64,000 nucleotides of DNA, from positions 1-64,000 of the forward strand of contig NZ_FNBH01000005.1 of the NCBI RefSeq assembly GCF_900102265.1. The letters run 5' to 3'. The translations under genes and the position numbers were made by a program. The notes under the pieces were generated by a model. It made no database searches and was not told the DNA's origin. It saw only the letters and a program-made list of their open reading frames with translations. This DNA is from Epilithonimonas hungarica. Its GTDB lineage: Bacteria > Bacteroidota > Bacteroidia > Flavobacteriales > Weeksellaceae. Positions 1 through 64,000 of this stretch are shown piece after piece; the stretch's first letter is position 1; each line of letters opens with the position of its first letter.

Positions 1-57
1 GTTCTGTTCGCTTCCCCGGGACATCTAATTCTGTCATCTTGTCCCGATTTGCGAGTG

Positions 58-88
58 CAAAAGTAGAAAATTATTTTTTAATGACCAA
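58..88 (-). promoter_or_regulatory. Tandem promoter P1 (stable-RNA type, leftward)
   Basis: On the minus strand a TTG (86-88) is followed after exactly 20 bp by TACTTTTG (58-65), a full match to the Bacteroidetes TTG / TAnnTTTG promoter. The upstream stretch (about 70-125) is rich in A and T runs, like an UP element. The transcript would run off the left edge of the window. The leader composition and the stacked promoters suggest an rRNA operon just outside; that part is inference. Confidence 0.7.
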
Positions 89-189
89 ATGTTTTTGAAG
101 AAAATCTTAAAGTTTTTTTTAAGTGACCTTAACCCCTTCTCAAACCCCCGGTCCCGCTCCTGCGCTCCCCTTCTCTCGATAAGGGAATG

Positions 190-219
190 CAAAGATAGCT
201 ATTTTTTCCGACCCGGCAA
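190..219 (-). promoter_or_regulatory. Tandem promoter P2 (leftward)
   Basis: Minus-strand TTG (217-219), 19 bp spacer, then TATCTTTG (190-197): an ideal promoter. It lies 132 bp upstream of P1. The 40 bases downstream contain CGAGAGAA and AGCGCAGGAG, which recur after P3. Confidence 0.7.
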
Positions 220-324
220 GTTATTCTGGAAATATTTATAGTCGACCCGAAGGCACACAACCAAAAATCCCAACCAGATATCATAACCCCCTCCTGCGCT
301 GCCAATTCTCTCGTTTTGGTTCTG

Positions 325-356
325 CAAATGTATGTTGAAATATAAACTACTTCCAA
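325..356 (-). promoter_or_regulatory. Tandem promoter P3 (leftward)
   Basis: Minus-strand TTG (354-356), 21 bp spacer, then TACATTTG (325-332). It lies 135 bp upstream of P2 and is followed by the same CGAGAGAA and AGCGCAGGAG words, so P2 and P3 look like copies of one duplicated unit. Confidence 0.65.
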
Positions 357-359
357 ATT

Positions 360-850
360 GAATTAACAATTAGTTTACAATTGTGTAAAACTTAATTAAC
401 TAAATTATTATTTAACAGTGACTTATAAAAACAACAAAGTTATCCACATTATGTTAAATAAGCTTTGACAATAAATTAAATGTATTAATTCAAATTTAAA
501 ATATATAACTAAAGGTTATATTAATCTTAAACAGTATAATTGAATCTAAAAAGAAAGGTTAATTAAACTTCAAATATGAAAGAATGGAACGCACAACATA
601 TTATAAGTGAAAAAGGAATATAAACTATTATTCAGAATTGGCTAGAAAAGAATTATAATTCATCTTAAAAAAATAGGAGATCATTTCAAAGGGATAAAAT
701 TAGTTTACATCATTATAATTATAAGTACTACACTTATTATATATTGTATATAACTTTATATGATAATTCTATGGGAGTGTCTTTGGCTTTTGAACATACA
801 CGTTTTACATATTTTAATTGATTGTTACAATCTTTATTTAGGTTCTAAAT
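360..850. other. AT-rich intergenic region with two DnaA-box matches
   Basis: About 490 bases without a convincing gene. It holds TTATCCACA on the plus strand (440-448), and TTTTACACA on the minus strand (382-390), both matching the DnaA consensus TTWTNCACA, followed by about 400 bases of very AT-rich DNA. The leftward promoters lie on one side and rightward ribB on the other, so transcription diverges from here. It could be a replication origin or just a spacer; short in-frame stretches resemble no protein I recognise. Confidence 0.35.
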
Positions 851-853
851 AAG

Positions 854-861
854 TATCTTTG
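854..861 (+). promoter_or_regulatory. -7 element of ribB
   Basis: TATCTTTG matches TAnnTTTG and lies 19 bases before the ribB start codon. No TTG is found at the proper -33 distance, so only half of the promoter is supported. Confidence 0.5.
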
Positions 862-880
862 CAAAAATTTTTTAGAAATA

Positions 881-2005
881 ATGGATAAATTCCAACTTAA
901 TACGATTGAAGAAGCTATTGAGGACCTTAAAAATGGAAAAATGGTCATCGTAGTAGACGACGAAGACCGTGAAAACGAAGGAGACCTTCTGGCTGCTGCT
1001 GAGCTTACGACGCCCGAGATTGTGAACTTTATGGTGACGCACGCAAGAGGTTTGATTTGTATGCCACTTACCGAAAAAAGATGTGACGAACTTGAACTCC
1101 ACTCTATGGTAGCTAATTCTACCGACCCAAAAGAAACAGCTTTCACTATTTCTGTGGATCTTCTTGGAAAAGGTGCCACAACCGGAATATCTGCAAGCGA
1201 CCGTGCAAAAACAATTCAGGCGATTATGGATTCGGAAACCAAGCCCGGCGATTTGATGAGACCTGGACATATTTTTCCACTGCGTGCAAGAGAAGGCGGC
1301 GTTCTGAAAAGAGCAGGACATACTGAAGCAGCGATTGATCTGACAAGATTAGCTGGGTTGAAAGAAGGTGGCGTGATCTGCGAGATCCTGAATGAAGACG
1401 GAAGTATGTCTAGATTACCAGATCTTTTGAAATTCGGGGAAAAACATGATTTGAAAGTGATTTCGATAGAAGACCTTATTAACTACAGAATGAGGCAGGG
1501 CGACCTTGTGGAAAGAATCGAAGAGCGTGACATCAAAACGCATTACGGTGATTTCAAATTCTACGTTTTTGAAGAGAAACCAACTGAACAAATCCATTAT
1601 GCCCTTACCAAAGGAACTTGGTCTGCGGATGAAGCTGTGCTTGTAAGAGTCCAATCAACGGGAACTTATTTTGATGTTTTCAGCAGATTGTCCAATGGTG
1701 AACATCCGTTGATGCAACAAATCACTGACCTTATCAACAAAGAAGGAAAAGGTGCAGTTGTATTCATCAACAATGTTTCTAACAAAGAAAATACGTTGAG
1801 CAGAATTAAACATTTCCTGAATTTCCAGGACGGAACTAGCGAACAGCCAACAATTGCTCCTAATTTCCGCGACTATGGAATCGGAACTCAGATCTTGAAA
1901 GACCTTGGAATTAACAAATTTAAAGTAATTACCCAGAATCCTAATATCAAACCGATTCTTTCCGGTTATGACGTGGAAGTGACTGAGATGATTTGTTTGA
2001 AATAG
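881..2005 (+). CDS. ribB: 3,4-dihydroxy-2-butanone 4-phosphate synthase with degenerate GTP cyclohydrolase II domain
   Basis: Makes 3,4-dihydroxy-2-butanone 4-phosphate from ribulose 5-phosphate for riboflavin synthesis. Residues 1-205 carry the complete RibB signature: acidic loop DDEDRENEGD at 26-35, a TTGISASDRA segment, and RAGHTEAAIDL with the catalytic His. Residues about 206-374 align with the RibA fold but lack the zinc-binding Cys-X10-Cys-X-Cys; the matching stretch begins VRVQSTGTYFDVFSR and contains no cysteine, and the RQEGRGIG-type loop is missing too. The C-terminal half is therefore probably not a GTP cyclohydrolase. An intact ribA is present at 22908. The length (374) is normal for fused RibBA. 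Start chosen at the ATG after a -7 box. Confidence 0.93.
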   Translation: MDKFQLNTIEEAIEDLKNGKMVIVVDDEDRENEGDLLAAAELTTPEIVNFMVTHARGLICMPLTEKRCDELELHSMVANSTDPKETAFTISVDLLGKGATTGISASDRAKTIQAIMDSETKPGDLMRPGHIFPLRAREGGVLKRAGHTEAAIDLTRLAGLKEGGVICEILNEDGSMSRLPDLLKFGEKHDLKVISIEDLINYRMRQGDLVERIEERDIKTHYGDFKFYVFEEKPTEQIHYALTKGTWSADEAVLVRVQSTGTYFDVFSRLSNGEHPLMQQITDLINKEGKGAVVFINNVSNKENTLSRIKHFLNFQDGTSEQPTIAPNFRDYGIGTQILKDLGINKFKVITQNPNIKPILSGYDVEVTEMICLK

Positions 2006-2050
2006 ATTTAAAGATGATAGAGAAAAGATAAAAGACTTTTCTTTTTATAC

Positions 2051-2080
2051 AAAAGCGCTCCAATTGGAACGCTTTTTTGT
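2051..2080. terminator. Terminator between ribB and the M1 peptidase
   Basis: Hairpin AAAGCG ... CGCTTT with inner TCC-AATT-GGA and a T run. It lies between convergent genes and can serve both. Confidence 0.7.
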
Positions 2081-2099
2081 TTTCTCGATTCTAAAAATC

Positions 2100-4034
2100 T
2101 TAATTCGGCCAAGCATTGTTCTTAGGATTAATATCCGGAACAATAGATTGCGGATCAAGTTTTACTTGAGTTACTTCTTTGGTCGAATCGATTTGGAAAG
2201 TCCATTCTGTATTACGTTTCCAAACCTCAACAGGTAATTTCACAGTTTGCGTGGTTCCATCTTTGAAAGTTACTAAGACAGTTGTCGGCATTGGTAATTG
2301 TCCAATATTTTCAACCGTGATCTGTGCTCCGTTTTTGAAATCGCCATTCACAGGTTTTACAACTTTTACAGCCTGGTCTACCTTCCATTTATTCATAAAC
2401 CAGCCTCTCCAGAACCAGTTCAGTTCTTCGCCAGAAACATTTTCCATTGTATGGAAGAAATCCCAAGGTGTCGGATGCTTGAATGCCCATCTATGAACGT
2501 AAGTTTTGAATGCTTTATCAAATTTCTCAGGCCCAAGAATAGTTTCTCTCAAAATTCCCAATCCTACTCCGGGTTTGAAATAAGCCAAAACGCCGATGCT
2601 TTTTTCCTTCATATTATCCGGACCAACCATAATCTGCTCAAAGTTATCACTCTGAACGAATGGCCCAATTTTGCTGATATCCTGCTTATGGTAATACTCA
2701 CCTTTGTTGAAAGCTTCCGTCGATAACTCATTGATAAACGTATTAAAACCCTCATCCATCCAGGCAAAAACTCTTTCGTTGGAACCGACAATCATCGGGA
2801 ACCAAGTGTGTCCAAACTCATGATCCGTCACTCCCCAAAGATCGGCACCTTTTGAATTTCTATGGCAGAATACAATTCCGGGGTATTCCATTCCTCCTTC
2901 GTTTCCGGCAACGTTGGTTGCGGCCGGGTAAGGATATTCAAACCATTTCCCCGAATAATGTTCGATAGCAGCTTTTGTATATTCGGTGGAGCGTCCCCAA
3001 GCTTTATCACCAGCGCTTTCTACAGGATAAGCCGAGATTGCTAAAGATTTTTTACCGCTTGGAAGATTGATTCTGGCAGCATCGATAATGAAAGCCGCCG
3101 ATGAAGCCCAGGCAAAATCTCTCGCTTTTTCTATTTTGAATTTCCAGGTTTTTGTTCCCGAGTTACTTCCTTTACCTAATTCAGATTCCGTATGAATCAT
3201 CACAGTTTTGTCACTTTTTCTAGCTTCATTCCAACGATTGATCTCTTCTTTGGAATAAACTTCTTTTTCGTTCAGTAACTCTCCCGAAGCTACAACGTAA
3301 TGATTAGCCGGAACGGTAATATTTGCTGATAAAGTCCCGTATTCCAAATAAAACTCCGAAGCTCCTAAATATGGCAACGTGTTCCAACCCATTACATCAT
3401 CATACACACACATTCTTGGATACCATTGTGCCAATGTGAATATTTTTCCGTTTTTGGTGTCTTCAACTCCCATTCTGTCCGAGCCATACTTTGGAGAAAC
3501 AAAAGAATATTCGATTTTCAATTTTGCAACGCCACCGTTTGCTTTCAAATCACTTGGAAGGTCAATCTGCATTCTGGTATCGCTAATCGTATATTTCACA
3601 TCTTTTCCTTCATACTTTACAGATTTGATTTTGTAACCGCCGTCAAAAGCTTCTCCCTTCGCACCATTTCTACTGCCTGATAATGGAATCACACCATTTC
3701 CTCTAGAATCTTTGGAAAAAAGATTTTGGTCAAGTTGGAGCCACAGAAAACTCAATTGGTCCGGGCTATTATTGGTATAAGCAATCTCGGCTGAACCTGT
3801 TAATTCATTGTTTGATTCGTTAAGGCTGACATTCAATTGATAATCGGCCGAGTTCTGCCAATATTTGTGTCCCGGCTGCCCGCTTGCCGAACGGGTCTCA
3901 GTTCCGGTCTGAGGATAGAAAAATGGTTTGAAGGCTTCTGTGTAATCATACTTTGGAGATTCCTGAGCGTAAGCATTGCCGACAAAAGCAAATATTGCAA
4001 CAGCAGAAATCAAATGCGGAAGTTTGAATTTCAT
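2100..4034 (-). CDS. M1 family zinc aminopeptidase, exported
   Basis: A secreted gluzincin metallopeptidase of the M1 (aminopeptidase N) family. The first 23 residues form a signal peptide ending AYA-Q. The zinc motif HEFGHTW starts at residue 405 and the third ligand is in the following MDEGFNTF helix. GGMEYPG upstream is the counterpart of the GAMEN substrate-binding loop. The N-terminal 200 residues form the usual M1 beta-domain. At 644 residues it is shorter than classical aminopeptidase N, lacking the large C-terminal helical domain, as usual for Bacteroidetes members. There is no T9SS sorting domain, so a periplasmic location is likely. Substrates cannot be read from sequence. Confidence 0.9.
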
Positions 4035-4120
4035 TAGAGGAAAGATTTTATTGTTAAATAAAATTAGTCAAAAAATCTTGAAACTTGTTACATTAATAAA
4101 AACAAGACTGGATATAGCGT

Positions 4121-4166
4121 AAAAAAACCAAGCTTGTTATTGATGAACAACAAGCTTGGTTTTTAT
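4121..4166 (-). terminator. Terminator of the dienoyl-CoA-reductase-like gene
   Basis: A perfect 16-bp stem (4123-4138 with 4149-4164) around AACCAAGCTTGTT, with A/T runs at the outer ends, 36 bases after the minus-strand stop codon. Confidence 0.8.
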
Positions 4167-4199
4167 CTGTGAGAAGCTTCTCATTTTATAATTAAAGCA

Positions 4200-5081
4200 T
4201 TAATTCGATTTTTTAGCTTTAATCATAGCTTCCAGCATATCCCACATTTCCTGCGGAATATCTTCCAGCATATTGAATTCACCTGCTCCTTGAAGCCATT
4301 CGCCTCCATCAATTGTCACAACTTCCCCATTCATATAAGCCGAATAATCGGAAACCAGATAAGCGGCAAGATTGGCTAATTCCTGATGTTCCCCTACTCT
4401 TCTCAATGGTACTTTCTTCTTCATATCGAACTTCTCCTGCAAATCTCCCGGAAGTAATCTGTCCCAAGCTCCTTTTGTAGGAAATGGTCCCGGCGCAATT
4501 GCATTGAAACGGATTCCATATTTTGCCCATTCAACTGCAAGGCTTCTCGTCATTGCCAAAACGCCTGCTTTAGCACAAGCAGACGGTACAACATAAGCCG
4601 AACCCGTCCAGGCATAGGTTGTCACAATATTAAGAACTGTCCCCGGAACTTTATTATCTATCCAATATTTTCCAACTGAAAGTGTACAGTTCTTAGTCCC
4701 CTTCAAAACAATATCTAAAATTGAATCAAAAGCTGAATGTGTCAGTCTTTCGGTTGGTGAAATGAAGTTTCCGGCAGCATTGTTCAAAAGAATATCAATC
4801 CTCCCGAATTCTTTCAAGGTGATGTCTTTCACAGCTTCCACTTCGTCCCAATTTCTCACGTCACATGCTACGCAAAGCACTTTTCCGCCAGTCTGCTCTT
4901 CCAATTCTTTTGCCGTTCCCTGAAGTTTCTCTAAATTTCTGGAAGTAATGACGACTTTTGCTCCCAGTTCCAAAAAATACTTGGTCATTGCTTTTCCCAG
5001 TCCGCTTCCGCCTCCTGTAACGATAGCCACTTTATCTTTTAGTGCACCTTCGCGTAACATTGGTTGTGTATATAGATTCAT
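4200..5081 (-). CDS. SDR oxidoreductase resembling 2,4-dienoyl-CoA reductase
   Basis: A short-chain dehydrogenase with NADP-binding TGGGSGLGKAM near residue 23 and NNAAGNF near residue 105. The latter, with its NxAAGNF form, is typical of 2,4-dienoyl-CoA reductases, which remove double bonds from unsaturated acyl-CoA during beta-oxidation. The usual SDR YxxxK is replaced by SACAKAG: the lysine is kept but the tyrosine position is not Tyr, again as in this subfamily. The C-terminus has VTIDGGEWL. The length (293) fits. It stands alone, divergent from the next SDR gene. Substrate assignment rests on family resemblance. Confidence 0.8.
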   Translation of the reverse strand: MNLYTQPMLREGALKDKVAIVTGGGSGLGKAMTKYFLELGAKVVITSRNLEKLQGTAKELEEQTGGKVLCVACDVRNWDEVEAVKDITLKEFGRIDILLNNAAGNFISPTERLTHSAFDSILDIVLKGTKNCTLSVGKYWIDNKVPGTVLNIVTTYAWTGSAYVVPSACAKAGVLAMTRSLAVEWAKYGIRFNAIAPGPFPTKGAWDRLLPGDLQEKFDMKKKVPLRRVGEHQELANLAAYLVSDYSAYMNGEVVTIDGGEWLQGAGEFNMLEDIPQEMWDMLEAMIKAKKSN

Positions 5082-5194
5082 AATTAAAATTTAAGGATTT
5101 GTGTCAGTGGTAAATTTAGATTTTTATTTTGTAAAGAAAATTAACAAAAGCTATGCGCAAAATATAACCGTAAAAAATATAGCATCTTATTTTT

Positions 5195-5250
5195 GGCTAC
5201 AACAATCTTTGATTTGGTCACAATGTTCTTCCCATCATTTTTCAACTTTG
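5195..5250 (+). promoter_or_regulatory. AraC-type operator and promoter 1 (before SDR)
   Basis: Direct half-sites GGCTACAA (5195-5202) and GGTCACAA (5216-5223), 21 bp apart start to start. The -7 box CAACTTTG (5243-5250) begins 27 bp after the start of the second half-site and lacks the normal T of TAnnTTTG. The second half-site covers where a -33 TTG would be, as expected for activator-dependent transcription. The same geometry occurs at 7093 and 9032. Confidence 0.65.
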
Positions 5251-5285
5251 CATTGTAAATAATTAACAATCAAAAAACAATCAAA

Positions 5286-6125
5286 ATGAGTACAAAAAAA
5301 GTATGGTTCGTGACAGGAGCTTCAAAAGGTTTAGGCTTAACTTTAGTCAAAAAATTACTTGCAGAAGGTTATTCTGTGGCAGCAACATCAAGAAACATTG
5401 CAGAACTCCAGAAAGTCATCAACGGAGAAAACTCAACATTTCTACCGTTAGAAGTTGATCTAGTTAATGAAAATTCTGTTTCAGAAGCCATTTCAAAAAC
5501 TGTAGAAAAATTCGGAAGGATTGATGTTGTTGTAAACAATGCTGGCTATGGACAATTGGGAACTTTAGAAGAACTTACAGATGAAGAAAGCCGCCAGAAT
5601 TTTGACACCAATGTTTTCGGCTCTTTGAATATCATCAGAAAAACAATGCCGTATTTAAGAGAGCAAAAAAGCGGTTTCATCATTAATATTGCTTCAATTG
5701 GTGGATTGACGGGAGAATTTGCAGGTTGGGGAATCTACTGTGCAACTAAGTTTGCAGTTGTTGGGTTTACCGAAGCTCTGGCTGCGGAAGTAAAAGAATT
5801 CGGAGTGAATGCAACGGTGGTTTATCCCGGATATTTCAGAACTGATTTCCTGACTGGCGGTTCACTCAGAACGCCGAAAACTGAGCTTGAAGAATATACT
5901 GTAGCAAGACAGCTTCAAGCGGCACATGAAAAAGACATCAACGGAAATCAACCTGGAAGTCCTGAAAAAGCAGCGGTTGCAATGATAGAATTGACAGAAA
6001 TGCAGACTCCTCCGGTTCATTTGGTTTTGGGTTCTGATGCTTTCAATATTGCCGGAAATAAATTAAATGCGCTCCAAAATGAAATTTCTGATTTCAAAAC
6101 ATTGAGTACATCTACAGATTATTAA
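5286..6125 (+). CDS. Classical SDR oxidoreductase (module 1 enzyme)
   Basis: A 279-residue NAD(P)-dependent short-chain dehydrogenase. Visible are TGASKGLGLT near residue 10 (nucleotide binding), NNAGYGQ near 88, serine in IASIGG near 140 and YCATK near 153, giving the full Ser-Tyr-Lys set. The YPGYFRTDFL stretch after it is typical of carbonyl/ketone-reducing SDRs. It is the first gene of the three-module island: an operator precedes it and an AraC regulator follows after 45 bases. The substrate is unknown; a reactive aldehyde or ketone would fit the neighbours, but this is inference. Confidence 0.9.
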   Translation: MSTKKVWFVTGASKGLGLTLVKKLLAEGYSVAATSRNIAELQKVINGENSTFLPLEVDLVNENSVSEAISKTVEKFGRIDVVVNNAGYGQLGTLEELTDEESRQNFDTNVFGSLNIIRKTMPYLREQKSGFIINIASIGGLTGEFAGWGIYCATKFAVVGFTEALAAEVKEFGVNATVVYPGYFRTDFLTGGSLRTPKTELEEYTVARQLQAAHEKDINGNQPGSPEKAAVAMIELTEMQTPPVHLVLGSDAFNIAGNKLNALQNEISDFKTLSTSTDY

Positions 6126-6134
6126 CTTTGTAAA

Positions 6135-6157
6135 GGCAACAGTCACAAACTGTTGCC
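6135..6157 (+). terminator. Hairpin between SDR and AraC 1
   Basis: GGCAACAGT (6135-6143) pairs perfectly with ACTGTTGCC (6149-6157) over a 5-base loop and is followed by TAATTTT, 13 bases before the AraC ATG. It may attenuate read-through from the enzyme into its regulator; the T run is short, so full termination is uncertain. Confidence 0.5.
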
Positions 6158-6170
6158 TAATTTTGAAATA

Positions 6171-7085
6171 ATGACCAACAGAAAATTATATAATATCAAT
6201 ACGATTGCTGAATTCCACAGGATCTCAGGATTGTCGCAACCTCAGCATCCGCTCATTAGTCTGGTAGATTACAGTTTGGTTGAATATCAAATCGAGGAAT
6301 CAGAAATCAGCTGGATCCAGGATTTGTATTTTATGGGTTTCAAGCGTGATATTCAGGGGAAACTACATTACGGTCAAAGTCAATATGATTTTGATGGCGG
6401 TTTGATGTGCTTTATCGCACCGAGACAATTGGTGAAGATGATTATCGACAAGTACGACACAAAACCGTCTGGCTATCTTTTGGCCTTTCATCCCGATTTC
6501 ATTTGGAATACGCCATTGGCAAAGACCATTCACAATTATAAATTTTTCGGTTATGATGTGAATGAAGCTTTGTTTCTTTCCGAAAAAGAAGAGCAGACTT
6601 TGATAAGACTTTTTAAAGGAATCGAACAGGAATATCAGTCTGGAATTGACGAGTTTACCCAGAATATCATCATTTCTCAAATCGAGGTTATTCTGAATTA
6701 CTGCGAAAGGTTTTATCAAAGACAATTCATCACCAGAAAAAAGAGTAATCATCAGGTTTTAGACAAATTAGAAAATATTCTTGAAGATTATTTCAATGAC
6801 AAAGTCATCGATAGAGGTTTGCCAACTGCCAATTATATTGCTGAATCACTGAATATTTCAACTAATTATTTAGGAAGCTTGTTAAAATCTCTGACTGGAC
6901 AAACCACACAACAACACATTCATGAAAAGTTAATTCAAAAAGCTAAAGAAAAGCTTTCTACAACAGAACTTTCGGTAAGTGAAATTGCTTATGAATTAGG
7001 ATTTGAACACTCACAGTCTTTTAGCAAATTGTTTAAAGCTAAAACTGATATTTCGCCTTTGGAATTTCGGAGATCTTTTAATTAA
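6171..7085 (+). CDS. AraC family transcriptional regulator 1
   Basis: A 304-residue regulator whose C-terminal ~95 residues hold the double helix-turn-helix of the AraC/XylS family, ending in SVSEIAYELGFEHSQSFSKL and SPLEFRRSFN. The N-terminal ~190 residues form an effector domain seen in Bacteroidetes AraC proteins (HPLISLVDYS near the start, YGQSQYDFD in the middle); I cannot name its ligand. A start at TTG 6153 is possible, but it would lie inside the hairpin arm, so ATG 6171 is preferred. The last 45 residues are almost identical to those of the regulators at 8105 and 10409. It probably controls the enzyme upstream. Confidence 0.9.
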   Translation: MTNRKLYNINTIAEFHRISGLSQPQHPLISLVDYSLVEYQIEESEISWIQDLYFMGFKRDIQGKLHYGQSQYDFDGGLMCFIAPRQLVKMIIDKYDTKPSGYLLAFHPDFIWNTPLAKTIHNYKFFGYDVNEALFLSEKEEQTLIRLFKGIEQEYQSGIDEFTQNIIISQIEVILNYCERFYQRQFITRKKSNHQVLDKLENILEDYFNDKVIDRGLPTANYIAESLNISTNYLGSLLKSLTGQTTQQHIHEKLIQKAKEKLSTTELSVSEIAYELGFEHSQSFSKLFKAKTDISPLEFRRSFN

Positions 7086-7092
7086 ATTTTTC

Positions 7093-7148
7093 GGCTACAA
7101 CATAATACTTTTCGGCTACAAGACTACACCAGCGTTATCTGAACTTTG
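7093..7148 (+). promoter_or_regulatory. AraC-type operator and promoter 2 (before epimerase-like gene)
   Basis: Two identical half-sites TTCGGCTACAA (GGCTACAA cores at 7093-7100 and 7114-7121), 21 bp apart. The -7 box GAACTTTG (7141-7148) starts 27 bp after the second core and lacks the usual T. It is located directly after the AraC 1 stop codon. Confidence 0.7.
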
Positions 7149-7168
7149 CTTCATTAAAATATATCAAA

Positions 7169-8071
7169 ATGAAAGTATTTGTTACAGGCGCTACAGGTTT
7201 CGTAGGAACAGCTGTAGTACAGGAATTATTAGCGAACGGTCACCAGGTTTTAGGATTGTCCCGTTCAGAAGGATCAGCGCAAAAATTAATTGAAGCCGGA
7301 GCAGAAGCACACCGAGGCGATTTGAATGATTTTGAAAGTCTCAAATCCGGAGCAACCGCTTCTGATGCGGTGATCCATTTGGGATTTGTGCACGATTTTA
7401 CAAGATTTGAAGAAATGTGTCAGCTTGATGAAAAAGTGATTAAAACTATTGGTGATGCGTTATTGGGAACTGAAAAGCCTTTTATTATCACATCAGGAAC
7501 AGCACTTTTTTCAAAAGACAAAATCACAACGGAAAAAGACCTATTTGCTGACCATCCGCATCCAAGAATTGCTACAGAAAATGCAGCCGATGCTGTTGCC
7601 GCAAAAGGCGCGAAAGTGGCAATCGTAAGATTATCGCCATCAGTTCACGGTAAAGGCGACATCATTGGTTTTGTTCCTACATTAATAAAATTTGCAAAAG
7701 AAACTGGCAAATCGGCAATCATAAACGATGGCAAGAATTTTTGGCCAGCCGTTCACAAATTAGATGTTGCAAAATTATATCGATTAGCCTTAGAAAAACC
7801 CTTTGAAAGCGGAACCAGATACCACGCAGTTGCAGAACAGGGAATTCCTTTTGTAGATATTGCAACAATAATTGCGGAACGACTGAATGTTCCTGTAGTT
7901 TCTATCAGCAACGAAGAAGTGGCGGAACATTTTGGCTGGTTCGGTCATTTTGCGAAACTCAATAATCAAACCTCCAGCGAAGAAACGAAATCAACTTTAG
8001 GTTGGAATCCACAATATCCAACATTGATGGAAGATTTGAAAAGTGATGTTTATTTTCCTGAGGCACAATAA
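7169..8071 (+). CDS. NAD-dependent epimerase/dehydratase-like (extended SDR) oxidoreductase (module 2 enzyme)
   Basis: A 300-residue extended/atypical SDR. The N-terminus has the Rossmann motif GATGFVG (residues 7-13) followed by a VVQELLANGHQVLGLSRSE strand-helix-strand and the acidic end of strand 3 (RGDLND near 53). No clean YxxxK is visible; the equivalent region reads TSGTALFSKDK, so a true epimerase activity is doubtful and NAD(P)-binding reductase is the safer call. It is enclosed by its operator and the AraC 2 gene. Confidence 0.82.
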   Translation: MKVFVTGATGFVGTAVVQELLANGHQVLGLSRSEGSAQKLIEAGAEAHRGDLNDFESLKSGATASDAVIHLGFVHDFTRFEEMCQLDEKVIKTIGDALLGTEKPFIITSGTALFSKDKITTEKDLFADHPHPRIATENAADAVAAKGAKVAIVRLSPSVHGKGDIIGFVPTLIKFAKETGKSAIINDGKNFWPAVHKLDVAKLYRLALEKPFESGTRYHAVAEQGIPFVDIATIIAERLNVPVVSISNEEVAEHFGWFGHFAKLNNQTSSEETKSTLGWNPQYPTLMEDLKSDVYFPEAQ

Positions 8072-8104
8072 TGTGTACCTTTATATTCATTAAATATCAA
8101 AATA

Positions 8105-9019
8105 ATGTCTGACAAGCCCATTCGAATCAAAACCATTTCCGAATTTCACACGTTGCGGGGTCTGCCAAAGCCGAAACATCCGCTAATTAGTGTGATTAAT
8201 TTTGAGGATATGACCCAAACTTCTGAAATTGGGAGACAGAATCTGATATTTGATTTTTATATGATTTCTGTCAAACGGGATATGAATCACAAATACAGAT
8301 ACGGCCAGCAGGACTATGATTTCGATGAGGGTCTGATGTTTTGTATGGCGCCCAATCAGGTTTTAGGCGTCATACGAGAAGAAAACGGCAAACCGCCATC
8401 CGGATGGATGATGATGATCCATCCGGATTTTCTTTGGAACACTTCTATGGCCAATGCGATTAAAAAATATGAATTCTTTGATTATTCCGTGAACGAAGCT
8501 TTATTTTTATCCGAAGATGAGGAAATTAAAATCCAGCAGATCACTGAAAATATCAAGCAGGAATATCAGATGAATATTGATAAATTCAGTCAGAATATTA
8601 TTATTTCCCAGCTGGAGACACTTCTAAATTATTCTGAAAGATTTTATCAAAGACAATTTATAACACGTCATAAAGCAAATCACCAATTTTTGGAAAAACT
8701 GGAGATTTTGCTCAACAATTATTTTGAAGGAAAAAATATCATTCAAAATGGCTTGCCGAGTGTTCAATATCTTTCTGGAGAATTCAATATGTCTCCACAA
8801 TATATGCGAAGCTTGCTGAAATCTTTAACGGGACAAACCACGCAACAGTTGATTCACGAAAAACTCATTGAAAAGGCAAAGGAAAAACTTTCTACAACAG
8901 AACTTTCTGTGAGTGAAATTGCTTATGAATTGGGGTTTGAACATTCTCAGTCTTTCAGCAAATTATTTAAAGCCAAGACCGACATTTCACCTCTGGAATT
9001 TCGAAAGTCATTTAATTGA
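8105..9019 (+). CDS. AraC family transcriptional regulator 2
   Basis: A 304-residue paralogue of the regulators at 6171 and 10409. The N-terminal effector domain starts with TISEFHTLRGLPKPKHPLIS; a conserved YGQQDYDFDEG follows near residue 72. The C-terminal double helix-turn-helix again ends ELSVSEIAYELGFEHSQSF and SPLEFRKSFN. It starts 33 bases after the epimerase-like gene, so the two are probably co-transcribed. The N-terminal domains differ much more than the DNA-binding parts, suggesting different effectors acting on similar operators. Confidence 0.9.
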   Translation: MSDKPIRIKTISEFHTLRGLPKPKHPLISVINFEDMTQTSEIGRQNLIFDFYMISVKRDMNHKYRYGQQDYDFDEGLMFCMAPNQVLGVIREENGKPPSGWMMMIHPDFLWNTSMANAIKKYEFFDYSVNEALFLSEDEEIKIQQITENIKQEYQMNIDKFSQNIIISQLETLLNYSERFYQRQFITRHKANHQFLEKLEILLNNYFEGKNIIQNGLPSVQYLSGEFNMSPQYMRSLLKSLTGQTTQQLIHEKLIEKAKEKLSTTELSVSEIAYELGFEHSQSFSKLFKAKTDISPLEFRKSFN

Positions 9020-9031
9020 TATCAGTAATCT

Positions 9032-9087
9032 GCATACAACATCCGTCGTTTTGCATACATCAGGCTTTTAATTTCTGCTGAATTTTG
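9032..9087 (+). promoter_or_regulatory. AraC-type operator and promoter 3 (before aldo/keto reductase)
   Basis: Half-sites GCATACAA (9032-9039) and GCATACAT (9053-9060), 21 bp apart, aligned to the GGCTACAA cores of the other two operators. The -7 box GAATTTTG (9080-9087) starts 27 bp after the second half-site and again lacks the usual T. Confidence 0.65.
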
Positions 9088-9107
9088 TATCAGTAAAATT
9101 TAACGAT

Positions 9108-10115
9108 ATGAAATTGAATCAGGTAAAATTAGGAAATCAGGGATTAATCGTTCCAAATATCGGTTTGGGATGTATGGGAATGACCGGTTTTGGCGAAGTT
9201 GATACTTATGGGAAAGCCGACGAAAAAGAAGCTATTGCAACCATTCATCGTTCTTTGGAATTGGGTGGAAATTTTCTCGACACCGCAGATCTGTACGGAC
9301 CTTTTAAAAATGAACAGCTGATTGCAAAAGCTATTCAAGGAAACCGAAACCAATATGTGATTGCAACAAAATTCGGTTGGGAAATTGATGATAACGAACA
9401 AATCACGTGGAAAATCAACGGAAAGAAAGATTATGTGAAAAAATCAATTGAGCGTTCTTTGAAAAACTTAAAAACAGATTACATCGACTTGTATTATATG
9501 CACCGTCTCGATAAAAACGTTCCGGTTGAAGAGACGGTTGAAGCAATGAGCGATTTGGTAAAGGAAGGAAAAATCGGTTATATCGGTTTGTCTGAAGTTT
9601 CTTCTGAAACGGTGAAAAGAGCGCATGTCGTTCATCCGATTTCAGCAGTTCAGAGTGAATATTCTCTGTTTGAAAGAACGGTTGAAGAAAAAGGTGTCAT
9701 CAAAACTTTGAATGAATTGGGAATTGGTTTTGTGGCGTATTCTCCTTTGGGAAGAGGATTTTTATCCGGACAAATCCGTTCGATTGATGATTTGCCTGAA
9801 AATGATTTCCGAAGAGGAATTCCGCGTTTTCAAGGAGAACATTTTCAAAAAAATATTGAATTGGTGGAAGCGATTGAAAATATGGCAAAGGAAAAAGAAA
9901 TTACTTCTTCTCAACTGGCTCTGGCTTGGATTATCAGCAAAGGAATTATTCCAATTCCGGGAACGAAACGCAGAAAATATCTTGAACAGAATATTGAAGC
10001 CAGCAAAATTATCTTGAGTGAATCTGATGTTCAGAAGCTGGAAAGTATTGTACCTTTAGGAACAGATACGGGTGCAACTTACGATGAATTTGGGATGGGG
10101 CTTTTGGATTATTAG
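9108..10115 (+). CDS. Aldo/keto reductase (module 3 enzyme)
   Basis: A 335-residue (alpha/beta)8-barrel reductase of the AKR13-like group that reduces aldehydes and ketones with NADPH. The catalytic set is complete: Asp and Tyr in NFLDTADLYG (about residues 55-64), Lys in VIATKFGW (about 87), His in LYYMHRLD (about 130). The cofactor end SPLGRGFLSG and IPIPGTKRRKYLEQN are typical. It has its own AraC-type operator and is followed, after a 293-base gap filled by repeats, by the AraC 3 gene. Confidence 0.93.
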   Translation: MKLNQVKLGNQGLIVPNIGLGCMGMTGFGEVDTYGKADEKEAIATIHRSLELGGNFLDTADLYGPFKNEQLIAKAIQGNRNQYVIATKFGWEIDDNEQITWKINGKKDYVKKSIERSLKNLKTDYIDLYYMHRLDKNVPVEETVEAMSDLVKEGKIGYIGLSEVSSETVKRAHVVHPISAVQSEYSLFERTVEEKGVIKTLNELGIGFVAYSPLGRGFLSGQIRSIDDLPENDFRRGIPRFQGEHFQKNIELVEAIENMAKEKEITSSQLALAWIISKGIIPIPGTKRRKYLEQNIEASKIILSESDVQKLESIVPLGTDTGATYDEFGMGLLDY

Positions 10116-10144
10116 TTTTTATCTAAATTAAATCATTTGTAATC

Positions 10145-10220
10145 TGTCATTCTGAATGAAATGAAATGTAGTGAAGAATCTCAATTCAATCTCAGAGATT
10201 CTTCCTGCGTCAGAATGACA
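10145..10220. repeat. Palindromic intergenic repeat (TGTCATTCTGA type)
   Basis: Outer arms TGTCATTCTGA (10145-10155) and TCAGAATGACA (10210-10220) are perfect inverted copies; inner arms AGAATCTC and GAGATTCT (10175-10182, 10195-10202) also pair. The whole folds into a long hairpin, like a miniature or REP-type element. Confidence 0.7.
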
Positions 10221-10269
10221 AATTCTGGCTGGAAGTTTATCAATCGTAAAGTTGGAACGCAATAAGATT

Positions 10270-10375
10270 GCAGCCCGACTTGAGCGGAAATCCTTTTTTG
10301 CTTGGTCTCAAATTCTATTGAACTGAAAATCCTCTGCAAAAAAGATTGGGAGCGGAAGGCGGATTAAGCTGCCCA
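10270..10375. repeat. Dispersed repeat family A, copy 1
   Basis: Begins GCAGCCCGACTTGAGCGGAA and ends GGATTAAGCTGCCC, with GCAAAAAAG opposite CTTTTTTGC-like runs inside. It resembles the segments at 39163 and 54507: an AGCCC end, a (G)CGGAAATCC or CGGCATCC word, a complementary centre and an AGCGG(A/G) word near the far end. Confidence 0.55.
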
Positions 10376-10408
10376 AATTATTAACTTTAATACTTAGAAT
10401 TTCAAATT

Positions 10409-11305
10409 ATGAACACGATAAAATCTATTTCAGCTTTTCATCGATTATTGTCGCTTCCGGAACCGAAACATCCGATGGTAAGTGTGGTGAATCTTTCGGA
10501 AAGTGTTTTTATTGACGATGACGTCTGGAAAGGTTTTACGAGTAGGTATTATTGTGTTGCTCTGAAACGGAATGCGACCGGAAAAATAAGATACGGTCAA
10601 CAACACTACGATTACGATAAAGGTGTGCTGAGTTTTACGGCCCCGAACCAGGTTCAGTATCTCGATTTGCAGACGATGGAATGTGAAAATACGGGTTATC
10701 TTTTGATTTTTCACGAAGATTTTCTGCTGAAACATTCTTTGGCGAATACGATTTCGTCTTACGGATTTTTCTCTTATGCTGTGAATGAAGCGTTGCATCT
10801 TTCTGAGGATGAGGAAAACGATTTGCTTGAAATTCTGAATAAAATCGATAAGGAATGTCAGCACATCGACCAGCACACGCAGGAAATTATTTTGTCGCAG
10901 ATTGAATTGCTCTTGAATTATTCCAAACGTTTTTACGAAAGACAATTTATTACGAGAAAAAGTGGAAGTCATCAGCTTTTGACGAAGTTTGAAACGTTTT
11001 TGAATGATTATTTTGATAAAGAATCTTCTGAAAAAGGACTTCTGACAGTTCATCAAATTGCAGAAGCGATGAATCTTTCTCCAAATTATTTGAGTGACTT
11101 ATTAAGAATTCAGACCGGACAGAATACACAGCAACATATTCACGAAAAACTCATCAGTAAAGCGAAAGAGAAACTTTCAACAACGGAATTATCGGTAAGT
11201 GAAATTGCTTATGAATTGGGGTTTGAACATTCTCAATCATTTTCTACACTTTTTAAAAAGAAAACGAAAATGTCACCGTTGGAATTTCGACAATCTTTTA
11301 ATTGA
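10409..11305 (+). CDS. AraC family transcriptional regulator 3
   Basis: A 298-residue AraC/XylS regulator, third paralogue of the island. It opens SISAFHRLLSLPEPKHPMVS, keeps the YGQQHYDYDKG block and ends with the same SVSEIAYELGFEHSQSF / SPLEFRQSFN double helix-turn-helix. It differs from the other two by TLFKKKTKM in place of KLFKAKTDI just before the end. The partner enzyme is presumably the aldo/keto reductase upstream, though 293 bases of repeat DNA separate them, so this regulator probably has its own promoter. Confidence 0.9.
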   Translation: MNTIKSISAFHRLLSLPEPKHPMVSVVNLSESVFIDDDVWKGFTSRYYCVALKRNATGKIRYGQQHYDYDKGVLSFTAPNQVQYLDLQTMECENTGYLLIFHEDFLLKHSLANTISSYGFFSYAVNEALHLSEDEENDLLEILNKIDKECQHIDQHTQEIILSQIELLLNYSKRFYERQFITRKSGSHQLLTKFETFLNDYFDKESSEKGLLTVHQIAEAMNLSPNYLSDLLRIQTGQNTQQHIHEKLISKAKEKLSTTELSVSEIAYELGFEHSQSFSTLFKKKTKMSPLEFRQSFN

Positions 11306-11313
11306 TGTTTTTT

Positions 11314-11374
11314 CTCTCGCTGATTTTACGGATAGAGCAGATGATTTGTTTAAAATCTGCTTAATCTGCGAGAG
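11314..11374. repeat. Dispersed repeat family B, copy 1
   Basis: CTCTCGCTGATT ... AATCTGCGAGAG: an imperfect palindrome with ATTT and AAAATCTGC words inside. Related copies are at 12496 and 26957. It lies between convergent genes and may double as a terminator. Confidence 0.6.
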
Positions 11375-11377
11375 TAT

Positions 11378-11761
11378 TTATTTTTCGAAAACATCTTCTC
11401 TAATATTATTTTTATGTGTTCTTCCCCATTCGGAAAGTGCCATAATCACCGTTTTCAAAGTCTTGCTGTAATCTGTCGAAATATATTCCACCACAACCGG
11501 AGTCTGTTCCGAATGCACAATTCTTTTCACAAAACCATTCAATTCCAAATCCTTCAACTCATTTGAAAGAACTCTTGCAGAAATTCCAGCGACAATTCTT
11601 TGGAGTTCATTGAATCGAATACTTCCGTGTTCCTGCAATGCAATAATAATTTTCAGTTTCCATTTTCCGCCGATAACATAAAGCGCATCTTCCACGGAAG
11701 AAAGATGATTTTGGCAATTTACTTTGGTAATCGGTTCTTCTAATTCAATATCATTTTCCAT
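11378..11761 (-). CDS. HxlR family transcriptional regulator
   Basis: A 127-residue winged-helix repressor/activator of the HxlR (MarR-like) family. The hallmark VIGGKWKLKIIIALQEHG (about residues 32-48), RFNELQRIVAGISARVLSNELKDLE recognition region (written here in two parts in the protein) and the C-terminal LSEWGRTH are present. It diverges from an azoreductase-like gene across a 106-base region with a palindromic operator. Members of this family often sense quinones, aldehydes or disulfide stress through cysteine; here one Cys lies at about residue 16. Confidence 0.92.
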   Translation of the reverse strand: MENDIELEEPITKVNCQNHLSSVEDALYVIGGKWKLKIIIALQEHGSIRFNELQRIVAGISARVLSNELKDLELNGFVKRIVHSEQTPVVVEYISTDYSKTLKTVIMALSEWGRTHKNNIREDVFEK

Positions 11762-11780
11762 AAATTAATCTTAAACTAAC

Positions 11781-11821
11781 CAAAAGGTTACTACTAACCT
11801 TTTGTTTACTACTAACTTTTG
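11781..11821. promoter_or_regulatory. Candidate HxlR operator
   Basis: A perfect 10-bp inverted repeat CAAAAGGTTA / TAACCTTTTG around CTAC (11781-11804), and a direct repeat of TTACTACTAAC at 11788-11798 and 11806-11816 (18 bp apart). It lies between divergent hxlR and azoR-like genes, just upstream of the azoR -7 box. Confidence 0.65.
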
Positions 11822-11836
11822 ATAAGCAAATGTACA

Positions 11837-11844
11837 TAATTTTG
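11837..11844 (+). promoter_or_regulatory. -7 element of the azoreductase-like gene
   Basis: TAATTTTG matches TAnnTTTG, 23 bases before the ATG. Its -33 region overlaps the right edge of the HxlR operator. Confidence 0.55.
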
Positions 11845-11867
11845 CTGAAGAATTTTAATCATCAAAA

Positions 11868-12470
11868 ATGAAAAACATACTTCATATCATTTCAAGTCCG
11901 AGAAAAGAATTGTCTGCAAGCAGAAAATTAGGAACTGCTGTTATTGAAAAAATCCAGGAAAAATATCCTGACGTTATTGTAAAAGAGCGTGATCTAACAA
12001 AAAATTCAGTTCCTCTTTTGGAAGAAAAACACATCAACACTTTTTTTACTCCAGCGGAAAACCATTCTCCTGAACAGGCGGAAATTAACCAATATTCAAC
12101 AGATTTAATTTCAGAATTACAGGAAGCTGACATTATTATTATTGATTCTCCGATGTACAATTTCTCTGTTCCTGCTACACTCAGAGCGTATTTTGATTTT
12201 ACGTCACGAGCAGGATACACTTTTAAATATGATGAAAATGGACCGAAAGGTTTGTTGAATGACAAGAAATTATACATCGCTTTCACGTCCGGAAATATTT
12301 ATTCTGAAGGTCCTTATCAGATTTTTGATTCTAATGTTCCTTACATTAAGAATGTTTTTGGTTTTTATGGCGTTAAAGATGTCAGTGTTTTTCGTGCAGA
12401 AGGTTTAGCAATCCCAGGAATTATGGAAACCGCTTTGGAAAAAGGTATTGAAAGTATTGTAATTGATTAA
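11868..12470 (+). CDS. FMN-dependent NADH-azoreductase / quinone reductase-like flavodoxin-fold protein
   Basis: A 200-residue flavodoxin-fold oxidoreductase of the AzoR type, reducing quinones or azo compounds by two electrons with NADH and FMN. Visible are ISSPRKELSASRKLG at the phosphate-binding N-terminus, DSPMYNFSVPATLRAYFDF (about 90-110), the FMN-ring loop of the family, and YIAFTSGNIYSEG. The length equals E. coli AzoR. It is divergent from the HxlR regulator, a common pairing for quinone-stress defence. Confidence 0.88.
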   Translation: MKNILHIISSPRKELSASRKLGTAVIEKIQEKYPDVIVKERDLTKNSVPLLEEKHINTFFTPAENHSPEQAEINQYSTDLISELQEADIIIIDSPMYNFSVPATLRAYFDFTSRAGYTFKYDENGPKGLLNDKKLYIAFTSGNIYSEGPYQIFDSNVPYIKNVFGFYGVKDVSVFRAEGLAIPGIMETALEKGIESIVID

Positions 12471-12495
12471 TTTCAAGTGATTGTTCGATAAATAC

Positions 12496-12561
12496 TCTCT
12501 CGTAGATTGAGCAAATTTTGCAGACAATAAAAATCTGCTTTATCAGCTAAATCTGTGAGAA
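12496..12561. repeat. Dispersed repeat family B, copy 2
   Basis: CTCTCGTAGATTGAGCAAAT ... AAATCTGTGAGA: same layout as the copy at 11314. Lies between convergent azoR-like and pyrC genes. Confidence 0.6.
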
Positions 12562-12613
12562 ATTAAAACAAAAAAGGCAAATCTGCAGCTTAGCAAATTT
12601 GTCTTTTCTTTGT

Positions 12614-13951
12614 TTATTCTTCAACTTCAAAAAGCAATCGCTCCCCGAATTTTTCTTCCTTGATTTTTCCATTTTCGTAAACAAGATTTCCGTTTACGAA
12701 AGTATGGGTAACTTTTGAATGAAACTCAATTCCTTCAAGTGGACTCCAGCCACATTTGTAAAGAATGTTTTCCTTATCAACTGTCCAGTTTTGATTTAAA
12801 TCAACCAAAACCAAATCTGCTTTATAACCTTCTCTGATGAAACCTCTCTTCTCAATTCTGAACAAAATTGCAGGATTATGAGCCATTTTTTCAGCAATTC
12901 TTTCCAGAGAAATTTTTCCGTTTTTAAAATTCTCCAGCATCACTAACAAAGAATGCTGAACCAAAGGCGCTCCTGAAGGACATTTCGTATAAACATTTTG
13001 TTTTTCTTCCCAGGTGTGAGGTGCGTGGTCGGTGGCAATTACATCAATTCTGTCATCCAGCAAAGCTTCCCAAAGTCCATCTTTGTCTTTCTGAGTTTTT
13101 ACCGCAGGGTTCCATTTGATTAATCCACCTTTTGTTTCATAATCTTCATTCGTGAAAGTCAAATGATGAACACAAACTTCTGCTGTTATTTTTTTATCTT
13201 TTAAAGGAATATCATTTCTGAAAAGGCCCGTTTCAATCGCCGTCGATAAATGAAAAACATGAAGTCTTGCACCGGTTTTCTTTGCCAATTCAATTGCTTT
13301 TGAGGAAGATTTATAACAAGCTTCCTCACTTCTTATTAAATGATGAAATTTTATAGGAATATCTTCCCCATATTCATCCAGATATTTTTGAGTATTGGCT
13401 CTGATTGTTGCTTCGTCTTCGCAGTGAACGGCAATCAGCATTTTGGTATTGCTGAAAATATTTTCCAGAGTTTCAGGATTATCAACCAGCATATTTCCTG
13501 TTGATGAACCTAGAAACAATTTGATTCCGGGAACGTTTCTTGGGTTTGTTTTCAGGATTTCTTCCAGATTATCATTCGTTCCGCCCATCATAAAACCGTA
13601 ATTAGCATAAGCTTTTTGAGAACCAATTTCATATTTATCAGCCAATAATTCCTGAGTCACAGCATTCGGAACAGTGTTGGGTTGGTCTATGAAACTTGTT
13701 ATTCCGCCGGCAATCGCAGCTTTTGATTCGGTTTCGATATCGCCTTTTTGCGTCAAACCCGGCTCACGGAAATGAACCTGGTCATCAATTACTCCAGGCA
13801 AAAGATACTTTCTGGAAGCATCGATAACTTGGTCAGCTTCTTCATTAATATTGGAATCTATTTTAGAAATCAAATCGTTTTCGATAAGAATATCACTTTG
13901 GATAATTTTTCCTTCGTTTACGATTTGAGCATTTTTTATTAGAATTTTCAT
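12614..13951 (-). CDS. pyrC: Dihydroorotase
   Basis: Cyclises carbamoyl-aspartate to dihydroorotate in pyrimidine synthesis. It is a 445-residue amidohydrolase-fold enzyme: DDQVHFREPG (about residues 57-66) gives the HxH-type zinc ligands, GIKLFLGSSTGN holds the lysine likely carbamylated between the metals, AVHCEDE and LHVFHLST give further His ligands and IATDHAPHTWEEK the catalytic Asp. The C-terminal LVLVDLN beta-sandwich is typical. A full promoter precedes it. Confidence 0.93.
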   Translation of the reverse strand: MKILIKNAQIVNEGKIIQSDILIENDLISKIDSNINEEADQVIDASRKYLLPGVIDDQVHFREPGLTQKGDIETESKAAIAGGITSFIDQPNTVPNAVTQELLADKYEIGSQKAYANYGFMMGGTNDNLEEILKTNPRNVPGIKLFLGSSTGNMLVDNPETLENIFSNTKMLIAVHCEDEATIRANTQKYLDEYGEDIPIKFHHLIRSEEACYKSSSKAIELAKKTGARLHVFHLSTAIETGLFRNDIPLKDKKITAEVCVHHLTFTNEDYETKGGLIKWNPAVKTQKDKDGLWEALLDDRIDVIATDHAPHTWEEKQNVYTKCPSGAPLVQHSLLVMLENFKNGKISLERIAEKMAHNPAILFRIEKRGFIREGYKADLVLVDLNQNWTVDKENILYKCGWSPLEGIEFHSKVTHTFVNGNLVYENGKIKEEKFGERLLFEVEE

Positions 13952-13971
13952 TTTACTTTTTTAGACAGAAA

Positions 13972-14002
13972 CAAAATTAAGTTTTTGAAAATTATTACTC
14001 AA
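13972..14002 (-). promoter_or_regulatory. Promoter of pyrC
   Basis: Minus-strand TTG (14000-14002), 20 bp spacer, TAATTTTG (13972-13979), 20 bases before the ATG. Confidence 0.65.
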
Positions 14003-14022
14003 GTTTTGAATCTTAATAATTG

Positions 14023-14136
14023 AACCACATAGACACATAGTTTTAAAAAATATAATTAAGTTCAAATAGATTCAATTCTACTATGTTTATTTTTTTAATA
14101 TTAATTGTCCCAATAATTCTATGTGTCTATGTGGTT
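14023..14136. repeat. Inverted repeat of the AACCACATAGACACATAG type
   Basis: AACCACATAGACACATAG (14023-14040) is a perfect inverted copy of the end at 14119-14136, with about 78 AT-rich bases between. Located between divergent pyrC and the GH92 gene. Confidence 0.7.
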
Positions 14137-14190
14137 GAAATTAATCCAATCATAAATTAATATTCTTAAATTGCTTCAAAATTCCAAAGA

Positions 14191-16488
14191 ATGTCTCCGA
14201 GAAAATACATTTTAATTCTACCCGTTTTATTCACTTCGTTATTCAGTTCCCAAAAATTAGAAAACCTTGTCAAATTCGTCAATCCAATCATTGGAACCGA
14301 AAAAATGGGACATACTTTTCCGGGTGCAACGATTCCTTTTGGCGCCGTTCAGCTGAGTCCGGAAACGGATTCTCTTTCATATGAAGTCAATGGAAAATAT
14401 AATCCTGATATTTATAAATATTGCGCTGGTTATCGCTACGAAGACAAAACGATTGTTGGATTTTCACATACGCATTTCAGCGGAACCGGACATTCGGACT
14501 TGGGAGATTTTCTGATAATGCCGACAGTTGGAGAGTTAAAATTAAATCCCGGAACTGCTCAAAATCCAGAAAGTGGATTCCGTTCCAGATTTTCTCATCA
14601 AAACGAAAAAGCGGAAGCCGGCTATTACAAAGTGAAGCTTGACGATTATAATATTCTGGCTGAAATGACTGCTACAACCAGAGTTGGTTTTCATCAATAT
14701 ACGTTTCCTAAATCGGATGATGCGCACATTATTCTGGATTTGATGGCAGGAATTTACAATTATGATGATAAAAATGTTTGGACTTATATAAGAATTGAAA
14801 ACGACCACAAAATCACAGGTTACCGACAAACCAACGGTTGGGCAAGAACGAGAGCGGTTTATTTTGCAATGGAATTTTCTAAACCATTTAAATCTTATGG
14901 TCAGAAAAATTTTGATACGAAACAAGCTTACCGAGGATTTTGGAGAAAATGGAATCAGGACGAAAATTTCCCGGAGATTGCAGGAAAGAAAATCAGAATG
15001 CATTTTGATTTCGATACTCAGGAGAATGAAAAAGTTCAAATCAAATTTGCGATTTCGCCAGTCAGTCAAGCCAATGCTTTGGAAAATTTAACCAAAGAAA
15101 CGCCCGATTGGAACTTTGAAAAAATAAAATCTCAGGCTCAGAATGATTGGAATAAGGAATTGAATAAAATAGTTGTCAACACAATTTCCGAAGATGAAAA
15201 AGTGAATTTTTACACGGCGATGTATCACACATTCATCAATCCTACAACTTATATGGATAGCAATGGAGAATATAAAGGTCTTGACCAGAATGTTCATCAG
15301 GCTAAAGATTTTACTAATTACACCACGTTTTCACTTTGGGACACTTACCGCGCTTTGCATCCGTTTTTCAACATTATTCAGCCAAAACGGAATAATGATA
15401 TGATTCAGTCGATGTTGGCACACTATGACCAATTCAGTTTGAAAATGCTGCCGGTTTGGTCGCATTATGCTAATGAAAACTGGTGTATGAGCGGTTATCA
15501 TTCGGTTTCTTTGATTGCTGATGCGATTATCAAAGGCACTTACACTGGAAATCCGGAAGAAGCTTTGAAGGCTTGTATTGCGACTTCCAACAAGAGAAAT
15601 TACGAAGGCATCGGCGAATACATCGATAAAGGCTACATCTCTGCGGAGAAAAACGGAACTTCGGTTTCCAACACGGTGGAATATGCGTACGACGATTGGG
15701 CGATTGCTCAGATTGCCAAGAAATTAGGCAAAACTGACATTTATAATGAATATCTGAAACGCTCCGAAAACTGGAAAAATGTCTTTGACAAATCGATTGG
15801 TTTTATGAGACCGAGATTGTCTGACGGAAGTTTTAAGAAAGAATTTGATTTGATGAGCACGCACGGACAAGGCTTTATCGAAGGGAATTCCTGGAATTAC
15901 AGCTTCTTCGTCCCACACAATCCTGAGGAATTAATGAAATCGATGGGTGGAAAACAGAAATTCGGGGAAAAACTTGACGAATTATTTTCAATGCATTTGC
16001 CTGACGCGTTTTTTGCGGATACGGAAGATATTACCAGAGAAGGAATTATCGGCGGATATGTTCACGGAAATGAACCGGCGCATCATGTAGCTTATCTCTA
16101 TAATGTTGCCGGACAACCTTGGAAAGCTCAGGCTCAAATCCGAAAAATTCTGACAATGCAATACAAAGCAAAACCTGATGGATTGGGCGGAAACGACGAT
16201 TGCGGTCAGATGAGCGCTTGGTATATTTTCAGCAGTTTGGGATTCTATCCCGTTTCGCCAGGTTCCGATGAATATTGGATTGGAAGTCCTAGTATCGTGA
16301 ATGCAAAACTGAATTTGGAGAACGGAAAAACGTTTGAAATTGAAGCTAAAAACCAATCAGAAAAGAATGTTTACATCGAAAAAATCGAACTGAATGGAAA
16401 ACCGTTTGATGGCTACAAATTGAAGCACGAGGACCTTATGAAAGGTGGAAAATTGGTTTTCTTTATGAATTATAAGCTGAAGAAATAA
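14191..16488 (+). CDS. GH92 family alpha-mannosidase, exported
   Basis: A 765-residue glycoside hydrolase of family 92, calcium-dependent exo-alpha-mannosidases that trim N-glycans. The N-terminus (MSPRKYILILPVLFTSLFSS) is a signal peptide. NPIIGT and GHTFPGATIPFGAVQLSP (about 30-55) open the beta-sandwich domain; FSHTHFSGTGHSDLGD follows. In the (alpha/alpha)6 barrel, HGNEPAHHVAYLYN carries the catalytic glutamate and GGNDDCGQMSAWYIFSSLG the metal/substrate residues, near residues 628 and 670. No T9SS domain is seen. It stands alone, suggesting use of host or dietary glycans. Confidence 0.95.
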   Translation: MSPRKYILILPVLFTSLFSSQKLENLVKFVNPIIGTEKMGHTFPGATIPFGAVQLSPETDSLSYEVNGKYNPDIYKYCAGYRYEDKTIVGFSHTHFSGTGHSDLGDFLIMPTVGELKLNPGTAQNPESGFRSRFSHQNEKAEAGYYKVKLDDYNILAEMTATTRVGFHQYTFPKSDDAHIILDLMAGIYNYDDKNVWTYIRIENDHKITGYRQTNGWARTRAVYFAMEFSKPFKSYGQKNFDTKQAYRGFWRKWNQDENFPEIAGKKIRMHFDFDTQENEKVQIKFAISPVSQANALENLTKETPDWNFEKIKSQAQNDWNKELNKIVVNTISEDEKVNFYTAMYHTFINPTTYMDSNGEYKGLDQNVHQAKDFTNYTTFSLWDTYRALHPFFNIIQPKRNNDMIQSMLAHYDQFSLKMLPVWSHYANENWCMSGYHSVSLIADAIIKGTYTGNPEEALKACIATSNKRNYEGIGEYIDKGYISAEKNGTSVSNTVEYAYDDWAIAQIAKKLGKTDIYNEYLKRSENWKNVFDKSIGFMRPRLSDGSFKKEFDLMSTHGQGFIEGNSWNYSFFVPHNPEELMKSMGGKQKFGEKLDELFSMHLPDAFFADTEDITREGIIGGYVHGNEPAHHVAYLYNVAGQPWKAQAQIRKILTMQYKAKPDGLGGNDDCGQMSAWYIFSSLGFYPVSPGSDEYWIGSPSIVNAKLNLENGKTFEIEAKNQSEKNVYIEKIELNGKPFDGYKLKHEDLMKGGKLVFFMNYKLKK

Positions 16489-16511
16489 ATCGGATTCTTC
16501 TCAGAATAGAT

Positions 16512-16519
16512 TATTTTTG
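16512..16519 (+). promoter_or_regulatory. -7 element of the flippase gene
   Basis: TATTTTTG matches TAnnTTTG, about 60 bases before the ATG at 16581. No clear -33 TTG. Confidence 0.4.
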
Positions 16520-16580
16520 CAAAAATTTTTGAATTGAAATCGCAGATTCCATCTGACCGATGAAAACAATAGACTATTAG

Positions 16581-18041
16581 ATGAAAAAGCTTCTCGGACA
16601 AACCGCTCTTTATGGATTGACAACTGTGATTATCAGACTGTTTCCATTTGTAATTAATCCAATTATTACGAGAACATTTGGTCCTACAGCCTATTCTCCT
16701 TTTGCCGATTTTTATTCTGTAGCCGGCGTTATTGCAGTGCTTCTGACCCACGGAATGGAAACTACATTTTTCCGATTTGCATTGGATGAGAAAGATGACA
16801 GAAAACTGATTTCGACCTCGTTTTTCAGTGTTTTGGTGGTGACATTAATCTATTTATTTTTCACTTTATTATATCGCCAACCGTTGGCAATTGCTTTCAA
16901 AACTCCAGACCAAGTAGATTTACTGGCAATTCTTACTGTGACTTTGGCTTTGGACGCTTTTTGCGCAATGCCTTTTGTGATGCTTCGGAAAAATGAACGA
17001 CCTCTAAAATATGCCGGAATCCGAATCACAAACGGAATTATAAATTTTCTTTTAGTTGTATTTTTCATCATCATTCTTCCAAAATATCCGGACGGAATTT
17101 TTGGATTGAAATACAGTTCTGAGTTTGGAATCGGTTATGTTTTTGTGGCCAATTTGGTCGCAAGTTCTGTTACATTCCTGATGCTTTCTCAAGAATTATT
17201 AATCGCAAGAATAAAGCATTTCTCTTGGGAACTTTGGAAAAAAATGATAAAATATTCCTGGCCAATCACCATTGCAGGTTTAGCAGGAATTATCAATGAA
17301 ACATTTGACAGACAATTCCTTAAATTCCTTTTACCCGAAGAAATTGGAAGACATGAGTTGGGCGTTTATGGTGGTGTTGCAAAGGTTGTGACTTTTGTAA
17401 TTCTTTTCCGTCAAGCATATTCTTTGGGAATCGAACCTTTCTTTTTCAGCAATTCTAAAAATAAGAATGCTAAAGAAATGTACGTGAAATTAATGGACAT
17501 TTTCATTGCTATCAATTGTTTGATTGTCTTGTTTTTATCAGTCAATCTCGATTGGATTGCAAAAGTTTACATCAACAATCCTGAATATTACGAAGGCATT
17601 GGAATTCTTCCTATTTTGTTTTTTGCAAGTTTGTTTCTGGGAATCTATCTTAACCTTTCGATTTGGTATAAATTGACAGACAAAACAATTATTGGCGCTT
17701 ACATTTCAGCAATTGGAGTATTGATTACAGTTCTGATTAATTTCTATTTTATTCCAAAATACGGTTATTGGGCATCGACCTGGGCAACCATTGCAAGTTA
17801 CTTCTTTATGATGGTCATATCGTACGTTTGGGGTCAATTCCAATATCCAGTTCCTTACAACATTTATAAAAATATAACTGTCATTCTTATTACCATGCTA
17901 GTGTCGCTGGTATGTTATCAATATTTAAAAGAAAACATTTGGTTGGGTAATGTTATATTTATACTTTTGGCAACGATTTTATTAAGAAAAGAGAAATTAA
18001 TTCCTCAGAAAATCCTTAATAAAACAGGAATAAAACAATAG
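16581..18041 (+). CDS. Polysaccharide biosynthesis flippase (Wzx / MOP family)
   Basis: A 486-residue inner-membrane protein of the MATE/MOP flippase superfamily with 12-14 predicted hydrophobic helices. The N-terminal LGQTALYGLTTVIIRLFPFV and FGPTAYSPFADFYSVAGVI are typical of oligosaccharide-lipid flippases; charged loops GRHELGVYG and a DRQFLKFLLPEEIG segment lie between halves. It probably moves lipid-linked glycans across the inner membrane. The sugar nucleotidyltransferase gene 48 bases downstream fits an operon for surface glycan synthesis. Confidence 0.88.
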   Translation: MKKLLGQTALYGLTTVIIRLFPFVINPIITRTFGPTAYSPFADFYSVAGVIAVLLTHGMETTFFRFALDEKDDRKLISTSFFSVLVVTLIYLFFTLLYRQPLAIAFKTPDQVDLLAILTVTLALDAFCAMPFVMLRKNERPLKYAGIRITNGIINFLLVVFFIIILPKYPDGIFGLKYSSEFGIGYVFVANLVASSVTFLMLSQELLIARIKHFSWELWKKMIKYSWPITIAGLAGIINETFDRQFLKFLLPEEIGRHELGVYGGVAKVVTFVILFRQAYSLGIEPFFFSNSKNKNAKEMYVKLMDIFIAINCLIVLFLSVNLDWIAKVYINNPEYYEGIGILPILFFASLFLGIYLNLSIWYKLTDKTIIGAYISAIGVLITVLINFYFIPKYGYWASTWATIASYFFMMVISYVWGQFQYPVPYNIYKNITVILITMLVSLVCYQYLKENIWLGNVIFILLATILLRKEKLIPQKILNKTGIKQ

Positions 18042-18089
18042 TTCAACCATCTATTAATCAATTAATAGCAAAAATTTAATAACAAATTT

Positions 18090-19109
18090 ATGAAAATAAT
18101 AGTTCCTATGGCTGGTCGTGGTTCACGATTAAGACCACATACATTAACGGTCCCAAAACCACTAATTCCAATTGCAGGAAAACCAATCGTACAGAGACTT
18201 GTAGAAGACATTGCAAAAGTAGCTAATGAGCCGATTGAAGAGATTGCTTTTATCATTGGAGATTTTGGTCCGGAAGTAGAAGCATCTCTTATCAAAGTAG
18301 CTGAAAATCTAGGCGCAAAAGGAAGCATCTACACACAAAACGAACCTCTTGGAACAGCTCACGCTATCAACTGTGCCAGGGAAAGTATGAGCGGACCGGT
18401 GATCATCGCATTTGCAGATACACTTTTCCGTGCAGATTTTCATCTTGACACCAATGCTGACGGTGTGATCTGGGTAAAAAAAGTAGATGACCCTTCGGCT
18501 TTCGGTGTTGTGAAACTGGATGATTATGGTTTTATAACCGATTTTGTGGAAAAACCAAAGGAATATGTTTCTGACCTTGCCATCATTGGAATCTATTATT
18601 TCAATTCTGCTGAGAAATTAATGTCAGAAATCGACTATATAATGGACAACAACATTACTGAAGGTGGAGAATATCAATTGACAACGGCATTAGAGAACCT
18701 TAGAGCAAAAGGCGCTAAATTCTCTCTCGGGAAAGTGGATGACTGGATGGATTGTGGCAATAAAAATGCAACAGTTGAGACCAATAGCAAAATTCTGGAA
18801 TACGAAAAAGAATGTATGTCAAAGTATCCGGAATCTGCCGTTATCGAAAATTGCATGATCATACCACCTTGTTTCATTGGTGAAAATGTGAAATTGACCA
18901 ATTCCAGAATAGGACCTAATGTTTCTATTGGGAAAAACACGGTTGTTATCAATTCCAATATCGATAATTCTTTGATACAGGAAAACACGATTATAGACCA
19001 TGGAAATTTGAGCAATTCTATGATTGGAAATTCCGCAAAATATTTCGGTGTAGCAAGAGAGATCTCTTTGGGAGATTATTCTGTTCTTGATTTCCTTTCA
19101 AAAGATTAA
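18090..19109 (+). CDS. Sugar-phosphate nucleotidyltransferase
   Basis: A 339-residue NTP-transferase. Residues 1-230 form the Rossmann-like domain with MAGRGSRLRPHTLTVPKPLIPIAGKP (two motif halves GRGSRLRP and PKPLIPI), FADTLF (catalytic Asp) and FVEKPKE. The C-terminal ~90 residues are a left-handed beta-helix with hexapeptide-like turns (IGPNVSIGKNTVV). The pattern resembles glucose-1-phosphate thymidylyl/uridylyltransferases; which sugar is not decidable. Follows the flippase, so probably surface polysaccharide or nucleotide-sugar supply. Confidence 0.88.
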   Translation: MKIIVPMAGRGSRLRPHTLTVPKPLIPIAGKPIVQRLVEDIAKVANEPIEEIAFIIGDFGPEVEASLIKVAENLGAKGSIYTQNEPLGTAHAINCARESMSGPVIIAFADTLFRADFHLDTNADGVIWVKKVDDPSAFGVVKLDDYGFITDFVEKPKEYVSDLAIIGIYYFNSAEKLMSEIDYIMDNNITEGGEYQLTTALENLRAKGAKFSLGKVDDWMDCGNKNATVETNSKILEYEKECMSKYPESAVIENCMIIPPCFIGENVKLTNSRIGPNVSIGKNTVVINSNIDNSLIQENTIIDHGNLSNSMIGNSAKYFGVAREISLGDYSVLDFLSKD

Positions 19110-19130
19110 ATTTAATTTAATAACATATTA

Positions 19131-19168
19131 GCTTTGTCAAAGTTTTGAATTTTGGCAAAGTTTTTTTT
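19131..19168 (+). terminator. Terminator after the nucleotidyltransferase
   Basis: CTTTGTCAAA (19132-19141) pairs with TTTGGCAAAG (19151-19160, one G-U) and is followed by eight T. Confidence 0.8.
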
Positions 19169-19236
19169 AGATACCGATCTGAAAATATATGCCAGTTTTT
19201 GGCGTTAATATTGTTAGACTTATCCTAAAAGAGTTT

Positions 19237-20037
19237 ATGAAGCCATATATTTTAACTATACTTTCCGCATTATTAATAACTTCTTGCAGTGTTCAGAAAA
19301 AACAGACGGAAAACCCTCCCGTAAGTACTACGAAACCAATTGAAAACAATACTCAATTTTTCTCATCAATCGAGAAAAAATCTACTTTTGATGCCGTTAA
19401 AATCAACAGTAAGATTGATGCAAGAACCGGCTCTTTCATCCCTACCTTGGATGCAGTGATCTATGTTGAAAACGGACAAAAGATATGGATGAATTTAACC
19501 GCGGTCATCCTTCAGGCAGCCAGAGGTGTGGCGACTCCTGAAGGTGTGAAAGGTTATTATAAATTGGACAAAACGTACATCGATTCTGATTTCAGTTATC
19601 TAAACAAACTTCTGAATGTTAATTTCATCGATTATAATTCACTACAAAATCTACTTTTGGGAAAAACCTTCCTCCCGGTTTCCGATGAGAATTATAGATT
19701 GACACCAAATCTGCAAGGCTTCAATCTATCTTCAAAAGAGACTCAAAAAATCACCGAAAACGGGAAAACTACAGAATATAATATTTCTCTGGATTACGAC
19801 ATGGATCTGAACCTAAATCATGTTTTACTGACCAACACTTTAAATAACGATCAGTTGGAAATCACTTACTCCAACAGGGAAATCTTCAATAATGAGAGCT
19901 TTCCAAAAAGTGTTAAAATAATTATAAAAGCTAAGAAAACGGACGAAATATTAATTGAAAATACGAAATTTGATTTTTCCCGAATGGAAACTACTTATTC
20001 CGTTCCTGCCAATTACAAAAAGACAGAGATCAAATGA
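19237..20037 (+). CDS. DUF4292 lipoprotein
   Basis: A 266-residue predicted outer-envelope lipoprotein: MKPYILTILSALLITSC ends in a lipobox with Cys at residue 17. The rest resembles DUF4292, a LolA/LppX-like fold common in Bacteroidetes next to EnvC-type genes. An upstream ATG at 19189 in frame exists, but it would put 16 extra residues before the signal peptide. Its TGA overlaps the ATG of the next gene by 4 bases, so the two are translationally coupled. Exact role unknown. Confidence 0.85.
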   Translation: MKPYILTILSALLITSCSVQKKQTENPPVSTTKPIENNTQFFSSIEKKSTFDAVKINSKIDARTGSFIPTLDAVIYVENGQKIWMNLTAVILQAARGVATPEGVKGYYKLDKTYIDSDFSYLNKLLNVNFIDYNSLQNLLLGKTFLPVSDENYRLTPNLQGFNLSSKETQKITENGKTTEYNISLDYDMDLNLNHVLLTNTLNNDQLEITYSNREIFNNESFPKSVKIIIKAKKTDEILIENTKFDFSRMETTYSVPANYKKTEIK

Positions 20038-21569
20038 TTAAGAAATTAAGCTTATTTATAAGTATCATCCTTTTCGGAAGTGCGTTTGGACAAAAAGACA
20101 AAGAAGTTCTGCAAAAACAAAATGCAGACTTGAAGAAACAGATTTCTTCCCTTAATGCCACCTTGAATCAAACTAAGCAAGAATCCAAACTTTCCATATC
20201 TTATCTCAATGCTGTAAACCAAAAACTTACCCTCCGAGAAAAAGTTTACACTAATACCCAAAAAGAAAAGAGATTTATTGAAGATGATATCTATAGACGC
20301 CAATTGGAGATCAATAAAAACAACCGTGAATTGGAAGTTCTCAGAAAAAACTATGCTGAGATTCTTGTAAAGGCCTACAAAACAAAAGGTGTTCAAAATA
20401 AAGTCACTTTCATCCTGTCTTCCAGAAATATAGGGGAGGCACTCAGCAGAATAGAATATCTGAAAAGATACTCCGAATACCAGGACAAAAAAGCTGCAGA
20501 GATCTCTAACAAAGCGAATGAGATAAAGAAAAACATTGCTTTAAAGAAAAAATCTGTTTCCGAAAAGGATAATCTTTTACTCTCTCAGAAAAAGGACCTT
20601 GCTACCATAGAGATAGAAAGAAAACAAAAGCAAGACCTCCTAAATGAGTTCAAAAAGAATGAGGCCAGATTGACCGCAGAAATAAGACAGAAGCAGGTAC
20701 AGTCAAAAGACCTTGAGCGCCAGATCAGAAATATCATAGCTGAAGAGATCAGACTGGCAAAAGCAAAAGAGGAAGCAGAAAGAAAAGCTGAGGCGGAAAG
20801 AAAAAGATTGGCCGACATAGCTGCTAAAAAAGAGAAAGAAAGAATAGAGGCAGAAAATAGAAAAAAACTAGCAGATGCTGAAGCAGAAAGAAAAAGGGCT
20901 GAGGCAGAATTGAAAAGAGCGAATGAACTAGCCGCTAAAAAACTTGAAGAAGAAAAAAAATTAGCTGAAACCAATAAAGCCGTTGAAAGAAAAGCGGCCG
21001 CAGAAAAAGCAACCAGAGAAGCTGCGGAAAGGGCAAAAGCGGCCAATGACAAAGTAGTTGCTGCAAAAGCCAATGAGGCAGCAATCAACAAGAAGAATGA
21101 AGATGCCAAAGATGAAGCCGAGAAAAAAGTAATGAAGAGCTATGGCGTTGGATCCACAGTCGGCAGTAATTTTGCAGATAATAAAGGCAGGATATCGTTT
21201 CCTGTAGAAAAAGGAAGTGTCACCCACCGTTTCGGACGACAGCCACATCCTGTCTTCAAAAATATTATTGAAGATAATATCGGAATCAAGATCGCTGTTT
21301 CCCCAGGTACAAAGGCACGATGTGTCTTCCCTGGTGTGGTATCAAGCATACAATCTATCAATGGTAGCCGTACAGTAGTAGTAAAACATGGTAATTATTT
21401 TACCGTATACTCTAATTTGGCGACAACATTGGTAAAAGCCAACCAGCAGGTCTCTGCAGGAACACTTATTGGTGAGGTTGGCAGTGATTTTGATGAATCT
21501 ATAACCTTAGACTTCCAGATTTGGAATGGAGAAAATCCTGTAGATCCTTTGGGATGGGTTTCGTATTAA
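20034..21569 (+). CDS. EnvC-like murein hydrolase activator (coiled coil plus degenerate M23 domain)
   Basis: A 511-residue exported protein: signal peptide to about residue 20, very long Lys/Glu/Ala-rich coiled coil to about 370, then a LytM/M23 fold at about 395-511 ([11 protein letters not shown] ... [20 protein letters not shown]). The zinc ligands are not conserved: HxGxD is EDNIGIK, the final HxH is replaced by LDF, and the HGxxYxTxYxHL stretch ends YSNL. It therefore more likely activates a cell-wall amidase during division than cuts peptidoglycan itself. Coupled to the DUF4292 lipoprotein gene. Confidence 0.88.
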
Positions 21570-21578
21570 AAAATACTT

Positions 21579-21586
21579 TAACTTTG
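21579..21586 (+). promoter_or_regulatory. -7 element of tatA
   Basis: TAACTTTG, 14 bases before the tatA ATG; no good -33. Confidence 0.45.
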
Positions 21587-21600
21587 CTAAAATTTTTAAA

Positions 21601-21807
21601 ATGACATTATCCACAGTTATATTAAGCTTATCTTGGCAACACATCTTGATTGTTGCTTTGATACTACTTTTATTATTCGGAGGCAAAAAAATCCCTGAAT
21701 TAATGAAAGGTTTAGGTTCAGGCATCAAGGAATTCAAAGATGCTGTAAAAGATGAGGACAAGAAAAACAATGACTCTTCTACTCCAACAAACAACAATCC
21801 TTCTTAA
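21601..21807 (+). CDS. tatA: Twin-arginine translocase subunit TatA/E
   Basis: A 68-residue protein with one N-terminal membrane helix ([20 protein letters not shown]), the [21 protein letters not shown] hinge and amphipathic helix (seen as [10 protein letters not shown] then GLGSGIKEF) and a charged tail. This is the pore-forming TatA type. No tatC is in the window. Confidence 0.93.
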
Positions 21808-21823
21808 ATAAATCGAAGCATTA

Positions 21824-22438
21824 ATGAGTTTGACAGAAAAAGCATGGGAAATCTTTAATCGATCGGTTAACGATTATCACATTACAGACAACGTAGATTC
21901 ACCAGAAAATAATCCATTCCAAGCTAATACTTTGGAATGGATTTTGTATTCAAAAAACTGGATTGATACCGTTCAGTGGCATTTGGAAGATATTATTCGA
22001 GAAGAAGATATCAACCCGGTAGAGGCTTTAAAAATAAAAAGGAGAATTGATAAACTTAATCAAAAAAGAACCGACCTTGTCGAGCAGATTGATTTCTGGT
22101 TCTATAAAAAATTTGAAAACATTACTCCTAATCCCGATGCTAGGATCAACAGCGAAACTCCAGCTTGGTGTATAGATAGATTCTCTATTTTATCTTTGAA
22201 AATTTATCATATGTCTATAGAAGCTTCTCGTGAAGACGCTTCTGAAGAACATAAATTGCAATGTTCACAAAAATTACAAGTTCTTCTGGAACAACGTAAA
22301 GATCTGTCAACAGCAATAGACCAGCTACTTGATGACATAGAGAACGGCAAAGTTAAGATGAAACTTTATAAACAGATGAAGATGTATAATGATGAAAGTC
22401 TTAACCCGATCCTATATCAAAAAATGCAAAAAAAATGA
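21824..22438 (+). CDS. DUF4254 protein
   Basis: A 204-residue soluble, helical protein. It matches DUF4254 by the NTLEWILYSKNWIDTVQWH start and NPDARINSETPAWCIDRFSILSLKIYHM centre (seen as separate blocks). The function is unknown. It begins 16 bases after tatA and overlaps the next gene by 4 bases (ATGA), so it belongs to a tatA - DUF4254 - lipoprotein - ribA run. Confidence 0.85.
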   Translation: MSLTEKAWEIFNRSVNDYHITDNVDSPENNPFQANTLEWILYSKNWIDTVQWHLEDIIREEDINPVEALKIKRRIDKLNQKRTDLVEQIDFWFYKKFENITPNPDARINSETPAWCIDRFSILSLKIYHMSIEASREDASEEHKLQCSQKLQVLLEQRKDLSTAIDQLLDDIENGKVKMKLYKQMKMYNDESLNPILYQKMQKK

Positions 22439-22893
22439 AAAGTTTCAGTAAACTTTTAGCAATATTAGTAATAATAACGGTTATAGGTTCTTGCTCTACA
22501 AGTTCAGCGGCATCAGATGAATTACAATCTGGTGCTGTTTCAGATACTTATGCATATCTTTCTCCGGAAGCTATTGTTTACGCCTCGTCTATTTCCAATT
22601 TGATTGCAACATTTCCAAAATTCAGGAATGATGCAGTAAACAGAGAGATTTCTTCTTTGAAAATTTCACTTTCAGATTATTTGGGTGCTGTTCGAGATTT
22701 CAACCAGCCTACAAAGCACAGATCTCTGGCAGATTTTGAAAAATATTATAAAAAGATTCAGAAATTAAGAAAATTCTTGATAAAAGATGACGATGAAGTT
22801 CTGAATAGGTATATGGTGAAGATCAAAACCAATATCAATCTCTTAGAAGCATCTCAATCAAAAATTGAAGAAACTTCTATGTCTTCCAATTAA
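22435..22893 (+). CDS. Small lipoprotein of unknown function
   Basis: A 152-residue protein with a lipobox, VIGSC at about residues 16-20. The rest is helical and charged (KYYKKIQKLRKFLIKDDDEV). I do not recognise a family. Its ATG overlaps the DUF4254 stop, and ribA starts 14 bases after its end. Confidence 0.75.
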   Translation: MKSFSKLLAILVIITVIGSCSTSSAASDELQSGAVSDTYAYLSPEAIVYASSISNLIATFPKFRNDAVNREISSLKISLSDYLGAVRDFNQPTKHRSLADFEKYYKKIQKLRKFLIKDDDEVLNRYMVKIKTNINLLEASQSKIEETSMSSN

Positions 22894-22907
22894 CACTTCT
22901 TAATTTA

Positions 22908-23510
22908 ATGTTACAATTACAAGCAGAATCGAATGTTCCCACAGACTTTGGGGAATTCAGAATGATGGCTTTTTCTGAAAATGAAAAAGATTGGATGCCC
23001 CATATGGCTCTGATTGCTAAAAATACGGATTTGAGCAAGCCTGTTAATGTAAGAATCCATTCAGAATGTATCACTGGTGAAGTTTTTCATTCCAAAAAAT
23101 GTGAATGTGGGCAGCAGTTGAATTCTGCAATGCAATATATGCAGGAAAACGGGGGACTAATTATCTACCTCAGACAAGAAGGCCGGAATATTGGCATTAT
23201 TAATAAACTGAAAGCTTACGCATTACAAGAAAAAGGTCTTGACACCGTACAGGCAAATTTAGAATTAGGACTGCCTGCAGATGATAGGGACTTTGGGATT
23301 GCAATAGAAATGTTGGAAAAACTGAATGTAAAATCTCTAAATTTAATGACAAACAATCCTGAAAAAATTCAAATCATTAAAAACAGCAATATCAATTTTA
23401 ATTCCAGGATACCTCTCCAAATCAAATCTAATGATGCAAGTGCTTCTTATCTTAAAACAAAAAAGGACTTTTTCGGACATCTTCTGGATGATGAAAACCC
23501 TGGGTCATAA
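22908..23510 (+). CDS. ribA: GTP cyclohydrolase II
   Basis: Opens the imidazole ring of GTP, the first committed step of riboflavin synthesis. A 200-residue free-standing RibA. Zinc site HSECITGEVFHSKKCECGQQL is complete (Cys-X10-Cys-X-Cys), followed by LRQEGRNIGIINKLKAY, the GTP-binding and catalytic loop, and LMTNNPEKI. It supplies the activity that the RibA-like domain at 881 appears to have lost. Co-transcribed with the small lipoprotein gene. Confidence 0.95.
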   Translation: MLQLQAESNVPTDFGEFRMMAFSENEKDWMPHMALIAKNTDLSKPVNVRIHSECITGEVFHSKKCECGQQLNSAMQYMQENGGLIIYLRQEGRNIGIINKLKAYALQEKGLDTVQANLELGLPADDRDFGIAIEMLEKLNVKSLNLMTNNPEKIQIIKNSNINFNSRIPLQIKSNDASASYLKTKKDFFGHLLDDENPGS

Positions 23511-23515
23511 AAAAT

Positions 23516-23543
23516 AAAAAAACCGTCGATTGACGGTTTTTTT
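23516..23543. terminator. Bidirectional terminator between ribA and HU
   Basis: A perfect 12-bp stem, seven A plus CCGTC paired with GACGG plus seven T, over a GATT loop. Serves the convergent ribA and HU genes. Confidence 0.88.
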
Positions 23544-23565
23544 ATTTGAAAATTTTTCAAATAGA

Positions 23566-23856
23566 TTATTTTTTCTTAGCTCCAGAAACTGCAGTAGCCA
23601 AATCAGCTCCAGCTTTGAATTTTGCAACTGTTTTAGCAGCAATTTTGATTGGTTTTTTAGTTGCAGGATTGATACCTTGTCTTGCAGCTCTTTCAGATAC
23701 TGAGAAAGTTCCGAATCCTACTAGAGATACTTTACCGTCTTTTTTCTTAAGTGTTTCTGTTACGTTAGCAACAAATGATTCCAAAGCTTTTTTAGCAGCA
23801 GCTTTTGTAATTTCTGCATCTTTCGCGATAGCGTCGATTAATTCAGACTTGTTCAT
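23566..23856 (-). CDS. hup: HU family DNA-binding protein
   Basis: A 96-residue nucleoid protein of the HU type: [20 protein letters not shown] at the N-terminus, [24 protein letters not shown] (split here at the beta-arm tip NPATKKPI), FKAGADL at the end. It binds and bends DNA as a dimer. A full promoter is upstream. Confidence 0.95.
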
Positions 23857-23888
23857 AATATTTATTAATTAAAGTTATGTTGTTATAG

Positions 23889-23918
23889 CAAATATAAGAC
23901 AATTTTGATATCGTGCAA
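23889..23918 (-). promoter_or_regulatory. Promoter of HU
   Basis: Minus-strand TTG (23916-23918), 19 bp spacer, TATATTTG (23889-23896), 32 bases before the ATG. An ideal match. Confidence 0.75.
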
Positions 23919-24169
23919 ATATTTTTATAAAATTTAGTGAAGAATCTACATTTACATCTAAAATGATGAATTTTTGATAAATCAATAATTAACGGAAACA
24001 CTCATTTTATTGCATTATTTTATTATATAATTCCCTCTATTCATCAATAATCAAACCAAATATTAAAAAATAATAACAAGATTAATAAATTCATAAAGAT
24101 TAATATTAATTACATAAGGTCTTGTAATATAATTTCAAATATAATTTTTTCCAGTTTTATTATTTAATG
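23919..24169. other. AT-rich intergenic spacer
   Basis: About 250 bases of very AT-rich DNA between divergent HU and panD. I see no gene or strong hairpin in it. Confidence 0.5.
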
Positions 24170-24177
24170 TAAATTTG
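24170..24177 (+). promoter_or_regulatory. -7 element of panD, suggesting a leaderless mRNA
   Basis: TAAATTTG ends only 5 bases before the panD ATG (24183). With the normal distance from -7 box to transcription start, the RNA would begin at or next to the start codon. Confidence 0.5.
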
Positions 24178-24182
24178 TGCCT

Positions 24183-24533
24183 ATGTTAATCGAAGTTTTT
24201 AAATCGAAAATCCACAGAGTCCGTGTCACTGCATCGGATCTTGATTACATCGGGAGTATTACTATTGATGAAGACCTCATTGAAGCAGCGGGGCTTATTG
24301 TTGGCGAACGTGTTTATATCGTAAATGTCAACAATGGTGAGCGTTTTGACACTTATGTCATCAAAGGAAAAAGAAAATCCGGAGAGATCTGTCTTAATGG
24401 GCCAGCTGCCAGAAAAGTGCAGAAAAATGACGTCATAATCATCATTGCTTATGCACAGATGACACCTGAGGAAGCAAAAGATTTTCAGCCAAAAATTGTT
24501 TTCCCAGACGAAACTACCAATCTTCTAACATAA
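24183..24533 (+). CDS. panD: Aspartate 1-decarboxylase
   Basis: Makes beta-alanine from aspartate for pantothenate and CoA. A 116-residue pyruvoyl enzyme; it starts [20 protein letters not shown], and the self-cleavage Gly-Ser is in DYIGSITID (residues 24-25), which yields the pyruvoyl group. [11 protein letters not shown] and [10 protein letters not shown] are conserved. A GTG six bases upstream is in frame but would lie in the -7 box; ATG is preferred. Confidence 0.95.
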
Positions 24534-24539
24534 TTAACC

Positions 24540-25562
24540 TTGGAAGATAAGAAGCCATCATTACTCAAAAATGTCCTTACCGTTTTAGTTTCTATTGCAA
24601 TTGCAGGGTTATTTCTGTGGCTTGCACTCAGAGGATTGGACTTTGACAAGATCAAAGGGTCCCTGCAAAAAGCCAATTATCTTTGGGTGGCTTTTGCAGC
24701 AGTTTTTGGAGTTTCAGCCTACGTCTTCCGAGCTGTAAGATGGAATCTTCTTCTGGAACCAATGGGTTACAAAATCTCCAATAGTAATTCTCTCTGGTCG
24801 CTTTCTTTCGGATATCTGATGAACCTCACTATTCCCCGAAGTGGCGAAGTTGCCCGTTCAACTGCACTTTATGGCGTTGAAAAAGTTCCGGTTGACAAAT
24901 CTTTTGGAACGATCATTCTGGAACGTGTTGTTGATCTGGTTTGTATGGGAATTTTCGCATTGTTGGCATTGGTTTTCAAATATGATGCGCTTTTAGCTTT
25001 CTATAAAGCTGCGACAAAACAGAAAGACCAAACAGCACCTCAATCGAGCTCTAATACAAACTATATAATTTTAGGTATCATTATTTTCATTCTAATTCTA
25101 TTCTTTATTTTCAGAAAGTCATTACAAAAGCTTTCTATTTATAACAAAATGATCAATTTTGGTAAGGGAATATTCGAAGGATTAAAATCAATTTTAAAAT
25201 TAAAACAAAAAGGAAAATTTATCCTGTACACCGTAGGAATCTGGATCTGTTATTTCTTTGCATCTTATTTGGTTTGTTTTGCACTTCCGGAAACGTCCAA
25301 TTTCACGCCTGCTGACGGCTGTTTCATTTTAGTCGTTGGAACTTTGGGAATGATAATCCCGGCAAGTGGCGGAATTGGCGCATTCAATTTGGCAATGAAA
25401 TTTGGATTCACAGCCTTATTCATTTCTATGGGAAAAGATGCTTTAGAAGGTGGAGAATTAGGCCTCGCCTACTCTTTCATAACACTACCTTTACAAATCC
25501 TAATTATGCTTGTAATGGGCTTGATTTCAATTCCGATGCTGGCCAAGAATAGAAAGATTTAA
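24540..25562 (+). CDS. Lysylphosphatidylglycerol synthase-type membrane protein (UPF0104)
   Basis: A 340-residue integral membrane protein of the LPG-synthase transmembrane/flippase-like family, with about eight hydrophobic helices. Diagnostic segments are FRAVRWNLLLEPMG, IPRSGEVARSTAL and VERVVDL-like LERVVDL; the C-terminal half has IIPASGGIGAFNLA. It starts with TTG 6 bases after panD and lacks the cytosolic synthase domain of MprF. Function unknown, perhaps lipid movement. Confidence 0.85.
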   Translation: MEDKKPSLLKNVLTVLVSIAIAGLFLWLALRGLDFDKIKGSLQKANYLWVAFAAVFGVSAYVFRAVRWNLLLEPMGYKISNSNSLWSLSFGYLMNLTIPRSGEVARSTALYGVEKVPVDKSFGTIILERVVDLVCMGIFALLALVFKYDALLAFYKAATKQKDQTAPQSSSNTNYIILGIIIFILILFFIFRKSLQKLSIYNKMINFGKGIFEGLKSILKLKQKGKFILYTVGIWICYFFASYLVCFALPETSNFTPADGCFILVVGTLGMIIPASGGIGAFNLAMKFGFTALFISMGKDALEGGELGLAYSFITLPLQILIMLVMGLISIPMLAKNRKI

Positions 25563-25610
25563 AATAAAAGAGCCAAACATTCTTTGTCTCTTTCAAACTT
25601 GATTATTTTT

Positions 25611-26897
25611 TTATTTTAAATCGTCAAATTTTGCCTTCATCGTTGGATTTCCATAGGTCAGTTTTTTAATTGTCAAATCTTCTGCTTTGTTGTTTGCAAG
25701 ACGCAGATTATTAACAGATGAAAGTAATGCGTCTTTTGTTTTTTGAAGATGCGTTATTGTTTTATCAATTTCCTCAACGGCAGTCTTAAATTGTCGGCTT
25801 GCCAATTCATAATTTTTAGCAAATCCTTGTTTGAAAGTATCTATTTTTTCTTCAAAGTTAGTAATGTCAATATTTTGGTTCTTAACCAAAGCAAGCTCTT
25901 TTTTATATTGTAAAGAGTTCATAGCAGCATTTCTTAGAAGTGTAATGATTGGTATAAAAAACTGTGGCCGAACTACATACATTTTCGAAAATCGGTGCGA
26001 AACATCTACAATGCCTGTGTTGTAAAACTCATTTTCGGCTTCTAATAATGAAACCATCACTGCATATTCGCATTTTTTCTCAGTTCTGTCTTTATCCAGT
26101 TCGCGGAAGAAATCTTCATTGCGTTTTTTGGTTGCCGTTTGGTCAGCTTCATTTTTCATCTCAAACATTATCGAAATGATCTCGTTACCGGAATCATCAA
26201 ATTCCCGATAGATAAAATCACCTTTGCTTCCTGACCTAGAGTCATTATCCTTTTCAAAATAGACATCCTGAAATGCGGTTGCACGCAGTTTATTGAACTC
26301 GATCTCGCAATGCTGCTCCAAAGTTTCACCAAGCATTTTTGTGGAAAGTCTGGCTTTCATCTCTTTCACACGGTCGATCTCCTCGTCCTTGTACTTGATG
26401 ATAATATCTTTTGATTTGAGTTTTTCATCAAACTGTTCTTTTAAAGATTTTTCCGAAAGTTCTTTTTCCATATCTTTATTTTTCAGCTTATTTCTAAGCT
26501 CATTTTTTTCGTTTTCGATACTGTTTTTTTCATTTTCTACTTTCTGAACCGCTTCTGAGATTGCCAATTTTTTTTCGGTTTCGGCTTTTTCAATTTTCGC
26601 TTTTAGTTCCAGAATTTCTTTTTCCTTTTCCGAAACTTTTCCTGTCATCTCCAATTCGCTAAGTGATTTTAACTGCGAGATTTCAGCATCTTTTTTGGAA
26701 AGCTGTTCTTGGAGATAACTTTTGAATTTTTCTTTATTAAGTTCAATCTCACTGTTTTTTTCTCTTTCAGCAATCCTTAACCGCTCTTGTAGTTCTTCTT
26801 CAAATTGATGGTTGCGAACTTGTTTCAGAATCTCCGCAAATCCCGCTTCGTCCACTTTAAAGGCCTTATGACAATTCGGACAAATGATTTCGTTCAT
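25611..26897 (-). CDS. DUF2130 protein with N-terminal CPNC and long coiled coil
   Basis: A 428-residue protein that opens [13 protein letters not shown], half of a zinc-ribbon-like motif, followed by a highly charged coiled coil to about residue 200, then the DUF2130 core ([40 protein letters not shown]). That last part looks like a PD-(D/E)xK-type nuclease fold (EMKNE), an inference. An ATG at 26921 is in frame upstream, but the CPNC start at 26897 is favoured. Function not established. Confidence 0.82.
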
Positions 26898-26956
26898 AAT
26901 ATTTCGGTTTCGTAAAGGCAAGGTACAAATTAATCGATAATTTTAAAAAATAATAT

Positions 26957-27031
26957 TCTCACAGATCGGGCAAATTTTACATCTAAAATAAATCTGCAAA
27001 ATTCGCTCGATCTGCCAAATCAACGAGATTT
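26957..27031. repeat. Dispersed repeat family B, copy 3
   Basis: CTCACAGATCGGGCAAATTT ... AAATCTGC ... CGATCTGCC ... GAGATT: same word order as the copies at 11314 and 12496, here between divergent genes. Confidence 0.5.
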
Positions 27032-27071
27032 AAAAATTTGAACAAGCCCTAAATTTATAATTCATATTGCG

Positions 27072-27079
27072 TAAATTTG
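27072..27079 (+). promoter_or_regulatory. -7 element of uvrC, suggesting a leaderless mRNA
   Basis: TAAATTTG ends 4 bases before the GTG start at 27084, the same layout as panD. Confidence 0.45.
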
Positions 27080-27083
27080 TTCT

Positions 27084-28877
27084 GTGAATCCCAACTTAGA
27101 ACTTCAACTCAAAACCCTTCCTTCAGAACCTGGCGTCTATCGATATTATGATAAGAACGACCAGCTTTTGTATGTGGGAAAAGCAAAGCAACTCAATAAA
27201 AGAGTTCTTTCTTATTTCAACAAAAATCTTTCCGGTTATCGTACAAGGATCATGGTTTCTAAGATACACAGATTGGAAACAACTGTTGTAAATAGTGAAT
27301 ATGACGCTCTTTTGTTAGAAAACAATCTGATAAAAGAACACCAGCCGTTTTACAATGTGATGCTGAAAGACGACAAATCCTACCCGTGGATCTGCATCAA
27401 GAATGAAGATTTTCCAAGAATCTTTCTTACACGAACAAAAATAAAAGATGGTTCCGAATATTTTGGACCTTACGCCAAGGTAAGACCTGCAAGAATTCTT
27501 CTGGACACGATTAAAAATCTATATAAAATAAGAACCTGCAACCTGAATCTTGCTCCTGAAAAAATCGCTGAAGGAAAATACCGCGTTTGCCTGGAGTATC
27601 ATATCAAAAACTGTAACGGACCTTGCGAAGACCTAGAATCCAAAGAAGATTATGATGAAAAAGTAGAAGCGATCCGAGGAATTATCAAAGGCGATTTCCG
27701 TTACGCTAAGAAATATCTGGAGGACAGAATGTATCGTTTTGCTGCAAACCTGGAATTTGAAAAAGCTCAGATGATAAAGCAGAATATCGAATCTCTGGAT
27801 GATTATCAAGCAAAACATACGGTTGTGAATCCTAGTATTGATGATGTGGATGTTTTCGGGATGACAAGCGATGAAACGGCGGCTTATGTCAATTATTTTA
27901 AAATCAGGAATGGTTCGATTGTTCAGAGTTTTACAACAGAAATCAAGAAAGTTCTTGAGGAAACAGATGAGGATATTTTGGAAGAAGCGATTATCGAAAT
28001 TCGTCAGAAATTTTTATCTGAATCGAGAGAAATTTTGATTCCATTTCATTTGGGAATAGAAATCCCGAATGTGAAATTGATCGTTCCAAAAGTCGGCGAC
28101 AAGAAAAGAATTGTAGAACTTTCTGAGAAAAATGCCAAAGAATACCGTCTTGAAAAGCTGAAACAAGTTCAAATTGTTGACCCGGAAAGACATACCAACC
28201 GGATAATGGCAGAGATGCAAAAACTCTTGCATATGCCCATAGAACCAAGACATATCGAAGGTTTTGACAACTCCAATATACAAGGAACTAATCCGGTTTC
28301 GGCTTGTGTCGTTTTCAAAGATGGGAAACCAAGCAAAGCAGATTACAGGATCTTCCATCCAAAAACCGTGGTTGGTCCGGATGATTTTAAAACGATGGAA
28401 GAAGTCATCTATCGTCGCTATAGAAGGTTGCTTGATGAAGGCGAACCTTTACCCCAATTGATTCTGATCGATGGTGGAAAAGGGCAATTGTCTTCCGCCG
28501 TCAAAAGTTTGAAATTACTCGGCCTTTATGGTAAAATCACGATTGTCGGGATTGCAAAACGCCTTGAGGAAATCTATTTTCCGGAAGATTCGATTCCATT
28601 ATATATTGACAAAAAAGCTGAAACGCTGAAAATCCTTCAGCGCGTGCGGGACGAAGCGCACCGATTTGGCGTAAAACATCATAGAACGAGAAGAAAAAAT
28701 TCGACGATAAAATCTGAGCTGGAAGAAATCCAAGGTGTTGGTCCGAAATCTGTTGAACAGCTTTTATCGAAACTGAAATCGGTTAAAAGGATCAAAGAGT
28801 CAGACCTGGCCACTTTGGAAGAAATTCTCGGAAAGTCTAAGGCAAAAATCGTTTGGGAGTTTTTTAATAAGAATTAA
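27084..28877 (+). CDS. uvrC: Excinuclease ABC subunit C
   Basis: The dual-incision nuclease of nucleotide excision repair. 597 residues: GIY-YIG domain first (PGVYRYYDKNDQLLYVGKA, about 16-35), UVR motif at about 205-240 (FEKAQMIKQNIESLD), the RNase H-like 5' nuclease domain (HIEGFDNSNIQGTNPVSACV, about 390; LILIDGGKGQLSSA), and a C-terminal helix-hairpin-helix pair (EIQGVGPKSVEQLL). Starts at GTG. Confidence 0.96.
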   Translation: MNPNLELQLKTLPSEPGVYRYYDKNDQLLYVGKAKQLNKRVLSYFNKNLSGYRTRIMVSKIHRLETTVVNSEYDALLLENNLIKEHQPFYNVMLKDDKSYPWICIKNEDFPRIFLTRTKIKDGSEYFGPYAKVRPARILLDTIKNLYKIRTCNLNLAPEKIAEGKYRVCLEYHIKNCNGPCEDLESKEDYDEKVEAIRGIIKGDFRYAKKYLEDRMYRFAANLEFEKAQMIKQNIESLDDYQAKHTVVNPSIDDVDVFGMTSDETAAYVNYFKIRNGSIVQSFTTEIKKVLEETDEDILEEAIIEIRQKFLSESREILIPFHLGIEIPNVKLIVPKVGDKKRIVELSEKNAKEYRLEKLKQVQIVDPERHTNRIMAEMQKLLHMPIEPRHIEGFDNSNIQGTNPVSACVVFKDGKPSKADYRIFHPKTVVGPDDFKTMEEVIYRRYRRLLDEGEPLPQLILIDGGKGQLSSAVKSLKLLGLYGKITIVGIAKRLEEIYFPEDSIPLYIDKKAETLKILQRVRDEAHRFGVKHHRTRRKNSTIKSELEEIQGVGPKSVEQLLSKLKSVKRIKESDLATLEEILGKSKAKIVWEFFNKN

Positions 28878-28878
28878 A

Positions 28879-28898
28879 GAGCACCTTACTTGGTGCTC
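28879..28898. terminator. Weak terminator hairpin after uvrC
   Basis: GAGCACC (28879-28885) pairs with GGTGCTC (28892-28898); only a loose AT tail follows. Confidence 0.5.
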
Positions 28899-28904
28899 CT
28901 GATA

Positions 28905-31697
28905 TTATTTTTTGATTACTTTTTTAGTTTCTATAAAATCATCCGTATATACTTTGACCAGATAAATACCAGAATTCAACCTTATAAAATCCAAATTATC
29001 AGACTTTGATTCAAATATTTTTACTCCAGAAAAATTATACACTTCTACTTTGTTTATTCTAGATGGACTTTGAATTTTTACATAGCTTGAAGTAGGATTA
29101 GGATAAACAGACATTGCTATCTTATCTTTTCCTTCTAAATTTTCAACTTGCAAATCAGGAAGTTGATCTATTGTATGCAGTTGTATGTATTCCGCTTTAT
29201 TGGTATAAGCAGAAAAATATAATGTATTGCCATCGCTTGCAATATTTTTAAAAGGAACAGCTAATACGGAATAATCCTCTTCAATGTTTGTATTACTATC
29301 TACAATATTTACATTAAATGACGTATTTATTCCTCCAAATCTTACTATTCTTGGATCAGACGTATTTAAAGTATATAAATAATTTTTACTACAAGCCATT
29401 TCATTCTCAGTAAGATTAGCAGAAAGATATGTAGTTCCAATAGTTGTCCCGTTACTTCTATATAGTCTATTATTGTGCAGTATGAACATATCATTGCCAC
29501 ATTTAGTCAAAACATTAGAGTCAGAATATGATGAAGATTCTGATAAATTGGTGCTTCCCAATGCTTTTACAAGAGCAGTTCCATTAATAGTACCGTCCGT
29601 TTTATAAAGGCTAATAGTTCCACTTTTAAATGTCAAAAAATATAATATCCCATCATTAACCAAAGAGTGGTTTGTAAAACTTGTATTGATATTTTTCAAT
29701 AGTGAAGTTCCGGCTTGCGTTCCATCTGAACTGTAAAGATCAACATATCCACTCTGAACATTAGTCGATTTATAAAAGACAATTTTTGAATTAATTACGC
29801 CTACAATCTTTAACATTTGGACACTTTCATTTGAGAAGTCAATCGCTTTTTTAGTATTTGTAACTGTTCCATCGGTCTTCCAGATTGACCAACGACTATT
29901 TTCATCCATAAAAGAAAAGTACAGGAAATCATCCAGCATATAACCATTGTTCAATTTAGAATAATAGTCATTACTATAAAATGGCATTTCTTTTAATAGA
30001 ACAGGAATCGAAGAGTTATTTTCCAAAAGGTAAACCTTTAGTTTGTCACTTTTCGTTACATAAACTACAGCTTGATCTTTAAAATTGTTGAAACTGATAA
30101 TCTCCTCTGTCACTGGGATAAATTTTGTATTGTCTTTGATCCCGTCAGACTTTATAAAACCATTGCTGTTATAATTGCTGTATGCATAGTAAAAATCTCC
30201 CACTTTCAAAGTTTTATCCACAGTTCCGATATTAGCCGTGAAATTACTTACTTGAGTTAATTCACCAGAATTAATAGACTTCTTGAATAATTGTTTTTGA
30301 CCTATCGAACTAGTACTCGCAATATAAAATAGACTATTGCCAATTTTCAGATAAGAAGAAAGGTAGCTATTATAGCTAAAATTAGTATCTATAGCCAGCT
30401 TATCTTCCTTGGTAAGTACATTGTATTTATAAAGCTCTCCGCCGTGTTCAGAAATCCCTGTTCCTGCCTGCCCATCTAATCCATAGAAAAAAATATTACC
30501 GTCTAGTTCTATATAATTACCATCCCAATAACCATTTCCAAAATTAATTTTTTTTGCATTGCTAGCATTTTCATCAGATATCCATATGCCACTGTTATAC
30601 TGCTCGGAAGATTTAAATATCAAATAATTTTTTTTACTTGATAACGTTGCGAAATCCAGATCAGAATCTTTCGTCGTAAGATTAGCCTGAACAGTATTCT
30701 CAGTACTACCATCTGTTTTCCAGATATTTAGATTGGTATCCAAATAAATTTCATCCTTGAATTTAAAAATCTTGGAAATAGTTTCTGTAAATGATTTTAC
30801 AATCTTTGTATTGGCCTGTGTTCCATCGCTGGACCACAAATTATTTTTAGAATCATAGAAAACTATTTTATCATTGACTACATCCCCATTTAAAGAAGAT
30901 ACATCATTAATTGGTATAATACTTTTCGTCCCAGCTTCTGTACCATCTGTACTCCATAAAGCTTTTATGCCATTATTTCGAGCCAAAAAAAACAATTGAT
31001 TTTGGAATTTTATCATCCCAAAATTAAGACTTGTCAAAGAAGAATCAGTAGCTTCAAAAACCTTGAATGGTTTTGTTCCTCCAACTGTTCCATCTGATTC
31101 CATTATGACATGTTGATTGTAATTATTCTCGGAATAGTAAAGCTTATTATTAAGGAAATAATATTGTGATTTGTAATTTTTACCAGTCAAAGCAATAGTC
31201 CCCGCAAATGTTCCGTCTGAAGACCACAATTGGTAATCTGTGACCACAAATAGTTTTTCTCCGTTGGTGAAAATATCTATATAAACATAAGCGGCAGAAG
31301 AGTTATATAATTGTTTTACAACTTTGGTTCCCTCCTCTGTTCCATCAGTAACCCATAATTGATTATTATTGTCGTTCAAATTGGTGCCTACAAAATAAAG
31401 CTTGCCTTTGAAATTGATTATAGGACTTTTGATTCGGCTGTAATAATTATTAAAGCTTTGTGCAAAATTTTTAAGTACTTTTGCTTTTCCAGAAGCTTCA
31501 TCATAAGACCACAGCTCATTTCCTCCAAATTCGTAAGGTCTATTTCCAGAAAAAATAATTTTCCCTTCATATTCTGCGATATAACTTGGGCTTCCACTTC
31601 CAGAATAGTTATGAGCTACTAATTTTGTATTAAGAATATTTTGTGCACTAGTCGTAATTGATAAAATCAAAACTAATAAAAGGTATATTTTTTTCAT
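28905..31697 (-). CDS. T9SS-secreted protein with ELWxxDGTxxGT repeats (copy 2)
   Basis: A 930-residue exported protein. It has a signal peptide (MKKIYLLLVLILSITTSAQ) and many repeats of the LWxTDGTxxGTxxVK type (for example QLWVTDGTEEGTKVVKQ, ALWSTDGTEAGTKSI, IWKTDGTVTNTKKA), which form a beta-propeller-like array. The last ~75 residues are a type A T9SS domain: MSVYPNPTSSYVKIQ, then GIYLVKVYTDDF ... KKVIKK. It should be secreted or fixed to the cell surface. It lies 2 bases after its paralogue upstream and is co-transcribed with it. Ligand unknown. Confidence 0.88.
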   Translation of the reverse strand: MKKIYLLLVLILSITTSAQNILNTKLVAHNYSGSGSPSYIAEYEGKIIFSGNRPYEFGGNELWSYDEASGKAKVLKNFAQSFNNYYSRIKSPIINFKGKLYFVGTNLNDNNNQLWVTDGTEEGTKVVKQLYNSSAAYVYIDIFTNGEKLFVVTDYQLWSSDGTFAGTIALTGKNYKSQYYFLNNKLYYSENNYNQHVIMESDGTVGGTKPFKVFEATDSSLTSLNFGMIKFQNQLFFLARNNGIKALWSTDGTEAGTKSIIPINDVSSLNGDVVNDKIVFYDSKNNLWSSDGTQANTKIVKSFTETISKIFKFKDEIYLDTNLNIWKTDGSTENTVQANLTTKDSDLDFATLSSKKNYLIFKSSEQYNSGIWISDENASNAKKINFGNGYWDGNYIELDGNIFFYGLDGQAGTGISEHGGELYKYNVLTKEDKLAIDTNFSYNSYLSSYLKIGNSLFYIASTSSIGQKQLFKKSINSGELTQVSNFTANIGTVDKTLKVGDFYYAYSNYNSNGFIKSDGIKDNTKFIPVTEEIISFNNFKDQAVVYVTKSDKLKVYLLENNSSIPVLLKEMPFYSNDYYSKLNNGYMLDDFLYFSFMDENSRWSIWKTDGTVTNTKKAIDFSNESVQMLKIVGVINSKIVFYKSTNVQSGYVDLYSSDGTQAGTSLLKNINTSFTNHSLVNDGILYFLTFKSGTISLYKTDGTINGTALVKALGSTNLSESSSYSDSNVLTKCGNDMFILHNNRLYRSNGTTIGTTYLSANLTENEMACSKNYLYTLNTSDPRIVRFGGINTSFNVNIVDSNTNIEEDYSVLAVPFKNIASDGNTLYFSAYTNKAEYIQLHTIDQLPDLQVENLEGKDKIAMSVYPNPTSSYVKIQSPSRINKVEVYNFSGVKIFESKSDNLDFIRLNSGIYLVKVYTDDFIETKKVIKK

Positions 31698-31699
31698 GA

Positions 31700-34486
31700 T
31701 TATTTCTTGATAACTTTTGAAGAATAAAGTTTTGTATTGGTTTTGACTTTGATAAAGAATATTCCTACAGGAAGTTCTTTTATACTTATACTAGAATTTT
31801 TAGATTCCAGAACTTTCTTACCAGCAATATCTATAATTTCGATGTGCTCAACTTTTTCGCTGTTATCGAGTTGTATATTGACTATATCATCCGTTGGATT
31901 TGGATAAATAATTATTCTTCTTTCGGATTTTGAAGTTTGAGACTCATTCGTGTTTAGTTCTTCAACAACATCTGTGATAAATAATTCTTGACCAGAGCTT
32001 TTATAATCCATAGAAAAGTGGAATTTTCCTTTATCGAAAAACAATTGTTCTAACGAATAATAACCAGTTAATGAGTTATCATTCACTTTAATTTGAATAG
32101 GTGTAAAATCGTCAGCGCTAGTCCCTTTTGTTTTTCCAAAAACATTATTTGCATTTTGAAAATAAAGTTCATTATTTAAACAAACATATGGCCTATTGTA
32201 TAGTAGAAAATTATTTAATTTAAATGTACCTATTTCAGTTCCATCAGTTCTGTAAAATAATGATGAACTACTGGAATCAGAAAAATAAGCAAAATTCCCA
32301 CACTTTATAGCTGTTTGTACATCAAAAAAAGGAAGAGTTGTAAGAACCGACGTTCCATTAGATGTACCATCTGTCATATATAACCTTTTGTTTACACCAT
32401 TATTAAGAATACTTGAAAATAAATAAACTTTATTATTGATAATAAAACTTGCATCAGCATCATATTTATCATTATTTTGGATTAATACGACATTATCACT
32501 TTCATCATTGATGGCATATAATCTATTAGGCACTGTATAATTAATAGTATTTTCTACAAAAAGCACCTTATTATTAATCTTATTTAGGAAAGTTCTATAG
32601 AAATAATAAGATTCCAAATCAATTATTTTTTTTGTGTTGACAACAGTTCCATCTGTTTTCCAGATTGATGTTGCATTGTTATCCATCATTTTAAGATAAA
32701 TTCCGGAGTTTGTTTTTATATAATCTTTCTTTGCACCTGAAGAATAATTTGAAGGGCTTTCAAAAATCAATGATAGATTTTCAGAAGAATTTTCCAGTGT
32801 CCAAAGTCTCATAAAACCGTGAAGTGAATTATACGATTTTATTAAAACCTTATTATCATTTAGAGAAATAAGCTCTAACAATCTTTCATTGTTGGGTAAA
32901 TTTATTTTTTTAGTATCATTTATACTTCCAGCGGTTCTATACAAAAAATTATCCTCCAAAAAATAATAAATGTAATTCCCCGATTTTTCTGAATCAAAAG
33001 CAGAAAAGAAATTATTATTAATATTAATATCAGAAAAATTACTTAACTGAACAATCTTATCATCTAAACCTTTTTTGAATATCTGTGCATAAAAACCTGC
33101 AGATGCAATAAAAAGAAGATTGTCATTCAGTTTCACAAAACTATTAGGCTTACTGTGAGCATTATAAAAAATTTCATTTTCTATTCCGGAAGATTTATCA
33201 TTGATATTATAATAGCAGAGTTCAGTATTTTTATAAACTGTATAAAAATCTACATAAGATTCTATATAGCCAGAAAAATAAAGTTTGTTATCTCTTTCTA
33301 CAAAACTTTTCTCATCATTATACTTGATCTTTGTTCTAGTGACTTCGTTACCATCATAAATATATACGAAAGAGTCTGTATTATTATCGAGTTGTTTCAA
33401 AACGAGAAAGTTTTGGTTAGACGATGTAGAAACAGTTTCTAGTTTTATCCCAAAATTATTACTTAAAATACTGACTTGGTCATTCTCATCAACCACATAA
33501 GTGTCAGTAGTCGTATTGATATATAATTTATTTTTAAAAGGAAAAATTGTTTTAATATTATTGATCTGACCACTAATAGATTTTGTACCATCTAAATTTC
33601 CGTCCGTTATCCAAAGACTATTATTAACAAAATAGAGCAGTTTATTTGTTATTGCATTTTCATAATCTGGTAGTTGATAGTTATATGAGATGTTTTGTAA
33701 AAAAATAGTCCCGTTAGAAGTTCCATCTGAAGTGTATAACCCTGGTGTTTGACTGACTCCCGCAGAAAAAACAATCTTACCATTCACAGTGTACAGTTTA
33801 TCATAATAAGTACCAACAGAAGAACCACTTCCCGGGTTTAGATCTTTTACTATTTGGGTTCCATTTTGAGTCCCATCTGAACTCCAAAGTTCCTGACCAT
33901 ACAGAGCAGAATTACCAAAAAAATAAACCTTATTATTCAGCGAAGTGAACTGATTATTGACTAATGTTACATTTGGAATTTTAATGGTTCCTTCAGTTGT
34001 ACCATCACTCACATAGATATTATTTCTATATGAGAAAAAAAGTTTATCCCCGATAGTTTTCCCGAATAAAGTATTTACATATGACGAATAAGTATCTTCA
34101 TTCAAATCTTTTACCTTAAAGGTATTATTCATATTCAAATCAGTGCACCATAGTTCAAGTTTACTATATGTGCCTTCTGCAAAAAAATAAACCTTACCAT
34201 TCAAATTATAAAATGAGCTTTTGATAATGCGACCAGGCGATGTATAGTCCTTTAAAAGTTCCGATTTCTGAGTATTGAAATTATATTTGTAGACCTCTCT
34301 CCCAAATGCGTTTCCAGCAGTTGAGAAGATTAGATCATTATCAAACAATTTCATTCCTCTTGGGTCTGAACCAGGAAAACGGTTTATTTCATTCAATTGA
34401 GAATTAATGACATTTTGAGCATTATGAAAAACAGAAAATAAAATGCACAAAAAGAGAATCGGTAGATGGTAGATTTTTTTCATCAT
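31700..34486 (-). CDS. T9SS-secreted protein with ELWxxDGTxxGT repeats (copy 1)
   Basis: A 928-residue paralogue of the next gene, with the same signal peptide, repeats (ELWSSDGTQNGTQIVKD, LYMTDGTSNGTSVLTT, LFYRTDGTEIGTFKL) and a type A T9SS domain (IIYPNPTDDIVNIQLD ... PVGIFFIKVKTN). It is the promoter-proximal gene of the pair. Its start region lies in one arm of a 25-bp perfect inverted repeat. The duplicate ATG (34486 or 34483) makes the start uncertain by one codon. Confidence 0.88.
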   Translation of the reverse strand: MMKKIYHLPILFLCILFSVFHNAQNVINSQLNEINRFPGSDPRGMKLFDNDLIFSTAGNAFGREVYKYNFNTQKSELLKDYTSPGRIIKSSFYNLNGKVYFFAEGTYSKLELWCTDLNMNNTFKVKDLNEDTYSSYVNTLFGKTIGDKLFFSYRNNIYVSDGTTEGTIKIPNVTLVNNQFTSLNNKVYFFGNSALYGQELWSSDGTQNGTQIVKDLNPGSGSSVGTYYDKLYTVNGKIVFSAGVSQTPGLYTSDGTSNGTIFLQNISYNYQLPDYENAITNKLLYFVNNSLWITDGNLDGTKSISGQINNIKTIFPFKNKLYINTTTDTYVVDENDQVSILSNNFGIKLETVSTSSNQNFLVLKQLDNNTDSFVYIYDGNEVTRTKIKYNDEKSFVERDNKLYFSGYIESYVDFYTVYKNTELCYYNINDKSSGIENEIFYNAHSKPNSFVKLNDNLLFIASAGFYAQIFKKGLDDKIVQLSNFSDININNNFFSAFDSEKSGNYIYYFLEDNFLYRTAGSINDTKKINLPNNERLLELISLNDNKVLIKSYNSLHGFMRLWTLENSSENLSLIFESPSNYSSGAKKDYIKTNSGIYLKMMDNNATSIWKTDGTVVNTKKIIDLESYYFYRTFLNKINNKVLFVENTINYTVPNRLYAINDESDNVVLIQNNDKYDADASFIINNKVYLFSSILNNGVNKRLYMTDGTSNGTSVLTTLPFFDVQTAIKCGNFAYFSDSSSSSLFYRTDGTEIGTFKLNNFLLYNRPYVCLNNELYFQNANNVFGKTKGTSADDFTPIQIKVNDNSLTGYYSLEQLFFDKGKFHFSMDYKSSGQELFITDVVEELNTNESQTSKSERRIIIYPNPTDDIVNIQLDNSEKVEHIEIIDIAGKKVLESKNSSISIKELPVGIFFIKVKTNTKLYSSKVIKK

Positions 34487-34542
34487 TGATTATTAGTTTT
34501 AATTTTCCGCAAAAATAAAAATTAAAACTAATAATCAATGAT
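34482..34542. repeat. 25-bp perfect inverted repeat overlapping a promoter and start codon
   Basis: Arms 34482-34506 and 34518-34542 are perfect inverted copies around an 11-base centre. The left arm begins in the start codon of the gene at 34486; its inner end reads AGTTTTAATTTT. The -7 box of the gene lies in the centre. Confidence 0.8.
34510..34538 (-). promoter_or_regulatory. Promoter of the ELWxxDGT gene pair, inside the inverted repeat
   Basis: Minus-strand TTG (34536-34538), 18 bp spacer, TATTTTTG (34510-34517), 23 bases before the ATG. The -33 lies in the right arm and the -7 in the centre of the palindrome. Confidence 0.6.
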
Positions 34543-34614
34543 TCTTTTAAAGATATATTAAACTTAATATAGATTTTGAATTTGTTTTTATTTAAAATTC
34601 TTCTCGGTAATTCT

Positions 34615-34622
34615 TATCTTTG
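34615..34622 (+). promoter_or_regulatory. -7 element of the small membrane protein gene
   Basis: TATCTTTG, 17 bases before the ATG. Confidence 0.5.
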
Positions 34623-34639
34623 CAACCTAAAATTTAAAA

Positions 34640-35206
34640 ATGAACAAATACATAAAATTTGTAATAGCGGCATTAATCATTATTGCAGGAGTGTTTCTTA
34701 TACTTAATAGGCAATGGGGTTGGGGAATTGTTTTAATCGTACTTTCTGCAATTCCTATCACACTTTTCTTCAAAAATGAAAATATCCTTTTGGCTTTCTG
34801 GCAATTGAGAAAACAAAATATGGAAAAAGCAGCGAAGTTTTTATCCAATATTACCAATTACAAATCTCAGCTTCATAAGAGCCAATACGGCTACTTCCAT
34901 TATCTGCAAGCTTTGACAACAGCTCAGGATAATCCACAAAAAACAGAAGGATTGATGAAAAAAGCTTTGGATTATGGTTTGAATATGAAGCACGACAGAG
35001 CAATGGCAAAATTGAATTTGGCGGCTTCTGCACTTTCAAAAGGAAGAAAAAATGAGGCTCAGAAACTTTTGGAAGAAGCAAAACAATTGGATTCTGCCGG
35101 GATGATGACCGACCAGATCAAAATGATGAAGGAACAACTGAAAATGCCAACGATGCAAAAACATATGCACAACCCAAACATGAGAAACAGAGGAAAATTC
35201 TTCTAG
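34640..35206 (+). CDS. Two-helix membrane protein with TPR-like domain
   Basis: A 188-residue protein with two N-terminal hydrophobic helices (FVIAALIIIAGVFLIL; WGIVLIVLSAIPITLFF) and a soluble helical part with TPR-like pairs (KAAKFLSNITNYKSQLHKS ... NEAQKLLEEAKQLD). The C-terminus is Met- and His-rich. I do not recognise a named family. It is widespread-looking rather than accessory and stands alone with its own promoter and terminator. Confidence 0.75.
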   Translation: MNKYIKFVIAALIIIAGVFLILNRQWGWGIVLIVLSAIPITLFFKNENILLAFWQLRKQNMEKAAKFLSNITNYKSQLHKSQYGYFHYLQALTTAQDNPQKTEGLMKKALDYGLNMKHDRAMAKLNLAASALSKGRKNEAQKLLEEAKQLDSAGMMTDQIKMMKEQLKMPTMQKHMHNPNMRNRGKFF

Positions 35207-35218
35207 TTAAATAAAATT

Positions 35219-35250
35219 AAAAGGAGCAAAAATTATTTCGCTCCTTTTTT
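35219..35250 (+). terminator. Terminator of the small membrane protein gene
   Basis: AAAAGGAGC pairs with GCTCCTTTT across a 12-base loop, with a T run. Can also serve the convergent protease gene. Confidence 0.75.
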
Positions 35251-35265
35251 ATATACAGATTTTGG

Positions 35266-37491
35266 TTATTCAACAATCAGCTTTTCAGAATAAGCTTTGT
35301 TATCGACCTCATATCTTAATAGATAAGTTCCTTTTGGATATTTGGAAACATTGATCTCCAGTTTTTTATCAGATGTGTTATTGATTGTCTGCAATAGTTT
35401 TCCTGTTAGATCATAAAGCAAAACTTTTGTCGGTTTAGCGTTTTCCCAGACCAAGTTCACAATATCTTTTGCAGGAATTGGATAAATACTAATTCCATTT
35501 TTCTTGAAAGATGCTACACCTAAAGTTTTAACTTCAATCGTTGCCTGATATGGTTTGAGGTTTTGCTTGGTTGCCGTGATCATCAATGATTCTCCATCAG
35601 CAATTCCACTTAAATCAAATACAACACTTCCATCTTTGCTATGTGCAGAACCAATTATATTACCATTTTTAGTCAAAGAAATGACCGCATCTGTCTCTTC
35701 GCAGGAAACAGTAAGAGTCTGCGTATTTGGATCAATCTGATCTGGATGCTGCAACTCCAGATCTTTGGTTGTATCATATCGGAAAACAACAGAAGGGTCA
35801 CCAAAAAGAACCCAGGTCTGCATGACCTCAACAGCTGTTGGCGAAGCATTATAACTTTCCAACATTCCTATTTGCGAGTTGTAAAACAACCCTCCAATCG
35901 TTTCTTTTTTATTGTTCTCATAAACTTCTGTAAGGATATTCGTCATCTCATCCTGCGTTTCCATAGGTTCTGCCCAAGCCATCAGAATCGTAGAAGCCGC
36001 TGTTGCAATAGAACCAGCTGGAGAATTGTTATAATTTACCGACATCAGATCTTCAGCAAGGCAAGTCTTTCCGACAAAAGTCCCATTATTACAAGCCACA
36101 GAGACCACAAAAGGATACATCCCGTTATTTTTCAGTTGTTTTACATATGTAGAAGTATAGTTTCCTGTTACCATTAGATTAAGGTCACCGTGTCCTGTGT
36201 AATTGAATAATCCAACGCCGGAATTCATTGCATTATTGATCATCGTTGGTGTTGGCTCTCCCGCAGTATCTTCACCACCTTGCGAACCTTGATAAAATTC
36301 ATAAACGTTTTGATAACCATAATTCTTCAATTGAGTTCTGATTTTTCTAAGATGTACATAATCCGCTTCTCCATCATTTCCATAACCATTCCCTTCATTA
36401 GAACCAATTCCGATAGCATTTTTCATCCAATCACCCGCAATAGGACTTTTCTCATACTCCAGAATTCTGTCTGTCATTGTTTTGATACCAACACTATTCC
36501 CAGATAATCTTCCTACGAAAGCTTCCGGATAATAATCATTTGTAAATTGCCCATAATAAGAATCACTCCAAAGCTGCTCCCCATTGTATCCATAAGTATG
36601 AGAAGGAACATCTCCGGAATCACCAACCAAAAGAATGTAGACCAAATTAGGATTGGTTTGGTAGAAATTGGTAATATAATTTTTAATAGCCGTATCTGTA
36701 GTTCCAGTAGTTGTCGTGTTCACAACTGTTGTTTTGATACCTTTTTCCCGTTTCCAGCTCACTAAAGAACTTAACTGACTTTCAAATGCAGGAGCTGTGA
36801 TAATTAACAGATCACCTTCTTCTTTAGCCGGAGCATATTTATTTGAAGTTATATGATTAAGATAATGTTTTGAATAGATATCATTGAAAAATGTATTATC
36901 TGCTTTTCTACTGGCAATTTCATTGGTTCCTTTCTTATCATTCAGCACAACTTCTACTCTCAGATTTTTATAGATTCTAAGTTTGTGTTGAACCGGATTG
37001 TATTGATAAGGAAAAAGTGAAAACGTAACACCTCTCGTATTTCTCAGAATGTGAGGATCTCCAAATTGAGCCAAATTTCCGGGAAAGAAATCATCCTTTT
37101 TATAACTCTCTCCAAAGACATACGGAATTGTTTCTGGGTCGGTATTTCTTTTTAGGTTTCCTTTAGACGGAGCGATGTCAATATTATTGATATCCTCATA
37201 ACTATCATATACTATTTTGTAACTGAAGTCTCCTTTCTCAGGAAGCTGAATGGATCTGGAGAAATATGGCATTGCAGGATTTCCCGCCTCGGACATCAGA
37301 ACAGAATATTGCTTGGAAAATGAATGATAGTTTTTCCCGTTGATACTTTTCTCTGTTTTTTCAAAATGACCGAGATCAAAATCAACAGTAATATTCTGAT
37401 TGTCAGAATTGATCAATTTGAAATCTTGCGCAAATGAGTTACCGGAAAGAAAAATCAATATTAAAGAAGAAAATAGTACATTTTTTCTCAT
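35266..37491 (-). CDS. C25 (gingipain-like) cysteine protease, T9SS-secreted
   Basis: A 741-residue secreted protease. A signal peptide (SGNSFAQ) precedes a C25 propeptide to about 215. In the caspase-like domain the catalytic His is in FNYTGHGDLNL and the Cys in SVACNNGTF, about residues 439 and 463. A DPSVVFRY segment closes the catalytic domain, an Ig-like domain follows, and the final ~75 residues are a type A T9SS domain (ISIYPIPAKDIVNL ... YLLRYEVDN). Known gingipain relatives process proteins at the surface; PorU-type sortases lack the sorting domain, so this is cargo, not sortase. Confidence 0.9.
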   Translation of the reverse strand: MRKNVLFSSLILIFLSGNSFAQDFKLINSDNQNITVDFDLGHFEKTEKSINGKNYHSFSKQYSVLMSEAGNPAMPYFSRSIQLPEKGDFSYKIVYDSYEDINNIDIAPSKGNLKRNTDPETIPYVFGESYKKDDFFPGNLAQFGDPHILRNTRGVTFSLFPYQYNPVQHKLRIYKNLRVEVVLNDKKGTNEIASRKADNTFFNDIYSKHYLNHITSNKYAPAKEEGDLLIITAPAFESQLSSLVSWKREKGIKTTVVNTTTTGTTDTAIKNYITNFYQTNPNLVYILLVGDSGDVPSHTYGYNGEQLWSDSYYGQFTNDYYPEAFVGRLSGNSVGIKTMTDRILEYEKSPIAGDWMKNAIGIGSNEGNGYGNDGEADYVHLRKIRTQLKNYGYQNVYEFYQGSQGGEDTAGEPTPTMINNAMNSGVGLFNYTGHGDLNLMVTGNYTSTYVKQLKNNGMYPFVVSVACNNGTFVGKTCLAEDLMSVNYNNSPAGSIATAASTILMAWAEPMETQDEMTNILTEVYENNKKETIGGLFYNSQIGMLESYNASPTAVEVMQTWVLFGDPSVVFRYDTTKDLELQHPDQIDPNTQTLTVSCEETDAVISLTKNGNIIGSAHSKDGSVVFDLSGIADGESLMITATKQNLKPYQATIEVKTLGVASFKKNGISIYPIPAKDIVNLVWENAKPTKVLLYDLTGKLLQTINNTSDKKLEINVSKYPKGTYLLRYEVDNKAYSEKLIVE

Positions 37492-37567
37492 AAGTTTTAT
37501 TTTTTTATCAAATATATAAATTTAAAGCTGATCAAGTTTATATATTTCAATAAAAAATAAAATTTAG

Positions 37568-38200
37568 CTACATTTCATCATTTTGCTCATAGCCATAAAA
37601 TTTCGGAATTTGCCAATGGTATTTTACAGCGAGGGTCCGAATGGTCACAATCAAAATAATGGTGAAAATCTGAATAAGTCCATAAGAAAGAATAGAATAT
37701 TTAGATAAAAGTAAAAATATTCCTCCGCCGATAATACAAGCAGTTGCATAGATCTCCTTTCGGAACACCAAAGGAATTCTATTCAGTAAAATATCCCTAA
37801 TAATCCCTCCAAAACAGCCTGTAATTGTTCCCAAGGTCAAGCATATCAATGGATGAAGGCCTTCATTCAGCCCCTTTTGAATTCCAATGATCGTGAATAA
37901 TCCTAGTCCGAAACTATCAAATATGAATAAAGTGACTTTGAAATTTTTCTCAATAGATTTGAAAATCATAGAAAATACACAAGTGAAAAATATCAATGAA
38001 CAAGTCAGCATATCCGTCATCCAGAAAACCGGAACATCCAAAAGTAGATCTCTTACTGTTCCACCTCCAACAGAAGTTACAAATGCAATGATCAAAACAC
38101 CGAAAGGGTCAAGACGCTTCTGCATTGCCGCAAAACTGCCTGACATTGCAAAAGAAATGGTTCCTAAAACCTCGATGATAAAATTGAATTGTTCGTGCAC
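37568..38200 (-). CDS. TRIC-type trimeric intracellular cation channel family protein
   Basis: A 210-residue inner-membrane protein, UPF0126/TRIC family. About seven hydrophobic helices form two repeats, each with a glycine-rich GGGTVRD or GGIIRD motif (about residues 46 and 130) that lines the pore. Prokaryotic relatives conduct K+/Na+. It stands alone, with a 100-base palindromic spacer upstream. Confidence 0.88.
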   Translation of the reverse strand: MHEQFNFIIEVLGTISFAMSGSFAAMQKRLDPFGVLIIAFVTSVGGGTVRDLLLDVPVFWMTDMLTCSLIFFTCVFSMIFKSIEKNFKVTLFIFDSFGLGLFTIIGIQKGLNEGLHPLICLTLGTITGCFGGIIRDILLNRIPLVFRKEIYATACIIGGGIFLLLSKYSILSYGLIQIFTIILIVTIRTLAVKYHWQIPKFYGYEQNDEM

Positions 38201-38220
38201 AGTTTTATAATTGTTAAATG

Positions 38221-38300
38221 ATGATTGATAAGTGATAAGTGATAGGTTAGATAAAAAATAATCGCTGATGAAACATCAATTATCGATTATCATTTATCAT
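38221..38300. repeat. Imperfect inverted repeat (GATAAGTGATAA type)
   Basis: TGATTGATAAGTGATAAGTG at the left faces ATTATCGATTATCATTTATC at the right with imperfect pairing. Between two minus-strand genes, so it may also stop transcription of xth. A related element is at 48843. Confidence 0.5.
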
Positions 38301-39065
38301 CTATAGATCCAACTCCACCATTACCGGACAATGGTCAGAGTGTTTGACTTCTGCTAAAATTACGGCTCTTGTCATTTTTTCTTTCAGTGGTTCGGAAACG
38401 AAATTGTAATCCAAGCGCCAGCCTTTGTTCCTTGCTCTGGAACCTGCTCTATAACTCCACCAAGAATATTGGTCCGGCTGGTCATTGAAATATCTGAAAC
38501 TGTCCGTGAGTTTATTTTCATCCATAAAGTTGGTCATCCACTCTCGCTCCATTGGAAGGAAACCAGATGTATTGGCCAAACCAATTGGGTTATGGATATC
38601 GATTGCCTCGTGGCAGATATTAAAATCTCCGCTGATAATGAGATTTGGGATGGTTTTTCTGAGTTCTTTGATGTAATCCAAAAAATCAAAACAGAATTGC
38701 ATTTTGAAGTCCAGCCTCTCGATATTGGAAGCCGAAGGAACATAAACCGAAATCACGGAAAATCCATCGAAGTCTGCTCGGACAACTCTTCCTTCGTTGT
38801 CGTAGCTTTCTATTCCGCAACCGAATTCGACGTGATTTGGTTTTACTTTTGAAGCGATCCCTACTCCACTGTAACCTTTCCTAACTGCCGAATGCCAATA
38901 ACTGTGATATCCCAATTTTTCAAAACTATCAATATCGATCTGGTCATTTCCCGCTTTACTTTCCTGGATACAAATGACATCTGGGTTTGCAACATTGAGC
39001 CAGCCCAAAAAATCTTTTGTAAAGGCAGCGCGGATTCCGTTGACGTTGTAGGAAATGATTCTCAT
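38301..39065 (-). CDS. xth: Exodeoxyribonuclease III
   Basis: An AP endonuclease/3'-exonuclease of base-excision repair, 254 residues. The family set is visible: MRIISYNVNGIRAA (Asn), ICIQESKAG (metal Glu), VYVPSASN (Tyr), ISGDFNICH (Asp and Asn), and VKHSDHCPV at the end (Asp-His). An in-frame start at 39143 would add 26 residues unlike the family; the ATG before RIISYNVNG is chosen. Confidence 0.93.
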   Translation of the reverse strand: MRIISYNVNGIRAAFTKDFLGWLNVANPDVICIQESKAGNDQIDIDSFEKLGYHSYWHSAVRKGYSGVGIASKVKPNHVEFGCGIESYDNEGRVVRADFDGFSVISVYVPSASNIERLDFKMQFCFDFLDYIKELRKTIPNLIISGDFNICHEAIDIHNPIGLANTSGFLPMEREWMTNFMDENKLTDSFRYFNDQPDQYSWWSYRAGSRARNKGWRLDYNFVSEPLKEKMTRAVILAEVKHSDHCPVMVELDL

Positions 39066-39162
39066 TTTATTATAATTGATGAATGATAGTTGATATATGA
39101 CCTTATAATTTTCAAAGGTCGGAATTTTGATTTGAATGGTCAAAAGAAATACGAAACGACCT

Positions 39163-39263
39163 TATAGCCCCGATAGGAACGGCATCCTTTTTCTTTTTGG
39201 CTTTGACAGGCTCAGCCTGACAGTATGGGAAAAAGAAAAAGATATAGTGGATAGCGGGTGGGA
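39163..39263. repeat. Dispersed repeat family A, copy 2
   Basis: TATAGCCCCGATAGGAACGG with CATCCTTTTTCTTTTT facing AAAAAGAAAAAGATATAGTG and ending AGCGGGTGGGAC; TGACAGGCTCAGCCTGACA in the centre is itself palindromic. Same family as 10270 and 54507. Confidence 0.6.
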
Positions 39264-39293
39264 CAAGTGAAAAGAATGGACAAATCTCTTGCT

Positions 39294-39334
39294 CCTAAAA
39301 AAGAAAAAGGCGGAAAAAGTTGCCTCTTTCCGCC
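39294..39334 (-). terminator. Terminator of porX
   Basis: GGCGGAAA (39309-39316) pairs perfectly with TTTCCGCC (39327-39334); read on the minus strand a run CTTTTTCTTTTTT follows. Confidence 0.8.
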
Positions 39335-39367
39335 CAATAAACCCAAATCAAATAAACTATGAAAAAA

Positions 39368-40912
39368 CTACTTGGGTTCTAATATGCTTATCGGAATGAT
39401 GACCTCTTCTAGGGAAATCCCTCCGTGCTGATAAGTGTCTTTGTAATAATTTACAAAGTGATTGTAGTTCTTCGGGTATGCTAAAAATATATTGTTCTTT
39501 GCGAAAATATATTTTGAACTCAAATTTCCTTTTGGTAGAAAGAGTTTGTCGGGATTGTTTATCGCCCAAACATCTTTATCCTCATATGTCAAACTTCTTC
39601 CGGTCTTGTATCGGATGTTTGTAGAGGTTTCCCTGTCACCAACTACCTTACTAGGTTTTTTAACATAAATTGTGCCGTGATCGGTTGTAATGACCAGTTT
39701 GAATCCATTTTCTGCTGCAGTCTTGATAATTTTCAACAAGGAAGAATTTTCAAACCAGTTGTAAGTCAAAGACCTGAAAGTCTTATCATCTCTGATCAAT
39801 TGATTTACAATGTTATTATCTGTTTTTGCGTGAGACAGGATATCGATAAAGTTGTAAACTATAACTAATAAATCATTGCTCTTATGTTGATTGAAATCAT
39901 CTAAAATCTTTCTTTCGAAGTCCGAATTGAGGATTTTCAGATATTTCATTGATTTGCTGGACAATCCCAAACGTTTCATCTGGTCTTCCAAGAAGTCTCT
40001 CTCATGCTCGTTTTTATTCCCTTCCTCATTGTCATTGAACCAATATTCCGGGAATCTTTTTTCAATCTCTGAAGGCATCAATCCTGCAAAAAATGAGTTT
40101 CTTGCATACTGGGTCGCTGTTGGCAAAATACTGAAGTAATAGTCCTCGGAAGTTTTGTTATAGAACTTCGTGAACAGAGGTTCTATGACTTTCCACTGGT
40201 CGTATCTCAGATTATCTATCATCAGCAAAAGGACTTTTTCCTTTTCCAATTCTGGCTTCACCTTATCTTTGAAAAGCGTGTGGCTCATCATCGGTTTCTC
40301 GTTGCCGCGAAGCCATTCTTCGTAATTATTCTCGATGAATTTTGAGAATTGGATATTGGCTTCTTCTTTTTGGTTTTGAAGCAGGTCTGCAAACTCATTA
40401 TCCGAAACTTTATCGAATTTCACTTCCCAGCTCAAGATTTTCTTGTAGTATTCTGCCCAATCCTGATAAGTTCTGAGATAGGATAACTCCATACTTAGAT
40501 TACGGAATTCCTGCTGATAATCTACAATTGTTTTTTGCTCGACCAGAGATTCGCTTTGCAATATTTTCTTAAGTGACAACAGAACTTGATTTGGATTTAC
40601 AGGTTTCAAAATATAATCTGAGATCTGAGAACCGATCGCCTGTTCCATAATGTGTTCCTCCTCACTTTTCGTAACCATTACGATCTTGAGTGCATTATCC
40701 TTTTCTTTGATCATTGGAATTGCTTCCAAACCGGAGATTCCGGGCATATTTTCGTCAAGAAGAGTTAACTCGAATTTTTCCTTTTCTATCATTTCCAACG
40801 CCTCATTCACATTATTCACCGGTGTAACGTTGTATCCTTTATTCTCTAGGAAGACGATATGTGGTTTCAGCAAATCGACCTCATCATCTATCCATAAAAT
40901 TTTTCTTGACAT
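39368..40912 (-). CDS. porX: PorX-like response regulator with PglZ-type phosphatase domain
   Basis: A 514-residue regulator of type IX secretion. Residues 1-120 are a CheY-like receiver: DDE at 9-11, phospho-acceptor Asp53 in LLDENMPG, Thr in MVTKSEE, Lys in ILKPVNP. Residues about 200-514 form a PglZ/alkaline-phosphatase fold (MIDNLRYDQW, TTDHGTIYVKKPSKV) with metal-binding Asp and His. In Porphyromonas and Flavobacterium PorX works with histidine kinase PorY and controls T9SS genes. No kinase gene is adjacent. Several T9SS cargo genes lie just downstream on the same strand. Confidence 0.93.
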   Translation of the reverse strand: MSRKILWIDDEVDLLKPHIVFLENKGYNVTPVNNVNEALEMIEKEKFELTLLDENMPGISGLEAIPMIKEKDNALKIVMVTKSEEEHIMEQAIGSQISDYILKPVNPNQVLLSLKKILQSESLVEQKTIVDYQQEFRNLSMELSYLRTYQDWAEYYKKILSWEVKFDKVSDNEFADLLQNQKEEANIQFSKFIENNYEEWLRGNEKPMMSHTLFKDKVKPELEKEKVLLLMIDNLRYDQWKVIEPLFTKFYNKTSEDYYFSILPTATQYARNSFFAGLMPSEIEKRFPEYWFNDNEEGNKNEHERDFLEDQMKRLGLSSKSMKYLKILNSDFERKILDDFNQHKSNDLLVIVYNFIDILSHAKTDNNIVNQLIRDDKTFRSLTYNWFENSSLLKIIKTAAENGFKLVITTDHGTIYVKKPSKVVGDRETSTNIRYKTGRSLTYEDKDVWAINNPDKLFLPKGNLSSKYIFAKNNIFLAYPKNYNHFVNYYKDTYQHGGISLEEVIIPISILEPK

Positions 40913-40940
40913 ATATTTTTTATATTTAAGTAGTTCGTAT

Positions 40941-40948
40941 CAAAATTA
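40941..40948 (-). promoter_or_regulatory. -7 element of porX
   Basis: Minus-strand TAATTTTG, 28 bases before the ATG; no good -33 TTG. Confidence 0.4.
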
Positions 40949-41054
40949 TAACCAAAGTATCATAATTATATTTTAAATAACAGAATTGGTGCGTTAAATA
41001 TTAGTTAAAGGAAATTTTATTTTTGAAAACGATCAACTCGTCAATTTTGTCCAT

Positions 41055-41084
41055 AAAAAAACAGACTTAATAAAAAGTCTGTTT
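41055..41084 (-). terminator. Terminator of rng
   Basis: AAACAGACTT (41059-41068) pairs perfectly with AAGTCTGTTT (41075-41084), with a T run on the minus strand. Confidence 0.82.
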
Positions 41085-41092
41085 ATAATTCA

Positions 41093-42649
41093 TTAATTGG
41101 AGAAACTCATTAATTCCTTCTTCTGAGCGTTGTAGAGATGAAACTCCAGCATCTTGAAAGAATCTCTCGGAATGATGGTTACCCATTTTTTGTATTTCAA
41201 AAACCATTTGTTTTGGATACTTGTCAATCCTTTGGTCAGGTAGGCTTCCACAAATGGATGCACGTGTAGGAAAAGTTTTCCTTTTTCTGTCTGCATAATG
41301 GTTCTGATAGAATCTTCCATTTTTTCGACAATCACGATCGGAGCGATGATCTCGCCGTCTTTGTTGGGATTTTCTTCAGACGTTTCGATGTGCTTTTCAG
41401 CCCGCACACGCTGTCTTGTCATCTGGATCAAACCAAATTTTGAAGGTGGCAAGATCTTATGTCTTGCTTTGTCACGCTTCATTTCTTCACGAAAATGTTC
41501 GTATAATTCCTTTCTGTGTTCAGGGTCGGTCATATCAATAAAATCGACAACGATGATTCCGCCCATATCCCGAAGACGCAACTGTCTTGCGATTTCCGTT
41601 GCTGCCATTTTGTTGACATTCAGTGCGTGAGTTTTGTTCGTGTTGGCAGATGAAATGTTGTTTCCGGAATTCACATCTACAACGTGAAGCGCCTCTGTAT
41701 GTTCAATAACCAGATAAGCACCTTTGGAAGCCGGAATATTCACGTGCTTACCAAAACTCTGTTTCAGTTGTTTTTCGACATTATAATACTCCAAAAGTGG
41801 AATATGCGAATCGTAGAACTGAACAATATTTTTGCGTTCCGGAGCAATAACTTCGATATAAGCTTTCATATCCTCAACCATCTTTTCGTCATCACAAATG
41901 ATACTCACGAAATCCTGATTGAAGTTATCTCTCAAAATCGAAGACGCTTTATCTTCCTCGCTCAAGATCTTACTCGGGACTTTATTTTTCTGAATATTTT
42001 TAAACGTAGATTCCCACTTTTTCACCAGCTGATTCATATCGTTATGAAGCTCAGCTACTTTCTTGCCTTCCGCAACTGTCCTGATGATCACACCGAAACC
42101 TTCTGGGCGAATACTTTCTATCAAAGTCTTCAGTCTGGTTTTTTCTTCCGGATTACTTACTTTTTTGGATACGGAGATTTTGTTATCAAAAGGAATCAGA
42201 ACCAGAAAACGACCCGTAAGAGAGATCTGTGTAGAGATTCTCGGTCCTTTTGTAGAAATTGGTTCTTTTGTGATCTGCAATAATACCAGATCTCCGGCAG
42301 AAAGCACCTTATCAACAGTTCCCAGTTTATCAATATCTTTTACCGTTTCAAAATTTTTGAGACTCGGAGACTGTTGTTTTTTTGAGATCGTGTTCTTGAG
42401 AAATTTCTGGTAAGAAAGGAATTGCGGCCCCAGGTCCTGATAATGGAGAAAAGCATCTTTGTCTGTTCCGATGTTGACAAATGCTGCGTTGAGGTTGGGT
42501 GCAAGTTTTTTGATTTTACCTAAAAAAAGGTCACCGACTACGAAATCGGTTTTTGTTTCTTGTTCGTGAAGTTCAAAAAGGCGGCCATCTTCCAATAAAG
42601 CAATTTTTGAAGCATCTCCCTCATTGGAAATAATCAGTTCTTTTTTCAT
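41093..42649 (-). CDS. rng: Ribonuclease E/G family protein
   Basis: A 518-residue endoribonuclease, RNase G type without the RNase E scaffold tail. The S1-like domain is interrupted (FVVGDLFLGKIKKL, NAAFVNIG); the catalytic domain has GVIIRTVAEGK, DVNSGNN (metal Asp) and IIVVDFIDM (second Asp). It matures rRNA and mRNA 5' ends. A longer start at 42712 would lie upstream of the -7 box at 42695, so the ATG of MKKELIISNEG at 42649 is chosen. Confidence 0.94.
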   Translation of the reverse strand: MKKELIISNEGDASKIALLEDGRLFELHEQETKTDFVVGDLFLGKIKKLAPNLNAAFVNIGTDKDAFLHYQDLGPQFLSYQKFLKNTISKKQQSPSLKNFETVKDIDKLGTVDKVLSAGDLVLLQITKEPISTKGPRISTQISLTGRFLVLIPFDNKISVSKKVSNPEEKTRLKTLIESIRPEGFGVIIRTVAEGKKVAELHNDMNQLVKKWESTFKNIQKNKVPSKILSEEDKASSILRDNFNQDFVSIICDDEKMVEDMKAYIEVIAPERKNIVQFYDSHIPLLEYYNVEKQLKQSFGKHVNIPASKGAYLVIEHTEALHVVDVNSGNNISSANTNKTHALNVNKMAATEIARQLRLRDMGGIIVVDFIDMTDPEHRKELYEHFREEMKRDKARHKILPPSKFGLIQMTRQRVRAEKHIETSEENPNKDGEIIAPIVIVEKMEDSIRTIMQTEKGKLFLHVHPFVEAYLTKGLTSIQNKWFLKYKKWVTIIPRDSFKMLEFHLYNAQKKELMSFSN

Positions 42650-42694
42650 AACTTCATAAAAAGGTTTTATTAAAATTAGGTTGTAAATATAAAA

Positions 42695-42702
42695 CAAAAA
42701 TA
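42695..42702 (-). promoter_or_regulatory. -7 element of rng, deciding the start
   Basis: Minus-strand TATTTTTG, 45 bases before ATG 42649. The TTG at the -33 position is not clear. Confidence 0.45.
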
Positions 42703-42756
42703 TAGCTGGCAAAGTGCCAACTATATTTAATATGTTTAAGACTCAAAAAGGCTAAA

Positions 42757-42849
42757 TTATTTTTTCTTTTTGTGTCTGTTTGCTCTTCTTCTTTTCTTTC
42801 TTTTGTGAGTTGCAACCTTGTGTCTTTTTCTCTTTTTTCCGCTTGGCAT
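42757..42849 (-). CDS. 30-residue basic AURKAIP1/COX24-like ribosome-associated protein
   Basis: An ATG-to-TAA frame coding 30 residues, starting MPSGKKRKRHKVATHKRKKR and ending in AN-RH-KKKK; more than half are Lys or Arg. It matches what is annotated in Flavobacteriia as an AURKAIP1/COX24 domain protein, related to mitochondrial ribosomal mS38. It is probably a tiny ribosome component. It lies 36 bases after the HU gene and may be co-transcribed. Too short for most gene finders. Confidence 0.82.
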   Translation of the reverse strand: MPSGKKRKRHKVATHKRKKRRRANRHKKKK

Positions 42850-42885
42850 AATTTATATTTTTTTATACTGTTAATACTCGATTAA

Positions 42886-43176
42886 TTATTTTACTGCAAC
42901 TTTGGTCTTTACTTTTTCTACAAAAGTTTTTGAAGGTTTGAAAGCAGGGATATTGTGAGCAGGGATTTCTATCGCTGTATTCTTAGAAATGTTTCTTCCT
43001 GTTTTAGCTGCTCTTGTTTTGATGATGAAAGAACCGAAACCTCTTAAGTAAACGTTATCTCCGTTATACATAGATGTTCTGATTTCTTGCATAAAAGCTT
43101 CGATAACTTTCTGTGTATCATTCTTTTCTACTCCCAGCTTGTTCGAGATGGTATTTACCAATTCTGCCTTTGTCAT
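42886..43176 (-). CDS. HU/IHF family DNA-binding protein
   Basis: A 96-residue second HU-type protein, distinct from the one at 23566. It starts MTKAELVNTISNKLGVEKND, has LRGFGSFIIKTRAAKTGRNI and NTAIEIPAHNIPAFKPSKTF, with the beta-arm NISKNTAIEIP resembling IHF-like members more than HU. It bends DNA; whether it acts sequence-specifically is unknown. It is divergent from mutY and shares a 70-base promoter region with it. Confidence 0.93.
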   Translation of the reverse strand: MTKAELVNTISNKLGVEKNDTQKVIEAFMQEIRTSMYNGDNVYLRGFGSFIIKTRAAKTGRNISKNTAIEIPAHNIPAFKPSKTFVEKVKTKVAVK

Positions 43177-43200
43177 TTTCTAAAATTCTTTATATTTTTG
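43170..43200 (+). promoter_or_regulatory. Promoter of mutY
   Basis: TTG (43170-43172), 20 bp spacer, TATTTTTG (43193-43200), 23 bases before the TTG start codon at 43224. A second TATTTTTG at 43219-43226 overlaps that codon. Confidence 0.6.
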
Positions 43201-43205
43201 GTGTG

Positions 43206-43237
43206 CAAATATAAGACATATTTTTGAAAACAAACAA
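43206..43237 (-). promoter_or_regulatory. Promoter of the HU/IHF-like gene
   Basis: Minus-strand TTG (43235-43237), 21 bp, TATATTTG (43206-43213). It overlaps the mutY leader. Confidence 0.6.
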
Positions 43238-44282
43238 ACAAAATGCTGATTTTCTTCACATTGGAAAAAAGCTTACAAAGTGGTATGATACCAATGCCAG
43301 ACAACTTCCCTGGAGAGAAAACCAGCATCCTTATAATATATGGATCAGTGAGATCGTTCTACAGCAAACTCAGGTAAAACAAGGACTAGGTCATTATCTC
43401 AGATTCATAGAAAGATTCCCCACTGTAAAAGAACTTCACAATGCTTCAGAGGATGACGTATTATTATATTGGAAGGGCTTAGGCTATTATTCCAGAGCGA
43501 TCAATCTTCACAAAGCGGCTCATCAAGTTGTAGAAGATTTCGGAGGCGAGTTTCCTAATCATTTTAATGAAATTTTAAAACTAAAAGGTGTCGGAAAATA
43601 TACCGCTGCGGCAATCGCGAGCATTTGTTTTGAGGAAAAGATCCCGGCTGTTGATGGGAATTTCTATCGGGTTTTGTCAAGGATATTTGCTGATGATTTT
43701 GATATTTCAAGCTCCAAAGCTTTCCAGTATTTTTCCGATCTGGCTCTATTGATCATGCCTGACGACAAATCTGGGGAATTCAATCAGGCGATAATGGATA
43801 TTGGTTCGGAGATCTGCAAACCAAAAAATCCACTTTGCGGAGAATGTCCCGTGAATGATGATTGCATTGCCTACCAGACCGGAAGAGTTTCTGAATTTCC
43901 GGTAAAAACAAAGAAAACGAAAGTCTCTGATCTAAGTTTGAAATACTTCTTCGTCAAACATAAAAACCAATTCTTAATTAAACAAAGAGGCAATGATTTT
44001 ATCTGGAAAAAGTTGTACGAATTTCCAACTTCGATCCCTACTGAATGGGAAGAATTTATCATTAACTCAAAAATTGTGAATCACAAATTGACACATAAAA
44101 ACCTGTCAATAGAAATCAACACGGTTGAGCTAGATCCGAAAAAGGAATTTGAAATATTTGCTTCTGATAATGACTTTCTGATCGTCGATGAAAAACAAGC
44201 TGATGACAAATCATTTCCGAAACCATTGGAAAATTTCTACAAAAATATCGGCAAACCAGAAATTGGAGAGCTTCAGTTTTAA
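43224..44282 (+). CDS. mutY: A/G-specific adenine glycosylase
   Basis: Removes adenine mispaired with 8-oxoguanine. 352 residues: RQLPWR near 27, ISEIVLQQTQV (catalytic Glu), helix-hairpin-helix LKGVGKYTAAAIASI, VDGNFYRVLSR with the catalytic Asp nearby, the [4Fe-4S] cysteines in CKPKNPLCGECPVNDDC (Cys-X6-Cys-X2-Cys-X5-Cys), and a C-terminal NUDIX-like 8-oxoG recognition domain. No ATG is in frame near the start; TTG 43224 is the likely initiator. Confidence 0.93.
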   Translation: MKTNKQNADFLHIGKKLTKWYDTNARQLPWRENQHPYNIWISEIVLQQTQVKQGLGHYLRFIERFPTVKELHNASEDDVLLYWKGLGYYSRAINLHKAAHQVVEDFGGEFPNHFNEILKLKGVGKYTAAAIASICFEEKIPAVDGNFYRVLSRIFADDFDISSSKAFQYFSDLALLIMPDDKSGEFNQAIMDIGSEICKPKNPLCGECPVNDDCIAYQTGRVSEFPVKTKKTKVSDLSLKYFFVKHKNQFLIKQRGNDFIWKKLYEFPTSIPTEWEEFIINSKIVNHKLTHKNLSIEINTVELDPKKEFEIFASDNDFLIVDEKQADDKSFPKPLENFYKNIGKPEIGELQF

Positions 44283-44312
44283 GAATAATTAAAATTTTCA
44301 TCTGAACTTCAT

Positions 44313-44320
44313 TATATTTG
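44313..44320 (+). promoter_or_regulatory. -7 element of the cobalamin riboswitch transcript
   Basis: TATATTTG, ending 9 bases before the riboswitch begins. Confidence 0.55.
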
Positions 44321-44329
44321 CAAAAATTT

Positions 44330-44482
44330 GGTTCCGAGTTTTTCGGATTAAAAAGGGAATGGAGTGTAATTCTTCAACTGTCCCCGCAACTGTAAATCGC
44401 GATAGAAGATCTTGCAATCTTGCCATTGCCCGCCATAAGCGTGTGAGAAGGCGCAAAATCAGCGAAAGTCAGGAGACCTGCC
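44330..44482 (+). ncRNA. Cobalamin (B12) riboswitch
   Basis: The conserved blocks occur in order: AAAAAGGGAAT (about 44351), CTGTCCCCGCAACTGTAA (about 44379), the GCCATTGCCCGCCATAAGCG region and AAAGTCAGGAGACCTGCC (44465-44482). The 3' ACCTGCC can pair with GGCAGGT (44517-44523) just before the btuB start, so B12 binding should change access to the start codon. Precise outer boundaries are approximate. Confidence 0.92.
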
Positions 44483-44524
44483 AATGATAAATTTATTAAA
44501 ATGCTTTCGGAGGAAAGGCAGGTT

Positions 44525-46339
44525 ATGATGAAACGTACTTTTGCATTTTTTTTCATTGGATTGATAGGTCAGGTTTCCGCTCAGGAATCTTTGATCGATA
44601 CCGTATTTATTGATAATCAATTCAGTAAAGTTTCTAAAACCGCGAAAATATCGAATCTGAATTCTGATAAAATTCTTGAGAATTCAACCTCTTTATCAGA
44701 TCTATTGAGATTTCAATCCAATATTTATATCAAAGAAAACGGACGTGGCGCAACTTCTTCGCCAGGTTTTCGGGGAACAACTGCACAGCAAACCGCTTTT
44801 GTCTGGAACGGAATCAATATCAACTCAATTTTTCTCGGACAAGGCGACATCAATAATATGAATCCTTTGAGCTACGAAAATGTCGGAATCAAATTCGGTG
44901 GCGGAAGTGTGATCTATGGAAGCAGTGCAATCGGAGGTTCTATTCACCTTAACAATGCTTTGAATTTTAATAAAGGTTTTAGCGGAACTTTATTTTCGGA
45001 ATATGGTTCTTTTGGAACAAGTAATTCTCTTGCTCAGGCGAAATTCAGTAATGGGAATTTTAGTTTTAATGTTAATATCAATCATTCCAGAAGTGAGAAT
45101 GACTATGAAGTTCCTCAAAGAAAATTTATCAACCGAAACGGAGAATATCAGAATACAAGCTTCAATCTTGGATTAGCTTACAAAATCAATCCAAATAACG
45201 AATTCTACTGGCAAAGCCAACTTTACGACAGCGAACAACACTACCCTGTTTTTTCAGAAAATCAAACTAAAACGAAATATCAGGTTCAGACCTTCCGAAG
45301 TTTAGCCGGTTGGAAATTCAATTCAAAATCGATAAAAAACAATTTCAAACTTGCTTATCTGGAAGACAATTTTCAGTATTTTGGAGATATTAATAAAAGT
45401 AAAACCAGCGGTGGAACCGGGAAACAATATATTATCAAGAATGATTATGACTTCTTGGTTTCGAAAAACTCGTCTTTCAACCTCATTACAGAATATCAGT
45501 ATAACGAAGCGGAAGGATTTGGCTCGGGAATCAAAACTCCAAAAAGGAACTTGGGAAGTTTTTCTTTGCTATACAGAAACTCTCAATCTGAAAAATTCTA
45601 TTGGGAATTGGGAGCAAAACAAGAAATTGTAGAAGATTATAAAAGTCCATTTTTGTTCTCTGCAAGCGGAAAATACACCATCAACAATTGGTATCAAACG
45701 ACTTTGAATATTTCGAGAAACTTCCGCGCTCCGACTTTCAATGATCTGTATTGGCAACCTGGCGGAAACCCTGATCTGAAGCCAGAAACTTCAAATCAAA
45801 TAGAGATGTCACATAATTTCAGTTATAAGAATTTCAAACTGGGAATCACGCCTTACTATATGCACATTGTTGATGAAATTGTTTGGAATCAAGCAACATC
45901 GACGATTTGGACCCCGAAAAACATTAGCAAAGTAGATTCTTACGGATTGGAAGCCAATTTGACTTTTGATAAAAATTTTGAAAGACATCACATTTTCAGC
46001 AATTTGTCTTATACTTACTCCCGTTCAGTAGATTTGGAAACGAAGAAGCAATTGAGATATGTTCCAAAACAAAGGGTTAATTTCAATGCCAATTATGAAT
46101 ATTCTTTTATCGGATTTTTTGTACAGGCTTTCTACAACGGAAAAACTTACGTTGATGAAAATGAGAAAAAGTCTCTGAAAGATTATATGATTCTGAATTC
46201 GGGAATAACGGCTAAGTTATCTTCGAAGTTTCAGCTTGGTTTCAAAGTCAATAATATGACCAATCAGATTTATCAGACGGTTGACTATTACTTTATGCCT
46301 CAAAGAAATTACGCGGTCAACCTCAAATTAAATTTTTAA
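44525..46339 (+). CDS. btuB: TonB-dependent cobalamin receptor BtuB-like
   Basis: An outer-membrane, 22-strand barrel for B12 import energised by TonB. About 604 residues with signal peptide (FFIGLIGQVSAQ), plug domain at about 30-150 (SLSDLLRFQSNIYIKENGRG, GFRGTTAQQTAFVWNGI, VIYGSSAIGGSIHLNN) and barrel ending in NLKLNF. Preceded by a cobalamin riboswitch and followed by a BtuG-like lipoprotein. The ATG at 44501 is in frame but within the riboswitch platform, so 44525 (or 44528) is preferred. Confidence 0.92.
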   Translation: MMKRTFAFFFIGLIGQVSAQESLIDTVFIDNQFSKVSKTAKISNLNSDKILENSTSLSDLLRFQSNIYIKENGRGATSSPGFRGTTAQQTAFVWNGININSIFLGQGDINNMNPLSYENVGIKFGGGSVIYGSSAIGGSIHLNNALNFNKGFSGTLFSEYGSFGTSNSLAQAKFSNGNFSFNVNINHSRSENDYEVPQRKFINRNGEYQNTSFNLGLAYKINPNNEFYWQSQLYDSEQHYPVFSENQTKTKYQVQTFRSLAGWKFNSKSIKNNFKLAYLEDNFQYFGDINKSKTSGGTGKQYIIKNDYDFLVSKNSSFNLITEYQYNEAEGFGSGIKTPKRNLGSFSLLYRNSQSEKFYWELGAKQEIVEDYKSPFLFSASGKYTINNWYQTTLNISRNFRAPTFNDLYWQPGGNPDLKPETSNQIEMSHNFSYKNFKLGITPYYMHIVDEIVWNQATSTIWTPKNISKVDSYGLEANLTFDKNFERHHIFSNLSYTYSRSVDLETKKQLRYVPKQRVNFNANYEYSFIGFFVQAFYNGKTYVDENEKKSLKDYMILNSGITAKLSSKFQLGFKVNNMTNQIYQTVDYYFMPQRNYAVNLKLNF

Positions 46340-46359
46340 AACAATAAATAAATTTACAT

Positions 46360-47421
46360 ATGAAAATCAACAAATTACTAACCGGACTTTTCGCATCTGT
46401 TCTTCTGACATTCGCAGCTTGTAACGATGACGATTTCGATTTCAACAATCAGGAAACATCTTATAGCGGGATTCTTATAGCTAACGAAGGTTCTTTTAAC
46501 AAACCGGATGCGACAGTAGATTTTTTGTCTTCTGATTTGAGCACAAGCCAATCAGGAATCTATAAAACTGTTAATAACGAAGACCTTGGTGACGTTCTTC
46601 AAACTATCGGTTTCAAAGGGACCAATGCTTTTTTAGTACTTAATAATAGTAACAAAATTGTAATCGCCAATCGTTTTAATTTTCAGAAAAATGCAACGGT
46701 AACTTCTAATCTTGTTAGCCCAAGATATATTGCTTTCACAGACAGCCAATATTACGTCACCAACAACAATTTCTTTGGCACTTATAAACTTAACATCTAT
46801 AATAATGCTGACAACACTTTTATCAAAAGCATCAATTTTGACCGTTATGCAGAAAAAGTAGTTGAAGCTGGAGGAAACATTCTTGTTCAGACAGATGGCT
46901 CATTATATAATGCATCAACGGGAACAATGGATATTACAGGACATACTATTACCATCGTAAAACCATCTACTAATAATATTGACAAAACCATAACACTTCC
47001 AGATTCGGGAGAAATAAAAGACTTAGTTTCATACGAAGGTTCTGCATATGCTTTATCTTCTACATCAACAGATTCTTACATTTACAAAATCAATCCTTCA
47101 GACGGAACTTTCTCAACAGTTACATTGACAGGAATTGCCAATGCTCAGAAACTAAGAATCGATTCTGGTTATTTCTACTTCATTGATGGCGGAAACAAAG
47201 TTTATTCTAAAATGACAGCGACTCCAACTTCTGAAATCAAAACTTTGTTCACGGCTCCAGGTTATGGCTCTTATGGCTTTAATATCATTGATGGCAAAAT
47301 ATTTGTATCAGACGCAAGCTTCACAGGAGAAAGCACTTCTTATGTTTATAATGCTTCAACTGGGACTCAAATCAAATCGTTCAAATCCGGAATTGGAACC
47401 AACGGTTTCTATAAAAATTAA
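46360..47421 (+). CDS. BtuG-like surface beta-propeller lipoprotein (DUF5074/YncE type)
   Basis: A 353-residue lipoprotein: LLTFAAC lipobox with Cys20, then an acidic linker (NDDDFDFNN) and a beta-propeller of YncE-like repeats (for example SGILIANEGSFNKPDATVDF, ISYEG-like LVSYEGSAYALSSTST, DGKIFVSDASFTG). It lies 20 bases after btuB. In Bacteroides, BtuG proteins of this kind bind B12 at the cell surface and hand it to BtuB; the context supports that role here, though direct sequence proof is lacking. Confidence 0.8.
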   Translation: MKINKLLTGLFASVLLTFAACNDDDFDFNNQETSYSGILIANEGSFNKPDATVDFLSSDLSTSQSGIYKTVNNEDLGDVLQTIGFKGTNAFLVLNNSNKIVIANRFNFQKNATVTSNLVSPRYIAFTDSQYYVTNNNFFGTYKLNIYNNADNTFIKSINFDRYAEKVVEAGGNILVQTDGSLYNASTGTMDITGHTITIVKPSTNNIDKTITLPDSGEIKDLVSYEGSAYALSSTSTDSYIYKINPSDGTFSTVTLTGIANAQKLRIDSGYFYFIDGGNKVYSKMTATPTSEIKTLFTAPGYGSYGFNIIDGKIFVSDASFTGESTSYVYNASTGTQIKSFKSGIGTNGFYKN

Positions 47422-47443
47422 TTTTTCATCATTTGTGTTTTTA

Positions 47444-47482
47444 GGACTCTGTCAAATTTATTTTTGGCAGGGTTCTTTTTTT
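47444..47482 (+). terminator. Terminator of the btuB operon
   Basis: GGACTCTGTCAAA pairs with TTTGGCAGGGTTC (13 bp, a few G-U), followed by a T run. Confidence 0.78.
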
Positions 47483-47581
47483 ATTTTTAAATGACAGAAA
47501 TCATTCTTTTCGCAAATTTTAAGCATAATTTTTGATTAGTCCAAAGCAAAATAAAAACCTTAATTTTATAAAAAAATCGCA

Positions 47582-48841
47582 ATGAGGGAAAAGATCGTCA
47601 TCATCGGAGGTGGTTTCGCAGGTTTACAACTTGCGAGAAATCTTAATAATCAGGGAAAATACAAGGTAATGGTCATTGATAAGATGAATCATCATATGTT
47701 CCAGCCATTATTCTATCAGGTTGCAACCGGACGAATCGAACCTTCCAATATTTCTTTCCCCTTCAGAAAAATCTTCCAGAAGTCAAAAAACATCCAATTC
47801 CGGATGACGGAAGTCAAAAAAATCATTCCTTCTGAGAATAAGGTCATTGGCGAAGATGGTGTTTTCACTTATGACAAACTAGTTATTGCAACTGGCTGTA
47901 AAACCAATTTCTTTGGCAATCAGAAGATGCAAAATCTGGCTCTTGGAATGAAGAATACGCAAGAAGCCATTACGATTCGTAACCACATTTTGATGACCTT
48001 CGAAAAGATGATTATTGAAAGAAAAGCCAGCGATGATGGAAACTGGAATCTCGTCATCGTAGGAAGCGGACCAACCGGAGTTGAATTGGCAGGTGCATTT
48101 TCCGAAATGAAGACCAACATTCTTCCGAGAGATTATCCTAGAATGAATTTCTCCGATCTCAACATCGTTCTGATCAGCGCAGGAGAAACACCTCTGGAAA
48201 CGATGAGCCAGGAATCCCAAGAAGCTGCAGAGAAATATCTCGTTCAGTTGGGAGTGAAATTTATGAAAAATGAACGAGTAATAGATTACGATGGAGAAAC
48301 GATCTTTATGCAAAGTGGCAACTCAATTCCAACCAATAATGTGATTTGGGCAGCCGGAGTTACTGGAAACATCATTGATGATTTCAACAAAGAAAATACC
48401 ATAAGAAACCGATATGTTGTTGACAGATTCAACAAAGTGAAAGGTTACGATAATATCTTCGCTATTGGGGATATTGCCTATATGGAGACACCAAAATATC
48501 CTCAGGCGCATCCACAATTGGCTAATGTCGCCATCAATCAGGGGAAAAACCTGGCGAGAAATTTCAAAAAAGATTCTGAAAAAGACTGGACAGAATACGA
48601 ATATATCGACCGCGGTTCTATGGCAACCATCGGGAAGCACAGAGCGGTTGTTGACCTGCCGAAATTTAAATTTCAGGGATTTCTTGCTTGGTATTTCTGG
48701 ATGTTCTTACATTTGATGCTGATTCTGAGTGTCAGAAACAAACTGGCAATTTTCTTCAACTGGATGTGGAGCTATATCAACAAAGACTCTTCATTAAGGT
48801 TGATCATTGCGCCATCTAAGAAAAACCCGACAGAACAGTAA
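47582..48841 (+). CDS. ndh: Type II NADH dehydrogenase (NDH-2)
   Basis: A 419-residue peripheral membrane flavoenzyme passing electrons from NADH to quinone without proton pumping. FAD-binding GGGFAGLQLARNL (about 9-21), QPLFYQVATGRIEPSNI, second dinucleotide motif VGSGPTGVELAGAF (about 160), and IFAIGDIAYMETPKYPQAHPQLA (here split: AIGDIAYM and YPQAHPQLA) near 297. The C-terminus has hydrophobic helices for membrane contact. Confidence 0.92.
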   Translation: MREKIVIIGGGFAGLQLARNLNNQGKYKVMVIDKMNHHMFQPLFYQVATGRIEPSNISFPFRKIFQKSKNIQFRMTEVKKIIPSENKVIGEDGVFTYDKLVIATGCKTNFFGNQKMQNLALGMKNTQEAITIRNHILMTFEKMIIERKASDDGNWNLVIVGSGPTGVELAGAFSEMKTNILPRDYPRMNFSDLNIVLISAGETPLETMSQESQEAAEKYLVQLGVKFMKNERVIDYDGETIFMQSGNSIPTNNVIWAAGVTGNIIDDFNKENTIRNRYVVDRFNKVKGYDNIFAIGDIAYMETPKYPQAHPQLANVAINQGKNLARNFKKDSEKDWTEYEYIDRGSMATIGKHRAVVDLPKFKFQGFLAWYFWMFLHLMLILSVRNKLAIFFNWMWSYINKDSSLRLIIAPSKKNPTEQ

Positions 48842-48842
48842 T

Positions 48843-48889
48843 ATAAATGATTATTGATAAATGATTACAATTCATCAATAATCATTTAT
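48843..48889. repeat. 16-bp perfect hairpin between ndh and trmD
   Basis: Arms 48843-48858 and 48874-48889 (core AATGATTATTGAT) are perfect inverted copies. It resembles the palindrome at 38221. It could end ndh transcription, but has no T run. Confidence 0.65.
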
Positions 48890-48910
48890 CTCTTATCATT
48901 TATAAAAAAT

Positions 48911-49585
48911 ATGCGAATCGATATCATCAGCGTACTTCCGGAACTTATGGAAAGTCCTTTCAAAACCTCAATCCTCAAAAGAGCGATGGAAAAAGGGCTG
49001 GCAGAAGTTCATTTTCACAATATCCGAGACTGGAGCATTGGCAAACATCGCCAAATAGATGACGAACCTTACGGCGGCGGCGCAGGAATGATAATGATGG
49101 TAGAACCGTTGGACAAGTGCATTTCTGAACTGAAATCTCAAAGAGATTACGACGAGATCATCTATCTGACACCAGACGGCGAAACTCTGAATCAAAGAAC
49201 TGCCAATACTTTATCCATCAAAAAAAATCTGATTTTCCTCTGCGGACATTACAAAGGCATCGACCAGCGTGTTCGTGATCTGCATATCACAAAAGAAATT
49301 TCCATTGGCGATTATGTTTTGACTGGCGGAGAATTAGCGGCTTGCGTATTAGCAGATTCTGTAATCCGATTGTTGCCCGGCGTTTTGAATGACGAACAAA
49401 GTGCATTGACAGATAGTTTTCAGGACAACCTTTTATCCCCACCAATCTACACAAGACCAGAAACTTACAAAGGGTTATCTGTTCCAAAAATATTATTGAG
49501 TGGAAATTTTGGAGCGATTGAAGATTGGTTACACGATGAAGCGGTGAGAATCACAAAAGAAAGACGACCAGACCTTTTAGAATAA
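48911..49585 (+). CDS. trmD: tRNA (guanine-37-N1)-methyltransferase
   Basis: Methylates G37 of tRNAs to keep the reading frame. 224 residues: [17 protein letters not shown] start, [29 protein letters not shown] and [15 protein letters not shown] (knot that binds S-adenosylmethionine). An in-frame ATG at 48854 lies in the hairpin region; 48911 is chosen. It is 5 kb away from rpsP-rimM, with which it is usually linked. Confidence 0.95.
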
Positions 49586-49629
49586 ATCCTTTTCTTCAAA
49601 CTAGAAAACTTAACCAAATTCAAAAACAA

Positions 49630-50685
49630 ATGAGACATTTTTTCAAAGTGGCTTCGGTTGCTATTATTACGTTATTTACTTCTTGTAACTCATCAGCTCA
49701 AAAAAAAGACGATTATCCGGTAAAAATTGATAGCTTAATCAAAACTACAAATCCCAGAACTTTCAACGGCGTAGTTTACATTCAGCAAAACGGGAAGGAA
49801 AAATATGCGAAAGCTTTTGGTTATGCTGATTTCAACAAGAAAACACCTCTGGAAATCTACAATAAGTTTTCTACAATGTCGATTGCCAAGCAGATTACTG
49901 CCACATTGATTTTGCAACAAGTAGAAAAAGGGACAATCGATTTGCAGCAGCCTATCCGAAAATACCTTCCGGATCTCAAATATTCTTGGACAGATACGGT
50001 AACCGTTCATCATTTGTTGAATCACACTTCCGGACTTTACAGCGATGATTTGAAACCAAATTTGAAATTTAAAACAGGGAAGGAATTCAGTTATTCCAAT
50101 GTTGGATATTACATTGCAGGATTGGTTTTGGAAAAACAAAGCGGTAAAAGTTATCAGGAATTGGTAACGGCTTTATTCGAAAGATGCAAAATGAATGGCA
50201 GCGCCTACCCTACCAAAACCAGCAGTAAACTTTTGGCAAAAGGTCATACCATCAGAAAAGACGGAACTTTTAAACTGAATGAAAGATCAGACTTTAATCC
50301 GACTAATTATTTTGGAAGTCATTTGATTGTCACAGCTCCCGATCTGGCCAAATGGAACGAATGTTTACACAATGGAAAATTGCTAAAGCCTGAGACTTAT
50401 AAATTAATGACCAATTATTCGATAACTTCGACACATCAGGTTTTCAGTGAGAATCCGATTGGTTATGGATATGGATTAAGAATTAATGATAAAGCTAAAA
50501 TCAATGAAATCGGACACACAGGTTTTCATCCAGGCGAAGGTTTTACAGCCGTAAATTTGTATTATCCAAAAACAAAAACCAGCGTGATTGTAATGGAAAA
50601 TCAAGCGAATGAGAACTTGGATATCGCTTATTATTTTGAGCAGGGAGTTAGAAAAATTGTGAAAGAAAGTCAGCTTTTGAAATAA
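49630..50685 (+). CDS. Serine hydrolase, class C beta-lactamase-like lipoprotein
   Basis: A 351-residue lipoprotein (TLFTSC lipobox) of the beta-lactamase/penicillin-binding fold. All three motifs are seen: Ser-X-X-Lys as SIAK (about residue 85), YSN in FSYSNVGY (about 153), and HTG in GHTGFHPG (about 297). Likely a periplasmic D-Ala-D-Ala peptidase or esterase; real beta-lactam hydrolysis is not implied. Confidence 0.87.
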   Translation: MRHFFKVASVAIITLFTSCNSSAQKKDDYPVKIDSLIKTTNPRTFNGVVYIQQNGKEKYAKAFGYADFNKKTPLEIYNKFSTMSIAKQITATLILQQVEKGTIDLQQPIRKYLPDLKYSWTDTVTVHHLLNHTSGLYSDDLKPNLKFKTGKEFSYSNVGYYIAGLVLEKQSGKSYQELVTALFERCKMNGSAYPTKTSSKLLAKGHTIRKDGTFKLNERSDFNPTNYFGSHLIVTAPDLAKWNECLHNGKLLKPETYKLMTNYSITSTHQVFSENPIGYGYGLRINDKAKINEIGHTGFHPGEGFTAVNLYYPKTKTSVIVMENQANENLDIAYYFEQGVRKIVKESQLLK

Positions 50686-50749
50686 GTATAAATCTAGTTT
50701 TACAATCTGTTAAAAAAATAATTCTTTATCTTTATTTAAAATTGGATTT

Positions 50750-51199
50750 ATGCAGAAGACGATTTATAATAAAAGTGAATTACGGGACTTTGTGAACGAC
50801 AGTATTTCGGGGAAAGTGAAAACTTTGGAGTTTTACCTCAACTTTTCTCTGGAAGCTAGCCGGGACATTAAAAAAACATCAAAATACGATTCTATCAGAG
50901 AGGAAATACAGGAAGAGATCTATCATTTGGACAGACAAATGGTTTCGCTTAAAAGTATGCAGACCCAAATGCGAAAAGTTCTGAACTCTGTCTCAGAGAC
51001 TATAAAACTCGGGTCTCTTGTCATTACCAATAAAGCCCGTTTTTACATTTCCGTTTCTTTGGGGGAATTTTTCTTTCAAGGCGACCGCTTCTATGCCATT
51101 TCTCCGGAAAGTCCAATGGCGCAGATAATGCTCGGAAAGAAAGTGGGCGATGATTTTGTCCTTAATAAAATTCATCAGGAGATCGTGGAGATTCTTTAG
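50750..51199 (+). CDS. GreA/GreB-like transcription factor
   Basis: A 149-residue protein whose C-terminal half matches the GreA/GreB C-terminal domain (FYAISPESPMAQIMLGKKVGDDF), that contacts RNA polymerase. The N-terminal half is helical and charged (REEIQEEIYHLDRQM), like a short coiled coil. The tip residues of true GreA are not clear, so it may act in another way at the polymerase secondary channel. Confidence 0.75.
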   Translation: MQKTIYNKSELRDFVNDSISGKVKTLEFYLNFSLEASRDIKKTSKYDSIREEIQEEIYHLDRQMVSLKSMQTQMRKVLNSVSETIKLGSLVITNKARFYISVSLGEFFFQGDRFYAISPESPMAQIMLGKKVGDDFVLNKIHQEIVEIL

Positions 51200-51257
51200 A
51201 GTCGGATTCTGGATGTCCGAAGTTTCTCGCTTCAATCTTTTCTCGTTTCTTTTTACT

Positions 51258-51288
51258 TTGTTCTTTCATCTTTGTTCTTGTATCTTTG
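51258..51288 (+). promoter_or_regulatory. Promoter of the nitroreductase gene, leaderless layout
   Basis: TTG (51258-51260), 20 bp, TATCTTTG (51281-51288), then only AACT before ATG 51293. Transcription should start at or beside the start codon. Confidence 0.7.
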
Positions 51289-51292
51289 AACT

Positions 51293-51805
51293 ATGGAAAA
51301 CGCAACAATTCTCAAACATATTATAGAAGAACGCAGAAGCATCTTCCCAAAAGATTATACTGATAAAGAAATTCCACAACATATCATTGACGAAATTCTC
51401 AGCAATGCTGTTCTGGCTCCGAATCATAAACGTACGAAACCTTGGCGCTTCAAAGTTTTCAAAGGAGAAGAGAAACAAAAGCTTGGTCAGGAACTTCAAA
51501 ATATTTATAAAGAAGTGACGCCAGAATTTCAGTTTTTGCAGAAGAAATACGACGACATCGGATTCAAAATTTCGAAAGCGAATGTTGTGATCTCAATCGT
51601 TGTTGAATTCAGTGGATTGGTTCCGGATTGGGAAGAGATTGCAGCAACGTCTATGGCTGTCCAGAATATGTACCTCACTTGCACTGCTCACAGAATCGGA
51701 TGCTATTGGAGTTCTCCGAAAATCGTAAATAACCTGAAAAATTCTTTGAAAATTGAAGAGAATCAACAATGTTTGGGATTGTTCTATATGGGAAGTTTGG
51801 ATTAA
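51293..51805 (+). CDS. Nitroreductase family protein
   Basis: A 170-residue FMN-dependent oxidoreductase of the nitroreductase fold. RRSIFPKDYTDKEIP at the N-terminus contacts the FMN phosphate, NAVLAPNHKRTKPWRFKVF is the FMN-pocket loop (two parts in the protein), and GCYWSSPKIV is the C-terminal FMN site. NAD(P)H-dependent reduction of nitro compounds or quinones is likely; the natural substrate is unknown. Confidence 0.9.
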   Translation: MENATILKHIIEERRSIFPKDYTDKEIPQHIIDEILSNAVLAPNHKRTKPWRFKVFKGEEKQKLGQELQNIYKEVTPEFQFLQKKYDDIGFKISKANVVISIVVEFSGLVPDWEEIAATSMAVQNMYLTCTAHRIGCYWSSPKIVNNLKNSLKIEENQQCLGLFYMGSLD

Positions 51806-52053
51806 ATGAACATCTATAAAATTTCAACGAAAAAGAATTGCTGATTGTCTTCAACGAATTGCTGGACAACTCTGGCAAAATCAATCGCGATATACAAGAA
51901 ATTCTAATTGAGAGAGGTTATGATGAAGAATTCTTCGCGAAAGCTAGTCATAAAAAAATTGTAGTCAAAGAAAAAGGAAGGACTACTTTTGAAATCAAAA
52001 AACTGATTGACCAAGATATCTGCTTCGAAGATATTGGAGCACAAATTTTCTAA
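51806..52053 (+). pseudogene. Small uncharacterised ORF, probably frameshifted at its start
   Basis: The open frame 51820-52053 codes NFNEKELLIVFNELLDNSGK and a charged helical tail ending FEDIGAQIF, but it has no ATG; only TTG 51838 could start it. An ATG right after the nitroreductase stop (51806) reads MNIYKI and then leaves the frame, as if one or two bases were lost or gained near the A runs at 51818 or 51830. It may be a broken gene, a sequencing error or a TTG-started peptide. Function unknown. Confidence 0.45.
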
Positions 52054-52111
52054 AAGAAAGAACTTTGGAGACTTACAAGAAAACATTGAACTAAATGATT
52101 ATATAAAATAT

Positions 52112-52142
52112 TTGTGACGAGACAATGTTATTTTTAGTTTTG
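52112..52142 (+). promoter_or_regulatory. Promoter of the T9SS type B protein
   Basis: TTG (52112-52114), 20 bp, TAGTTTTG (52135-52142), 20 bases before GTG 52163. Confidence 0.65.
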
Positions 52143-52162
52143 CACCAAACTAAATAACTTTC

Positions 52163-54472
52163 GTGAAAAAGCTATCCATTTTATATTTTTTCTTTCTTTT
52201 TTCCCTGATATTTTCTCAGAACAGAGAAGCAAACGACTGCGTTAACTATATTCAAATCTGTGGAAATCAAACCATTACACTTAACCCAACTGGTTATGGT
52301 ATTCAGGAATTAGACAGTACAAGAGTATGCAAAAGTGAAGAACATAATTCTTTATGGTTAAAATTCACAGCTAAAACTACGGGAACATTAGGATTTGACC
52401 TTATTCCGACAAGTAGCTCTATAGATGTAGATTACGATTTCTGGATCTTCGGACCAAACGTCTCTTGTGGTAATATTGGTTTCTCTGTTAGATGCTCTAC
52501 AACTAATCCGGAGGCAGCCTTCCTTGCAGATAACCATACTGGAATGAGAGATACTGAACCCGCAGGAGATTTTTCAGAAGGCCCTGGAGAGTTGGGCGAT
52601 GGCTATATAAAATCTATGGACGTGATTGCAGGTGAATCTTACTTTTTAGTTATAGATAGACCAATTGGTAATGGCGCTTTCACCCTTAATTGGACAGGAA
52701 CCGCGTTGCTGGGAGACCCATTTGGGACAGCGCCTAATGTTTTCGGGGCAGTAGCTCCAATTGATGTATGTAATAGCAGTCTTCTATATGATTTTTCTGT
52801 CTATAGCACTGATATTCTAAATGGCAATCCAGAATTCGACATTACGTATTATGCTACTTATGAAGATGCAACTTATGACGAGAACAGAATTACAAATCCG
52901 ATCACACTTGGGAATCACGATTATTATTACAGGATCCAAAGTACGGTCACAGAATGTTTCCGGGTAGAGACAATCAAGGTCAATTGGAAACCTTTGACAT
53001 TGAATACACCAGAACTGAAAGCTTGTAAAAATAATAGCGGTGAAGGCATTTTCAATCTTACTTCTGCAAATCTTACTAGCGAAAGTATTGCAGATATCAA
53101 ATATTACCTGACATTTCAGGATGCACAAGATCATATTCCCGGAACAGAAATACTAACACCTGGTCTTTATTTTTCAGTGGAAAAATCTGTCTTTGCCTGG
53201 GTAAAAACAGTTTCCGGATGTGAAAACATTGCAGAGATCATCCTAAGTTTCTTCCCGTTACCAAATGTTGACACCAGTCTGTACGATGCAAACCATTGTG
53301 ACAATGACCTTGATGGTTCTGTTAGTTTGAAATTCTCAAACATTACACCAACCATCGTCATCAATCCTACCGATTTTAACGTTTATTATTATTTGTCCAC
53401 AAATCCAGGGATTGCATTGGCAAATGATTTTACATTCACTTCTGATAGAACTGTAATAGTAGAAGTGAAAAGTAAAAATGGTTGCCCATCTGTCTTTGGA
53501 ACTATTAATTTTAAAATTGCGCCCCAAATTACACTAAGCCCTGTACAGCCAATACAAATTTGTGACTCAGACCGTTCCGGAAATGAAATGGTGAACCTGA
53601 ACGATTACACTGCACAATTTACAACACAAGCCACTGCTACGGCATACGAGACACTGGCTGATGCAAAAAAAGATATCAATCGTATTTCTTTTTCACAAGA
53701 CCTGAAAGCTAATAAAAGTTTTTTCTTCCGTTTTCAAAATAGTGTGGACTGTCCGAGTGTAGGAGAATTAAAATTAATATTCCAGAGTCCAAAAATATCC
53801 AGCCTTATACAAGATGTTATCATCTGCAAAGAAAACAACATCACGCTTGACGCAGGGCCTGGCTTTGATTCTTATGTATGGAGTTCCGGATCCACAAAAT
53901 CTTCTTCTGGTGCTTTAAAAGTAGGTGAGCATTGGGTAGACCTTATGTTTGACCATTGTACAACCAGACAAACTGTAAAAGTAATTGCGGAGGAAGAAGT
54001 CATTATTAAGATTCTGGAAATAGAGAATGATAGATTGACAGTAACCGTAACTGGCGGAACTGCACCTTACGAATATTCTTTGGATAACTTTACTTGGCAA
54101 TCTTCCAACATATTCAATAATATCCCGAAAGGTATTCAGCATATTTATGTGAGAAGTTCCAAAAAATGCATCCCTTCTATACGTGAGTTTTCCAATATTG
54201 ACCTTGTGAATGTGATCACTCCAAATGGCGATGGCAAAAACGATGTTTTGGACTATTCTGCTCTGCGTCTGAAAAATAATGTCACTTTCAAAATCTTTGA
54301 CCGTTTTGGTAGATTTGTATTCATAGGGAAAGATGGCAATTACATCTGGAATGGGAAAGATGGAAAAAAACTTCTTTCTACCGGCACATTCTGGTACACT
54401 TTGGAATGGACAGAACCGGACACTGAAGTTATTCACAGATATAATTCCTGGATTCTGCTGAAAAACAGATAA
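52163..54472 (+). CDS. T9SS type B sorting-domain protein
   Basis: A 769-residue secreted protein. It starts at GTG with signal peptide MKKLSILYFFFLFSLIFSQ. The middle consists of Ig/PKD-like repeats (NCIGxx-like blocks such as VCNSSLLYDFSV, ACKNNSGEGIFNL, HCDNDLDGSVSL, ICDSDRSGNEMVNL). The C-terminal ~85 residues are the type B sorting domain: ITPNGDGKNDVLD, FKIFDRFGRFVF, DGKKLLSTGTFWYTL. It is related to gliding-motility adhesins like SprB-associated cargo, but function cannot be named. Confidence 0.9.
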   Translation: MKKLSILYFFFLFSLIFSQNREANDCVNYIQICGNQTITLNPTGYGIQELDSTRVCKSEEHNSLWLKFTAKTTGTLGFDLIPTSSSIDVDYDFWIFGPNVSCGNIGFSVRCSTTNPEAAFLADNHTGMRDTEPAGDFSEGPGELGDGYIKSMDVIAGESYFLVIDRPIGNGAFTLNWTGTALLGDPFGTAPNVFGAVAPIDVCNSSLLYDFSVYSTDILNGNPEFDITYYATYEDATYDENRITNPITLGNHDYYYRIQSTVTECFRVETIKVNWKPLTLNTPELKACKNNSGEGIFNLTSANLTSESIADIKYYLTFQDAQDHIPGTEILTPGLYFSVEKSVFAWVKTVSGCENIAEIILSFFPLPNVDTSLYDANHCDNDLDGSVSLKFSNITPTIVINPTDFNVYYYLSTNPGIALANDFTFTSDRTVIVEVKSKNGCPSVFGTINFKIAPQITLSPVQPIQICDSDRSGNEMVNLNDYTAQFTTQATATAYETLADAKKDINRISFSQDLKANKSFFFRFQNSVDCPSVGELKLIFQSPKISSLIQDVIICKENNITLDAGPGFDSYVWSSGSTKSSSGALKVGEHWVDLMFDHCTTRQTVKVIAEEEVIIKILEIENDRLTVTVTGGTAPYEYSLDNFTWQSSNIFNNIPKGIQHIYVRSSKKCIPSIREFSNIDLVNVITPNGDGKNDVLDYSALRLKNNVTFKIFDRFGRFVFIGKDGNYIWNGKDGKKLLSTGTFWYTLEWTEPDTEVIHRYNSWILLKNR

Positions 54473-54506
54473 TCATATACAGGACACTTCCTCATTATGA
54501 CAAAAC

Positions 54507-54597
54507 CCATAGCCCTGATTGCAGTGGAAATCCCACAGCAAGCGATGGGAAAAGCAAGGTGCGAGGAATTGCAACGGAAAGCAGGTTCCCGGCTTTT
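54507..54597. repeat. Dispersed repeat family A, copy 3
   Basis: CATAGCCCTGATTGCAGTGG ... AATCCC ... GATGGGA ... GCAACGGAAAGCAGGTTCCC. Same end word (AGCCC/T-GATTG) and same CGGAAAGC region as 10270 and 39163. Confidence 0.55.
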
Positions 54598-54619
54598 AAA
54601 AAACTTTGAATCAGAAACT

Positions 54620-54648
54620 TTGAACTTTCAACTTTTTTTGTATCTTTG
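54620..54648 (+). promoter_or_regulatory. Promoter of rpsP-rimM
   Basis: TTG (54620-54622), 18 bp, TATCTTTG (54641-54648); the 46-base leader contains a small GGGA ... TCCC hairpin. Confidence 0.65.
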
Positions 54649-54694
54649 CGGACTTAATATTTAACCGGGACGTGTTCCCAAAATTTTTAAACAT

Positions 54695-55267
54695 ATGTCA
54701 GTAAAAATCAGATTACAAAGACACGGGTCTAAAGGGAAACCTTTCTTCCACATCGTGGTTGCAGATGCAAGAGCTAGAAGAGATGGTAGATTCATCGAGA
54801 AGCTAGGAACTTACAACCCAATTACAAACCCAGCAACTATCGACTTGAACGTTGATTCTGCTGTTAAATGGTTGAACAACGGTGCTCAGCCAACTGATAC
54901 TGCAAGAGCTATCCTTTCCTACAAAGGTGCTTTGTACAAAAAACACCTTCAAGGAGGTGTTGCTAAAGGTGCTTTTGACGAGGCTGAAGCTGAGAAGAGA
55001 TTCGCTGCTTGGGTTGATGCTAAAGATGCTAAGGTACAAGGTAAAGTTGAAGGTTTGTCTACAGCAAAATCTGACGCTAAAAAAGCGGCTTTGGAAGCTG
55101 AAGCTAAAGTAAACCAAGCAAGAATTGACGCTGCTGCGAAAGCTGAAGCTGATGCAAAAGCTGCTGAAGAGGCTGCAAACGCACCTGCTGAAGAAATTGC
55201 AACAGAAGAAACTGCTACTGAAGAACCAACTGCTGAAGCAGAAGGAACTGAAGAAACTCAGGCTTAA
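54695..55267 (+). CDS. rpsP: 30S ribosomal protein S16 with long C-terminal extension
   Basis: Small-subunit assembly protein. Residues 1-85 are bS16 ([33 protein letters not shown]). The remaining ~105 residues are a low-complexity Ala/Glu/Lys-rich tail ([20 protein letters not shown]), so the protein is 190 residues against about 80 in E. coli. Bacteroidetes members often have such tails; its role is unknown. A hairpin separates it from rimM. Confidence 0.95.
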
Positions 55268-55290
55268 TTCTTTACAAAAAGATACAATCT

Positions 55291-55317
55291 CAAAGACACG
55301 ATAATCTCGTGTCTTTG
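55291..55317 (+). terminator. Hairpin between rpsP and rimM
   Basis: CAAAGACACGA pairs perfectly with TCGTGTCTTTG (11 bp) around TAATC. May lower rimM expression relative to the ribosomal protein. Confidence 0.7.
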
Positions 55318-55346
55318 TTGTTTAATAAAATTCATCATCGGAAATA

Positions 55347-55889
55347 ATGAGAAAAGAAGACTGCTATTTTTTAGGAACAATTACCAGAACACACGGATTA
55401 CAGGGGAATGTGATTCTAAAACTGGACACAGACCAACCTGAAATGTATGACAAACTGACATCGATTTTTTTGGAAATCAATGGATTGCTTGTTCCGTTTT
55501 TTGTTGAGAAACAGCAGTGGCAGAGAGGCGATACGAAAATCCTTTCTTTCAAAAACTCTTCTGAAACTTTGGTAAATCAGACGATTGGAAAAGGCGTTTA
55601 TCTTCCGCTTTCTACCCTACCTCCATTGACTGGAAAAAAATTCTACTACCACGAAGTTGTCGGTTTTGAAATCCGTGAAGAGGACGGAAAATCTTGCGGC
55701 AATATCGTTTCTATTAATGATATGACAGCTCAGAATTATTTCATCTTAGACCTTGCCGGAAAAGAAATCATCATTCCGCTTATCAAAGATTGGATTCTGG
55801 AAGTGAACCGTGAAGAGAAATTCATCAAAATGTTTTTACCAGAAGGTTTGATGGATGTTTTCTTGGTGCCTTCGAAAAAGGATGAGTAA
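55347..55889 (+). CDS. rimM: 16S rRNA processing protein RimM
   Basis: A 180-residue assembly factor for the 30S head. N-terminal RimM domain (FLGTITRTHGLQGNVILKL; about 8-26) and C-terminal PRC-barrel (YYHEVVGFEI; IIPLIKDWILEVNREEKFIKM shown by its middle part WILEVNREEKFI). Typical length. Follows rpsP after 79 bases. Confidence 0.94.
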   Translation: MRKEDCYFLGTITRTHGLQGNVILKLDTDQPEMYDKLTSIFLEINGLLVPFFVEKQQWQRGDTKILSFKNSSETLVNQTIGKGVYLPLSTLPPLTGKKFYYHEVVGFEIREEDGKSCGNIVSINDMTAQNYFILDLAGKEIIIPLIKDWILEVNREEKFIKMFLPEGLMDVFLVPSKKDE

Positions 55890-55892
55890 AAA

Positions 55893-57539
55893 TCACTCAT
55901 TCAAAACGGAAGGCAACAGATATTCCTGAACAATTTTATCAGCTTGAGAGTGGGCGTAAGGTCTATTGTAAGCTTTCGCTGTAATAACGATTACGACTGG
56001 AATGTCTTTGAGAATAATGATTTTATTTCCGCCGTTTCCGCTGGATTGATAAGATTCGAAATTTTTGTTTCCAACTTTGTAAACTTTTCGCCAGAACAAA
56101 TAACCGTAACCTTCTGATTCTTTGTTGTCAGCAAAATAATTGGTAAAAGATTTCTGAATCCAGTTTTTATTCAGAATTCGCTTTCCATTCCAAGTTCCAT
56201 CGTTTTTATAAAGCTGCCCGAATTTAGCAAAATCCAAAGCTTTCATTCGCAATCCGCCTGCTAAAGATGGTTTTTGCTGAGGCGTAAATTGCCATTTGTA
56301 ATTCGTGATTCCAAGCGGTTGGAATAGTTTTTTATCAGCATATTTTTCCAAACCATTCGGAACAGATTTGTCCAGAATGTCTCCGGTTACCACAACTCCG
56401 GATGTGAAATAATGCCAGTTTTTTCCAATTTTATTTTCTGTCATTGGCAAATCAAGAGCGAATTTTACCCAATTATCTGTCGGATACATGTTTTCTTCAT
56501 TTCCCGGAGAATCAGAATCCTCATCATTACCATCGAAAGCAGAACTCATTGTCAACAGGCTTTTGATTGTGACGCTATCTTTTTTAGATGAATAATTTTC
56601 GAATTGTTTCAAATCGTAGAAATTACTCAGACGTTGATTTTCATTTTTAATGTAACCGTCTTTGATTGCAATTCCCATCAAAGCAGAAGAAAACGATTTT
56701 CCGACGGAACGCGTATCATTCAAACTGTCTCTGTTGTAACCATTGAAATATTCTTCTAACAATAATTTATCATTTTTAATGACGACAATTCCAGTGATTT
56801 CTCTGAATCTGTTTTCTGCAATTTTTTGATTCAGAAGTCTGATTTTTTCTTGATTAATTTTCTCATCCGAAACTTTCCAACCACTATTTTGTTTGATTTT
56901 TTGAACCGCAATTTGTTCTTCGGAAACGTATTTTTTTGGAACGATTAAGTTGATTTCGCCTGAAGCAATTACATTTCCAACTTTCAAATCTGGATTTTTT
57001 AAGTATGGTTTGATTTCGATTTTCAAAGTATGATTTCCTACTTCCAGCGCATCTACTCCACTGTTGGCAAAATAAAAACGAGACCAAAGGTATCTTCCCC
57101 AGGAATCTTCATTTTTTGTACTCAAAAACGGAATTCTGAAATTGGTTTTGAATTTTTTATCTTCTATTTTTCCAGCTCCGGAATTTAGATTTTCGGTATA
57201 AATCAATTTCCCGTCGACATAGAAACTGAATTGATAATTTCCTTTTTTAAGCAATTCATCAGCCGTCAAAGAATTATCAAGTTGGTGTAAATAATTAACC
57301 AAAGAATTATCCAGAAAAACACGAATATCAAAATCTTTATCTTCCTGAAAAGTCATTGTTTTGAGAAAGTCAGATTCTTGAAGACTTTCAAGCGAAACGA
57401 CTTTATCCAAAAACAGAATTTGATTCAAATTCTTTTTCTGAACATCATTCTCGATTTTTTCCGGTTCAATAATATTTTTGCTCTGGCTTAATGAAAGACC
57501 GAAAACAAGAATCAGGACAAATAAAAAGATTGATTTCAT
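55893..57539 (-). CDS. Serine hydrolase (beta-lactamase fold), exported
   Basis: A 548-residue exported protein. The first ~250 residues form an N-terminal domain of unknown fold after a signal peptide (LVLVFGLSLSQ). The catalytic part has SVGK (Ser-X-X-Lys, in TRSVGKSFSSALMG), Tyr in HYFTSGVVV as the YxN/S counterpart, and SGNGGN in place of the HTG motif. It looks like an esterase/peptidase of the class C-like group. The stop codon is 4 bases from rimM's, convergent, without room for a separate terminator. Confidence 0.85.
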   Translation of the reverse strand: MKSIFLFVLILVFGLSLSQSKNIIEPEKIENDVQKKNLNQILFLDKVVSLESLQESDFLKTMTFQEDKDFDIRVFLDNSLVNYLHQLDNSLTADELLKKGNYQFSFYVDGKLIYTENLNSGAGKIEDKKFKTNFRIPFLSTKNEDSWGRYLWSRFYFANSGVDALEVGNHTLKIEIKPYLKNPDLKVGNVIASGEINLIVPKKYVSEEQIAVQKIKQNSGWKVSDEKINQEKIRLLNQKIAENRFREITGIVVIKNDKLLLEEYFNGYNRDSLNDTRSVGKSFSSALMGIAIKDGYIKNENQRLSNFYDLKQFENYSSKKDSVTIKSLLTMSSAFDGNDEDSDSPGNEENMYPTDNWVKFALDLPMTENKIGKNWHYFTSGVVVTGDILDKSVPNGLEKYADKKLFQPLGITNYKWQFTPQQKPSLAGGLRMKALDFAKFGQLYKNDGTWNGKRILNKNWIQKSFTNYFADNKESEGYGYLFWRKVYKVGNKNFESYQSSGNGGNKIIILKDIPVVIVITAKAYNRPYAHSQADKIVQEYLLPSVLNE

Positions 57540-57555
57540 TGTAAATTTTATGTGA

Positions 57556-57563
57556 CAAAGTTA
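57556..57563 (-). promoter_or_regulatory. -7 element of the serine hydrolase gene
   Basis: Minus-strand TAACTTTG, 16 bases before the ATG; no -33 TTG at the right distance. Confidence 0.45.
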
Positions 57564-57603
57564 GATTATCATTTGTGGAAAAAATAGAATGAAATTAACA
57601 TTG

Positions 57604-58407
57604 CTATTTCTTCAGAATATTTTTGTACTTCAAAGGCGTGATTCCGACATTTTCCTTGAAACAACGGATGAAATGACTTTGGTCCGCAAATCCACATTCC
57701 AAAGCAACATCGGAAAGCGAATTATTTTGATTTAATAAAATCAGTGATTTTTCAACTTTCAGTTTTCTGATATATTCGCCCAAATTACATTGAAAATATT
57801 TCTGAAAATCACGACTCAAATGCATTGGATGAACGTTGAGTGTTTTTGAAAGTTCTGTCAGATTCAGTTTTTCAGTGAAACTTTCGTGGAGAATTTCATC
57901 AATCCGATTGACCCAAATCGGCTTCTTTTTAGATGATTGCTTTTGATTGGACAATTGGCTGAAAAGATTCAACAAAATCTGATTAATACTAACTTCAAAA
58001 GAATTATCATTCAATTTCGATTCTTTGAAAATCTGGTAAATCAATAATTTGAGAGAAGGATTTTTGATATTGAAACTTCCTTCAACATTTTCTTTCGAAA
58101 TCTGGAATTTCTCAAACCATTCTTCTGTGATTTCAAGGTGAAAACCTCGTGTGAAAATATCAGGTTTCACGTTGTAATGCGCATCCTCCCAATGATGGTA
58201 AAGCAAAGTTCCGGCAGAACAATCGTAGATTTCCTTCTTGTTGCCTTCCTGCATATTTCCCTGAAGCAGAAATGTGAAATATGGATTCTCGTGATAATGC
58301 CAATCGACAAAAGGATGCGTGTATTCTGTATCCGTAATGGTCAATCCATCGAAACTTAGCTTCTCATTGGTCTGCCCGAAAAATTCGCCATTACGAAGGG
58401 TTTTCAT
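57604..58407 (-). CDS. AraC family regulator with cupin N-terminus
   Basis: A 267-residue AraC protein of another group than the three at 6-11 kb. The N-terminal ~120 residues form a cupin-like sensor (DWHYHENPYFTFLLQG, HHWEDAHYN). The C-terminal double helix-turn-helix reads LSKTLNVHPMHLSRDFQKYF and SLSDVALECGFADQSHFIRC. It begins 2 bases after the regulator at 58410, so the two are one operon; the serine hydrolase lies downstream. Confidence 0.9.
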   Translation of the reverse strand: MKTLRNGEFFGQTNEKLSFDGLTITDTEYTHPFVDWHYHENPYFTFLLQGNMQEGNKKEIYDCSAGTLLYHHWEDAHYNVKPDIFTRGFHLEITEEWFEKFQISKENVEGSFNIKNPSLKLLIYQIFKESKLNDNSFEVSINQILLNLFSQLSNQKQSSKKKPIWVNRIDEILHESFTEKLNLTELSKTLNVHPMHLSRDFQKYFQCNLGEYIRKLKVEKSLILLNQNNSLSDVALECGFADQSHFIRCFKENVGITPLKYKNILKK

Positions 58408-58409
58408 AT

Positions 58410-59336
58410 TTACAATTTTTGTTTCAGATTTTCAATCTGCTGATACATTCTATTGAAAAACAGCTTTCTATCTCTATTTCCGGCTGTGTTAAGAGATTTG
58501 CAGTTCTTGATTTGATGTTCAAAATAATTCAGAGTTTCATTACAAGTTTTTATATCGTTCGTCAAGAGATATCCAAACATATTACACGGAATCGCCATAG
58601 TTGACTGCGAACCATTTGATATGAAAATATCATTGGAAAGATGAACCAGCTCGTTCTGATAAATCTGAAAACGAGGATTTGTTTCTGTTTTGTTTTCTAT
58701 GTAATGAATCAAATCATCCAGTTCTGAAAGTATGTTTATAGCATCTTCTTTTTTGAGAAGTCCAATTTCAAAATAGAAAGAAACCTGAAGTAAAATACTT
58801 GAAATCGTCATATCATTCCAAAGCTCTATCACATTTTGTTTTTCATAAATTTCCTTTAAAACTTGAGTTTTCGAATTAAAAGGTTCGGGTTGAAAATCCT
58901 GAAACGGAATGAAAACCTGTTTGGAGTTAAGCAAATTCATCCAAACATAAATTTTGAATCGGGACAAAGGTGTATCCGACAACGTATAAAAAAACGGAAT
59001 ATCCTTCGCAGAATAATAAATTACAGAATTTTCTGAAAAAGTGATAGAACTTAAAATATCCAAAGTATTATCAAAAAACGAATGTAAATCCTCAGTTTTA
59101 CTTACAGCTTTTGTCTTTTTCACCAAAAGATTATCGCTATTTTCAAGAAATCTATCCAAAGAAATATTGTAGAACTTAGCAAGCTGTAAACTTTCCTCCA
59201 AAGAAAATTTAGATTTCATCGAGGTTCTTCGGTGCGATGCGTCGTAGCTAATGTTGAGAACATTCGCAATCTCATCGTTCAGAGATTTGTCTCCAATTTT
59301 GCTTCGAATCTGTTTCAATAAAAGTTCCTGATACAT
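58410..59336 (-). CDS. Helix-turn-helix regulator-like protein
   Basis: A 308-residue protein whose N-terminus (NDEIANVLNISYDASHRRTS, EESLQLAKFYNISLDRFLEN) is a lambda-repressor-like helix-turn-helix. The large remainder has aromatic-rich helices (IYVWMNLLNSKQVF) and no family I can name. Common in Flavobacteriia beside AraC genes. Probably the first gene of the two-regulator operon. Confidence 0.72.
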   Translation of the reverse strand: MYQELLLKQIRSKIGDKSLNDEIANVLNISYDASHRRTSMKSKFSLEESLQLAKFYNISLDRFLENSDNLLVKKTKAVSKTEDLHSFFDNTLDILSSITFSENSVIYYSAKDIPFFYTLSDTPLSRFKIYVWMNLLNSKQVFIPFQDFQPEPFNSKTQVLKEIYEKQNVIELWNDMTISSILLQVSFYFEIGLLKKEDAINILSELDDLIHYIENKTETNPRFQIYQNELVHLSNDIFISNGSQSTMAIPCNMFGYLLTNDIKTCNETLNYFEHQIKNCKSLNTAGNRDRKLFFNRMYQQIENLKQKL

Positions 59337-59351
59337 CTTTTGCGATTTTCA

Positions 59352-59359
59352 CAAATTTA
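59352..59359 (-). promoter_or_regulatory. -7 element of the two-regulator operon
   Basis: Minus-strand TAAATTTG, 15 bases before ATG 59336. Confidence 0.45.
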
Positions 59360-59438
59360 GAAAAAATATTAATTCTTTTCCGCATTGATAAGATTGGGTT
59401 TCGAATATAATTTTGAATCATAAATAAAAGATAAGATT

Positions 59439-60005
59439 ATGAAAACGAAAATACTAGGACTCGCCATTCTTCTGACCACGCTAACATCTTGCGTGAGTTT
59501 TGACAGAAAATTAATCAAACATGATTTGACAAAGATTTCTGAAAACAATGGGAAATCAATCGAAGGAAAATATGAATTCAAAGGTTATGATAACTCAAGT
59601 TCATTACTATCAAAACCAATTGAATCCATTGGAATTGCCAGAATGTTGGATTTAAAAAATCAAGATTTGGAAGATTGTGATTTTTTGGAAATCAAATCTA
59701 AAAAATTAGACACAAAACTCTACGAACTGGAATTGACATTCTTCAAAAATGATTCGGTAAAACATTCTTACAAGTTGAACGCCACTTTGAAAAATGGAAT
59801 CCTGACCTTGAAAAACAGAACCACAAAATGTACCGGAATCCCGTACTTTCTCGGTGGATGCGAAGTTTCCCAATCCAGAATCGGTTTGACGACGGACAAC
59901 AATCTAGTGATTCACAGCTATAATGACAATAACGGTTCATTCCTTTTTATAATGTGGGCTGGCCGAACGATTAATTATGCAGAGAAATTCAACCGTATTC
60001 AATAA
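59439..60005 (+). CDS. Lipoprotein of unknown function
   Basis: A 188-residue lipoprotein; LTTLTSC gives the lipobox with Cys at 18. A predicted beta-rich body (YELELTFFKNDSVKHSYKLN; NGILTLKNRTTKCTGIPYF). No family recognised. It is 18 bases upstream of the CDP-alcohol phosphatidyltransferase gene, probably one operon. Confidence 0.75.
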   Translation: MKTKILGLAILLTTLTSCVSFDRKLIKHDLTKISENNGKSIEGKYEFKGYDNSSSLLSKPIESIGIARMLDLKNQDLEDCDFLEIKSKKLDTKLYELELTFFKNDSVKHSYKLNATLKNGILTLKNRTTKCTGIPYFLGGCEVSQSRIGLTTDNNLVIHSYNDNNGSFLFIMWAGRTINYAEKFNRIQ

Positions 60006-60023
60006 TATTTAAAAACATTAATT

Positions 60024-60623
60024 ATGAAAAAGTTGCCATATATTCTCATTGCGACAAGATTTCTTATTGCGCCAATTATTTTTCTATTGGCTTATTTTGA
60101 AATCGAAAATTCTCGTAATTTGATTTTAACATTAATGTACTTCGGATTGTTCACCGATATTTTTGATGGAATCATTGCCCGAAAAGTTGGCGTTTCATCA
60201 GAAAAACTGAGACGATTGGACAGCCAAACCGATTTGGTCTTTTGGTTATCAATTGGTTTCGCCACCTATTTTCTGAATCCCGAAATCGTCCAAGAACACT
60301 GGAAAAGCATCGCTTTGATTTTCATAATGGAAGCTTTGTGCTACATCATCAGTCTTTGGAAATTCGGGAAAGAAACTTGTACACACGCTTGGCTGGCCAA
60401 ACTTTGGGGATTGAGTTTGCTCATCGCTTTCACTTCCCTTATTGGATTTTCCGAAGCTGGCTGGGCTTTTTATCTTTCTGTGGTCTTGGGTTTTATCTCG
60501 CATCTGGATGTTATTTTGATTATTTTAATTTTACCGAAATGGCAGTTCGATGTTCCAAGTTCGTATCACGCCTGGAAAATACGAAATGGAAAAAGTATTA
60601 AAAAATCTGTTTTGTTGAATTAA
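60024..60623 (+). CDS. CDP-alcohol phosphatidyltransferase family protein
   Basis: A 199-residue integral membrane enzyme that transfers a phosphatidyl group from CDP-diacylglycerol to an alcohol. The signature runs D-IF-DG-II-AR ... D-SQT-D (about residues 50-76) with all metal-binding Asp residues, but the conserved Gly (eight residues after AR) is Leu here. About six hydrophobic helices. The acceptor alcohol is unknown. Confidence 0.87.
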   Translation: MKKLPYILIATRFLIAPIIFLLAYFEIENSRNLILTLMYFGLFTDIFDGIIARKVGVSSEKLRRLDSQTDLVFWLSIGFATYFLNPEIVQEHWKSIALIFIMEALCYIISLWKFGKETCTHAWLAKLWGLSLLIAFTSLIGFSEAGWAFYLSVVLGFISHLDVILIILILPKWQFDVPSSYHAWKIRNGKSIKKSVLLN

Positions 60624-60652
60624 GATATTCAAAACTTTAAGCAAATTTTTAA

Positions 60653-60781
60653 ACACTTAAGTCACCTAAGAATAAATTAAAAATTCGTGGAGAAAAGTTC
60701 ACATAAGTTAAATCGAAGATTTATAAAACTTAATTGTTCTTGTGTGAACTATTTATCGTCATTTCACATAAACTTAAGTGT
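60653..60781. repeat. Inverted repeat of the ACACTTAAGT type
   Basis: Outer arms ACACTTAAGT (60653-60662) and ACTTAAGTGT (60772-60781), inner arms AGTTCACA (60696-60703) and TGTGAACT (60743-60750). A long nested palindrome in the gap before asnS. Confidence 0.65.
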
Positions 60782-60859
60782 CAATAAATAAAAAGCGCAA
60801 AAGTTTTTCATTTTTTAATCTAAAGTTTATATCTAATATCTATTTACAACGTTTTTTCG

Positions 60860-60867
60860 TAAATTTG
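60860..60867 (+). promoter_or_regulatory. -7 element of asnS
   Basis: TAAATTTG, 19 bases before the ATG. Confidence 0.5.
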
Positions 60868-60886
60868 CGCACATTAATTTTGTACA

Positions 60887-62335
60887 ATGAAACGACAGAC
60901 AATTAAAGACCTATTAGCAGATTACAAAAAAGTATTACATCACGACATTACCGTTCAGGGTTGGGTTCGGGCTTTCCGTTCCAATCGTTTTATCGCGCTA
61001 AATGATGGTTCTACGATTAATAATTTGCAAATCGTGGTTGATTTTGAAAGTTTTGATGAGGAAACCATCAAGAAAATCAATACGGCTTCGTCTTTGAAAA
61101 TTGTAGGTGAAGTGGTGGAAAGCCAAGGCGCGGGACAAACCGTGGAAATCATTGCGAAAAAAATCACGATTCTGGGTGACAATTTCTTTGAGGAATTGCA
61201 ATCAACGATTCTTCAGCCAAAGAAACACAGTTTGGAAAAATTGCGTGAGCAGGCGCATTTGAGATTCAGAACCAATGTTTTTGGGGCGGTTTTCAGAATC
61301 CGTCACTCGGTGAGTTTTGCGATTCACTCTTTCTTTAATCAAAATCAATTTTTCTACATCAATACGCCAATCATCACTGGCGCTGATGCAGAAGGCGCTG
61401 GCGAAATGTTCGGCGTTACGAATTTCGACCTTAACAATATGCCGAAAACCGAAGAAGGAGAAATTGATTTTTCTCAGGACTTTTTCGGAAAGAAAACCAA
61501 CTTGACTGTTTCAGGACAATTGGAAGGTGAAACTGCAGCGATGGGATTGGGAAGAATTTACACTTTCGGACCTACTTTCCGTGCAGAAAATTCTAATACA
61601 ACGCGTCACTTAGCTGAGTTTTGGATGATTGAGCCAGAAGTGGCGTTCAACAATCTTGAAAATAACATCGACCTTGCTGAGGATTTCTTGAAATATGTGA
61701 TTCAGTACGTTTTGGATAACTGCAAAGACGATTTGGAATTCCTTGACAAACGTTTCGAAGAAGAGCAAAAAGGAAAGCCTGAAAAAGACAGAGCTAAAGA
61801 AGGCTTGATTGAAAAACTTCAAAACGTGGTAGCGAAGCGTTTCAAGAGAGTTTCTTACACGGAAGCGATTGAGATTTTATTAAACTCGAAGGAAAATAAA
61901 AAAGGAAAATTCCAATATCCGATTGAGAAATGGGGAACAGATTTGCAGTCTGAGCACGAGAGATATTTAGTGGAGAAACACTTTGAAACGCCAGTTGTTC
62001 TTTTCGATTATCCGAAAGAAATCAAAGCTTTCTATATGAAACTGAATGACGACGGAAAAACAGTTGCCGCAATGGATGTTCTTTTCCCAGGAATTGGCGA
62101 AATCATCGGCGGTTCTGAAAGAGAAGCGAGACACGATGTTCTTCTTGAGAAAATGAAAGATTTTGGTGTTGACGAGCACGAACTTTGGTGGTATCTTGAC
62201 ACTAGAAAATTCGGTTCTGTTCCGCACGCTGGATTTGGTTTAGGTCTTGAAAGATTGGTACTTTTCGTAACCGGAATGACGAATATCAGAGATGTGATTC
62301 CTTTCCCAAGAACACCTAAAAATGCAGAATTTTAG
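60887..62335 (+). CDS. asnS: Asparaginyl-tRNA synthetase
   Basis: Charges tRNA-Asn. 482 residues of class II: N-terminal OB-fold anticodon domain ([20 protein letters not shown], about 22-41), motif 1 region around [16 protein letters not shown], motif 2 [21 protein letters not shown] (fRAE core), motif 3 [15 protein letters not shown] at the end. Normal length. Confidence 0.96.
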
Positions 62336-62360
62336 AAACTGACTAAATATAAAAAAAGCA

Positions 62361-62392
62361 AAAAAACCTTCAGAAATTCTGAAGGTTTTTTT
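62361..62392 (+). terminator. Terminator of asnS
   Basis: CCTTCAG pairs with CTGAAGG around AAATT, flanked by A and T runs. Confidence 0.85.
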
Positions 62393-62494
62393 AATGCTAA
62401 ATATCATTCATCAAAAATCGTGCTAAACTTATTGTTTTTAAAAAATATTTTTCTAACTTCGTAAAGTTGACTTTAATTGACAAATATCAAAATT

Positions 62495-63958
62495 ATGCTA
62501 AAGCAAAATCTACAACTTAAACTCGGACAAAAATTAGCGCCTCAACAAATTCAGTTGATGAAGTTGATCCAGCTTCATACTTTGGAATTTGAAGAAGAAC
62601 TTGAAAGAGAATTGGAAGAAAATCCTGCTTTAGAAAAAGTAGAGGACGAAAATTCCGAAGAAGAATATCCAAAAGCTGATGAAGAATACGAAAGCGAAGG
62701 CAATGAGAGCATCGAAACCGATTTTGATGTTGACGAATATCTTTATGATGACGAGCCAAGTTACAAAACCGCTTCCAGCAATTATTCTGCAGACGATGAA
62801 GAATTTGACAACCAATCTCTTTTAACAGAAGGACAAACGCTTTATGATTATCTTTTGGAACAGATCCGCCTTTCAAGCATTGATGAAGAAGATCTGAAAA
62901 TCGCAGAATATCTTATAGGAAATCTTGATACAGACGGTTATCTGAGAAGAGAGATCAAATCAATCGTTGATGACCTTGCTTTTTCACAAGGTGTTTATAC
63001 AACACAGGAAAAAGTGACCGATATTTTGGAAAATTATGTCCAGAAATTGGATCCGCCAGGTGTTGGAGCAAGAGACCTGAGGGAATGTCTGCTTTTACAA
63101 ATCGAGAAAAAAGTAAGCTCTGATTCCTCCGTGATCTTGGCTGGAAATATTTTACGTAATCAATTTGATGCGCTTGCTAATAAACATTACAACAAGATCC
63201 TTCAAAAATATGACATCGATGAAGAAGATCTGAAAGGCGCTTTGGACGAGATTTCCAGATTGTCGCCAAAAGTTGGTGGAAATTTTGACACGCAGACTAT
63301 TACTATCAATCAAGAGATCATCCCAGATTTTGTGATCCAGGTAAAGGATAATCAAGTCATTCCAACATTAAACAACAAAAATGCACCATCTCTTCGTGTT
63401 TCTGACGAGTACAAAGAGATCCTTACAACTTATTCTCACGACAAAAAATCTGCAGAACACAAGCAGGCCGCACTATTCATCAAACAGAAATTAGATGCAG
63501 CAAAATGGTACATCGATGCGATCAATCAAAGACAAAATACACTTCTGCAAACCATTACGGCGATCGTAAAACTTCAGAAAGATTATTTCATTTCCGGCGA
63601 TGAGAAGAACATCAGACCAATGATCCTGAAAGATGTTGCTGACATTACAGGATTTGATATCTCTACAATCTCCAGAGTTGTAAAAAGCAAATATGCTGAC
63701 ACCCCGAACGGAATTATCTATTTGAAAAACTTATTCTCAGATTCGCTAACAAATGATGATGGCGAAGAGGTTTCAACAAAAGAAATCAAACAGCATTTGC
63801 AGGAAGCGATTGACAAAGAAAATAAAAGAAAACCTTACACGGACGATGCTCTTGTAGGGATCCTGAAAGAAAAAGGGTATAACATAGCAAGAAGAACTAT
63901 TGCTAAATATCGCGAACAACTGAATATTCCAGTTGCAAGATTGAGAAAAGAATTATAA
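62495..63958 (+). CDS. rpoN: RNA polymerase sigma-54 factor
   Basis: Alternative sigma factor for -24/-12 promoters needing an AAA+ activator. 487 residues: region I Q-rich (MLKQNLQLKLGQKLAPQQIQ, LIQLHTLEFEEELERELEENP), a strongly acidic region II (about 45-110), core-binding region III, and the RpoN box ARRTIAKYRE near the C-terminus. A start at 62477 would add six residues; the ATG before LKQNLQLKL is chosen. Its target promoters cannot be identified here. Confidence 0.95.
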   Translation: MLKQNLQLKLGQKLAPQQIQLMKLIQLHTLEFEEELERELEENPALEKVEDENSEEEYPKADEEYESEGNESIETDFDVDEYLYDDEPSYKTASSNYSADDEEFDNQSLLTEGQTLYDYLLEQIRLSSIDEEDLKIAEYLIGNLDTDGYLRREIKSIVDDLAFSQGVYTTQEKVTDILENYVQKLDPPGVGARDLRECLLLQIEKKVSSDSSVILAGNILRNQFDALANKHYNKILQKYDIDEEDLKGALDEISRLSPKVGGNFDTQTITINQEIIPDFVIQVKDNQVIPTLNNKNAPSLRVSDEYKEILTTYSHDKKSAEHKQAALFIKQKLDAAKWYIDAINQRQNTLLQTITAIVKLQKDYFISGDEKNIRPMILKDVADITGFDISTISRVVKSKYADTPNGIIYLKNLFSDSLTNDDGEEVSTKEIKQHLQEAIDKENKRKPYTDDALVGILKEKGYNIARRTIAKYREQLNIPVARLRKEL

Positions 63959-63966
63959 TAGACCAG

Positions 63967-63997
63967 AATCCCGAAGTAATTTCGGGATTTTTCTTTT
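63967..63997 (+). terminator. Terminator of rpoN
   Basis: AATCCCGAA pairs perfectly with TTCGGGATT around GTAAT, followed by TTTCTTTTT. Confidence 0.85.
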
Positions 63998-64000
63998 TAT

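Follow-up and report, generated by a model that had tools for sequence, protein, structure and literature searches.

Does a perfect inverted repeat wrapped around a promoter serve the gene behind it, or does it record how the DNA was once copied? We examined this for a palindrome in Epilithonimonas hungarica, located in a window of 64,000 nucleotides (the whole stretch of DNA analyzed, to which unprefixed positions refer). On the evidence assembled below, the palindrome looks like a fairly ordinary oddity, a mark left by faulty DNA copying and not a genetic switch.

The palindrome and the promoter that it encloses

The two arms were 25/25 complementary, 11 nt apart and 61 bases long overall with the centre included, and the palindrome ends there because the next outward pair (34481 c and 34543 t) is a mismatch (Table 1). 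The centre between the arms is CCGCAAAAATA, and the minus strand reads ATCATTGATTATTAGTTTTAATTTT-TATTTTTGCGG-AAAATTAAAACTAATAATCAATGAT, then GAAAAAAATC.

Table 1. Positions of the palindrome, the associated promoter elements and the neighboring genes in the window.
Feature	Position	Strand	Remarks
Left arm; mRNA leader and first start codon of gene 31700-34486	34482-34506	-	AAAATTAAAACTAATAATCAATGAT; 25/25 to right arm
11-base centre	34507-34517	-	reads TATTTTTGCGG on minus strand
Right arm; upstream of -7 box, with -33-like TTG	34518-34542	-	25/25 to left arm
-7 box TATTTTTG (TAnnTTTG consensus), putative	34510-34517	-	from sequence; kept in G020
ELWxxDGT repeat protein with T9SS type A sorting domain, 928 aa	31700-34486	-	TIGR04534 (5.8e-34), TIGR04183, PF18962
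Second ELWxxDGT/T9SS protein, 930 aa	28905-31697	-	2 bases downstream of gene 31700-34486
uvrC-like gene	27084-28877		named from its sequence; flanks the ELWxxDGT pair
Conserved 188-aa gene, divergent	34640-35206	+	flanks the ELWxxDGT pair on the other side
Separate -7 box TATCTTTG of gene 34640-35206	34615-34622	+	kept in nearly all genus relatives

TAnnTTTG is the -7 consensus of Bacteroidota (PMC6847099, PMC9723704), and a box of this type with its leader fits a Bacteroidota sigma-A type promoter. A -33-like TTG was found on the minus strand at 34536-34538, within the right arm and 18 bases upstream of the -7 box; the motif is weak, and the TTG gap peaks genome-wide at 19-21, with 18 just below. 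Transcripts of F. johnsoniae begin 4-5 bases past the -7 box (PMC6847099). By the same spacing, transcription here is predicted to begin near 34505-34506, within the first one or two bases of the left arm, for an expected leader of ∼20 nt. With its predicted start there, the mRNA would carry one arm only and no RNA hairpin is expected. The first ATG lies at 34484-34486, inside the left arm, and the ATG that aligns with the start of the orthologue lies at 34481-34483.

These positions agree with an earlier, sequence-only reading of the locus, which had described exact inverted arms, a -7 box within the 11-base centre, the -33 in one arm and the start codon in the other. Its view of the site as a promoter is supported by the -7 box and leader that are kept in the orthologue of G020, a genome of the same genus, and we infer promoter activity from these sequence features. 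The downstream operon that it mentioned is specified here as two genes (31700-34486 and 28905-31697), both on the minus strand and probably on one transcript. Among Epilithonimonas species, the content of the interval 27084-34640, from the uvrC-like gene to the 188-aa gene, varies: it may hold ELWxxDGT genes, a different secreted-protein gene, or nothing.

Rarity of the palindrome in its own genome

Order-3 Markov models of intergenic DNA, extrapolated to 25-bp arms, predicted between 5.5e-6 (all intergenic) and 8e-5 (AT-richest third) perfect repeats with arms of this length in the intergenic DNA of the genome. The palindrome is more than chance, and the earlier remark that 25 exact pairs would be very improbable was borne out by this expectation of ∼1e-5 to 1e-4. 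In most bacterial genomes inverted repeats are more frequent than expected, chiefly between genes (PMC4060949). A survey of 1.26 Mb of the genome, taken from stretches, identified 69 perfect inverted repeats (arms of at least 14, spacer up to 40), compared with ∼1 per simulated copy; most of them were terminators with spacers of 0-5 or belonged to a dispersed element. Within the surveyed 1.26 Mb, the promoter palindrome ranked second by arm length overall and first among the repeats that are not terminator-like.

The arm has no second copy in the genome; a search allowing 3 mismatches revealed no further site except one 18/21 match (C3:4712-4732), which fits the control pattern. A dispersed repeat or MITE was rejected because the arm is single-copy, and an intrinsic terminator was rejected because the site sits at the start of a gene, with divergent genes on its two sides and no gene ending there. 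An Rfam search of the palindrome returned sub-threshold chance matches only, arising from the hairpin. Palindromes centred on -7 boxes exhibited no general excess over the intergenic background: with arms of at least 10, there were 5 repeats in the central 10-bp bin versus 4-8 in most nearby upstream bins. Two other palindromes in the genome enclose TAnnTTTG boxes; they were scored in 11/13 and 23/23 loci examined across the genus and resemble terminators that belong to the preceding genes. Since these two are conserved, a functional palindrome at such a site should be recognizable by its conservation.

Several further repeats were recorded as observations in their own right. An AT-rich quasi-palindrome at 37491-37566 of the window (33-base arms, 85%, 10-base centre) spans from the stop codon of a glycine-transporter-family gene to the start codon of a C25-peptidase T9SS gene; in G016 (L196) it is retained or improved, and in G015 (L197) it has decayed. 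Nested inverted and direct copies of ATAAATGATTA occupy 48842-48904 of the window, between NADH-dehydrogenase-like and trmD-like genes. Perfect 22-base arms around a 12-base centre, not terminator-like, lie between divergent genes at L098 16501-16556 (G000:C1:496501-496556). A dispersed palindromic element with TTTGTCATTCCGTAGGAATCT ends, MITE- or REP-like, was located at G000:C1:167636, 221600, 479219 and 512631, at C6:141765 and in L056, and is also present in another genus.

Comparison with related genomes

Matches at E <= 1e-60 were obtained in 13 of 320 family genomes, this one included, and a close syntenic orthologue of gene 31700-34486 (74% protein identity) was present only in G020. 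The alignment with G020 keeps the -7 box, the coding start and a colinear leader that matches the left arm at 20/25 in exact register. The right arm is absent from the colinear G020 DNA, where any near register gave at most 12/25, the background level; in the global alignment the E. hungarica DNA is ∼17 bases longer exactly at the right arm. No inverted repeat was detected at the orthologous promoter of G020, no such palindrome was found at the gene start in the upstream regions of more distant orthologues, and no genus relative had a palindrome beside the 188-aa gene. The palindrome is thus conserved in neither G020 nor the other relatives, and an absence of conservation of the arms was one of the two outcomes that the sequence-only reading had set against its own proposals.

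An unrelated 18-base inverted repeat with one mismatch lies further upstream of the gene in a distant orthologue (L148 1351-1401). It links a T run resembling a -7 box with a ATGAAAAAA start that seems to have been given up, its score exceeded those of all 1500 simulated regions, and it is possibly an independent template switch.

In direct orientation, the right arm resembles a stretch by the same neighbor gene in G003, G014 and G021 (21 of 23 columns identical, the other two a gap and a mismatch; 0/300 local controls). Were this match homologous, the right arm might be the older of the two. Matches roughly as good were common in AT-rich DNA when searched genome-wide, and the stretch in these genomes precedes a different leftward gene, with no significant match in the flank past the arm. 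By local controls the match is significant, yet comparable ones turn up often genome-wide; the left arm (leader) is therefore likely, though not proven, to be the original and the right arm the copy.

Origin of the palindrome

We consider it rather probable that the palindrome is the mutational scar of a template-switch (quasipalindrome-type) mutation, sitting passively on a working promoter. During replication, the nascent strand would have folded back on itself and taken nearby DNA as template, thereby placing a second, inverted leader and start codon beyond the -7 box and replacing ∼8 bases by ∼25; in an alternative form of the event, the switch would have perfected an imperfect repeat. With its -7 box in the loop the promoter would survive, the new arm would happen to provide a TTG about where the -33 element sits, and the gene would then be expressed from an ordinary Bacteroidota promoter. 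Quasipalindrome template switching is established in E. coli, where it makes inverted repeats perfect (PMC7202029), and a perfect stem can arise in a single template-switch event (PMC8794818). A mutational origin is favored by a repeat that is perfect, single-copy and lineage-restricted, with one arm equal to a conserved leader. The locus holds a near-spaced perfect repeat beyond chance, and G020 (in one comparison) has the likely source arm and lacks its inverted copy. The copying event, its recency and the leader-to-upstream direction are what we infer from these sequences; a fold-back seed could not be reconstructed with certainty. It is doubtful that the event went further and turned the start-codon end of the leader into a new -33 (CAATG to CATTG), which would have rewired a secreted surface-protein operon.

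The sole informative orthologue shares 74% identity, so an older palindrome lost in G020 is conceivable. An imperfect inverted repeat might predate the split from G020 and have been perfected in E. hungarica by template switching, a known process of quasipalindrome correction, possibly without any function. The resemblance of the right arm to the stretch in G003, G014 and G021 speaks for such an ancestry, but the different leftward gene, the unmatched flank, the frequency of similar matches in AT-rich DNA and the lack of any trace of a second arm in G020 make us regard it as unlikely. Symmetry, together with a position across the -33, the -7 box and the leader, would suit a palindromic operator occupied by a repressor dimer or tetramer that spans the promoter from the -33 to the start codon. 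An operator is expected to recur or be conserved and this palindrome does neither, being single-copy apart from the one control-like 18/21 match and absent from the orthologue and distant relatives; moreover, 61 bp of perfect symmetry far exceeds what an operator needs. The repressor site put forward in the sequence-only reading is therefore unsupported, and we consider it distinctly unlikely. The same reading had suggested a cruciform, whose AT-rich hairpins would extrude under supercoiling, sequester the promoter arms and expose the -7 box in the loop as a sensitive switch. The palindrome strand does fold to the full 25-bp stem (-20.7 kcal/mol, z -12.6), but any perfect repeat of this length folds likewise and the palindrome is not conserved, so that the physically possible switch gains nothing from the folding and appears highly unlikely.

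Known invertons comprise an entire promoter fragment and depend on a recombinase, and the 11-bp centre is far smaller. With identical arms, a flip of this centre would leave a symmetric promoter, now aimed at gene 34640, and Bacteroides does use invertible promoters for surface molecules (PMC4747536). Gene 34640, however, has its own conserved promoter and does not need a flipped one, the arm is single-copy, and no PF00239 (resolvase-family) or PF00589 (phage-integrase-family) gene was found on C6, the contig that carries the palindrome. The genome holds one resolvase-family gene (on C9) and nine integrase-family genes, none of them on the palindrome's contig, and a recombinase could conceivably act on the site from a distance. 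The invertible segment of the sequence-only reading thus found no support and is barely credible. Fold-back chimeras also produce perfect inverted repeats, so that an artefact of assembly or library construction could in principle have created this one; the arms, however, flank just 11 bases within a 240-kb contig of an essentially complete, 12-contig genome, and the sequence runs on normally on either side, which renders an artefact extremely improbable.

If the template-switch reading is right, the palindrome offers a clean natural case in which a mutation of this type hit a bacterial promoter and left it intact, and it warns against taking every perfect palindrome across a promoter for a regulatory site. 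The locus might also help to find out whether template switches create new promoter elements.

The quasipalindrome mutations of E. coli lacZ and thyA (PMC7202029) resemble the proposed event in that fold-back copying creates or perfects short-spaced bacterial inverted repeats; those mutations were observed directly, whereas here the event is deduced from one orthologue and concerns a 25-bp arm around a promoter. Hairpins ascribed to template switching (PMC8794818) likewise consist of a perfect reverse-complement copy beside its source in one lineage, but they belong to RNA genes and were traced through many sequences and ancestral reconstruction, in contrast to a promoter, a single comparison and no expected RNA hairpin in the present case. 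The invertible promoters of Bacteroides fragilis (Mpi, Tsr19/BF2766; PMC4747536) share inverted repeats that flank a TAnnTTTG promoter of surface-molecule genes, and differ from the single E. hungarica site with its 11-bp centre, one known orientation and no recombinase on the contig. Within the same genome, the terminator-like repeats upstream of C1:158303 and C1:512152 are also perfect inverted repeats around TAnnTTTG; they are conserved in the genus and look like the ends of preceding genes, whereas the promoter palindrome lacks such conservation and lies where no gene ends.
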